Shown: piece after piece, positions 1 through 37,353 of the stretch | How the letters are laid out: each line of letters starts with the position of its first letter | Numbering within the stretch: position 1 is the stretch's first letter | Assembly: GCA_038064855.1 (NCBI GenBank) | Contig: JBBTSE010000010.1 | Span: forward strand, 1-37,353 | Reading direction: 5' to 3' | Source: Patescibacteria group bacterium | Lineage (GTDB): Bacteria; Patescibacteriota; Minisyncoccia; Ryanbacterales; GWA2-47-10b | DNA length: 37,353 bases | Program-made: the position numbers and the translations under genes | Notes under the pieces: model-generated | The model's database searches: none | What the model was told of the DNA's origin: nothing | Seen by the model: only the letters and a program-made list of their open reading frames with translations

Positions 1-359
1 CCGATAACATCTCGAAGTGCCGCTTGTGCATATTGGGAAACCGCAAGCGTGTAATCTTTTATAGTCAAAACAGCCTGCTCGGCATTTTGGACTTGGAAGT
101 AGACGACCGCATTGATGCCCACGGGAACATTGTCTTTTGTGATAACTTCTTGCTGTGGTATGTCGGTCGTGGTGATACGCAAATCAACTTTGGTCATTTT
201 CTGAATTCCAATCAAAATCCACGTGAGTCCTGGCGAGCGCGTCCCAGTGTATTTACCAAGAGTAAGCACAACTCCACGTTCATATTGATCAACTATCCTC
301 AATCCAAAAAGAACGAGAAAAAATACGAAACTAATTATCGGCCAAATAAATATTTCCAT
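1..359 (-). CDS. Slipin/stomatin-like SPFH-domain membrane protein, N-terminal part (cut by window edge)
   Basis: Reading the minus strand from the ATG at 359 gives 119 codons with no stop before the window edge, so the gene is partial at its 3' end. The N-terminus is one hydrophobic helix (about residues 2-20), followed by DQYERGVVLTLGKY, a pro-gly segment and DLRITTTDIPQQEVITKDNV, then a stretch resembling VNAVVYFQV. This is the classic start of a slipin (stomatin/prohibitin family, SPFH domain). These proteins are anchored in the inner membrane and scaffold membrane microdomains or regulate membrane proteases such as the FtsH or NfeD-linked systems. The plus-strand ORF over the same bases is a shadow. 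A promoter is visible about 80 nt upstream. The rest of the protein and any partner gene lie outside the window. The family call is confident; the exact role is not known. Confidence 0.85.
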   Translation of the reverse strand, partial: MEIFIWPIISFVFFLVLFGLRIVDQYERGVVLTLGKYTGTRSPGLTWILIGIQKMTKVDLRITTTDIPQQEVITKDNVPVGINAVVYFQVQNAEQAVLTIKDYTLAVSQYAQAALRDVI

Positions 360-435
360 AGTATTTTTATTATAGCATAAGTCTGGAAAGCGCAATAGGT
401 CAAGCCCTGCGGATTTCCATTTCTTGTTTGTGTTT

Positions 436-465
436 AGTATATCATGCTCCGGCGCAAATCATCAA
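436..465 (-). promoter_or_regulatory. Putative sigma70-type promoter for the slipin gene
   Basis: On the minus strand a TTGATG (-35, 460-465) and TATACT (-10, 436-441) are separated by 18 bp. They would start a transcript near 429 and leave a leader of about 70 nt before the slipin ATG. This is a motif match only. Confidence 0.45.
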
Positions 466-523
466 ACGCAAGAAGTCCGTATGTCCCGCATTTTGGCTTC
501 CAAAAAACCGATGAGTTCCCTAA

Positions 524-610
524 TGGTGCCGCGGGTGGGAGTCGAACCCACACGCCCGTGAGGACACACGATTTTGAGTCGTGCGCGTATGCCAATTCCG
601 CCACCGCGGC
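524..610 (-). tRNA. tRNA-Leu (anticodon CAA)
   Basis: The minus strand folds as a type II tRNA. The acceptor GCCGCGG pairs with CCGCGGC. The anticodon stem is CACGA/TCGTG with loop CTCAAAA, giving anticodon CAA. There is a long variable arm and a GGTTCGACTCC T-arm. The 3' CCA is encoded (524-526). It reads UUG leucine codons. The 5' 36 nt are repeated exactly, but interrupted, at 881-957 on the far side of the GIY-YIG gene. Confidence 0.95.
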
Positions 611-616
611 ATGCAG

Positions 617-856
617 TTACACTATCAATGAATCGAGCAGTTGTCGACCCTTCCCGCTTTTGAGAAATATCTCGCGTTTGCGTGCTTCAGTGTAGTCTTT
701 ATAGTGTTCTGTAAGGACTAGTGTAAATGGAGCGTACCCTTTTGTACTTTTTGTTTTACCACCGTTGTGCTCCGAGATTCTTCGTTGAATATCGCTCGTG
801 ATACCAACATATCTGTATTTATGTTGAGTGCTTTTTATGACATATATAAAAATCAT
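617..856 (-). CDS. Small GIY-YIG domain endonuclease-like protein
   Basis: From the ATG at 856 the product is 79 aa and is almost entirely a GIY-YIG nuclease fold. FIYVIKS forms the first (GIY) strand, YVGITSDIQRRISEH contains the YVG strand and the conserved Arg, and later EARKREIFLKSGKGR contains the Glu-containing helix. A TTG at 877 would add seven residues, but family members usually start at the position chosen here. Single-domain GIY-YIG proteins of this size (UPF0213/YhbQ-like and relatives) are thought to cut DNA, often as repair or homing-type nucleases. It lies 6 bp from tRNA-Leu and is flanked on the other side by a duplicated tRNA 5' half. This makes it look like the cargo of a very small tRNA-targeting element. 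The family call is strong; the mobility role is inferred. Confidence 0.8.
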   Translation of the reverse strand: MIFIYVIKSTQHKYRYVGITSDIQRRISEHNGGKTKSTKGYAPFTLVLTEHYKDYTEARKREIFLKSGKGRQLLDSLIV

Positions 857-893
857 GTTGTTAGGCTGACTTATCAAAGATGAGTCGTGCGCG

Positions 894-912
894 GTCGCCT
901 AAGGCGACTAAA
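894..912 (+). repeat. 19-nt palindrome + TAAA mini-insert (copy 1)
   Basis: GTCGCC-TAA-GGCGAC followed by TAAA interrupts the tRNA-Leu half copy after tRNA base 23. Removing it restores the tRNA sequence perfectly. Confidence 0.75.
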
Positions 913-929
913 TATGCCAATTTTTCCGC

Positions 930-948
930 TTTACCCGCCTCCGGCGGG
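930..948 (-). repeat. 19-nt palindrome + TAAA mini-insert (copy 2, opposite orientation)
   Basis: On the minus strand this is CCCGCC-GGA-GGCGGG followed by TAAA. It has the same format as the insert at 894-912 but the opposite orientation, and sits between tRNA bases 9 and 10. Removing it restores the tRNA sequence exactly. Confidence 0.75.
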
Positions 949-988
949 CACCGCGGCAAATAAGATTCCTCACCATACTAGCATTCCG

Positions 989-1017
989 TTGTCATTTTTC
1001 CAATATTTCTCTATTCT
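989..1017 (+). promoter_or_regulatory. parB promoter, probably giving a leaderless mRNA
   Basis: TTGTCA (989-994) and TATTCT (1012-1017) are 17 bp apart. Only 6 nt separate the -10 box from the parB ATG, so the transcript would begin at or next to the start codon. No Shine-Dalgarno sequence is present. Confidence 0.6.
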
Positions 1018-1023
1018 GGGTGC

Positions 1024-1914
1024 ATGCCTGACGAATTGAAAGAGAAAGAAAGTGTCTTCTGGATCCCGGTAGAAAAGATCAAACCCAACCCATATCAGCC
1101 CCGTACTGAGTTTGATGAGGCGGCACTCAAGGGCCTTGCCGAATCAATTCGCCAGTACGGTATTTTGCAGGCGCTTGTGGTAACGCGCATCGAGCGTGAA
1201 AGTGAGACGGGTACCGAGGTGACCTATGAACTCGTAGCAGGTGAAAGGCGTTTTCGCGCATCGCAAATGATAGGTCTTCGGGAAGTTCCTGTCACTATTC
1301 GTCGTGAAGAGCCAGCAAAGGTTCGCCTCGAGTTAGCGTTGGTAGAAAATGTGCAACGCCAAGATCTCAACGCTATCGAGCGCGCGATTGCCTATAAACG
1401 CTTGATCGATGAGTTTGCAATGACCCAGCCCGAGATCGCAGGGCGCGTAGGTAAGTCACGCGAATCGATCGCCAATACTATTCGTATTTTGATGTTGCCA
1501 CAAGATATGCAGGAAGCGGTACGAGGAGGGAAAATAACTGAAGGTCATACGCGCCCTCTCCTCATGCTCTCAACCCGACCCGAAGAGCAAAAAGAACTTT
1601 TTCTTGATATTCTGGATCACCACATCTCGGTGCGTGAGGCAGAGCGCATCTCGCGCCGTATCGCGCGTGAGCGTGCGCGCAAAGTAGAAGACTTACCAAG
1701 CGCGGAAACTCGTGCGGTAGAAGAACGCCTTGGCAATGTGCTGGGTACGCGCGTTGAGATCCATAAAGAGGCGGGCGGTAAAGGCAAGATCTCCATCGAA
1801 TTTTTCTCAGACGAAGAACTGTACGGTATTACCGCAAAGCTCATGCGCGAACGCGAAGAGCGGCTTGAGAGTGAGCGTATGGCGCAAGCGACCGAAGAGC
1901 AGTTTACGGTGTAA
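1024..1914 (+). CDS. parB: ParB/Spo0J-family chromosome partitioning protein
   Basis: This 296-aa protein is a full-length ParB, the CTP-dependent DNA clamp that loads at parS sites and works with ParA to segregate chromosome origins. The N-terminal domain (about 12-100) begins VEKIKPNPYQPRTEF and holds the CTP-binding box GERRFRA (73-79). ENVQRQDLNAIE (108-119) is the third nucleotide-contact motif. A helix-turn-helix for parS recognition follows at about 132-156 (MTQPEIAGRVGKSRESIA). The C-terminal part (about 240-296) is the dimerisation region. No parA partner is seen in the window. The start is the first ATG, placed 6 nt after a -10 box. The gene converges on rel, and the two reading frames overlap by 11 bp at their stops. 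Confidence 0.95.
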   Translation: MPDELKEKESVFWIPVEKIKPNPYQPRTEFDEAALKGLAESIRQYGILQALVVTRIERESETGTEVTYELVAGERRFRASQMIGLREVPVTIRREEPAKVRLELALVENVQRQDLNAIERAIAYKRLIDEFAMTQPEIAGRVGKSRESIANTIRILMLPQDMQEAVRGGKITEGHTRPLLMLSTRPEEQKELFLDILDHHISVREAERISRRIARERARKVEDLPSAETRAVEERLGNVLGTRVEIHKEAGGKGKISIEFFSDEELYGITAKLMREREERLESERMAQATEEQFTV

Positions 1915-3619
1915 TCTCTATATTTTTAACTCCTTTGATACGGCGCAGGCGCGCTATAAGTTTTTTGGTATCGCATGCTTTGGGTATGATGCACTCAATC
2001 GTCATAATGGGATTTTTTGCGTCCGCGTCCGTTTTCTCCATATTAATTTTTTCTTTCGTGAGCAGGGTGACGATCTCTTTGAGAAGGCCCACACGACTTA
2101 CGCGCGTAATGCGTAGCGTTGAGTGTTTTGGTGCGCGTGCGTTTGAGCGGCGTACCGTGACCGGCTCGATGCCCATGCGTCGCAATGCCGCGCGGATATG
2201 TCCGCGTGCGACCGTCGAGCGCGCGATGGTAAGCCAATCGGAGCTTGGTTTCGCGTTTTTTGCGGTAATGACCTCAGTAGTATCGCCCGACGCGAGTGCG
2301 TAGGTGAAAGGTACCATCTTGCCGTTTACTTTAGCGCCTGTCATCCGGTCACCGATCTCGGAGTGCACATGGTAGGCAAAGTCGATCGGTGTGGCCCCTT
2401 CTGGTAGGTCGATCACCTCGCCGCGTGGGGTGAGTACAAAAATGCGGTCTTTAAAAAAATCTATTTTGAGTGCTTCTACAAAATCTTCATTCGATGCTCC
2501 TTCGGCAAAGTCACGCTGCCACTCTTGTAACTTGCGGATCCATGCGATTTTTTCTTCAGCAACTTTGATGCCCGCGCGCGGTTTGCCGCCTTCTACATAT
2601 GCCCAGTGGGCGGTCACGCCGAACTCAGCTGCTTCGTGCATGGCGCGTGTGCGGATTTGAAATTCGGCTACGATATCATCTTCGCAAAATACCGTGGTGT
2701 GAAGCGACTGGTAACCGTTGGGCTTTGGCATTGAGATATAGTCTTTGATACGGCCTGGCACGGGGCGCCAAGTAGCATGGATGATGCCGAGCGCTTGGTA
2801 GCATTGCTCAACCGTATCGACAATGATACGAAGTGCTACCAAATCTGCGATACGCGAGATGTCGTTGTCATAGCGCTGAAGTTTTTTCCAAAGACTATAG
2901 TAATGTTTCTCGCGAAAGTTTACCGTAGCAGTAGTAACGCCACCCGTACTCAACTCGCGTTCAACGATGGGCGCTACGCGCGAGACATATTCGGTGCGCT
3001 GGGGCAATATTTTTTTTACATCACTAGCAAGTTTTTTCGCCTCGTCAGGATAGATGATAGGAAAGGCCAAATCTTCGAGTTCACCTTTCATCTCACCCAT
3101 GCCAAGGCGATAGGCGAGTGGCGCGTAGATCTCGAGGGTTTCGGCAGAAATACGCTTTTGTTTTTCGGGTGCCAATGCTCCTATCGTATGCATGTTGTGC
3201 AGGCGGTCGGCGAGTTTGATGATAACCACACGAATATCTTGGGCGACAGCCAAAAACATTTTACGCATTGATTCGGCGGCTCTCTCAAATCCGCGGTAGC
3301 GTACGCGATCAAATTTTGTCAAACTTTCTACCAAAAACGCCACTTCAGATCCCAATTCTTGCTCAACTTCTTTTTTAGTCAGCTCCGTATCTTCCAAGAC
3401 ATCGTGCAAGAGGGCCGCGGCAATCGCGGGCGCGTCAAGCTTGAGTGTGATAAGTTTTTCGGCGACAGCAATAGGATGCGTGATATACAGATCACCTGAT
3501 GCGCGCATTTGCCCCGCATGCGAACTTACCGAGAGATCAAATGCTTTTTTAATAAGAGCTTGCTCCGTCGCCGTAAAGCGAGTCAGGGTGCTAGCAAATT
3601 GATCCCATGTTTTATGCAT
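1904..3619 (-). CDS. rel: Bifunctional (p)ppGpp synthetase/hydrolase, compact Rel
   Basis: The 571-aa product makes and breaks the alarmone (p)ppGpp for the stringent response. The N-terminal HD hydrolase shows SSHAGQMRASG and the LLHDVLEDT helix (H72 D73). The synthetase follows with DLVALRIIV, and GRIKDYISMPKPNGYQSLHT carries the RxKD form (290-293) typical of bifunctional Rel enzymes. A TGS domain covers about 391-450 and an ACT domain about 500-571. The usual long enzyme is about 740 aa; here only about 50 residues separate TGS and ACT, so the helical and zinc-finger parts that contact the ribosome appear to be missing. It is the last gene of dprA-topA-rel, starting 3 nt after topA. Family call very sure; loss of ribosome sensing is inferred. 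Confidence 0.95.
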   Translation of the reverse strand: MHKTWDQFASTLTRFTATEQALIKKAFDLSVSSHAGQMRASGDLYITHPIAVAEKLITLKLDAPAIAAALLHDVLEDTELTKKEVEQELGSEVAFLVESLTKFDRVRYRGFERAAESMRKMFLAVAQDIRVVIIKLADRLHNMHTIGALAPEKQKRISAETLEIYAPLAYRLGMGEMKGELEDLAFPIIYPDEAKKLASDVKKILPQRTEYVSRVAPIVERELSTGGVTTATVNFREKHYYSLWKKLQRYDNDISRIADLVALRIIVDTVEQCYQALGIIHATWRPVPGRIKDYISMPKPNGYQSLHTTVFCEDDIVAEFQIRTRAMHEAAEFGVTAHWAYVEGGKPRAGIKVAEEKIAWIRKLQEWQRDFAEGASNEDFVEALKIDFFKDRIFVLTPRGEVIDLPEGATPIDFAYHVHSEIGDRMTGAKVNGKMVPFTYALASGDTTEVITAKNAKPSSDWLTIARSTVARGHIRAALRRMGIEPVTVRRSNARAPKHSTLRITRVSRVGLLKEIVTLLTKEKINMEKTDADAKNPIMTIECIIPKACDTKKLIARLRRIKGVKNIEITP

Positions 3620-3622
3620 ATA

Positions 3623-5695
3623 TTATTCGTCGTCTTGCTCTTGTTCTTTGTCGTCATCTTTTTTTGCTTCCTCGCCCTCAGTATCAGGATTGCCTGGGCG
3701 CTTCCAGGTAGCGTACTTGCAAGTAGGATAGCGTGAGCATCCGTAGAAAAGGCGACGCTGGCGTGTTTTACGCTCTACCATATCACCCTCATTGCATTCA
3801 GGGCATTTGATGCCCATTGATTTTGGTGGGAGTGTTTTTGTTGTTTTGCAGTCAGGAAAGCCCGAGCAGGCGATGAATCTGCCAAAGCGGCCATGACGGA
3901 TGATCATGGGTTTGCCGCACTTGGGGCAATCCTCGCCCGCGGGCTCGGTCATCTCGCGTTTTTCTACGGTTTCATATTTTTCTTCCAAGTGCTTGGCAAA
4001 CGGTTCATAAAATTCTTTGATGATTGGCATCCATTCTTTTTCGCCCTCTGCGATTTCATCAAACTTTTCTTCCATCTCGGCGGTAAAGGCGAGATCAACT
4101 ATTTCGGGGAAGTGTTCTACGATTAGGTCGTTGACAATGAGACCTACCTCTGATGGTTGATGACGCCGCTGCGGATCACGCACCACATATCCGCGTTCGA
4201 TGATTGTTGAGATGGTTGGCGCGTAGGTCGACGGTCGGCCAATACCATTTTTTTCAAGTATTTTGACGAGCGTTGCGTCAGAAAAGCGCGCAGGCGGTTC
4301 GGTAAAGTGTTGCGTAGGATCGATCGATTCGAGTGATACGATTTGGTTTTCTTTGACATCGGGCAATTCGAGTTCTTCTGATTTTGTTTTCCATACTTTC
4401 AAGAAACCATCAAAAGAAATAATTTGACCTGATGTGCGAAATTTGGTGCCCAACTCTTGTTTGTCGGCGACGACGATCGTCGAGACATCAAAGATGGCGT
4501 TGGGCATTTGTGAGGCGACGAATCTTCGCCAGATAAGCTCATAGAGTTTCGCTTGTTTGGGTTCAAGGTGAGGCGCTACTGATTCGGGTGTGCGCGACAC
4601 ATCACTCGGACGAATAGCTTCGTGCGCCTCCTGCGCGCCCTTTGATTTTGTTTTGTACACACGCGCGGTTTCCATAGCGTACTCGGCGCCAAGCTCGCGG
4701 GTTAGATATTCACAAGCGGCTATTTGCGATGAGACCGAAAGATTGGTCGAGTCGGTACGCATGTAGGTGATAAGACCTACCGAACCTTCTGCCACCTCGA
4801 TACCTTCGTAGAGCTGTTGGGCGAGCATCATCGTTTGCTTTGCGCTAAAGCGTAGGCGGCGCGATGCTTCTTGTTGGAGCGTACTCGTTGTAAAAGGAGC
4901 TGCGGGCGCGCGCGATGATCGCTTTTTCTCGACCGATTCAATGAGCCATTCTCTATCCGCCAGTTTTTTCTCAAGAGTTTTTGCCTTGTCTTCTGACGAA
5001 ATATCAAACTTTTCAAGCGGTTTTCCATTTACTGAGACAAGTTCTGCTACAAATTGCGCGCGCGATGGCGTAAAAAATGATCCACCAATAGTCCAGTATT
5101 CTTGTTTAATAAATGCTTCGCGTTCTCGTTCGCGCTCGACAATGAGGCGTAACGCCACTGACTGTACGCGTCCAGCTGATAGTCCGCGCATCACTTTTTT
5201 CCACAAAAAGGGCGAGAGCTTGTATCCTACAAGGCGGTCAAGGACGCGTCGCGCTTGTTGAGCGTCGACAAGATGAAGGTCGAGCGGACGCGGATGCAAG
5301 AGCGCCTCTTCAATAGCGGTCTTGGTGATCTCATGAAATACGATGCGCTCAGGTACCTCGATATTGAGGGCGGCAGCAAGGTGCCATGCGATTGCTTCTC
5401 CCTCACGGTCCTCGTCAGTCGCCAGGATAATACGACTCGCTTTTTTTGCCGCCGCTTTGAGTATTTTAACCGCGGGACTTTTTTTGCGCGGGATGATGTA
5501 CTTGGGTGCAAAATCTCCATCGACATTGATACCGAGCGATGAGCTTGGTAGATCACGGATATGGCCAAAGCTCGATTCAACGATATACGCAGAACTCAAA
5601 AAACGCGAGATTGTTTTCGCTTTGGTCGGTGACTCGACAATGACGAGTGTTTTGAGTTTTTTAGCCCTCGGTTTTGATTTTGTTTTTGTTGCCAT
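3623..5695 (-). CDS. topA: DNA topoisomerase I
   Basis: This 690-aa type IA topoisomerase relaxes negative supercoils by passing one strand through a transient nick. The Toprim domain starts LVIVESPTKAKTI, with the catalytic Glu at 21, and holds the acidic cluster TDEDREGE (93-100). The active-site tyrosine is Y311 in GLITYMRTDS. QQARRVLDRLVGYKLSP and GLSAGRVQSVALR are standard core motifs. The C-terminus has two four-cysteine zinc ribbons, CPKCGKP..CSGFPDC and CPECNEG..CSRYPTC, followed by a short acidic tail. Length and domain order are normal for a compact bacterial TopA. It lies between dprA (2 nt upstream) and rel (3 nt downstream), so the three are almost certainly co-transcribed. Confidence 0.97.
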   Translation of the reverse strand: MATKTKSKPRAKKLKTLVIVESPTKAKTISRFLSSAYIVESSFGHIRDLPSSSLGINVDGDFAPKYIIPRKKSPAVKILKAAAKKASRIILATDEDREGEAIAWHLAAALNIEVPERIVFHEITKTAIEEALLHPRPLDLHLVDAQQARRVLDRLVGYKLSPFLWKKVMRGLSAGRVQSVALRLIVEREREREAFIKQEYWTIGGSFFTPSRAQFVAELVSVNGKPLEKFDISSEDKAKTLEKKLADREWLIESVEKKRSSRAPAAPFTTSTLQQEASRRLRFSAKQTMMLAQQLYEGIEVAEGSVGLITYMRTDSTNLSVSSQIAACEYLTRELGAEYAMETARVYKTKSKGAQEAHEAIRPSDVSRTPESVAPHLEPKQAKLYELIWRRFVASQMPNAIFDVSTIVVADKQELGTKFRTSGQIISFDGFLKVWKTKSEELELPDVKENQIVSLESIDPTQHFTEPPARFSDATLVKILEKNGIGRPSTYAPTISTIIERGYVVRDPQRRHQPSEVGLIVNDLIVEHFPEIVDLAFTAEMEEKFDEIAEGEKEWMPIIKEFYEPFAKHLEEKYETVEKREMTEPAGEDCPKCGKPMIIRHGRFGRFIACSGFPDCKTTKTLPPKSMGIKCPECNEGDMVERKTRQRRLFYGCSRYPTCKYATWKRPGNPDTEGEEAKKDDDKEQEQDDE

Positions 5696-5697
5696 AA

Positions 5698-6567
5698 TTA
5701 TATAAGTTTACGCCACACTCCTCCTGTCTGTTTAATCATACCCTCAATCTCGAGCGATGCAGTATCCGCGAGAACTATTTGGGGCGTGAGACGCGTGCGC
5801 CCGATGATCTGATCGGTCGAGAGTTCTTCGGCAAGACTCTCGAGAATCGCGCGCTCAGATGGAGATCGATTGGCGGAATCCAGAGGTGCCTCCGATGTCT
5901 CGATGCCCAACGCTTCAAAAATACTCTCGATGCTCACGATGGGCGTCGCTCCTTCTTTTAAAAGTGAGTTTGTCCCGCGCGAAAGTGGGCTTGTCATCTG
6001 CCCGGGTAGGGCGAGTACATCGCGTCCATATTCGAGAGCATAGCGTGCCGTGATAAGTGCGCCCGACTTCTCGCCAGCCTCGGTTACAATGACTGCTTTC
6101 GCGATGCCCGCAATAATACGGTTTCTTTGCGGAAATGTCCAGAGTTCGGGTTTTTGGTTAGGTTCGTACTCAGATATGACCGCGCCATTTTTTGTAGCAA
6201 TCTCGCGTGAAAGACCGATGTTGTCTTTAGGATATATTACTTTTTCAGAAAGCCCTGACCCGAGTACCGCGATTGTCGGTGTGCCCGCATCAAGCGCTGC
6301 GCGATGCGCGATAGTATCAACACCTCGAGCCATGCCTGACGCAATCACAATGCCACGGCGCGCGAGTGCGCGGGCAATTTCTTCGGTCATATCTTTGCCG
6401 TAGCGGGTGGGGTTTCTACTGCCCACGATTGCCACAATGAGTGTGTCGGACGAGGGGAGCGATCCTTTTATATGGAGCGCTGCGGGTATCGCCTTTGCGG
6501 GTAATTCGCGTAGGAGCGCAGGCCAACTTTGGTGCGAAGAGGTGATGCTATATATAGAAGGCTCCAT
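5698..6567 (-). CDS. dprA: DNA-processing protein A (DprA/Smf)
   Basis: The 289-aa product is DprA, which binds incoming single-stranded DNA during transformation and loads RecA. The Rossmann-like core has IVAIVGSRNPTRYG (44-57), ASGMARGVDTIAH (76-88), PQRNRIIAGIAKAVIVTEAG and the SGALITARYALEYGRDVLALPG block. The last 60-70 residues fit the DprA winged-helix (DML1) domain. The N-terminal SAM-like extension of some DprA proteins is much reduced. It is the first gene of an operon with topA and rel, an order (dprA-topA) common in other bacteria. Together with comFC and the type IV pilus locus it suggests natural DNA uptake. The ATG lies 9 nt after a clear -10 box. Confidence 0.95.
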   Translation of the reverse strand: MEPSIYSITSSHQSWPALLRELPAKAIPAALHIKGSLPSSDTLIVAIVGSRNPTRYGKDMTEEIARALARRGIVIASGMARGVDTIAHRAALDAGTPTIAVLGSGLSEKVIYPKDNIGLSREIATKNGAVISEYEPNQKPELWTFPQRNRIIAGIAKAVIVTEAGEKSGALITARYALEYGRDVLALPGQMTSPLSRGTNSLLKEGATPIVSIESIFEALGIETSEAPLDSANRSPSERAILESLAEELSTDQIIGRTRLTPQIVLADTASLEIEGMIKQTGGVWRKLI

Positions 6568-6576
6568 AGTTTTGAG

Positions 6577-6604
6577 AGTATGCGAAGAGATTCGCGGTCG
6601 TCAA
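6577..6604 (-). promoter_or_regulatory. dprA-topA-rel operon promoter
   Basis: On the minus strand TTGACG (6599-6604) and CATACT (6577-6582) are 16 bp apart. The -10 box ends 9 nt before the dprA ATG, so the mRNA would be leaderless or nearly so. It stands back to back with the forward promoter at 6613-6640. Confidence 0.55.
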
Positions 6605-6612
6605 TGGATAAC

Positions 6613-6640
6613 TTGACAAAATAGAATAAAATGATATACT
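6613..6640 (+). promoter_or_regulatory. Strong sigma70-type promoter for the gene at 6701
   Basis: A perfect TTGACA (6613-6618), a 16-bp AT-rich spacer and TATACT (6635-6640) predict a start near 6647 and a leader of about 54 nt. Confidence 0.7.
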
Positions 6641-6700
6641 TTTTCAAAGTTTCAGTACTCCAGAAACGCGCGAAAGCGCCACAACATAGAGGAGGGTATC

Positions 6701-7492
6701 ATGTCCGAAGGACAGTTGAATAACGACGCTCGAGAAGGCGCATACGCGAGCATCTCGCATGAGGCGCACGAACTCGGTTTCGAGGAAACGATTCGTCAGC
6801 GCACCGAAGCGCTCTCGGGAGGTGCGGCGATCGGCGCCGAGGATCTCGAGATTGTGCGGCGCGTGGCACACTTCATGTACGGATTGTTCACGCCATACGC
6901 CCGTCAGAACACGAGCATCAGCAGCTACTACAAGATGTACGCGGCGGCGTTCGATATCCACGACAGGCTTCCTGCTGGCGCAATCGACGGCGGAAAGGAA
7001 GTAGCCGCGAACCTTGTCGAGCGCGCTCGAGGCGCGGGCATGATCATCCCCAACGCCAAGGGCGTGCTCATCTGGCAGGGTCGTCACTACGGGCCGGCCT
7101 CTGGCGATGAGTTCATCATGGGGGTGTTCTCTGGGCTGGTGGAAGTCACCAAGCTCTACCCGGACCAGATCAAGGTTTCGCCCGAGCAGAGAGCGCTGCC
7201 AGCGAAGAAGTCCAAGCTTCCATCGTTGCAAGACGAGGGTCCCTTCCATGCTTTCATCGACGGCAAGTCGGGTACCTACTGGCTTGACTGGCGGCACGAG
7301 GGCCGGCGCTACATGGCCGAGCTCACGGTCACCGACAAGGGTGTGACTGCACGCGTTGGCGGCGACTTGCGTGGTGAGGGGTTCGACATTGCCAATCCCA
7401 CGCCGCTGGGAAAAATGGGCGGATGGCTCTTCAATGTTTTGTGCTCGCTTGCGCGAGTCAAGCACGGAGGGGTACCCAAGCAGCTTCGGTAG
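6701..7492 (+). CDS. Hypothetical soluble protein in a stand-alone expression cassette
   Basis: I do not recognise this 263-aa protein. It has no signal peptide or membrane segment and looks like a folded soluble protein: a mainly helical N-terminal half (to about residue 110) and a more mixed C-terminal half with a YWLDWRHEGRRYMAEL segment. The ATG follows a clear Shine-Dalgarno sequence (GAGGAGGG, 5-6 nt spacing), unlike most genes here. The codons are GC-rich compared with the flanking operons. It has its own near-consensus promoter, a leader of about 54 nt and a perfect terminator. It is therefore a monocistronic, probably well expressed gene. A 286-aa ORF on the opposite strand is judged a shadow. 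The next gene shares this architecture, so the two may have a common origin or be regulated alike. Confidence 0.75.
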   Translation: MSEGQLNNDAREGAYASISHEAHELGFEETIRQRTEALSGGAAIGAEDLEIVRRVAHFMYGLFTPYARQNTSISSYYKMYAAAFDIHDRLPAGAIDGGKEVAANLVERARGAGMIIPNAKGVLIWQGRHYGPASGDEFIMGVFSGLVEVTKLYPDQIKVSPEQRALPAKKSKLPSLQDEGPFHAFIDGKSGTYWLDWRHEGRRYMAELTVTDKGVTARVGGDLRGEGFDIANPTPLGKMGGWLFNVLCSLARVKHGGVPKQLR

Positions 7493-7514
7493 CAATACCC
7501 GCACACACGCGGGT

Positions 7515-7547
7515 GGCCATAGGGAGGAAACTCCCTATGGCCTTTTT
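7515..7547 (+). terminator. Rho-independent terminator with GAAA tetraloop
   Basis: A perfect 12-bp stem (GGCCATAGGGAG / CTCCCTATGGCC) is capped by a GAAA tetraloop and followed directly by TTTTT. It ends the transcript of the 6701 gene. Confidence 0.92.
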
Positions 7548-7571
7548 CATTTCACGCACATAAAGCCTTAT

Positions 7572-7600
7572 TTGACATTTTAAGTATTTTATGATAATAT
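7572..7600 (+). promoter_or_regulatory. Strong promoter for the gene at 7708
   Basis: A perfect TTGACA (7572-7577) is followed after 17 bp by TAATAT (7595-7600). The predicted start near 7607 leaves a leader of about 100 nt. Confidence 0.65.
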
Positions 7601-7633
7601 ATTTTTTGTAAAGTTCTTGCTATTACTTCGTTA

Positions 7634-7651
7634 ACCAAGGTCATTCTTGGT
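7634..7651 (+). other. Hairpin in the long 5' leader of the 7708 gene
   Basis: ACCAAG and CTTGGT form a 6-bp stem with a 6-nt loop inside the leader, followed by a pyrimidine-rich stretch. It could modulate transcription or translation. It is too weak to call a terminator or a known riboswitch. Confidence 0.3.
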
Positions 7652-7707
7652 CTTTCTATTAACAAGCACACAGAGCGCCCAAGAGGCGCGAAAGGCAGGG
7701 TAACACT

Positions 7708-8607
7708 TTGAGAAAAGCAGCAGCAAAGAAGGTTTCGGAGCCCGTTCTGTTCGAAGATTCGCTCGATATTCACCTCAAAAGGGGCGGTCGTCGACTCGTA
7801 CTGGAGGCCGACGGCTTCATACCCGAACGGTTTCATCTCGAGGAGGGCACTGAGTGCTATGTGGATATGCATGTGCGTGTCCACGGCGACGCTCAGATCC
7901 TCCCGTTCATGGTGGGGGGCAGCAAGGGTATCGATCTCAAGCACGAGGCAGCTAGCGATCGCCACGAGGTGGAGGCTGGGCGGTGGTACAGACTTCGCAT
8001 TCAGATCAAGCTGACCAATTCGCCGCCCGACAGTGGTAGGATTGCGGGCATTCCTCACACGGAGTACCCCAGCAACGCCATGCGATTCGTTGAGTGGCGC
8101 GACGGGAAGCTGATTTTCTACAGCGCCTCGCTCGTGAGTCAGCACGGTCAGTTCTTCCTGATCGTGCAAGAGCAGTATGATGTGCACTGCTACGATGCCA
8201 AGGGTGTTGTGCGGTGCCCGTACTTCGAGGCGCGAGACCATCAGTGGGATCAGCTCCTCGCAGTTTTGCCCGACATGTTCGGGGCCCTCGGTGTCACACT
8301 GCCGCCGTATCTGGGACAACAGGCCGAGCCCGATTTCATCTTCAATGGTCTCGCCTCCGGTACGGCTGGCGTTGATCATTGGGATGCCGCCAACGGTATC
8401 GGTGGGCTCACGCTTGCCGATGGCCGTAAGGCTCGGGTGCACTGGACGAGTATCACGCGGTCAAGTCGGCTCGTGTACCTCGCCCCCGGCGAGATCGTAC
8501 GGGTCGGCAGGACTGTCAAGCCCGAACTTACCAAGGACAGGCCGACGAAGTATAACGATGAGGCAAAGGATGTCGTCGTCATCGATGACGAGGTCCGCGC
8601 CGCATAA
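7708..8607 (+). CDS. Hypothetical protein with a C-terminal cold-shock-like (OB) domain
   Basis: The product is 299 aa from a TTG start; no ATG is available before the conserved-looking region. Residues 1-210 are beta-rich and unrecognised. Residues 219-275 align by eye with a cold-shock domain: VDHWDAANGIGGLTL corresponds to VKWFN..KGFGFI, ARVHWTSI to VFVHFSAI, and LAPGEIVRV to L.EGQ.V.F. The aromatic residues of the RNP1 motif are lost (NGIGGL), while RNP2 keeps VHW. This suggests nucleic-acid or other OB-fold binding, but it is a by-eye match. The tail is charged (KDVVVIDDEV). The gene has GC-rich codons, its own promoter, a long leader and a strong terminator, like its neighbour at 6701. 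A 296-aa antisense ORF is rejected as a shadow. Confidence 0.7.
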   Translation: MRKAAAKKVSEPVLFEDSLDIHLKRGGRRLVLEADGFIPERFHLEEGTECYVDMHVRVHGDAQILPFMVGGSKGIDLKHEAASDRHEVEAGRWYRLRIQIKLTNSPPDSGRIAGIPHTEYPSNAMRFVEWRDGKLIFYSASLVSQHGQFFLIVQEQYDVHCYDAKGVVRCPYFEARDHQWDQLLAVLPDMFGALGVTLPPYLGQQAEPDFIFNGLASGTAGVDHWDAANGIGGLTLADGRKARVHWTSITRSSRLVYLAPGEIVRVGRTVKPELTKDRPTKYNDEAKDVVVIDDEVRAA

Positions 8608-8611
8608 ACGG

Positions 8612-8670
8612 GGGGTGCCGCAGCACCCCAAATGCTCCACCAAGGCGACCCTTGGTGGAGCATTTTCATT
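8612..8670 (+). terminator. Tandem hairpin terminator after the 7708 gene
   Basis: A first GC-rich hairpin (8612-8629, GGGGTGC/GCACCCC) is followed by a 16-bp perfect stem (8630-8645 with 8650-8665) and a T-rich tail. The arms are AT-rich at the base, so it may work on both strands. Confidence 0.88.
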
Positions 8671-8691
8671 TTCAGAAATTTTGCGTATACT
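8663..8691 (+). promoter_or_regulatory. ftsH promoter, leaderless type
   Basis: TATACT at 8686-8691 ends 7 nt before the ATG at 8699, so the message should start at or beside the start codon. A weak -35 (TTTTCA, 8663-8668) sits 17 bp upstream, partly inside the preceding terminator. Confidence 0.5.
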
Positions 8692-8698
8692 AACTATT

Positions 8699-10522
8699 AT
8701 GATGAAGTTTACTGCAAAACATATTTTATACGGTTTTCTTATTTTGTTTTTTCTGGCGACCTTCTATTCGGCGGTTTCTGATTCGTTTCAGGAGTCAAAA
8801 GATTTGGCACTCTCTGAACTCGTAGGCAAGGTGAATGCAGGCGAAGTTGAGGAAATCATTGTCGAGGGTAGCGTGCTTGATATCAAACTCCGTGACGGCT
8901 CACGCTTTGCTTCCAAAAAAGAAGAGGGCTCGTCACTCACCGATACACTAATCAACTACGGCGTACCGGCAGCCCAACTCTCGACATTCAAACATACAGA
9001 AAAAGATCCTTCAGGTCTTTCGTTTTGGGCGAGCGCGCTGTTGCCTACTATTATCTCACTCGCGTTTATCATCGGGTTTATTTGGTTTATGTCACGCCAA
9101 GTACAGCGATCGAGTGTGCAGTCGATGAGCTTTGGTCAGTCACGCGCGCGTATTATCGCGCCTGACAATGAACGCAATCGCGTAACCTTCAAAGATGTCG
9201 CAGGCGTCGACGAAGCTAAAGAAGAACTTCGTGAGATTGTTGATTTTCTCAAGCATCCCAAAAAGTTTCTTGATATCGGCGCGCGTATTCCACGGGGTGT
9301 CCTTTTGATGGGTGCGCCCGGTACGGGCAAAACGCTCCTTGCCAAAGCCGTTGCCGGTGAGGCGGGCGTGCCGTTTTTCCAGTTGTCAGGGTCAGAATTC
9401 GTAGAAATGTTTGTAGGTGTGGGCGCGTCGCGTGTGCGCGATCTATTTAAGATGGCAAAAAAAGCTTCTCCCGCGATTATTTTTATTGATGAAGTCGATG
9501 CGATCGGTCGTCACCGTGGTGCAGGTATGGGTGGCGGACACGACGAGCGCGAACAGACACTCAATCAGATTTTAGTAGAGATGGATGGTTTTGATACCTC
9601 CGATCAGGTGATTGTGATGGCGGCGACCAATCGTCCTGATATCTTGGACCCCGCGCTGTTGCGTCCGGGCCGTTTTGACCGCCGCGTTGTTGTCGATCTT
9701 CCTGATATCAAACAGCGTGAAGCTATTTTGATGATTCACTCAAAATCAAAACCACTTGCTAAAGATGTGCGTCTCAAGAATATTGCCGAGCGCACCCCAG
9801 GCTTTTCGGGTGCTGATTTGGAAAACTTGGTAAATGAGGCGGCGATTTTGGCGGCGCGTGCTGGCAAGCGTGAGATCAATGAGCTCGATATCCTCAAATC
9901 GATTGACAAGGTTATTTTGGGACCCGAGCGCAAAGGACATATCATCAACAAAGAAGAAAAGAAAATCTCCGCGTATCATGAGGCAGGCCATGCGCTTGTT
10001 GCCGCGTCACTTCCCAACGCCGATCCGGTGCACAAGGTCTCCGTCATATCGCGCGGCCGTGCGCTCGGTTACACACTCAAGCTTCCTGCGTTTGATAGAC
10101 ATTTGTATTCGCGCGCACATTTCTTAGATGAGATAGCGGTAGCGCTTGGTGGGTATGCGGCTGAAAATTTTATTTTCGGCGATCTCACTACGGGCGCGTC
10201 AGACGATCTTCGTAAGGCAAGTGCTATCGCGCGTGATATTGTACAGCGCTACGGCATGTCAAAAACCTTGGGGCCGATTACTTTTGGCGAGGACAATCAG
10301 TTGGTATTTTTAGGTAAGGAGATAGGTGCTGAGAAAAATTATTCTGAATCAACCGCGCAGAAAATTGACCACGAGGTAAGCACGATCATGAAGGGCGCGC
10401 TTGCTAAAGCACAAAAGATTTTGCGTGATCGCAAATCAAAGCTCGAAGAGATAGCCCGTGTGCTCATCGAGAAAGAAACAATCGAGCGCGACGAGTTTGC
10501 GCGAATTGTAGGAACAGCATAA
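8699..10522 (+). CDS. ftsH: ATP-dependent zinc metalloprotease FtsH
   Basis: The 607-aa product is the membrane AAA+ protease that degrades misfolded membrane proteins and short-lived regulators. Two transmembrane helices (about 8-27 and 112-130) enclose an extracytoplasmic domain of about 80 residues. The AAA+ module has Walker A GAPGTGKT (205-212), Walker [12 protein letters not shown] and the second region of homology [21 protein letters not shown]. The zinc site is HEAGH (427-431). The reading frame is open further upstream into the previous gene, but the real start is the ATG at 8699 (or 8702): it lies just after the -10 box and begins the first membrane helix. Length is normal. tRNA-Ile follows by 15 nt and may be co-transcribed. 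Confidence 0.97.
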
Positions 10523-10537
10523 GATGAACCTGTTCTT

Positions 10538-10611
10538 GCGAGTGTAGCTCAACTGGTTAGAGCACCGAGCTTATACCTCGGCGGTTCCTGGTTCGAGTCC
10601 AGGCACTCGCA
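10538..10611 (+). tRNA. tRNA-Ile (anticodon UAU)
   Basis: Standard 74-nt cloverleaf: acceptor GCGAGTG/CACTCGC, D-arm GCTC..GAGC, anticodon stem CCGAG/CTCGG with loop CTTATAC (anticodon TAT), and T-arm CCTGG/CCAGG with TTCGAGT. The 3' CCA is not encoded. It would read AUA. Most bacteria read AUA with a CAU anticodon modified to lysidine, so a genuine UAU anticodon is uncommon. Confidence 0.93.
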
Positions 10612-10621
10612 CAGTAAATAA

Positions 10622-11527
10622 ATGGAAGTTACTCATATAGATACCGCGGAGGCACGATCGCTGCTTTTTGATCTTACGCGCAGGTATGGCCGAACGCCCG
10701 AGCACAACGCTGATTGGTTTTTGTCTGTCGCAAAGGGCGAAGTGCGACCGCCACTTTTGATTCACCTGTCTGATGGTCGCGCGGTTCTCGCGTATGACGA
10801 TGGCAACGAATGGGGCATGCTTGAAGAACCGTTGGTGCCCACCGAAGATGTCGCGCGTACGGTGTGTGATTTTGCCCGTGAAGCGTTGGCAAGCTCACTT
10901 ATCAAAAAAGTTGTCGTTGAGCTCAAAACACCCGTGAGAAAAGAAGTGTTAGGTATGCTACCAAAAACGCTCAAGGCTCGTGCCATAAATTACACGATGA
11001 CATGGCCGGTCTATGATATGCATGCGTTTGACTCTGCGCTTCCTGGTGGTCACTGGAAGACTATTCGCAACGCCCGCAATAAATTGTATCGTGAGCATCA
11101 AGTCGAAGTGCGTGATGCGCGAGAAGTAGATACTCACGACCTCCACGGGCTTGTTGACCGGTGGAAGAGCGTGCGAGGCGCGCATGATCGCGCGTATGAC
11201 GGGCGATATCATGCGTGTATTGAAAATGTCTTTGCTGGTTTTGTGAGCGCACGCGCAATCTTTGTCGACGGCCAGCTTGCAGGTATCAACGGGGGCTGGA
11301 AATTTCCCGGTAAACCGGGCTACTATTACGGCGCAGTCGGCATCCATGACTACGCGTTTCAGGATATCGGCGTTGTTTTATATCTTGAAGATTTTATGTG
11401 GATAAAAAATGCAGGGTACGCGTATGCCGATATGGCGGGAGGTGAAAAGGAGCTTACTCGCTTCAAAAATCAATTCCAACCCGTGCGCTGGTATAAAACG
11501 CATGTGTTCTCTATAGTACGAGCATAG
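10622..11527 (+). CDS. DUF2156/FemAB-like acyl- or aminoacyl-transferase (GNAT fold)
   Basis: This 301-aa soluble protein fits the GNAT-fold group that includes phosphatidylglycerol lysyltransferase C-terminal domains (DUF2156) and FemAB-like peptidoglycan enzymes. In the middle, GGHWKTIRNARNKLYREHQVEV and the following LVDRWKSVRGAHDRAYD match the basic-helix and tryptophan motifs of DUF2156. Near the end, ADMAGGEKELTRFKNQFQPV is the usual acyl/aminoacyl-tRNA-binding segment. Such enzymes transfer an amino acid from aminoacyl-tRNA, or an acyl group, to a cell-envelope acceptor. It starts 10 nt after tRNA-Ile and ends 4 nt before a membrane glycosyltransferase, so an envelope role is likely. 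The substrate is unknown. Confidence 0.7.
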   Translation: MEVTHIDTAEARSLLFDLTRRYGRTPEHNADWFLSVAKGEVRPPLLIHLSDGRAVLAYDDGNEWGMLEEPLVPTEDVARTVCDFAREALASSLIKKVVVELKTPVRKEVLGMLPKTLKARAINYTMTWPVYDMHAFDSALPGGHWKTIRNARNKLYREHQVEVRDAREVDTHDLHGLVDRWKSVRGAHDRAYDGRYHACIENVFAGFVSARAIFVDGQLAGINGGWKFPGKPGYYYGAVGIHDYAFQDIGVVLYLEDFMWIKNAGYAYADMAGGEKELTRFKNQFQPVRWYKTHVFSIVRA

Positions 11528-11531
11528 TGCC

Positions 11532-13070
11532 ATGAATAATGAGACTAAAAAAAGCTATTTGCACATAGGTCAGGCAAGCGACCTGCAGGGTAAGGACCGA
11601 GCGCTCTATCGTGCGCTCGAAATGTTGCCCGCGGTTCTCGCATGGGCGACCATTGTGGGGGCGTTTTTCTTTTCATGGTGGCGACCAGTGTGGGTCGCTG
11701 TTTTTATTATTGTCTTTGATCTTTTTTGGCTTATCAAAACAGTCTTTTTATCATTTCATGTGCGTGCCAATTGGCGGCGTATGCAGCGGCATTTGGCTAT
11801 TGATTGGACAGAAAAACTTACAGATAAAAAATGGGATCATCTTTGGCAGTTGGTGATAGTGCCGTCTGCCGGAGAATCAGCCGATGTCATCCGTGAATCG
11901 CTCGATTTGATAGTATTGGCGCGCTGGCCGCGCGAACGCATGATGGTGGTATTGGCTCTCGAAGACAAAGGTGAGGTCGCGTGCCGGGTGGGCGCACAGA
12001 TGCAAAAAAACTATACTGACAAGTTTGGTATTTTCTCTGTCACCTATCATCCGCAGGGAGTCGCCGGCGAGATGCGTGGCAAGGGATCAAACGAAACCTA
12101 CGGTATGCGCGAGGCACAAAAGATCGTAGATGCGCACAATATTCCTTATGCTGATATCCTCGTCTCATCATTTGATGAAGACACCAAGCTCTACTCTCAA
12201 TATTTTTTATGTTTGGCGTGGCATTTTCTGACAGCCGAGCGCCCATATCGATCGAGCTTCCAACCGGTACCGCTCTACCACAACAATGTATGGGAGTCAG
12301 GCGCGCTTGCGCGTGTGGTCGCGGCTTCCGGTACCTTTTGGCAGATGATGCAGCAAGAGCGCCCCGAGCGACTCACTACTTTTTCATCGCACTCAATGAG
12401 TTTTCTGAGTCTGGTAGAGGTTGATTTTTGGCAAACCAATATTGTCTCAGAGGATTCACGCATCTTTTGGAATCATTTCTTTTGGTATGACGGCGACTGG
12501 CGCGCGGTGCCACTCTCGTACCCCGTATCGCTCGATGCCAATGCTGCGCCCACGCTGTGGCAAACCGCAAAAAATATTTACAAACAGCAACGCCGCTGGG
12601 GGTGGGGGGTTGAGAATGTGCCGTATATGTTATTTAACTTTATAAAAAATAAAAAAGTACCGCTGGGCACCAAATTGCGTTTTTCGTTTAACGCGCTCGA
12701 AGGGTTTTGGTCGTGGGCGACCAATGCGCTCATTATCTTTGCGCTCGGTTGGCTGCCGTTGTATTTGGGCGGTAGAGAGTTCAACGGCACGGTGCTCTCA
12801 TTCAATCTTCCGCAGATGACGCGCCGCATCATGACACTCGCGATGTTCGGTATTGTCACATCAGCTGCGATCTCACAGGCAATGTTGCGTCATACCAAAG
12901 ACGATTATGCGGATAAGCACCGCGCGCCATTATTGCTCCATTGGATCTTAATGCCACTCTCAATTATCTTCTTCGGCGCGTTCCCAGGCCTCGAGGCGCA
13001 AACTCGCCTTGCCCTCGGCGGCAAATGGCGATTAGGTTTTTGGATTACGCCAAAAAGTCGATTGAAATGA
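11532..13070 (+). CDS. Membrane-bound family 2 glycosyltransferase
   Basis: This 512-aa protein has two N-terminal transmembrane helices (about 33-75), a cytoplasmic GT-A domain and a hydrophobic C-terminal third with three or four helices. The domain carries the processive GT2 signatures: DED at 215-217 (in SSFDEDTKLY), SED at 306-308 and QQRRW at 352-356. These correspond to the D, DxD, (E/T)ED and Q(Q/R)xRW motifs of cellulose/hyaluronan-synthase-like enzymes that polymerise or transfer sugars at the inner membrane. The first motif is less typical (PSAGESADVI at 111-120). It is 4 nt downstream of the DUF2156-like gene, so the pair probably act together on a surface polymer. The sugar specificity cannot be told. 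Confidence 0.85.
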   Translation: MNNETKKSYLHIGQASDLQGKDRALYRALEMLPAVLAWATIVGAFFFSWWRPVWVAVFIIVFDLFWLIKTVFLSFHVRANWRRMQRHLAIDWTEKLTDKKWDHLWQLVIVPSAGESADVIRESLDLIVLARWPRERMMVVLALEDKGEVACRVGAQMQKNYTDKFGIFSVTYHPQGVAGEMRGKGSNETYGMREAQKIVDAHNIPYADILVSSFDEDTKLYSQYFLCLAWHFLTAERPYRSSFQPVPLYHNNVWESGALARVVAASGTFWQMMQQERPERLTTFSSHSMSFLSLVEVDFWQTNIVSEDSRIFWNHFFWYDGDWRAVPLSYPVSLDANAAPTLWQTAKNIYKQQRRWGWGVENVPYMLFNFIKNKKVPLGTKLRFSFNALEGFWSWATNALIIFALGWLPLYLGGREFNGTVLSFNLPQMTRRIMTLAMFGIVTSAAISQAMLRHTKDDYADKHRAPLLLHWILMPLSIIFFGAFPGLEAQTRLALGGKWRLGFWITPKSRLK

Positions 13071-13080
13071 TATTTTTGCG

Positions 13081-13086
13081 TATAAT
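13081..13086 (+). promoter_or_regulatory. -10 box for the small membrane protein gene
   Basis: A perfect TATAAT lies 6 nt before the ATG at 13093 and shares TTTTGCGTATA with the ftsH promoter. No good -35 is seen. The transcript would be leaderless. Confidence 0.5.
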
Positions 13087-13092
13087 ATGTAC

Positions 13093-13380
13093 ATGAAGAT
13101 ATTGTTTGTCTCGGGCGCCTTTTTGATCTCGGGTATTTTGATTTTAAATACAAGTATTGTTCCATGTTCGTCTGCTGGGTGTCAGCAGTTTCTTGAAAGA
13201 TTTATTTTCCTTTTCTTATTTCCGGGAGCATTTTTGCTCGGTTTATCGGGGCTTATATCGTGCCTCCTTAGGCCAGAGTGGAGTGTATCTTTTGCCTTTT
13301 ACTTTCTAGCTACAGTTTCGCTCATTATCTTCTCGGGGTTTGCCATATTTAGTATTTTTTCTGGTGTAGGGCCTTATTAA
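13093..13380 (+). CDS. Small hypothetical integral membrane protein
   Basis: The 95-aa product has three hydrophobic stretches (about 3-20, 37-60 and 70-90), so it is probably a three-helix membrane protein. Cysteines lie near residues 25 and 30 in the first loop and one in the second helix region. An ATG two codons earlier touches the -10 box and is unlikely to be used. It converges with recG, whose stop lies 2 nt away. I recognise no family. Confidence 0.65.
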   Translation: MKILFVSGAFLISGILILNTSIVPCSSAGCQQFLERFIFLFLFPGAFLLGLSGLISCLLRPEWSVSFAFYFLATVSLIIFSGFAIFSIFSGVGPY

Positions 13381-13381
13381 T

Positions 13382-15487
13382 TTATTCAAAGTGATAGCCG
13401 CTTTGCATCCGTGAGACGGCCAATTTGAGTGCTGGGTGTTTTTCGAGATCACGATCGCGCTCGAGAAGTGCTCGCGCCTCCGTGCGTGCGGCCTCAACCA
13501 TCTTTATATTTTTGAGCGCTTCCATACCGATGTCTGACAGACCCCATTGGTTTTTGCCGGTGAGCTCGCCGGGGCCACGCAGTTCTAAATCACGCTCGGC
13601 AAGCTCAAAGCCGTTTTTTGCATTTTTGAGCGCGCGCAAGCGCGCGAGTGTTGTCTGGGCCGACGATTCGCAGATCGCATAAAAATATGACTGGTGGGTG
13701 CCACGGCCGATGCGCCCTCGGAGCTGATGGAGTTGGGCGAGGCCAAAGCGGTCAGCGCCCTCGACGATCATGATAGTGGCGTTGGGCACATCGATACCAA
13801 CTTCGACGACTGAGGTGGCGACAAGAATCTGAATCTTATTCTCTCTAAAATCCGCTAGCGTTTTTTCCTTGTCGCGCGGCGTCATTTTGCCGTGGAGCAT
13901 GGCGCTTTTAAACTCCGGAAAAATTTCTTTGCTCATACGCTCATATTCTTTTTTGACCGATTTGCGCTCGTCGTCCCCCTCATCGATACGCGAGCAGATG
14001 ATGTATGCCTGCCGGCCGGCCTCGAGTTCACTACGCGCAAAATCCCACGAGCGATCTTTCGGTTTTAATAGAACCTCGGTGATGATAGGTGACCGGCCCG
14101 GTGGCAATTCGTCGAGCACTGATAGATCAAGGTCACCAAACACCGTGAGCGCAAGCGTGCGGGGGATAGGCGTGGCCGTCATCGAGAGAAAGTGGGGATT
14201 ATACTCATGATCGCGTGATTTTGATTTGGCGAGTCGCATGCGCTGCCTAACTCCAAAGCGATGTTGTTCATCAACTACGATAAATGCCAAATGCCGAAAG
14301 CGCACTTTTTCAGATAGAAGTGCGTGCGTGCCGATGAGTACGGTTACTTCGCCTGACTCAAGCCATTTGAATAACTGTGCTTTTGATATGTGCGCTGGTT
14401 TGCCGCCAAATGCTTTTGATGGATAGACGAGCGCCTCAGATGAGGTCAAAAGACCAATCTTACGAAACGGTGTGCCGAGTAGTTTTGAAAATGTATCAAA
14501 GTGTTGGCGCGCCAAGATTTCGGTCGGCGCCATGTAGGTTGCCTGAAAACCCGCATTGGTTGCCAGAGCCGCAGCACCTGCCGCAATGACGGTCTTGCCC
14601 GAACCCACATCACCCTCCAAGAGGCGCGCCATAGGAGTTTTTTTACTGATATCACTCGTGATCGCCTCAAAGACTTTTTCCTGCGTTTTAGTAAAAGAAA
14701 AGGGGAGCGAAGCCATAAAGGCATCAAGGGCTTTTTTGTCTGGTGGGATGGGGAGCGAGGCGGTTTCTTCGAGGCGCATGCGTTCTTGCATGCGTGAGAG
14801 TTGGATGAAAAAGATTTCATCGAACGCGAGGCGTTTGCGCGCGCCTTCGTTTTCTTTTTCACTCTTGGGCCAGTGCGCAGCGCGTATGGCGGTTTGCAGA
14901 TTTGGCAGATTATAGCGCGCTAAAATCTCTTTAGGTACCGGGTCCGTGAATGTTTCGCCTCTAATCGCCTCGTAGGTTTTTAAAATATGAAACTGGATCC
15001 AGCGGCTCGATGCGCCGCGTGTAGCAGGATATACAGGTAAAAACGATCCCGTGACGGATTCAGCCAAAAATAGCTGGCCAATTTTTTCGTACACAGGATT
15101 TGAGAGAAAGAGCGATCCTTTGCGGTCACTCACCTTGCCTTCAAGTCGCACGAGGTCATCTTTGGCGAGTTGCTTTGAGATATAAGGCTGGTGGAACCAT
15201 ACGGCGGTGATCTCACCGGTCTGGTCGGCGATACGGGCCTCGGTGATGCGCAGGCGCTTTTGAAAAGTTTTCTTTGCTTCGAGCGATAGTATCTTGCCTT
15301 CAACCGCTACGGTATCACCATCAGAGATATCTTTGATGGCTTTGATCGATGAGGCGCGTGTGTAGCGTGAGGGGAGATAGCGCAGAAGATCACCTGCGCT
15401 CTGCACGCCAATTTTGGCAAGCGCGCGTTTTTGAATATCAGTCAGCCGAAAAAGATCGGAAAGGGGCGTTTCGAGTGAGTGCGACAT
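13382..15487 (-). CDS. recG: ATP-dependent DNA helicase RecG
   Basis: The 701-aa product is full-length RecG, which reverses stalled forks and branch-migrates Holliday junctions. Residues 1-150 form the wedge/OB-fold domain (DGDTVAVEGKILSLE, ITAVWFHQPYI). Walker A is GDVGSGKT (292-299) and the DExH box reads DEQH (406-409, in VVDEQHRFGVRQR). TATPIPRTLALT is motif III. The second helicase lobe has ATSVVEVGIDVPNATIM and QLHQLRGRIGRG. The C-terminal TRG/RecG wedge region follows (LRGPGELTGKNQWGLSDI). The ATG at 15487 lies 10 nt after a TATACA on the minus strand and about 24 nt after tRNA-Arg, so it may be transcribed with that tRNA. Confidence 0.96.
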   Translation of the reverse strand: MSHSLETPLSDLFRLTDIQKRALAKIGVQSAGDLLRYLPSRYTRASSIKAIKDISDGDTVAVEGKILSLEAKKTFQKRLRITEARIADQTGEITAVWFHQPYISKQLAKDDLVRLEGKVSDRKGSLFLSNPVYEKIGQLFLAESVTGSFLPVYPATRGASSRWIQFHILKTYEAIRGETFTDPVPKEILARYNLPNLQTAIRAAHWPKSEKENEGARKRLAFDEIFFIQLSRMQERMRLEETASLPIPPDKKALDAFMASLPFSFTKTQEKVFEAITSDISKKTPMARLLEGDVGSGKTVIAAGAAALATNAGFQATYMAPTEILARQHFDTFSKLLGTPFRKIGLLTSSEALVYPSKAFGGKPAHISKAQLFKWLESGEVTVLIGTHALLSEKVRFRHLAFIVVDEQHRFGVRQRMRLAKSKSRDHEYNPHFLSMTATPIPRTLALTVFGDLDLSVLDELPPGRSPIITEVLLKPKDRSWDFARSELEAGRQAYIICSRIDEGDDERKSVKKEYERMSKEIFPEFKSAMLHGKMTPRDKEKTLADFRENKIQILVATSVVEVGIDVPNATIMIVEGADRFGLAQLHQLRGRIGRGTHQSYFYAICESSAQTTLARLRALKNAKNGFELAERDLELRGPGELTGKNQWGLSDIGMEALKNIKMVEAARTEARALLERDRDLEKHPALKLAVSRMQSGYHFE

Positions 15488-15511
15488 ATTTAGATATTGT
15501 ATACTTTTTTG

Positions 15512-15583
15512 TGCGCTCGCGAGGAATCGAACCTCGATTGCAAGCTCCGCAAGCTTGCGTCCTATCCATTGAACGACGAGCGC
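15512..15583 (-). tRNA. tRNA-Arg (anticodon GCG)
   Basis: The minus strand folds with acceptor GCGCTCG/CGAGCGC, D-arm GTTC..GGAC, anticodon stem CAAGC/GCTTG with loop TTGCGGA (anticodon GCG), and T-arm CGAGG/CCTCG. CCA is not encoded. A20 in the D-loop fits arginine identity. Bacteria normally use an ACG anticodon edited to inosine for CGU/CGC/CGA, so GCG is unusual. Confidence 0.92.
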
Positions 15584-15592
15584 GTGTATTGT

Positions 15593-16132
15593 CTAAAACT
15601 TCAGCAACCGTGCTATCACCTCGACGAGAGGTTCTTCTTGGGCTACCTCCGGCATAAAGTCGAGGAGGAGCTCACGAAGTGCTATAGGGTCTTGGTCACC
15701 AAGAGGGATTTTTATCATAGGCACCAAGAGCTGATCAGAGCGAACCGAGAGTTCTTTGATGTCACCTGCACGATAGAAAATCCAAAATGATTGTAGCGTT
15801 TCAAAGGGAAAAAGTCTATCACCTACACGAATTCCCATACCCGACACTTCAAAGGTAACGATCTCGGGCTTGCGTGCGCCGTAGAGCATGACCGCGATTC
15901 CGCCTATCAATATGAGGAAGGCAAACAGGATGCTTTCGAGATAGTACGAGCTGACCAAGAGTGCCAGCATGATGACGCCAGCTGACCAATACCAGTCAGC
16001 CGTTTTTTCGTAGTGGGTATACTCAGGCGCTTGCCAGCGGATCATCCGTACAGTCTGCGGATGCTCACGAACGGGCATATGGGCAGGCGCGTATTCAGGT
16101 TTTCTTTTTTTGACATCGTTGATTGATGGCAT
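15593..16132 (-). CDS. Hypothetical protein with two transmembrane helices
   Basis: The 179-aa product has a cytoplasmic N-terminus of about 45 residues ending WQAPEYTHYEKTADWYW, then two adjacent helices (about 50-65 and 68-85). The remaining 95 residues are a soluble beta-rich domain (VTFEVSGMGIRVGDRLFPFETLQSFWIFY). This layout resembles bacterial-PH-like small membrane proteins found in Parcubacteria, but I cannot name a family with certainty. The ATG lies 6 nt after a TATACT box. The stop is 10 nt from tRNA-Arg, and read-through into the tRNA and recG is possible. Confidence 0.8.
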   Translation of the reverse strand: MPSINDVKKRKPEYAPAHMPVREHPQTVRMIRWQAPEYTHYEKTADWYWSAGVIMLALLVSSYYLESILFAFLILIGGIAVMLYGARKPEIVTFEVSGMGIRVGDRLFPFETLQSFWIFYRAGDIKELSVRSDQLLVPMIKIPLGDQDPIALRELLLDFMPEVAQEEPLVEVIARLLKF

Positions 16133-16138
16133 ATCAAA

Positions 16139-16144
16139 AGTATA
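16139..16144 (-). promoter_or_regulatory. -10 box for the membrane protein gene at 15593-16132
   Basis: TATACT on the minus strand ends 6 nt before the ATG at 16132, giving a leaderless mRNA. The region between this gene and mutY is only 27 bp. Confidence 0.5.
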
Positions 16145-16159
16145 TCATAGTGAGGCTTG

Positions 16160-16990
16160 ATGACTCACGCGGCGTTTAGGAAACTCGTACTCAGCTGGTA
16201 CCACAAACACGGTAGGCATGATTTGGCGTGGCGCCGTACGCGCGATCCATATCGTATTTTAGTATCAGAGATTATGTTGCAGCAAACGCAAGTAGATAGA
16301 GTGCGCACAAAATACAAAGAGTTTTTGGTCGCGTTTCCCACGGTCGGCGCGCTTGCCAAGGCGCCATCTAGCAAAGTATTGCGTGTTTGGCGTGGCCTCG
16401 GATACAATCGCCGCGCGCTCAATTTACAGCGAGCGGTACAAAGTATCATACGCGATCACGGCGGTAAGGTACCGCGCGAAGCCCGCGCTCTCAAAGCGTT
16501 GCCCGGCATCGGCCCGTATACGGCGCGCGCGGTGCGCGTGTTTGCGTGGAATGCGCACGAGGTAGTGATTGAGACCAATATCAGACGCATATATATCCAT
16601 TATTTTTTTGCGGACAAAGATGAGGTAAGTGACAAGCAACTTTTACCTATCATAGAAAAAACCATCCCGCGCAAAAACGCACGCGAATGGTATTGGGCGC
16701 TGATGGATTATGGTGCAGGTGCGCTTAAAGGCATAGAAAACCCAAACCGTAAAAGCAAACACTATACGCGCCAATCAAAGTTTGAAGGCTCACAGCGCTA
16801 TGCACGCGCAAAGCTTTTGGATTTTGTGCTAGCGAGGAGTAAGAGCACGACACTCGCCGCTATAAAAACATATATGGCGCGCGACCCGCATCTTGAGGGT
16901 TGGCGTGATCGTGCAACATCAATATTGGCGATGCTCGCCGCAGAAGGATTTATAGAGCGTACAAAAAATGGATGGAGAGCAAAGCGGTAA
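16160..16990 (+). CDS. mutY: MutY-type A/G-specific adenine glycosylase, cluster-less form
   Basis: The 276-aa product is a HhH-GPD DNA glycosylase of the MutY group, which removes adenine opposite 8-oxoguanine. The catalytic Glu is E37 in SEIMLQQTQV; the helix-hairpin-helix is LPGIGPYTARAV (114-125). The position of the family catalytic Asp (…DGNVKR) reads ETNIRR, so Glu138 replaces Asp. The four-cysteine [4Fe-4S] loop that normally follows MDLGA is absent: MDYGAGALKG runs into SKHYTRQSKFEGSQR without a cysteine. There is also no C-terminal NUDIX-like domain; the last 60 residues look like a small winged helix. Cluster-less MutY proteins are known in other lineages. Activity on 8-oxoG:A pairs is inferred. 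The ATG at 16160 was preferred to the TTG just before it. Confidence 0.85.
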   Translation: MTHAAFRKLVLSWYHKHGRHDLAWRRTRDPYRILVSEIMLQQTQVDRVRTKYKEFLVAFPTVGALAKAPSSKVLRVWRGLGYNRRALNLQRAVQSIIRDHGGKVPREARALKALPGIGPYTARAVRVFAWNAHEVVIETNIRRIYIHYFFADKDEVSDKQLLPIIEKTIPRKNAREWYWALMDYGAGALKGIENPNRKSKHYTRQSKFEGSQRYARAKLLDFVLARSKSTTLAAIKTYMARDPHLEGWRDRATSILAMLAAEGFIERTKNGWRAKR

Positions 16991-17007
16991 GATGCTAGCA
17001 TACCCAT

Positions 17008-17661
17008 ATGTCAGACGACCCGCAGTACAATGAAAAATATATTGAAGCTAAAGAGCGCCAAGCAAGCCAGCATAAAACGACGGGTGAGCGTGATGCAGGT
17101 CATGCTGATCGTTTGCCGCCGGGGCAGATTTTAACACAGGGCTTTCCGATACTTGATCTTGGCATTCGCCCACGGCATGACGAGTACGCAAGCTGGAAGA
17201 TTTTTGTAAGGGGTCTGTCCGAGACTACGCGTGATTTTTCTTTAGATGAAATCCGCACACTGGGCCATGACGAGCGCACGCTTGATTTTCATTGTGTCAC
17301 GCGTTGGTCGCGCTATGATCTTCCGTGGGGAGGTATGTTGTTTTCGCGTTTTTGCCAGCTGGTAAAACCAAAACCTACGGCGACAACCGTTATCTTTCAT
17401 TCATATGATAAATACACGACCAATGTGCCGCTTGCAGAAGCTTTGGGTAAGAATGTGCTGATCGCCTACGAGTTAGAAGGTAAAGAGATCCCACCCGAGC
17501 ACGGGGGACCTGTGCGTATGATTGTACCCACACTGTACGGTTGGAAGTCAGCAAAGTTTTTGACTGGCATCGAATTTCTCGATCACGATGAGCCTGGCTT
17601 TTGGGAGACACGCGGATATCACAACCATGCCGACCCGTGGATAGAGGAACGATACTCATAA
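17008..17661 (+). CDS. Sulfite oxidase-like molybdopterin-dependent oxidoreductase
   Basis: The 217-aa product matches the small single-domain sulfite-oxidase-like proteins (YuiH type, oxidoreductase molybdopterin-binding domain). ASWKIFVRGL starts the fold. The molybdenum ligand cysteine is C96 in DFHCVTRWS, followed by LPWGGMLFSRF. The cofactor-binding end shows PPEHGGPVRMIVPTLYGWKSAKFLTGIEF. No signal peptide is present, so it is probably cytoplasmic. The natural substrate of this subfamily is not established. No molybdopterin synthesis gene is in the window, so the cofactor must come from elsewhere in the genome or from a host. The ATG lies 17 nt after the mutY stop; a TAGCAT at about 16995 could be a -10 box. 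Confidence 0.9.
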   Translation: MSDDPQYNEKYIEAKERQASQHKTTGERDAGHADRLPPGQILTQGFPILDLGIRPRHDEYASWKIFVRGLSETTRDFSLDEIRTLGHDERTLDFHCVTRWSRYDLPWGGMLFSRFCQLVKPKPTATTVIFHSYDKYTTNVPLAEALGKNVLIAYELEGKEIPPEHGGPVRMIVPTLYGWKSAKFLTGIEFLDHDEPGFWETRGYHNHADPWIEERYS

Positions 17662-17664
17662 AAA

Positions 17665-17696
17665 GAAAAATCGGCTTCCCCGAGGCGGGGAAGCCG
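17665..17696 (-). terminator. Rho-independent terminator for the secreted-protein gene
   Basis: On the minus strand, CGGCTTCCCC and GGGGAAGCCG form a 10-bp stem with a 5-nt loop, followed by ATTTTTC and more T. It sits between convergent genes and may also slow the plus-strand transcript, though that side lacks a T-run. Confidence 0.88.
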
Positions 17697-17703
17697 TATG
17701 CGT

Positions 17704-18261
17704 CTAGGCTGCTTGCCGTGACGCTTCGCGTGTGAGCTCGATGAAGATAGGCAGAAGCCCAATCTTCGATTCTTGTGGAGCTGATGCAGATTGAGAGTTC
17801 TGATTGACCATGCCGAGCTCGTCAGGGTTCATGGGTTTGTTGTGGCCGAACTTCATTTGCGCGGTACGCCCATCAGGCCAGATGAAAGGTTGCGAGAGCT
17901 TCTCGCGTACCATACCCACGGGCATCGGGTCGCGCGGCGGGGGAAGTGGCGCATAGAAGATCATGATGGCGCGCGTTTCGACCAAGCTTTCGAAGGTGCC
18001 ATCTTTGGGCGCCTGTCCCGGCAGATGGAGTTTGCCCTTGCCTTCTTGCTTGATCGTGAGCGGCATGAGCTCGACGCGCAAGAAGTACTCGCCAAAGATC
18101 AGGCGCGCCTGCGTCTCGACATGACCGATGAGCTTTGCCTCTTGTACCGAATCGAGGTTGTTGATGTTGAAGAGCTCGAAGTCAGGAGGGGATTTCGCGT
18201 CTGCCACACCTACCAACATCACCGCCACGACTGCTACGAACATCCTCATGAGCGCTTTCAT
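17704..18261 (-). CDS. Secreted hypothetical protein with signal peptide
   Basis: The 185-aa product starts at the ATG at 18261, which is preceded by a good Shine-Dalgarno sequence (AGAAGGGAG, about 6 nt away). The frame is open further upstream through tRNA-Ser, which is not real coding sequence. Residues 1-22 are a signal peptide (MKALMRMF, a VAVVAVMLVGV core, ADA before KS). The mature part is soluble and proline-rich in places (YAPLPPPRDP) with no cysteines and no family I recognise. Codons are GC-rich. With its own possible promoter, SD and strong terminator it resembles the two cassette genes at 6701 and 7708, and the three may form one expression class. Confidence 0.75.
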   Translation of the reverse strand: MKALMRMFVAVVAVMLVGVADAKSPPDFELFNINNLDSVQEAKLIGHVETQARLIFGEYFLRVELMPLTIKQEGKGKLHLPGQAPKDGTFESLVETRAIMIFYAPLPPPRDPMPVGMVREKLSQPFIWPDGRTAQMKFGHNKPMNPDELGMVNQNSQSASAPQESKIGLLPIFIELTREASRQAA

Positions 18262-18292
18262 AGCGTCTCCCTTCTGTTGAGGTTCTGCCACG

Positions 18293-18321
18293 AGCGTAGC
18301 GCCGGCAAGACCGTAATGCAA
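18293..18321 (-). promoter_or_regulatory. Possible promoter of the secreted-protein gene
   Basis: Minus-strand TTGCAT (18316-18321) and TACGCT (18293-18298) are 17 bp apart and would give a leader of about 25 nt that includes the SD. The -10 is weak. Confidence 0.35.
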
Positions 18322-18375
18322 GCGGGTTGAATGAAGGCGAAAATGTGGTAGAGTGCTATTACAAAATAGATGAAT

Positions 18376-18466
18376 GGAGGCGTGGCTGAGTGGCCGAAAG
18401 CACCTCACTGCTAATGAGGTAGGCGCCAAAAGCGCCTCGAAGGTTCGAATCCTTCCGCCTCCGCCA
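18376..18466 (+). tRNA. tRNA-Ser (anticodon GCU)
   Basis: A type II tRNA: acceptor GGAGGCG/CGCCTCC, anticodon stem CCTCA/TGAGG with loop CTGCTAA (anticodon GCT), a long variable arm (AGGCGC/GCGCCT), and discriminator G. CCA is encoded at 18464-18466. It reads AGU/AGC. Confidence 0.95.
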
Positions 18467-18480
18467 ATTATATAAACAAT

Positions 18481-18804
18481 ATGAAAACATCTATTAAGTG
18501 GATCGTAGAAATAGCGCTTATAGTTTGGATACTTTCTGCCGCTCCTTCGTTTCTGGCTGGTGTCTTCTGGTCGGGAAGCAGTGCTCCGTGGGAGAAGGTG
18601 GATGCTTTCTATTATCCAGATGCCAATAATTTGGCCGAGTGGGAAAGTCGTATGAATGTAGGCTCGGTTCAAGCTTGCCGCGATTGGGTTGAAGATTCCG
18701 CCGCTGCAAAGGGCGATCCAAATCTAGAGCGTGGTGATTATGAATGTGGCGTCGGATGCAAAAGCAAAGATGGCCTTAATGTATGTCGTTTAACTATTGA
18801 ATAA
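18481..18804 (+). CDS. Small membrane-anchored or secreted hypothetical protein
   Basis: The 107-aa product has an N-terminal hydrophobic helix (about 6-30), then a soluble domain with four cysteines (QACRDWV, YECGVGCKS, NVCRL) that could form two disulfides outside the membrane. The segment FYYPDANNLAEW followed by SVQACRDWVEDSAA and DPNLERGDYECG looks like a conserved small domain, but I cannot name it. The ATG lies 14 nt after tRNA-Ser, so it is probably co-transcribed with it. No SD is seen. Confidence 0.7.
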   Translation: MKTSIKWIVEIALIVWILSAAPSFLAGVFWSGSSAPWEKVDAFYYPDANNLAEWESRMNVGSVQACRDWVEDSAAAKGDPNLERGDYECGVGCKSKDGLNVCRLTIE

Positions 18805-18845
18805 TTACTATAGCAATTAAAGCTACCTACTTCAGATATTCGAAG

Positions 18846-18851
18846 TATACT
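18846..18851 (+). promoter_or_regulatory. -10 box for the gene at 18860
   Basis: TATACT ends 8 nt before the ATG at 18860, again suggesting a leaderless mRNA. No convincing -35 is visible. Confidence 0.45.
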
Positions 18852-18859
18852 TGAATTTT

Positions 18860-19432
18860 ATGTACGATAAATTGGAAGAAAAAGAGCGAGTTTCTTGGTG
18901 GTTAGATAAATTGAATAAAAATCTATTAGGATGGGTAGACGGTGATGCTGAGTCTATAATCACAAAAACTGCAGATCTTGCTAATCATCAATATAAGCTT
19001 GCCGTAGAGCTGAAGAGAGAGAAGGGAGGGTCGCTTGAAAATAAAACTGGAAATCTGGAGACTCTTTCAAATAGAATAGAGGACTATTTCAAATTAGCAA
19101 ATGAAAAGCTAGTTAATTATCCAAACTACAAAACTCTACTTATAGTCGAGCTTGATACAGACTTATGGTCGGCAGAAGTTGTAATGGAGGGGTTGCCCCA
19201 ACTTCATTTTCGAGAAGGAGAGTTGATAGGGAGCTCTATCAGAAATCGGAATCTTTACTCTCAAATACAAAATATTGGAGCCGTGGTCTTTTGGGCCACG
19301 CCTAAAAATGTTTTTTCAGGCAAAGCTTTTTATTTTGATAACCCCTTTGCAGATGAGGCATGTAAGCTTACTCAGGATGGAGTAGAGAAGATCGTCGGAG
19401 ATAAGTTAGACTTCTTAGAATTAAATAACTAG
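18860..19432 (+). CDS. Hypothetical protein, AT-rich gene
   Basis: The product from the ATG at 18860 is 190 aa; a TTG at 18851 overlaps the -10 box and is unlikely. It is soluble, with a helical N-terminal half (WWLDKLNKNLLGWV, LANHQYKLAVELKREK, RIEDYFKLANEKL) and a more beta-like C-terminal half (YKTLLIVELDTDLW, AVVFWATPKN). I recognise no family. The gene is clearly richer in A and T than its neighbours and has different codon choices, which points to recent acquisition. It converges with comFC across a 26-bp gap. Confidence 0.65.
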   Translation: MYDKLEEKERVSWWLDKLNKNLLGWVDGDAESIITKTADLANHQYKLAVELKREKGGSLENKTGNLETLSNRIEDYFKLANEKLVNYPNYKTLLIVELDTDLWSAEVVMEGLPQLHFREGELIGSSIRNRNLYSQIQNIGAVVFWATPKNVFSGKAFYFDNPFADEACKLTQDGVEKIVGDKLDFLELNN

Positions 19433-19458
19433 ATTTTGAGTTCATTTTAATAAAAAAG

Positions 19459-20136
19459 TTACCCATGTGCTAACACCGCGGCAGCAATTCTTCGTGCACC
19501 GTGGCGTTTGAGAAGGCGAGCGGCTTCCGAGAGGGTGGCGCCGGTGGTGGCGACATCATCGATGAGTAAGATTGCCTTGCCTTCTATATCTTGAGGTCTT
19601 TTTATCTCGAAAGCGTCGCGGATGCTCTCAAATCGCGCTTTGCGCGAGTCTGATCTGGCTTGAGGTGGTGTTGCAACCGTACGCACCAGTGCACGGCCTA
19701 TGAGTGGTAGGCCAAGTTCGCGCGCTATCAGATACGATTGATTGAACCCGCGCTCGCGTTCTTTTGATTTGTGTATGGGTATTGGTAGTGTATGCCAGTC
19801 GTCTTTTGATAGATTTTGAATAATTGTTTGCTGTAAATGCTTTGCGAGTGCGGGGGCCGCACCCCGAAGCCCTTTATATTTGTAGTCGCCGATGATTTTA
19901 TGAGTCTTTTCGTGGTTGTACCTCCACGGCCATGCGATTGCCTCGATAGCAAAGCGCTTTGCGCACGGCGCGCAGACGCGAGTAGACGGAGCTCGTGTCT
20001 CGCAGAAAAAGCAACTTTCGCTATATGCTCGTATATCGAGGGCGCATGCATCACAAATCCACACCCCACGCGCCCCGCACCCGCCGCAACGGGGAGGAAA
20101 AAGTATTTGCATCGTTGTGTGGATAACATTACGCAC
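19459..20136 (-). CDS. comFC: ComF-family protein (competence-associated phosphoribosyltransferase-like)
   Basis: The 225-aa product has the ComFC layout. An N-terminal zinc-binding region contains CGGCGARGVWICDAC and later CFFCETR and CAPC. A phosphoribosyltransferase-type domain follows, with the PRPP-binding loop AILLIDDVATTGATL near residue 195. RERGFNQSYLIAREL is the usual internal motif. ComFC is needed for DNA uptake in transformable bacteria, acting with ComFA at the membrane; its chemistry is unclear. A GTG start at 20136 is used here. An ATG eight codons later (20112) just before ILFPPRC is an alternative. A perfect DnaA-box 9-mer lies in the first codons. It is divergent from the pilus locus. 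Confidence 0.92.
   Translation of the reverse strand: MRNVIHTTMQILFPPRCGGCGARGVWICDACALDIRAYSESCFFCETRAPSTRVCAPCAKRFAIEAIAWPWRYNHEKTHKIIGDYKYKGLRGAAPALAKHLQQTIIQNLSKDDWHTLPIPIHKSKERERGFNQSYLIARELGLPLIGRALVRTVATPPQARSDSRKARFESIRDAFEIKRPQDIEGKAILLIDDVATTGATLSEAARLLKRHGARRIAAAVLAHG
20118..20126 (-). promoter_or_regulatory. Perfect DnaA-box 9-mer near the comFC start
   Basis: TTATCCACA on the minus strand matches the consensus DnaA box. It lies within the comFC start region, beside the divergent pilM promoter area. It is a single box, so function is uncertain. Confidence 0.3.
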
Positions 20137-20169
20137 AGAATCGCCTTATTTTTATGATATCATTTGATT

Positions 20170-20208
20170 ATGCCAATATCGTGGCGCGCTTTTTGGTTTA
20201 ATACATGA
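20170..20208 (+). CDS. Possible 12-codon leader ORF overlapping pilM
   Basis: The ATG at 20170 opens a 12-residue frame (MPISWRAFWFNT) whose TGA overlaps the pilM ATG in an ATGA arrangement. A TATGAT box at 20153-20158 lies 11 nt upstream. It could couple translation into pilM. It is very short, so the call is tentative. Confidence 0.3.
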   Translation: MPISWRAFWFNT

Positions 20209-21299
20209 AAGGTATCTCTTCATTCAACCCGCTCGGATTTCTCAAAGCCTTTACCAAGGATCGGAGTGTTCTTGGTATCGATGTAGGAGCGTCTTCACTC
20301 AAAATTATACAAATCCGCAAAGACCGTGAACAGGCGGTGCTTGAAACCTATGGCGAGCTTTCAACTGCGGCCTATACGGGGGGTGAGGCAGGGCGCGCAA
20401 CTCTTTTGGCTGATGAAAAAGTATCCGAGATGCTCGTCGACTTGAGGCGCGAGGCGGGGGCAACCGCAACCCGCGGTATTATCTCTATACCGCTTCGCTA
20501 TAGCTTTATCACTACTATTGATATGCCAGAGCTCAATGACCAGCAGTTGGCAGAAGCTATCCAGTTTGAAGCACGCAGATATATCCCAATACCACTCTCT
20601 GACGTGATGGTAGATTGGTGGAGGATTCCTGCCGCAGAAGGCGACAGCTCGCATACTATCAAGATATTGCTCGCCGCCGTACAGAAAGATGTTGTTGAAA
20701 AATATAAACGCATCCTTTCGCAGGCAAAGATAGAATCGTTGGGGTTTGAGATCGAGGTATTTAGCGCGGCGCGCATCTTGTCTTCGCGTATGCGCGGCGC
20801 GACCCTGCTTTTTGATATCGGTGCTCTTTCAAGCAAGATTTCTATTGTAAACCAAGGCGTTGTGCAGGCGGTGCATCATGTAGATCGCGCATCGCAATCT
20901 TTTTCACTCGCCATATCGCAGTCACTCGGCGTTGATTTCAAGCGAGCCGAACAGGTCAAGCGTGATGTGGGCATCTCAAATCGTCCCGAGGCCGCGGGCG
21001 TCCGCCATACTATCACACCTTTACTTGATTCAATCTTTGACGAGGCTGACCGTGTGCGCACGACATTTCGGCGCCGCACGGGGCTACCGATTGATCACGC
21101 GGTACTTGTGGGAGGGGGGAGTTTGATGCCGGGGCTTGTGGATTATGCGGTAGAGAAGCTCGGCATCGAAGTGTTGCTCTCAAATCCGTTTGGTCAGCTG
21201 GTATATCCCGCATTTTTACAGCCAACACTCAAGAGTATTGCGCCAAGTTTTAGCGTAGCCACAGGTTTAACCTTGCGAGCCCTCGGCGCAATGGATTAG
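20205..21299 (+). CDS. pilM: Type IV pilus assembly protein PilM
   Basis: The 364-aa product is the cytoplasmic actin-like (FtsA-fold) PilM that links the pilus motor to the PilNO inner-membrane complex. VLGIDVGASSLKIIQI (24-38) is the first phosphate loop, GATLLFDIGALSSKISIV the second, and AVLVGGGSLMPGLVDY the adenosine motif. EAIQFEARRYIPIP is a PilM signature. Length is normal. It is the first gene of the pil locus, with an ATGA overlap with the short frame before it. A further start box lies just after its stop, before the pilN-like gene. Confidence 0.94.
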   Translation: MKGISSFNPLGFLKAFTKDRSVLGIDVGASSLKIIQIRKDREQAVLETYGELSTAAYTGGEAGRATLLADEKVSEMLVDLRREAGATATRGIISIPLRYSFITTIDMPELNDQQLAEAIQFEARRYIPIPLSDVMVDWWRIPAAEGDSSHTIKILLAAVQKDVVEKYKRILSQAKIESLGFEIEVFSAARILSSRMRGATLLFDIGALSSKISIVNQGVVQAVHHVDRASQSFSLAISQSLGVDFKRAEQVKRDVGISNRPEAAGVRHTITPLLDSIFDEADRVRTTFRRRTGLPIDHAVLVGGGSLMPGLVDYAVEKLGIEVLLSNPFGQLVYPAFLQPTLKSIAPSFSVATGLTLRALGAMD

Positions 21300-21305
21300 T
21301 GGGTG

Positions 21306-21311
21306 TATACT
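21306..21311 (+). promoter_or_regulatory. Possible internal promoter before the pilN-like gene
   Basis: TATACT ends 12 nt before the ATG at 21324, so a start with a 5-6 nt leader is possible within the pil locus. Confidence 0.35.
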
Positions 21312-21323
21312 TATTTGTAGGCG

Positions 21324-21962
21324 ATGGAAGAACAAAAGTTCATATCACATTCACAGCTCTCTCCTCCAACCACAGTACCCCGACAGGGTCTTGGGCTTTT
21401 TAGTGTTCTTGCTATTGTTGTCGCGGTATTGGCACTTGCCTTTACAGGCGGTCTGTTTTTGCTCAAAAAATCTAACGAACAGCAAAAAACAAAAGTGGTA
21501 GAAAAGCTCAAAGAGCTACAAGATGAGACTGAGCTTGCGTCTCTCAAAAATATCAAGAGTATTCAGGATCGTATCGCTATCGCCAAGAAGGTTCTTGATG
21601 GTCATGTATATTCTTCCCAAGCATTTATTTTTGCTGAACGCCACACCCTCGACTCGATCAAAATTCGCTCATTTGATTTCGCAAAAGAAAGTGTAAAGAT
21701 GGAACTCACCGCCGAAGGGTATCTCCAGTTTGCCCAGCAGGTCAAATATTATCGCAACCCCGAGCTTAAAAGTATCGTGAAATCATACTCGTTCAAGCCC
21801 CCAACGCTGACCGATCGTGGAGCGATTGATTTTGCTGTTGATGTAATACTCACACCAGAATATTTACGCACGAGACCAGGTGCGGCTCCCGTCAGTACCG
21901 AAGATGATATCGTTTTACCACCCCCGCCTCCCCAAGGAGGTTCATCCGAGGAGGATCTATGA
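21324..21962 (+). CDS. pilN: PilN-like inner-membrane assembly protein
   Basis: The 212-aa protein has a short cytoplasmic N-terminus, one membrane helix (about 25-47), a coiled-coil (about 48-90) and a small periplasm-type domain, then a proline-rich acidic tail (LPPPPPQGGSSEEDL). This is the PilN layout, and the place between pilM and pilO fits, but sequence similarity to PilN is not obvious by eye. The usual PilM-binding N-terminal motif (INLLP type) is not seen. Its TGA overlaps the next ATG by 4 nt, so the two genes are translationally coupled. Confidence 0.7.
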   Translation: MEEQKFISHSQLSPPTTVPRQGLGLFSVLAIVVAVLALAFTGGLFLLKKSNEQQKTKVVEKLKELQDETELASLKNIKSIQDRIAIAKKVLDGHVYSSQAFIFAERHTLDSIKIRSFDFAKESVKMELTAEGYLQFAQQVKYYRNPELKSIVKSYSFKPPTLTDRGAIDFAVDVILTPEYLRTRPGAAPVSTEDDIVLPPPPPQGGSSEEDL

Positions 21963-22501
21963 AAGGAATCCTTGTCATTTTTATTTTTGTAGGCGCCCTG
22001 ATGTCAATTCAGTTTTTTGCTTTTCCGCTAGTCACCGAAGTGCGTCAGCAGTGGGATGATATTGGAAAAATGCAAACGATTCTTGAAAATGCAGAGCGTA
22101 CAAAAGAAGATCGTATCAAATATCTTGATCGGCTCGCCAATGTGAGTGAAAAGGATATTCGCCGGTTGGGTCTTCTCGTGCCTGCACAGGTGGCGTCGGA
22201 AGATCTCTATGTATTTCTCAATGATATCGTCAAAGAATCGGGCCTCAGGGCAAAGACTATTAATGTGACGGATCTTGGTGGTAAGGCGGCTGACAAACAA
22301 GCTCAAAAAGCGCTTTCATTTGATATAACGCTTGTCGGTCCGTATGGCAGTATACGCCAACTTTTGACTAAAATAGAATCAAACTTGCGGTTGATGGATG
22401 TGGATATCTTGAAAATTACCCGTGCGCAGGATGCAACTGAACCAAAGTCGTTTTACGCACTTTCATTACAAGGTAAGTTTTACTATGCCGGGAATCAATA
22501 G
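21959..22501 (+). CDS. pilO: PilO-like inner-membrane assembly protein
   Basis: The 180-aa protein has an N-terminal membrane helix (about 3-22), a coiled-coil (about 28-65) and a ferredoxin-like domain. ASEDLYVFLNDIVKESGLRAKTINV and SIRQLLTKIESNLRLMDVD are typical PilO features. A strong SD (GAGGAGG) precedes the ATG inside the end of the pilN-like gene. PilO pairs with PilN to align the motor with the pilus. The position supports the name well. Confidence 0.75.
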   Translation: MKGILVIFIFVGALMSIQFFAFPLVTEVRQQWDDIGKMQTILENAERTKEDRIKYLDRLANVSEKDIRRLGLLVPAQVASEDLYVFLNDIVKESGLRAKTINVTDLGGKAADKQAQKALSFDITLVGPYGSIRQLLTKIESNLRLMDVDILKITRAQDATEPKSFYALSLQGKFYYAGNQ

Positions 22502-22961
22502 TGGTAATTTTTATAACGGTCGTTCGGGGGGTAACAACAAACAGATGATCTTTTTGGGTGTGGGTATCGTCGTCGTCATCATAGCTACTTTTATGACATA
22601 TCGCTATTTTACCCAAGGTGTCGGAGACAACGCTCCCGTTGTCAGAACCGAAGAGGCTGCGGGCGTAAAGCCGCTAGGGCAGGAAGAAAAGGGTGCGCTG
22701 CCAAAGGAGGCGCAAGGTGTTCAAGACGCACTCACTATTTATAATTCCATTGCTGATGTCTCTTTTGATACCGAATTTTTCAATGATGCAAAATTCAAGA
22801 CTCTCGTCGAGCCTGTTATCATCATTCCAGAAGCATTTCCGCGTCCGGGGAGAGTCTTTGAGCTTTGGGAGGTGCCAGGGACTGGTCCTAAACCGTCAAC
22901 CCCAGGAGTCGGAGGGTCACCTCCTCCGCCGGCGGGCAGTACAGTTCGCATCAGGCGCTAA
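22485..22961 (+). CDS. Pilus-locus membrane protein in the PilP position
   Basis: The 158-aa product has an N-terminal Gly/Asn-rich cytoplasmic part, one transmembrane helix (about 21-41) and an exterior domain ending in a proline-rich tail (GGSPPPPAGSTVRIRR). It starts within the last 17 nt of the pilO-like gene; an upstream in-frame ATG at 22422 lies deep in that gene and is rejected. Its position after pilO suggests a PilP-like or accessory assembly role, but there is no lipobox and no clear family match. Confidence 0.65.
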   Translation: MPGINSGNFYNGRSGGNNKQMIFLGVGIVVVIIATFMTYRYFTQGVGDNAPVVRTEEAAGVKPLGQEEKGALPKEAQGVQDALTIYNSIADVSFDTEFFNDAKFKTLVEPVIIIPEAFPRPGRVFELWEVPGTGPKPSTPGVGGSPPPPAGSTVRIRR

Positions 22962-22967
22962 ATTACT

Positions 22968-24677
22968 ATGCGCTCGATTCTCGATCTTCTGGTCGCCAAA
23001 GGAGTTATTGACGAGGCTCTTGCCCGCAAGGCGCGCAATGACGCTCGCGCGGCAGGTAAAGAACTCGAAGTGGTGCTCATTGAACTCGGCGTACCCGAAG
23101 GCGCTATTTTGGAGGCAAAATCTGACTTACTCGGTGTGCCGGTCAGGCGTCTTGATGGCGCCAAAATACCTTTTGATGTGTTGAAATATTTGCCCGAAGA
23201 ATCTGCGCGCCACTATCAGATGGTGCCGGTAGGGTTTGAAGACGGCGTGCTTGAAGTAGGTATGATAGCGCCCGACAGTCTGGAGGCGCGCGAAGCGTTG
23301 CAGTTTATCTCGTCAAATCTTGATATGCCGTTTAAGATTTTTCTTATCGCGCGATCTGATTTTCAGGCGATTTTAAAGGAATACCAGGGTATTGGGGGCG
23401 AGGTATCAAAGGCGATTGCGACGCTGGGTGACACGCTTATCGATTTGCCGGGCAAGGAAAACGCTCGCACCAAAGAGGAGACTACTATCGCAGAGGACGC
23501 GCCTATCACCAAGATGGTGAGTGTTATCTTGCGTCATGCGGTTGAAGGTAAGGCGTCCGATGTGCATATTGAACCGTCAGCTGACAAGCTTCGCGTGCGG
23601 TTTCGTGTTGATGGCGTATTATATACGAGCATTATTTTGCCGATGAATGTACACGAGGCGATCATCTCGCGTGTCAAAATCATGACGAACATGAAGATTG
23701 ACGAGAAACGCAAACCACAGGATGGGCGCTTTCGCGTGCATGTTGATCGTCGTGATGTAGATTTCCGTGTCTCAACATTTCCTACCTACTACGGCGAGAA
23801 GGTAGCGCTTCGTATCCTTGATCCTGATATCGGTATCAAAAGCTTTGAAGAGCTTGGCATCGATGGCGACAATCTCAAAAGAATCCACGAAGCACTCAAG
23901 CGTCCCTTCGGTATGATTTTAATTACCGGTCCTACGGGCTCGGGTAAGTCAACGACACTCTATGCAATGCTCAAAGTACTCAATGATGAGAAACGCAACA
24001 TTGTAAGCTTGGAAGATCCTATCGAGTATTATATGGAAGGACTCAATCAGTCACAGGTGCGCCCCGAGATTGATTATACTTTTGCCTCTGGTCTGCGGAG
24101 CGTTCTCCGTCAAGATCCCGATGTCATCATGGTAGGTGAGATTCGTGATAAGGAGACTGCGCTACTCGCGGTACACGCCGCGCTCACCGGCCACCTCGTA
24201 CTCTCGACGCTCCACACCAATGATGCTATCGGCGTTGTCCCGCGGCTCATTGATATGGGTGTTGACCCATTTTTAATTCCATCAGTGCTCGCGCTCGCCA
24301 TGGGTCAACGCTTGGTGCGTAAACTTTGCTCAGAATCGCGCAAAGAGATTCCCGTTTCTGGTAAGCTCAAAGAAAATATGGAGAAAGAAATCGCCAGCAT
24401 GCCTGATGTCCTGCGTGCGCAGGTCAAGCTACCAACCACGGTGTATGAGGCGCTTCCTTCGCCGTCGTGCCCCAAGGGTATGCGCGGTCGAATCGCGGTT
24501 GTAGAGACCCTCATGATGACGCCGGATCTTGAAAAGGTCATTTTGCACGAGCCTTCGGAGTACAAGATCGCTGAAGAAGCAAAGCGCCAAAATATGCTCA
24601 CCATGAGGCAAGATGGTATCCTTAAAGTTTTTAGCGGCACGATTGGCCTTGAAGAGCTTTTCGAGGTGGTTGTATAA
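22968..24677 (+). CDS. pilB: Type IV pilus extension ATPase PilB/GspE
   Basis: The 569-aa product is the hexameric ATPase that drives pilus extension. Residues 1-140 are the MshEN-type N-terminal domain. The ATPase core contains ASDVHIEPSADKLRVRFRVDG (the Asp box region), Walker A GPTGSGKS (321-328), VSLEDPIEY and RQDPDVIMVGEIRD (Walker B), and the His box HLVLSTLHTND. PilB normally carries a four-cysteine zinc motif after this; here only one Cys remains in RKLCSESRK and one in PSCPKGMRG, so the zinc site is probably lost. It begins 6 nt after the previous stop. Confidence 0.95.
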   Translation: MRSILDLLVAKGVIDEALARKARNDARAAGKELEVVLIELGVPEGAILEAKSDLLGVPVRRLDGAKIPFDVLKYLPEESARHYQMVPVGFEDGVLEVGMIAPDSLEAREALQFISSNLDMPFKIFLIARSDFQAILKEYQGIGGEVSKAIATLGDTLIDLPGKENARTKEETTIAEDAPITKMVSVILRHAVEGKASDVHIEPSADKLRVRFRVDGVLYTSIILPMNVHEAIISRVKIMTNMKIDEKRKPQDGRFRVHVDRRDVDFRVSTFPTYYGEKVALRILDPDIGIKSFEELGIDGDNLKRIHEALKRPFGMILITGPTGSGKSTTLYAMLKVLNDEKRNIVSLEDPIEYYMEGLNQSQVRPEIDYTFASGLRSVLRQDPDVIMVGEIRDKETALLAVHAALTGHLVLSTLHTNDAIGVVPRLIDMGVDPFLIPSVLALAMGQRLVRKLCSESRKEIPVSGKLKENMEKEIASMPDVLRAQVKLPTTVYEALPSPSCPKGMRGRIAVVETLMMTPDLEKVILHEPSEYKIAEEAKRQNMLTMRQDGILKVFSGTIGLEELFEVVV

Positions 24678-24678
24678 T
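24650..24678 (+). promoter_or_regulatory. Internal promoter for the receiver gene
   Basis: TTGAAG (24650-24655) and a perfect TATAAT (24673-24678) are 17 bp apart inside the end of pilB. They lie 9 nt before the ATG at 24688, so the regulator can be made apart from the pilus genes from an almost leaderless mRNA. Confidence 0.6.
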
Positions 24679-24687
24679 AAAGATACT

Positions 24688-25071
24688 ATGACAACTGAAG
24701 CGATAAAAATTCTTCTTGTCGACGACGATGATTTTTTGCTGGATATGTATTCAGTAAAATTTAAAGAAGAGGGTTTCATGATTGACATTGCCTCATCAGG
24801 CACGGATGCCCTCGATAAGCTCAAGAAGGGGGCGTACGATGTCATCTTGCTCGATATTGTTATGCCAGCACTTGATGGTTTCGAGGTGCTTACACGCATC
24901 AAAAAAGAACACATCGCCGACAAATCAACTATCATCATACTTTCCAATCTTGGTCAGAAAGAAGATATCGAACGCGGGCTCGCGCTCGGCGCACAAGATT
25001 ATGTCATCAAAGCGCACTTTACCCCGCGCGAAGTGGTTGAAAAAGTAAAGCAACATCTAGGCAAAAAATAA
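24688..25071 (+). CDS. Single-domain response regulator (CheY-like receiver)
   Basis: The 127-aa product is a bare receiver domain. The acidic pair is D12-D13 (ILLVDDDDF), the phosphorylated Asp is D56 (LLDIVMP), the switch residue is S86 (IILSN) and the conserved Lys is K108 (DYVIKAH). There is no DNA-binding output domain, so it probably acts by protein contact, as PilG/PilH/CheY do in twitching motility. It sits between pilB and pilT with no histidine kinase nearby. An earlier in-frame ATG within pilB was rejected because the receiver fold starts here. Confidence 0.92.
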   Translation: MTTEAIKILLVDDDDFLLDMYSVKFKEEGFMIDIASSGTDALDKLKKGAYDVILLDIVMPALDGFEVLTRIKKEHIADKSTIIILSNLGQKEDIERGLALGAQDYVIKAHFTPREVVEKVKQHLGKK

Positions 25072-25077
25072 CTTCAC

Positions 25078-26142
25078 ATGGATTTTGAAAAAGAACTCGA
25101 GGATCTAGTGACAACCGTGCTCCGCGAGGGAGCATCGGATTTGCATTTGTCAGTGAGTAGATATCCCACCATTCGCGTGCAGGGGGCGCTTATCCCGCTG
25201 ACCAAAAAATATATCATCACACCCGATATCATGGAAGGTCTTTTGACCGCGACGATTCCCAAGGACCGCATGGCAGAATATATAAAAAATAAAGAGCTCG
25301 ATTTCTCCTTTGAGCACAAGGGGCGCGCTCGTTTTCGTGTCAATGTCTTTTTCCAGCGCAGTTTTATGGGGTGTGCGATGCGCTTGGTACCCGTCAAAAT
25401 CCGCGCGCTCGAAGAGCTCAACATTCCCCCACAACTCAAAGATTTTGCTCGCAAAGAGCAAGGATTTTTTCTCGTCGTAGGTCCTACGGGGCACGGGAAG
25501 ACGACCACACTCGCGGCACTCTTTGACATGATAAACCACGAACGAGCCGAGCATATGGTGACTATCGAAGATCCTATCGAATACTTATTTACCTCTGACC
25601 GTTCGATTATCGACCAGCGCGAGATTCGCGCCGATACGCTTGATTTTACGGGAGCCTTGCGCTCTGTGTTTCGCCAAGACATCAATGTGCTCATGCTCGG
25701 AGAAATGCGTGACCATGAGACGATTTCTGCCGCCGTCACCGCCGCCGAGACCGGTCATCTCGTACTCTCAACGCTCCATACCAACAACGCCGCTCAAACC
25801 ATCGATCGTATCATCGACAGTTTTCCTGGTAACCAGCAATCGCAAATCCGCGCACAGCTCGCGGGCACCTTGCTCGGTATTTTCTCACAGCGCCTTATCC
25901 CGCGTATCTCTGGCGGTCTCATCCCTGCCTATGAGCTTTTGATCGCCAATACGGCTGTGCGCAACCTTATCCGCGAAAATCGCACCCACGAGATTGATTT
26001 GGTTATCGAGACAAGCTCACAAGAAGGTATGGTAAGTCTTAATCGATCACTTATGGAGCTTTTACGAAGAGGGGAGATCACGATGGAGAGCGCTATAGGG
26101 TATTCGCTCAACCCAAGCGAGCTTCGCGTGCTCAACCAATAA
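25078..26142 (+). CDS. pilT: Twitching motility retraction ATPase PilT
   Basis: The 354-aa product is the pilus retraction motor. ASDLHLSVSRYPTIRVQG opens the PAS-like N-domain. Walker A is GPTGHGKT (135-142), with His in the place of the usual Ser. VTIEDPIEYL, the Walker B region VLMLGEMRD (204-212) and HLVLSTLHTNN follow. The C-terminal AVRNLIREN matches the AIRNLIRE motif needed for retraction and separates it from PilB. It follows the receiver gene by 6 nt and precedes pilC by 3 nt. Confidence 0.95.
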   Translation: MDFEKELEDLVTTVLREGASDLHLSVSRYPTIRVQGALIPLTKKYIITPDIMEGLLTATIPKDRMAEYIKNKELDFSFEHKGRARFRVNVFFQRSFMGCAMRLVPVKIRALEELNIPPQLKDFARKEQGFFLVVGPTGHGKTTTLAALFDMINHERAEHMVTIEDPIEYLFTSDRSIIDQREIRADTLDFTGALRSVFRQDINVLMLGEMRDHETISAAVTAAETGHLVLSTLHTNNAAQTIDRIIDSFPGNQQSQIRAQLAGTLLGIFSQRLIPRISGGLIPAYELLIANTAVRNLIRENRTHEIDLVIETSSQEGMVSLNRSLMELLRRGEITMESAIGYSLNPSELRVLNQ

Positions 26143-26145
26143 TAT

Positions 26146-27354
26146 ATGCTGTTTAGTTACCAAGCTCGTACCCACGAAGGTCTGGCTCGCTCGGGCAGTA
26201 TTGAGGCGCCGTCTATCGACGGCGCAGTACAAGCTTTACAGCGGCAAAATCTTGTCGTTCTTTCGGTACGCCCTACCACTCCTCCAACACCATTTCTTAT
26301 GCGCGTCATGGGACGCTTTGGTAAGCCAAAACAGCGCGATATCATGCTCCTCTCACGCCAACTCTCGACTCTCTTTGAAGCAAAGGTGCCGGTCGTGCAG
26401 ACATTTCGTACACTCATCGGTCAGTCAACCTCCGGTCCCCTGCGCGCGCATTTGGTCGAAGTACTCGATGATGTGCAGGGTGGTATGAGCATGTCGCAAG
26501 CGATGGGCAAGCATCCTGCGGTATTTTCAAACTTTTTTGTAAACATGGTGCGTTCGGGTGAAGAGTCAGGTAAACTCGATGATGTTTTCAACTATCTTGC
26601 CGATTACCTTGAACGAACCTACGCGCTCGTCACCAAGACACGCAATGCGCTTATCTACCCGGCGTTTATCTTGACTGCGTTTTTTGGCGTAGTTATTTTA
26701 CTCTTGACTGTCGTTATCCCAAAACTTACCGCCATCATTCTTGAAGCGGGGCAAGACTTGCCTATCTATACAAGAATTGTTATCGGTACGAGCGATTTTT
26801 TGCGTAACTACGGCGTGTTTCTCGCGTTACTTGTGCTCGGTAGCGGGTTTTTTCTCTTTCGATACATCCAGACGCCAGAGGGCAAGCGCGCGTGGAGTCG
26901 CACACAGCTTGCTATACCCATCGTAGGGCCGCTTTTCCAAAAGTTTTATTTAGCGCGCTTGTCAGATAATCTCCAGACACTTATCACCGGAGGTGTGCCT
27001 ATTGTACGCGCGTTGCAAATCACTGCAGATGTAGTAGGCAACGAGATTTACAAGGGGATCATCCTTGAATCAATCGAGGCAGTGCGCGCAGGCAGTACGA
27101 TCGCCGATGCGTTTGATAGGCATGCGGAGATTCCGCCACTCTTAACTCAAATGATGCGTATTGGCGAGGAGACGGGTAAGCTTGACCAACTTCTCAAATC
27201 TATCGCCCGTTTTTACTCCCGTGAGGTGGAAAGCTTGGTGGATAACCTCGTGGCGCTCATCGAGCCAGTTTTGATTGTTATTTTAGGTCTTGGTATTGGG
27301 CTTATCGTGGCCTCCGTACTGTTGCCAATTTACAATCTTACACAGGCCTTTTAG
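26146..27354 (+). CDS. pilC: Type IV pilus inner-membrane platform protein PilC/GspF
   Basis: The 402-aa product is the polytopic platform on which PilB and PilT act. Two repeated GspF domains (about 65-190 and 268-390) each precede hydrophobic segments; helices lie near 165-190, 213-237 and 370-395. DIMLLSRQLSTLFEAKVPVV and LARLSDNLQTLITGGVPIV are the two domain starts, and SGEESGKLDDV / IGEETGKLDQL are the repeated signatures. Length is normal. A promoter and leader for the major pilin follow. Confidence 0.95.
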   Translation: MLFSYQARTHEGLARSGSIEAPSIDGAVQALQRQNLVVLSVRPTTPPTPFLMRVMGRFGKPKQRDIMLLSRQLSTLFEAKVPVVQTFRTLIGQSTSGPLRAHLVEVLDDVQGGMSMSQAMGKHPAVFSNFFVNMVRSGEESGKLDDVFNYLADYLERTYALVTKTRNALIYPAFILTAFFGVVILLLTVVIPKLTAIILEAGQDLPIYTRIVIGTSDFLRNYGVFLALLVLGSGFFLFRYIQTPEGKRAWSRTQLAIPIVGPLFQKFYLARLSDNLQTLITGGVPIVRALQITADVVGNEIYKGIILESIEAVRAGSTIADAFDRHAEIPPLLTQMMRIGEETGKLDQLLKSIARFYSREVESLVDNLVALIEPVLIVILGLGIGLIVASVLLPIYNLTQAF

Positions 27355-27358
27355 CTCG

Positions 27359-27367
27359 TTATCCACA
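27359..27367 (+). promoter_or_regulatory. Perfect DnaA-box 9-mer between pilC and the major pilin
   Basis: TTATCCACA starts 4 nt after the pilC stop and 29 nt before the pilin -10 box. It is isolated, so an origin role is unlikely; regulatory binding is possible. Confidence 0.3.
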
Positions 27368-27396
27368 GAAAAGCGTTTGTTTTATGGCGTCTTTGG

Positions 27397-27402
27397 TATA
27401 CT
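27397..27402 (+). promoter_or_regulatory. Major pilin promoter (-10 box)
   Basis: TATACT predicts a start near 27409 and a leader of about 84 nt, unusually long for this region. No strong -35 is seen; GTTTGT at 27375-27380 is a weak candidate. Confidence 0.45.
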
Positions 27403-27414
27403 ACATTTAGGTTC

Positions 27415-27434
27415 TGTCCTGCGTGGGTAGGACG
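27415..27434 (+). other. Hairpin at the 5' end of the pilin leader
   Basis: CTGTCCT and AGGACGG can form a 7-bp stem at or near the 5' end of the pilin mRNA. Such 5' hairpins often stabilise abundant messages. Confidence 0.4.
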
Positions 27435-27492
27435 GGTCGATTATTCTTCATAATGTAAAGGTTTATTATTACAAAAAAATCTTAAAAATATA

Positions 27493-28014
27493 ATGAAAAG
27501 ACAAATAAAAAAAGGTTTTACACTCATTGAACTTTTGGTGGTTATTGCCATTATCGGTGTACTTGCAGGTATCGTGCTCGCCGCACTCAACACTGCTCGT
27601 AACAAGGGCGCTGACGCGGCTGTCAAAGGCAACTTGGCGGGTATTCGTACTCAGGCGGAGCTGTATTACGATAGCAATAACGGTTACGGAGGTACCTCAT
27701 TTGCTTCAGCAAAAACAGCTGGCGCTTGCGGCACGCTCCTCACGGTTTTTGATCCGGTGGCAGTTCCTAGTATCAATAATGGTGTTGTCGCAGCGGAGGG
27801 TGCTTATAGCGGCGTTGCCACATGGGACGCAACTTGTGCTGCGGGCGGCGCTGTTCTTGGTGCTACCAATGTTACTAGCTGGGCAGTTGCTGTTCCACTT
27901 AAGGCAGGCGTAGCCAATGATAACTGGTGCGTTGATAGCACCGGTGCTTCTAAGCTTTATAACGCGGCAGCTCCCGCCCTCGCTGGCGGTGCAGCACCAG
28001 CTAAATGTCCGTAG
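27493..28014 (+). CDS. pilA: Major type IV pilin-like prepilin
   Basis: The 173-aa prepilin has a short basic leader (MKRQIKKG) cut before FTLIELLVVIAII, giving Phe1 and Glu5 of the mature pilin. The N-terminal helix runs to about residue 45, followed by an Ala/Gly-rich soluble domain with two or three likely disulfides (CGTLL, ATCAAGG, NWCVDS, AKCP). Its own promoter, long leader and strong terminator indicate high, independent expression, so it is probably the main fibre subunit. The gene at 28612 is a paralogue (shared pattern GIVLAAL..ARN..D.AVK.NL..IRTQA). Confidence 0.92.
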   Translation: MKRQIKKGFTLIELLVVIAIIGVLAGIVLAALNTARNKGADAAVKGNLAGIRTQAELYYDSNNGYGGTSFASAKTAGACGTLLTVFDPVAVPSINNGVVAAEGAYSGVATWDATCAAGGAVLGATNVTSWAVAVPLKAGVANDNWCVDSTGASKLYNAAAPALAGGAAPAKCP

Positions 28015-28047
28015 TCTTTAGTTATTGTAGTGACTCTGTTTTCTCAC

Positions 28048-28076
28048 AAAAACCGCCCTCGGGCGGTTTTTGCTTT
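28048..28076 (+). terminator. Rho-independent terminator after the major pilin
   Basis: AAAACCGCCC and GGGCGGTTTT form a 10-bp or longer stem with a 2-nt centre, followed by T-rich sequence. Confidence 0.92.
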
Positions 28077-28140
28077 TACAGAGAAGCTTCTTTCTGTGCA
28101 CGGGCTTGCCCTTGTACTATATATTTGACAGTGTTTTTGT

Positions 28141-28392
28141 ATGAAGTACCATGCATGTATGGCGAAAGAAATCATAAAAAGAGAATTTACAGCCGTTTAC
28201 CAAAAACGAGGCGGTTGGTTTTTGGCATGGGTCGAGGAGATTCCGGGGGTCAATACTCAAGGGCGTACCATGAAAGAAGTGAAAGACAATTTAAAAGAAG
28301 CATTACAAATGATTATAGAAGCCAACCGCGGACTTGCAAAAAGCAGATATGATTTCAAGCGGGAACCTATCAATGTCACTTTATCTGTATAA
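28141..28392 (+). CDS. hicB: HicB-family antitoxin
   Basis: The 83-aa product (77 aa if the ATG at 28159 is used) is a HicB-fold protein. The strand REFTAVYQKRGGWFLAWVEE and the motif IPGVNTQGRTMKEVKDNLKEAL are the classic partial-RNase-H-like fold of HicB antitoxins. No C-terminal DNA-binding domain is present, so it is the short form. The hicA toxin gene follows after 2 nt. HicB neutralises HicA by direct binding. Lone HicB-like proteins exist, but the pairing here makes antitoxin the best call. Confidence 0.88.
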   Translation: MKYHACMAKEIIKREFTAVYQKRGGWFLAWVEEIPGVNTQGRTMKEVKDNLKEALQMIIEANRGLAKSRYDFKREPINVTLSV

Positions 28393-28394
28393 CT

Positions 28395-28586
28395 GTGAAG
28401 CGCACACAGCTCCTAAAGTATCTCAAAACACACGACTGTCTTTTACTGCGCGAAGGCAATAAGCATACTCTTTTTTATAATCCAAGAACTGAACGCACCT
28501 CTACAGTGCCTCGCCACAGTGAAATCAACGACTTTTTGGCGGTTAAAATTTGTAAAGACCTTGGCATCTCACCAATCAAGAAGTAA
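28395..28586 (+). CDS. hicA: HicA-family mRNA interferase toxin
   Basis: The 63-aa product from a GTG start has the double-stranded-RNA-binding-like HicA fold. The catalytic His is H24 in LREGNKHTLFYNP, and TVPRHSEINDFLAVKICKDLGIS is the conserved second half. HicA cleaves mRNA and halts translation unless bound by HicB. The order antitoxin-toxin and the 2-nt gap indicate co-expression. The pair sits between two related pilin genes, which is an odd place and suggests insertion. Confidence 0.9.
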   Translation: MKRTQLLKYLKTHDCLLLREGNKHTLFYNPRTERTSTVPRHSEINDFLAVKICKDLGISPIKK

Positions 28587-28611
28587 TCTCCGCTGTGCAA
28601 GTAAAAATCAA

Positions 28612-29067
28612 ATGGGGTTTACGCTCATCGAGCTTCTTGTTGTCACCGCAATCATAGGTATGATCACAGGTATCGTACTTGCAGCGCTCACCAATGCGCG
28701 CAATAGAGCTTTTGATACTGCGGTCAAAGATAATTTGGGCAACATACGCACACAGGCAGGCATTTTCCATACTAATAATGGCCATTATGGCGATGGGCTT
28801 GCGATACCTACTGATTGTTTTAATCCGGCGGACACTGATACCATGTTTAAGCTCGACTCACTTATCGGGGGTATGATTGACGCCGCTGAAGACGCAAATC
28901 GTGCTAATACGGTGCGATGCACTACCGATACTACATCTAGCGCAAAGGCCACCCTATGGTCGGTGGAGTCGCCACTCATAGAAGGTGATAACTGGTGTGT
29001 TGATTCTGAAGGATCTGCTAAAATAGTAACAGGCAATGCTACAAATGGCGCTTGCCCCTCTTCATAG
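28612..29067 (+). CDS. Second pilin-like protein, possibly with a damaged start
   Basis: From the ATG at 28612 the product is 151 aa and begins MGFTLIELLVVTAIIG, a mature-pilin N-terminus with only two residues before the cut site. In-frame codons extend upstream into hicA; a TTG at 28561 would give a 19-residue leader ending in SKNQMG, which is closer to a real prepilin leader. There is no SD. The body matches the major pilin pattern, including cysteines in TDCFNP, RCTTD, NWCVDS and GACPS. The hicBA pair lies directly upstream, so the original start may have been replaced. It may still be translated from an unusual start. Confidence 0.75.
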   Translation: MGFTLIELLVVTAIIGMITGIVLAALTNARNRAFDTAVKDNLGNIRTQAGIFHTNNGHYGDGLAIPTDCFNPADTDTMFKLDSLIGGMIDAAEDANRANTVRCTTDTTSSAKATLWSVESPLIEGDNWCVDSEGSAKIVTGNATNGACPSS

Positions 29068-29075
29068 GTTAGTGT

Positions 29076-29888
29076 ATGTTTCTTCTTTTTCTTTTCATCA
29101 TCGGGCTTGCGTTGGGAAGTTTCCTCAATGTAGTTATCTTGCGTCTCAATACGGGTGAAAATTTGCGTGGCAGGTCACGCTGTTTCTCGTGCCTTCGCAG
29201 GCTTGAATGGCACGACATGGTGCCTATCGCGAGCTATATGGCTATCCGTGGCAGGTGTCGTTCGTGCGGTAGTGGCATATCTATCCAATATCCACTCGTC
29301 GAGCTCGCCGCGGCTTTTCTTACCGTAGGGGCAGCCTACACGATGTTTGGTACGAGCATTCCTCAAGAACTCATGCGGATTGCGCAATATATATTGGTTG
29401 TAAAATTTCTTTTGATACTACTTGCTGCATCGGTATATGATTTGCGTCACAAAATTATTCCCGATCAGCTGAGTCTGTTGTTGGTCATATCAGCGGTGCT
29501 GCTCGAAGGGTCTATTGTGTGGCAGCAGCATCCGTTTTATATCGGTGATGGTTTTTTGTTTTATGATATCGCCGCGGGCCTTGGCGCCTTCACATTTTTT
29601 GCGGGTATTTGGTTTATTTCAAAAGGGGAGTGGATGGGCTTTGGCGACGCCAAGATTGCCTTTCCCATCGGTCTTTTTTTAGGGTTCCCCAATATTGTAT
29701 ACGCGCTTCTCGCAGCCTTTTGGTCAGGTGCCATCATAGGAGTAGCGCTTTTGGTGAGCAAGCGAATGGGTCGCAAATCAGAGATTCCATTTGCGCCCTT
29801 TTTGGCGCTCGGCACCTATATTGTCTTTTTCTGTATGAATTCTTCGGCTATGGCGTGGCTTACTAGTTTTTTTGTCCCCACCATTTAG
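29076..29888 (+). CDS. pilD: Prepilin peptidase / type 4 leader peptidase PilD
   Basis: The 270-aa membrane aspartyl protease cuts prepilin leaders and may N-methylate the new N-terminus. GLALGSFLNVVILRL is the family start. The zinc ribbon is C36/C39 and C61/C64 (CFSC, CRSC). The catalytic aspartates are D122 (YDLRHKIIPD) and D191 (GFGDAK). Seven or eight hydrophobic helices cover the rest. It starts 8 nt after the second pilin and is followed by the minor pilin genes, so one peptidase serves the whole set. Confidence 0.95.
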   Translation: MFLLFLFIIGLALGSFLNVVILRLNTGENLRGRSRCFSCLRRLEWHDMVPIASYMAIRGRCRSCGSGISIQYPLVELAAAFLTVGAAYTMFGTSIPQELMRIAQYILVVKFLLILLAASVYDLRHKIIPDQLSLLLVISAVLLEGSIVWQQHPFYIGDGFLFYDIAAGLGAFTFFAGIWFISKGEWMGFGDAKIAFPIGLFLGFPNIVYALLAAFWSGAIIGVALLVSKRMGRKSEIPFAPFLALGTYIVFFCMNSSAMAWLTSFFVPTI

Positions 29889-29892
29889 TGAT

Positions 29893-30507
29893 ATGAATCG
29901 CACACGCGCATTTACTCTCATCGAGCTCATTGTCTCTATTGGTATCATCTCACTTATATCAGCAGTAGTATTTTTCAATTTCCCGCAGTTCAACCAAACA
30001 GTGCATCTCAATCGTTCCGCGCGTGAGCTCACCATCGCACTTCGCGAGGCACAAGCACGAGCGATTGCTGTCACTCCCTTGACTGACGGTACCATCCCTG
30101 ATAACTATGGTGTTTTTGTTGAGCAAACCTCGACAACAGATATCAATGGTGGCTATGTTATTTTTAGTGATTTGGACGGCGATTTAAAGTATGATACTCC
30201 CGATCCGCTTGTGTGCACTGGCGAGTGCATAAAAAGAATTACATTTACAAATAATATTAAGATCACCGGAATTGATGTGGGAGGGACATCGTATGCTGGT
30301 TTCCATGTATTTTATCGCCGCCCTGATCCTATCGTAGTGATATCAGATCAAGGCGCGGTTTGTATTGCGGGCCCTAGCAGTATCGCTGGCTGTAGCGGGG
30401 GGAGCTATGGACCTTTCACTATCACCATTTCTCGTCCACAGGGTCACGATCCATCACAAGTTAAAAAAGTCGAGGTATACCGTACTGGGCAAATCTCAAT
30501 ACTATGA
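29893..30507 (+). CDS. Minor pilin/pseudopilin, FimT/GspH-like
   Basis: The 204-aa prepilin begins MNRTRAFTLIELIVSIGIISLISAVVFF. The predicted cut is before FTLIE, with Ala instead of Gly at -1. The long N-terminal helix and the ELTIALREAQARAIAV segment that follows fit FimT/GspH-type minor pilins. The C-terminal domain has cysteines (LVCTGECIK, AVCIAG, GCSGG). It starts 4 nt after pilD and its end overlaps the next gene by 4 nt. Confidence 0.85.
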   Translation: MNRTRAFTLIELIVSIGIISLISAVVFFNFPQFNQTVHLNRSARELTIALREAQARAIAVTPLTDGTIPDNYGVFVEQTSTTDINGGYVIFSDLDGDLKYDTPDPLVCTGECIKRITFTNNIKITGIDVGGTSYAGFHVFYRRPDPIVVISDQGAVCIAGPSSIAGCSGGSYGPFTITISRPQGHDPSQVKKVEVYRTGQISIL

Positions 30508-31115
30508 AGTATCAGCGCAGTTTTACACTTCTCGAGACTATTGTTGCTATCTATGTGTTGTTGGCGGGCATTGTAGGCTCTATGAATCTTGCCCAGCAGA
30601 ATATTGGCGCTATTACTCTTTTCCGTCATCAATTGATCGCTGCGAATCTTGCACAAGAAGGCGCAGAACTTGTGCGGAGTAAGCGCGACTCAAACTATAT
30701 TCGTTGCTATCGAGATCCCGCGTGCTATGACACAGCTAATGCTCCTCCTGATAATCCAAATAGAGAATTCATGAAAGGCATAACAGGCACAGGAGGATGC
30801 GATTCGCCGTTTGATTGTTATGTTACTGATCCTCGTGGTGACGCGAGCGGTTCTCTGACCTTTACTCAATGTCCGTTGGGTGTTTGCCCATATCTCCAAC
30901 TCGATTCTGCTGGCTTTTATCAATATAGTTCTGGTCCTGATACGATATTTAAAAGACATATCAAGGTGATTGAAAGGGCTACTCTGAGGGATCCCGTTTA
31001 TAATCTTTATAATCTTCATGATTGGGAGGTAGTCTCTCGGGTGGAATGGCGTGAGAAGCTTGTAGATAAGTCGGTCGAAGTCAAAGATATACTCACCCCC
31101 AATGGAGCTCTGTAA
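30504..31115 (+). CDS. Minor pilin-like protein, PilV-type
   Basis: The 203-aa protein begins MKYQRSFTLLETIVAIYVLLAG. The cut before FTLLE has Ser at -1. The helix is followed by LAANLAQEGAELVRSKRDSN (read here without its first residues), the pattern of PilV/GspI minor pilins. The soluble domain is cysteine-rich (six cysteines between about 68 and 135). It overlaps the previous gene by ATGA and lies 1 nt before the next. Confidence 0.82.
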   Translation: MKYQRSFTLLETIVAIYVLLAGIVGSMNLAQQNIGAITLFRHQLIAANLAQEGAELVRSKRDSNYIRCYRDPACYDTANAPPDNPNREFMKGITGTGGCDSPFDCYVTDPRGDASGSLTFTQCPLGVCPYLQLDSAGFYQYSSGPDTIFKRHIKVIERATLRDPVYNLYNLHDWEVVSRVEWREKLVDKSVEVKDILTPNGAL

Positions 31116-31116
31116 T

Positions 31117-31626
31117 ATGCGCAATCAGGGATTTAGTCTTATTGAAATCATCGTCGCCGTGGGTCTTTTTACCGTTGTTGCGATGCTAGCAGTTGGTTCG
31201 TTGTTTATTCTGACCTCGGCAGAAAAGCGCGTTGCTAGTGTACAATCAAATCAAGACAATATGCGTTTTGCCATGGAGCTCATGTCGAGAGAAATACGCA
31301 CCGGCGATGGCGCTTTTTACTCAGATTTATGCGGTGCTAGCTGTTTTGAGGCAAAGATTGGTACGGGTGAGACGGTTCGGTATACACTTGATACCGGTAG
31401 AATTATGAGGCAGATTATTGGTGATCCTCTTGCACACGCGATTACAGGACCCGAAGTCAGTATCGAAAAATTAAATTTCGCGCTCCGGGCCGCCAACCCT
31501 TACTCGGATGATATACAAGCACATGTTACTATTGTGCTTGAGGGCGTCGCACAGAAAGATACACCCAATGCGGTAACCCTCAATTTACAAACCAGTGTAA
31601 CTCCGCTACGCATCAATGCCTATTAA
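31117..31626 (+). CDS. Minor pilin/pseudopilin, PilW/GspJ-like
   Basis: The 169-aa product from the ATG at 31117 begins MRNQGFSLIEIIVAVGLFTVV, with a normal Gly/Phe cut site. DNMRFAMELMSREIRTGDGAF is typical of PilW/GspJ. An upstream in-frame ATG at 31102 lies inside the previous gene and is not needed. The end overlaps the next gene by 11 nt. Confidence 0.85.
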   Translation: MRNQGFSLIEIIVAVGLFTVVAMLAVGSLFILTSAEKRVASVQSNQDNMRFAMELMSREIRTGDGAFYSDLCGASCFEAKIGTGETVRYTLDTGRIMRQIIGDPLAHAITGPEVSIEKLNFALRAANPYSDDIQAHVTIVLEGVAQKDTPNAVTLNLQTSVTPLRINAY

Positions 31627-32260
31627 TTTTTTTTACACAGTACCAGACGACCGGAGAGGCGTGACGCTGTTGTTAGCCGTTTTATTTTTGACCGCGAGCC
31701 TTTCTATATCTCTAGGTATTTTTTATATTGTGTTTGTGCAGCTACAGATCAATCGTGCTGCGCGCGAGTCACATAAGGCTTTTTATGCTGCCAATACCGC
31801 CAAAGAATGCGTACTGTATTACCAAAATTATGTCGGCGAACCCTCGGATTATGGGTTTTGGGATATCGCAAATCCTTGCGACGGACCTCTTGATGGGAGC
31901 GGTTGCATAGATAACGCGAAAATACCAGTATGTTTTGATGAGCAAGTGTATAAAACATCGTCTATTCGAGTATCGCCCCCTACAAATATACGCGGGGTTG
32001 ACTACAATGCCCCGGGAGACGCTGCGTTGCCGCCCGGCCCTAATGTAGAGGGTCCTGACCATATATTTAAGTTTACTATAAAAAAAGATGAAACTTGTGC
32101 TGACGTGACAGTGACCACGAGAAGACGGATGATAGCAGGATTTCCTCAGACACGCATAATCACCGTTGCTGATGGGTTTAGTTCGTGTGATACTCGAACT
32201 GCCGTGAATCGTTCTGTACAGGCATGTATTAGTTCTGATCCTGCGGATAATTGCCAATGA
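31616..32260 (+). CDS. PilX-like pilus-tip protein
   Basis: The 214-aa product has a 14-residue basic leader, then GVTLLLAVLFLTASLSISLG with no Glu5, as in PilX/GspK-type proteins. AARESHKAFYAANTAKECVLYY after the helix is the PilX signature. Cysteines are spread through the C-terminal domain. PilX/GspK-type subunits lacking Glu5 usually sit at the fibre tip with the other minor pilins. The TGA overlaps the ligA ATG. Confidence 0.8.
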   Translation: MPINFFYTVPDDRRGVTLLLAVLFLTASLSISLGIFYIVFVQLQINRAARESHKAFYAANTAKECVLYYQNYVGEPSDYGFWDIANPCDGPLDGSGCIDNAKIPVCFDEQVYKTSSIRVSPPTNIRGVDYNAPGDAALPPGPNVEGPDHIFKFTIKKDETCADVTVTTRRRMIAGFPQTRIITVADGFSSCDTRTAVNRSVQACISSDPADNCQ

Positions 32261-34299
32261 TTCCACATGATATTCACGAACGCACAAAAAAACTTCGGAA
32301 ACTCATAAATATCTACCGGTATCAGTACCATGTAGAAAATAATCTTGAGATATCCGAAGAAGCGCTTGACTCGCTCAAGCATGAGCTTTTTTCACTTGAG
32401 CAAAAATATCCCGAGCTTATTACTCCCGACTCGCCAACTCAGCGGGTAGAGGGTAAGCCGTCCGAAAAGTTTAAAAAAGTGACGCACCGCGAGCGTATGC
32501 TCTCGCTCGAAGACGCGTTCTCTCCCGAAGACATGCAGGCATGGGAGGCCAGACTCGAGAAATTTTCTGGCAGGCACGATTTTCATTATTTTGCCGAGCT
32601 CAAACTTGACGGCTTGGCGCTTTCGTTGGTCTATACAAAGGGTGCGCTTGTCGCAGGCGCTACGCGCGGGGACGGCACGGTAGGTGAGGATATCACTAAA
32701 AATATTAAAACGATTGAATCGATTCCGCTGCGACTTGAGCTTTTTGGCAAAAGCTCGCATGCGTTTTCCAAAAAAATACTTGAGTTACGCGAGGTTGAGA
32801 TTCGAGGTGAAGCGCTTATCTCCAAAAAAGGGCTTATGCGTATTAATAAGGAGCAAGAAGCGCGAGGAGAAAAACTGTATGCCAATTCACGCAATTTAGC
32901 GGCGGGCTCATTGCGTCAGCTTGATCCACGCATGGTAGCGTCGCGCAAGCTAGAGTTTGTCGCCTACGATATTATTTTTTCCAAAAAAGATCGTGATGCA
33001 CTAGGCATCTCGACACATGCTCAAGAGCATCAGGCACTCAAAGATCTGGGATTCAAGACTGATCCTCATGCCAAGCCATGTAAGAATCTTGCTGAGATCT
33101 TTGATTTTCATGGGCATATTATCGAAAAGCGCGAAGCATTCCCGTATGAGATTGATGGTGTGGTAGTACAGGTAGGCGAGTCTGATATTTTTGATCGGCT
33201 CGGTATCATCGGCAAGACGCCACGCGGCGCTGTCGCGTACAAATTCGCACCCGTCGAGGCCGTCACGCGTATTGAAAATATTGTCATACAGGTGGGGCGT
33301 ACGGGGGCGCTTACTCCCGTAGCGCATCTCGAGCCCGTGAGGGTCGGAGGGGTGACCGTGAGTCGCGCGACGCTTCACAACGAAGATGAGATCAAAAGGC
33401 TCGGTGTAAAAATCGGCGATTCGGTGATCGTAGGTCGCGCGGGAGATGTGATCCCCGATGTGCGTAAAGTACTTACCGAACTTCGCACCGGCAAAGAAAA
33501 AAACTTTCGTATGCCAGCCAAATGCCCCGTATGCGGCACAAAGATAGAGAAAGATGAGGGTGGGGTGATCGCGCGTTGCCCCAATATTTCATGCCCATCG
33601 CGAACGCGTGAGCGCATGTATTATTTTGCGGGCAAAAACGCTTTTGATATCGATGGCCTCGGCCCTAAGATTGTCGATGCGTTGCTCGATGAGGGATTGA
33701 TACAAGACGCTGCCGATCTTTTTGATTTGACCGAGGGTGATATTGCAGTGCTTGATCGTTTTGGCGAGAAGTCTGCGGCAAACCTTATCACCGCTATTAA
33801 AAAATCAAAGAGTATCACACTCCCGCGATTTTTAGTGGCACTTTCAGTCTTACATGTAGGCGAGGAGACGGCGATTGATTTGGCGGAACACTTCGGTTCA
33901 TTGGATGCAGTCGCGCATGCTTCGTATGATGATATTGTCGGGATCAAAAATATCGGCGAGGTAGTAGCAGAAAGTATCGTCAATCATTTTAAAGATTCGT
34001 ACAATAGGCGTTTTATCGAGCGCTTGATGCGGGCCGGTGTTGATGTGGCGCACGCACAAAAGAAAAAGCCCGGCAAGCTTACGGGTCTTTCATTTGTATT
34101 TACGGGCGAGCTTGCGAGTATGTCGAGAGATGAGGCCAAGGCATTGGTGCGCCAGCTCGGAGGCGATCCATCAGAGACCGTATCAAAAAAAACAAGCTTT
34201 GTGGTAGCGGGCGCATCACCGGGGTCAAAATATGACAAAGCACAAAAGCTCGGCGTAACGGTTTTGATCGAAGATCAATTTTTGAAAAAGGTGCGTTAG
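32257..34299 (+). CDS. ligA: NAD-dependent DNA ligase LigA
   Basis: The 680-aa product seals nicks in replication and repair using NAD+. Domain Ia is followed by the adenylation domain with the nucleotidyl Lys in KLDG (K116-G119), TRGDGTVGEDIT, and the OB fold. A four-cysteine zinc finger (CPVCGTKIE … CPNISCPSR) and helix-hairpin-helix repeats come next. The last 75 residues form a BRCT domain (LTGLSFVFTGELASMSRDEAK). All parts are present at the usual length. The ATG overlaps the TGA of the PilX-like gene, so it is probably transcribed with the pilus tail; a TTG two codons earlier is possible. Confidence 0.97.
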   Translation: MIPHDIHERTKKLRKLINIYRYQYHVENNLEISEEALDSLKHELFSLEQKYPELITPDSPTQRVEGKPSEKFKKVTHRERMLSLEDAFSPEDMQAWEARLEKFSGRHDFHYFAELKLDGLALSLVYTKGALVAGATRGDGTVGEDITKNIKTIESIPLRLELFGKSSHAFSKKILELREVEIRGEALISKKGLMRINKEQEARGEKLYANSRNLAAGSLRQLDPRMVASRKLEFVAYDIIFSKKDRDALGISTHAQEHQALKDLGFKTDPHAKPCKNLAEIFDFHGHIIEKREAFPYEIDGVVVQVGESDIFDRLGIIGKTPRGAVAYKFAPVEAVTRIENIVIQVGRTGALTPVAHLEPVRVGGVTVSRATLHNEDEIKRLGVKIGDSVIVGRAGDVIPDVRKVLTELRTGKEKNFRMPAKCPVCGTKIEKDEGGVIARCPNISCPSRTRERMYYFAGKNAFDIDGLGPKIVDALLDEGLIQDAADLFDLTEGDIAVLDRFGEKSAANLITAIKKSKSITLPRFLVALSVLHVGEETAIDLAEHFGSLDAVAHASYDDIVGIKNIGEVVAESIVNHFKDSYNRRFIERLMRAGVDVAHAQKKKPGKLTGLSFVFTGELASMSRDEAKALVRQLGGDPSETVSKKTSFVVAGASPGSKYDKAQKLGVTVLIEDQFLKKVR

Positions 34300-34319
34300 T
34301 CTGCTAGTCTTCTTTATAT

Positions 34320-34613
34320 ATGATTACGCTCGAAGAGGTTAAAAAACTTTTTGCGCTCGCGCGCGTGGAGGCTACCACAGAAGAACTCGAGCGGCTCCCC
34401 AAAGAGATTTCGGATATTTTGGCGTATATCGACAAACTCAAATCGGCGCCTTTAGGTGAGCTTCCACCCACGCTTTCATTCGCGCCATCAGTAGAAGAAT
34501 TGCGTGCGGACAGTGCGGTGTCGCAGGACGCGAGTGATAATCAGATGCTCAAAGATCAATTTCCCGAATCTTCAGGTGATTATTTGAAGACCAAGAAAGT
34601 GTTTGGAGATTAA
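34320..34613 (+). CDS. gatC: Asp/Glu-tRNA amidotransferase subunit C
   Basis: The 97-aa protein is GatC, which wraps around GatA in the GatCAB complex that converts misacylated Glu-tRNA(Gln) and Asp-tRNA(Asn) to the correct forms. ITLEEVKKLFALARVE and LPKEISDILAYIDKLKSA are the family hallmarks. gatA follows after 2 nt; gatB is not in the window. A TTTATAT directly before the ATG may be a -10 box. Confidence 0.93.
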   Translation: MITLEEVKKLFALARVEATTEELERLPKEISDILAYIDKLKSAPLGELPPTLSFAPSVEELRADSAVSQDASDNQMLKDQFPESSGDYLKTKKVFGD

Positions 34614-34615
34614 TT

Positions 34616-36019
34616 ATGACCTCACAGATTCGCGCGCTCCACGAAGCGTTTACCTCAAAGAAAAAATCAGTCGCCGAACATATCGGCGAATCTTTGGCGC
34701 GTATTGGTGAGCGTGATCCTACGCTTCACGCGTTTCTTGATGTGCATATCGCTAGCGCCGAGCGTGAGGCAGGCCGCATCGATGCAAAGATTGCGGCAGG
34801 CGAGAAGCTTGGCGTACTCGAAGGTATCGGCATCGCGCTCAAAGATAATATTTTGGTAAAGGGCACACCCACTACCGCTGCCTCACAAATTCTCAAATCA
34901 TATATCGCGTCGTATGATGCGTTTGTAGTGGAGCGTTTGCGTAGTGCGGGCGCAATTATCGTTGGTAAGACAAATCTTGACGAGTTCGCTATGGGCGGCT
35001 CTACGGAGAATTCTTCATTTGGCCCGACCAAAAATCCCCATGATACTTCGCGCGTGCCGGGTGGTTCTTCGGGCGGTTCGGCTGTCGCGGTGGCGTCTGA
35101 CATGGTGCCAATAGCGCTCGGATCTGATACAGGCGGGTCTATTAGGCAACCCGCGTCGTTTTGTGGTGTTGTTGGATTTAAGCCAAGCTACGGCCGCGTA
35201 TCGCGTTCGGGGCTTATCGCTATGGCGTCGAGCCTTGATCAGATCGGCCCATTTGCGACTTCGATAGAAGATGCCGAAATTCTTTTTCGTGCGATTGAAG
35301 GCAAAGATCCGCTTGATATGACTTCGCAAGAAATACACGAAGAAGTACGAGACAAAAAAGAATATGTATTGGGTGTGCCTGAAGACTTTATGAAAGATGG
35401 TCTTGATCCAAAAATTGAGAAGGTGATCAGAGATTCGTTTAAAAAAGCAGAAGGTGCCAATTTTAAATTTGTGCCCGTATCGCTCAAAGATTTGTCATAC
35501 GCGCTTGCGTGTTATTACATTATCATGCCCGCCGAGGTTTCGAGTAACCTCGCGCGTTTTGATGGTATGCGTTACGGGGACCGCGCAGATGCAAAAACTC
35601 TTTTTGATGTATACAGCAAGACCAAGGCCGCAGGTTTCGGGCCTGAAGTAAAACTCCGCATTGCCATCGGTACCTATGTACTTTCGCATGGATATTACGA
35701 CGCATACTATTTGCAGGCACAGCGCGTACGCACGCTTATCTCAAAAGCGTTTGATGATGCGTTTCGCAGTGTGGATGCAATCGCTATGCCCACGACGCCG
35801 TCAGTAGCATTTAAGCTTGGCTCAAAGACAGCAGATCCACTCGCGATGTATTTGGAAGATATCTACACGGTACCTGCGAACTTGGCGGGTCTCCCTGCAC
35901 TCTCACTGCCGGTAGGCAAGAGCGATAATTTGCCCGTAGGGTTGCAGCTTGTTGGTAAGCGCTTTGCTGATTATGAATTGCTCGCGATCGCCAAGCGATT
36001 TGAAGAGGCGATTGCCTGA
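34616..36019 (+). CDS. gatA: Asp/Glu-tRNA amidotransferase subunit A
   Basis: The 467-aa amidase-signature protein releases ammonia from glutamine for the GatCAB reaction. The Ser-cisSer-Lys triad is visible: Lys in GIALKDNI (about 80), cis-Ser in the Gly/Ser loop PGGSSGGSAVAVAS and the nucleophile Ser in GSDTGGSIRQPA. The end matches the family (AGLPALSLPVGKSDNLPVGLQ). Its last codons contain the -35 box of the tRNA-fMet promoter. Confidence 0.97.
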   Translation: MTSQIRALHEAFTSKKKSVAEHIGESLARIGERDPTLHAFLDVHIASAEREAGRIDAKIAAGEKLGVLEGIGIALKDNILVKGTPTTAASQILKSYIASYDAFVVERLRSAGAIIVGKTNLDEFAMGGSTENSSFGPTKNPHDTSRVPGGSSGGSAVAVASDMVPIALGSDTGGSIRQPASFCGVVGFKPSYGRVSRSGLIAMASSLDQIGPFATSIEDAEILFRAIEGKDPLDMTSQEIHEEVRDKKEYVLGVPEDFMKDGLDPKIEKVIRDSFKKAEGANFKFVPVSLKDLSYALACYYIIMPAEVSSNLARFDGMRYGDRADAKTLFDVYSKTKAAGFGPEVKLRIAIGTYVLSHGYYDAYYLQAQRVRTLISKAFDDAFRSVDAIAMPTTPSVAFKLGSKTADPLAMYLEDIYTVPANLAGLPALSLPVGKSDNLPVGLQLVGKRFADYELLAIAKRFEEAIA

Positions 36020-36040
36020 TCATACTTTTTCGCCTATACT
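36012..36040 (+). promoter_or_regulatory. tRNA-fMet promoter
   Basis: TTGCCT (36012-36017) and TATACT (36035-36040) are 17 bp apart. The -10 ends 5 nt before the first tRNA base, so transcription should begin at or next to the mature 5' end. Confidence 0.65.
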
Positions 36041-37353
36041 AGTTGCGCGGGGTGGAGCAGCCTGGTAGCTCGCAAGGCTCATAACCTTGAGGTCGTCGGT
36101 TCAAATCCGACCCCCGCAACCAATTCACAAAAGTCAAACCGGCAGACCCCTCGCCGCCTGCGGCGGCGACCAAATCGTACGGCGGGCGTGGGGAAAAGTG
36201 CAATCGGCGGTTTTGCAAAATATGGTTCGAGCCGATGTTTTTAAGAAATGTTGTCATTTCGGGCTTGTTTTCGGTTTCCGTCAATTTTGCGGCTTGATTT
36301 AAGGACAAAACGAACTCACGAGCCGGTTCGAGCCAAGACAGTCCTTTTTGTTCAAAATCCCCGATTTTTTCACCAAGCTCGATTTTCTTGGCAAGTAGCT
36401 TTTCTTTGCGCGGACGATATTCTTCAATGGTAATGGATTCGTTAAGATAGCCATCAAGTAATTTCTCGAGCCTTGCTTCAATTACTCCAATCTTATCTTT
36501 AAGATTTTGAACAGTAACTCGTGCTTGCTCTTGCGCTTGGTTCTCGTCTTTGTTTAACTCAAACAAAACTTTCTCGGTGTCTTGGCTCGACAAAGAAACT
36601 TTTTGGAGGAAGATTTTGATCTGTTCCAGCAAGTTTTCTTCTCGAAGATATCGCCTTTCTTGGCACGGTCCCATTTTCTTTGTGCAACGATAATAGTGGT
36701 GGCCTTTCTGTAGCTCGGCAGTGATAGCTCCACCGCAACAAGCACATTTCATAAAACCAAGAAAAGCGAAGTGGTGTTTCTTTTCTTGGTGTGGTTTACT
36801 TCTCTCTTTCATCACACTTCGGACATCATCAAAAAGTTTCTTTGTGACGATTGGCTTGTGAATTCCTTCAAAAATCTCTCCTTTCCATTTCATGAGGCCA
36901 GTGTAGAAAATGTTTTGAAGAATTCGATGAACATCACCTATTGATATTGACGCTCCGGTGTTGCCTGTTAGCTTGTTCGCGTTGCACCAATTTGCGAGAG
37001 ATAAAAGTGTGTGGTTTCCGGTGGCGTACATCTCAAAAAGTTTTCTTATTTTTGGGGCTTTGTCAGGATCGACATCAACCATTCTCGTTTTGGGGTTATT
37101 GAGATAACCCACTGGAGCCCAGCCTGGCCACACGCCATTTCTGATTTTTTGCCGTAGTCCACGTTTCACATTCTCTCGCAAACTGTCTACATAATACTTA
37201 CTTTGTCCGAAAGCAATTTGAAGCATAAACAAACCTTGCGGTGTTGGTTCAAACCAAAAAGTGGGGAATTTAAGAGATTTAATCAAGCCGCGATCTACAA
37301 AATGGATAATCCCTCCACCCTCCACAGAATTCCGCGCCAATCTGTCAGGATGC
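36039..37353 (-). CDS. Large serine recombinase / DNA invertase-type integrase (5' end outside window)
   Basis: The frame is open to the window edge and codes for at least 437 residues. The visible start HPDRLARNSVEGGGIIHFVD is the middle of the resolvase catalytic domain; the Ser nucleophile would lie outside. Then come SKYYVDSLRENVKRGLRQK, the recombinase domain (GYLNNPKTRMVDVDP…), a zinc ribbon (CACCGG … YYRCTKK … C) and a coiled-coil (LKDKIGVIEARLEKLL). This is a large serine recombinase as found on phages and integrative elements. The core probably ends near FSPRPPYDLV; the last 45 codons run past a palindrome and antisense through tRNA-fMet, stopping at 36039, and may be junk. It converges on the tRNA 3' end, which suggests integration there. 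Confidence 0.88.
   Translation of the reverse strand, partial: HPDRLARNSVEGGGIIHFVDRGLIKSLKFPTFWFEPTPQGLFMLQIAFGQSKYYVDSLRENVKRGLRQKIRNGVWPGWAPVGYLNNPKTRMVDVDPDKAPKIRKLFEMYATGNHTLLSLANWCNANKLTGNTGASISIGDVHRILQNIFYTGLMKWKGEIFEGIHKPIVTKKLFDDVRSVMKERSKPHQEKKHHFAFLGFMKCACCGGAITAELQKGHHYYRCTKKMGPCQERRYLREENLLEQIKIFLQKVSLSSQDTEKVLFELNKDENQAQEQARVTVQNLKDKIGVIEARLEKLLDGYLNESITIEEYRPRKEKLLAKKIELGEKIGDFEQKGLSWLEPAREFVLSLNQAAKLTETENKPEMTTFLKNIGSNHILQNRRLHFSPRPPYDLVAAAGGEGSAGLTFVNWLRGSDLNRRPQGYEPCELPGCSTPRN
36046..36122 (+). tRNA. Initiator tRNA-fMet (anticodon CAU)
   Basis: A 77-nt cloverleaf: 5' CGCGGGG opposite CCCCGCA leaves the C1-A72 mismatch that marks initiators. The anticodon loop is CTCATAA, the T-arm GTCGG/CCGAC, and CCA is encoded. 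The anticodon stem is CAAGG/CCTTG, so the three pairs next to the loop are A-U, G-C, G-C rather than the usual three G-C pairs. Confidence 0.93.
36151..36169 (+). repeat. GC-rich palindrome between tRNA-fMet and the recombinase core
   Basis: TCGCCGCC-TGC-GGCGGCGA has 8-nt arms and a 3-nt centre, like the palindromes at 894 and 934 but longer and without a clear TAAA tail. It lies within the last codons of the recombinase frame. Confidence 0.5.

Follow-up and report, generated by a model that had tools for sequence, protein, structure and literature searches.

Hairpin inserts in displaced tRNA next to a GIY-YIG nuclease gene: a candidate homing-type selfish element in Patescibacteria

Two 19-nt palindromic inserts in a Patescibacteria contig (the window, i.e. 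the whole stretch of 37,353 nucleotides that was analysed) interrupt a displaced 5' part of a tRNA-Leu gene, which is followed on the minus strand by a GIY-YIG nuclease ORF and then by an intact tRNA-Leu(CAA) (Table 1). The same order, with a hairpin-bearing displaced tRNA part, a GIY-YIG ORF and an intact tRNA of the same isotype, recurs in many families, at many tRNA isotypes and in other classes of the phylum. We propose that the inserts belong to a selfish element of homing type composed of these three units, a reading to which we assign a probability of about 0.4.

Table 1. Coordinates of the inserts and neighbouring features of the tRNA-Leu locus in the window
Feature	Coordinates	Strand	Description
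Insert B, 19 nt	894..912	+	15-nt hairpin GTCGCC-TAA-GGCGAC + TAAA; D-loop/D-stem boundary of the relic, tRNA position 23/24
Insert A, 19 nt	930..948	-	Hairpin CCCGCC-GGA-GGCGGG + TAAA (948-930); between tRNA positions 8-10 and the D-stem
Displaced 5' part of tRNA-Leu(CAA), positions 1-36	881..958	-	Letter-perfect apart from both hairpins and one AAA (TTT on +)
GIY-YIG nuclease ORF	617..856	-	79 aa from ATG; 86 aa from TTG at 877
Intact tRNA-Leu(CAA)	524..611	-	ARAGORN; Rfam RF00005 5.8e-12
Cassette between the two tRNA copies	612..880	-	Missing from the same-genus empty site (G002 C16:6040-6267)

Both inserts lie, to the base, where the initial annotation had placed them, and its view that they are true insertions and not drift is confirmed by the restoration of an intact tRNA sequence when they are deleted together with TTT. 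The relic without its two inserts reads TGAGTCGTGCGCGTATGCCAATTTTTCCGCCACCGCGGCA and is identical to positions 575-611 of the plus strand, within the intact tRNA, except for this TTT. Moreover, the comparison of orthologous loci that had been proposed as a check reveals an empty site in a genome of the same genus (G002), where an uninterrupted tRNA-Leu is joined to the matching upstream flank (window 949-1100, 91% identical), leading to parB. The cassette and the inserts are missing there, giving an occupied allele in the genome of the window (G000) and an empty one in G002 at the same site, and the replacement tRNA of the window equals the empty-site tRNA over 85 bases. The nuclease ORF matches the GIY-YIG domain (PF01541, E=1.1e-15) and the UPF0213 structure PDB 1zg2 (2.9e-6), and the intact tRNA begins about 6-10 bp past its stop codon. 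The site and orientation of insert A are the same at three other loci (L062, L063 and L064). The arms of the two inserts had been described as different, which is true of the outer two pairs and of the loop but not of the core CGCC-NNN-GGCG, common to both. Given this shared core and the opposite orientation, the two inserts could pair with each other, TAAA with TTTA; covariation between these tails is not claimed, because only two main types of tail exist and their orientation is fixed.

The recurrence of this architecture was assessed on 110 GIY-YIG loci selected solely by protein similarity to the ORF of the window, to which the neighbouring tRNAs were aligned allowing long inserts (score cut-offs 30 or 34; best shuffled score 22). 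At 60 of the 110 loci, an intact tRNA on the same strand begins no more than 30 bp after the end of the ORF, with 14 isotypes represented, and a displaced tRNA part (score at least 34) is present at 55, with 65 relics in all. An internal hairpin by the strict rule is present in 39 of these relics, and 11 more have one at an edge (shuffled edges 0), while 15 have none by this rule. For comparison, unselected stretches totalling 780 kb contain only 3 relics for 60 tRNAs. The relic, the ORF and the tRNA follow one another in collinear order, separated by short spacers, and outside the hairpins, of which many relics carry 2-4, the relics are nearly unmutated. Some relics lie downstream of the tRNA, and these 3' relics bear hairpins as well. 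In four loci (L260, L330, L331 and L325), the cassette and its intact tRNA lie between direct repeats (42-57 bp) made of an arm and a hairpin pair, indicating that the hairpins may predate the cassette there. Among 286 genomes of the class, CGCCNNNGGCGNNTAAA has clearly more matches than its reversed control, with close opposite pairs in G000, G060, G097, G102, G148 and G039, and each of the loci with such pairs, when read, consists of a tRNA-Leu 5' part with hairpins at equal tRNA positions, a GIY-YIG ORF and an intact tRNA-Leu.

Several individual loci show variants. The genome of the window harbors a second GIY-YIG locus, at tRNA-Tyr (L378, G000:C7:190430-192270), in which the nuclease gene lies between two near-identical relic copies, with the intact tRNA-Tyr and a 3' relic coming next; in the two copies a TCCCGC-TAAA-GCGGGA hairpin stands in place of the anticodon arm. 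A third relic of the same genome (L228, G000:C7:1-20000) corresponds to positions 1-40 of a tRNA-Asn with hairpin-like inserts at positions 26 and 35, and lies directly before the intact tRNA-Asn; no nuclease gene was recognised at this locus. In the T-loop, the downstream tRNA-Lys relics of L260 and L331 have double hairpins of larger size (66-74 nt, TTCCCGATTTGCTCGCGC...). In another genome (G082), L039 is built of units of about 93 bp repeated in tandem, with a 5' half resembling a tRNA and a CGCCNNNGGCG hairpin in the D-loop.

The inserts have set lengths, which cluster at 19, 20 and 30-31 nt: those of 19 nt consist of a 15-nt hairpin and a 4-nt tail, those of 20 nt have the form CCTGCCTG-NNNN-CAGGCAGG, and those of 30-31 nt are mostly two tandem 15-nt hairpins. 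A stem of at least 6 bp with a loop of 3-4 nt is present in 48 of 65 distinct inserts from homologous relics (shuffled 0.85, maximum 4); with the register fixed, six perfect pairs would arise by chance with a probability of about 4^-6 per insert. As initially suggested, it is the format that is kept rather than the exact sequence, since 15-nt hairpins with a 6-bp stem and a 3-nt loop recur class-wide with covarying arms. The TAAA tail shared by both inserts of the window is one variant only, and elsewhere the tail is CAAG, CTTG or absent. When all interior inserts of 14-80 nt are counted, palindromic or not and with relic ends excluded, 40 of 58 lie in one of the D, anticodon or T loops, against 39.7% expected (P 6e-6), and a single one lies in the acceptor, the variable arm, the T-stem or the anticodon 3' strand, where 27% would be expected (P 2e-7). 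In 16 distinct 30-nt hairpin pairs, 97.9% of cells pair and 11 of 12 base pairs display two-sided changes, with a covariation score of 0.63 against 0.156+-0.029 in shuffled and at most 0.077 in slid alignments. Selection acting on structure would fit this covariation, and so would a mutational process that corrects palindromes; the data do not tell them apart. A role of the hairpins as breakers of homology between direct repeats was discarded as a general explanation, since uninterrupted repeats of 34-37 nt persist in Lys and Gln relics. Group I intron remnants were also rejected, Rfam finding tRNA only.

The hairpins are linked to the nuclease. The nuclease tree, although with few resolved forks, clusters by tRNA isotype (24 changes against 42.2 shuffled), with 17 Leu rows requiring one change and with Lys and Cys clusters. 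Hairpin type and position follow the nuclease lineage: the Leu clade of the window (SH-aLRT 97) has mostly 19-nt tailed hairpins and its sister Leu clade the 20-nt CCTGCCTGCCGGCAGGCAGG, while position and number vary among related elements. In the best-resolved sets (Lys, Glu and most Leu), the letters of the relic are closer to its own local tRNA than to the tRNAs of other genomes, and hairpin type and site are nonetheless shared across these relics. It thus appears that the arrival of the nuclease lineage and the placing of hairpins in the local tRNA copy went together.

From the architecture and its recurrence, the lengths, placement and covariation of the hairpins, the local relic letters and the lineage link, all directly observed, we infer the following scheme. 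The nuclease would cut a tRNA gene that is not yet occupied, within one of the tRNA loops, and repair would bring in the nuclease gene and a working tRNA copy. The displaced copy would retain the native leader and target and carry a hairpin at the cut site, so that it could be neither recut nor used as a tRNA. The replacement tRNA would be spared through its new leader, now the 3' end of the nuclease gene; as it equals the empty-site tRNA of G002, immunity cannot reside in the tRNA sequence itself, and protection would have to come from the changed leader. Against this homing-type reading, the 2-4 hairpins of many relics exceed the need of a single cut site, 15 of the 65 relics have no strict hairpin, and similar hairpins occur away from tRNAs. 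The direct repeats of L260, L330, L331 and L325, with hairpins that may be older than the cassette, also count against it. A more specific version would be a natural cleave-and-rescue system, in which the GIY-YIG nuclease disrupts an essential single-copy tRNA gene, the same cassette supplies the functional replacement, a structure-conserved hairpin locks the old copy and each tRNA isotype has its own lineage; we consider this version tentative. If true, it would represent a widespread selfish strategy in Patescibacteria, making small genomes dependent on a nuclease-linked replacement tRNA, and would provide dozens of natural insertions that keep an RNA or DNA shape and not a sequence. It would also explain the puzzling tRNA fragments beside GIY-YIG ORFs, and would make the long-standing question of how tiny hairpins enter RNA genes and persist there testable on defined empty and occupied sites.

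A different possibility, which we regard as somewhat doubtful, is that the hairpins are passive scars of tiny mobile elements, REP-like or double-hairpin-element-like, inserting preferentially into the loops of structured RNA genes. They would pile up in dead tRNA copies because only these tolerate them, and their perfect arms would be kept through palindrome correction rather than selection. Consistent with this, CCTGCCTGCCGGCAGGCAGG is common to Leu, Lys, Asn, Phe and Met relics, and hairpins of the same format are found apart from tRNAs, in other repeats (L079 and L080) and in a 16S rRNA gene, where GTCGCCTTAGGCGACTAAA lies at L077:2539 (G252; Rfam SSU match 2371-3001). Insertions at the tops or bases of stem-loops are also known from CPR rRNA (PMC11270868). 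However, the relics are otherwise so little mutated that insertion would have to greatly outpace substitution, type and position of the hairpins follow the nuclease lineage, and no transposase flanked by them was found in Patescibacteria. Nor does the genome of the window contain a dispersed family, an explanation that was rejected: CGCCNNNGGCG has 33 occurrences where the reversed control has 26, and CCCGCCTCCGGCGGG has one. The genome-wide enrichment expected by the initial annotation is likewise lacking, 400 kb of G000 containing 13 CC-NNN-GG palindromes where shuffled sequence has 4-8, and none of the 13 having a TAAA tail. Its family of minimal hairpin elements stands as a recurrent format beside nuclease genes but not as a family dispersed in its own genome.

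Selection at the RNA level is an unlikely alternative. The nuclease mRNA and the tRNA would be co-transcribed, the displaced 5' half, if left unmodified, would enter into competition for the real 3' half, and the hairpins would have been selected to stop the relic from folding, being processed or being charged. The collinear arrangement with short spacers would suit this, as would the position of the hairpins at the D, anticodon and T arms, their covarying structure and the fold of the window relic into one long non-tRNA hairpin (z = -2.1). On the other hand, a point mutation would do equally well, and downstream 3' relics are hairpin-bearing too. Less probable still, the hairpin-bearing tRNA part could be a functional RNA or DNA element instead of a relic, either a leader of the nuclease mRNA or a branched DNA bound by the nuclease. 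The covariation, the direct repeats flanking the cassette in L260, L330, L331 and L325 and the two relic copies around the nuclease gene of L378 are in line with such a role, whereas the variable position and number of the hairpins between related elements and the presence of some relics downstream of the tRNA argue against it. Chance or assembly error, for which only the draft state of the genome speaks, is ruled out by the same architecture in dozens of independent genomes and by the excess of palindromic inserts over shuffled sequence.

Among known systems, free-standing or intronless homing endonucleases (T4 Seg genes, GIY-YIG family) share with the element a small nuclease gene beside the target gene, a GIY-YIG catalytic domain and empty sites in relatives, as well as lineages specific to one target gene. 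They differ in that the element described here brings along a complete tRNA as replacement and leaves behind a displaced tRNA part with hairpins, and in that cleavage of the target is presumed here. Engineered cleave-and-rescue drives combine a nuclease with a rescue copy of an essential gene whose original copy is disrupted; they are engineered and have no hairpin format, and cleavage in the present case is a prediction.

The very short palindromes, with pairs in opposite orientation, resemble those of REP/RAYT systems (GTAG and CGTC families, PMC3733652), and small size does not set them apart as had been supposed, since published REPs include ones of 20-40 bp, some of them having stems of 5 bp (PMC3733652). 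In contrast to REPs, the hairpins are not high-copy in their own genome and have freely variable arms, and the tails at their foot (TAAA, CAAG, CTTG or none) lack a GTAG or CGTC tag. None of 17 Patescibacteria Y1 loci is flanked by the same palindrome, having other palindromes or none, and mobilisation by a RAYT in Patescibacteria was rejected as these hairpins do not flank Y1 genes. The Y1_Tnp genes at L272, L276, L283 and L295 have their own perfect palindromes, different for each gene. Only in a Planctomycetota MAG (L279) does GTCGCCNNNGGCGACtaaact flank a Y1 transposase gene, so the sequence itself can be REP-like elsewhere. Separately, TTTAGTCGCCNNNGGCGACC, which also flanks a Y1 transposase gene in Planctomycetota (L279), is very abundant in two Planctomycetota MAGs (DBS1-1.bin91 and YP1.bin19) in recurring contexts (L082-L198, mostly JAJYFE and JAKCCC contigs) and probably represents an undescribed REP family.

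Mitochondrial double-hairpin or repetitive hairpin elements (sponge RHE, PMC2800124) are likewise mini hairpins, single or paired, in the loops of RNA genes, where the present inserts also concentrate; those in Patescibacteria are instead linked with displaced copies of tRNAs and with a lineage of bacterial nucleases, with no dispersed mobile copies in G000. The CPR rRNA insertion sequences come from the same bacterial group, include GIY-YIG proteins in some cases and share sites at stem-loop tops or bases, and the text describing them makes no mention of tRNA, hairpins or palindromes (PMC11270868). No description of hairpin-bearing displaced tRNAs beside GIY-YIG genes was found in the open-access literature, and the nuclease-tRNA element with its hairpin scar or lock looks like an undescribed selfish element.
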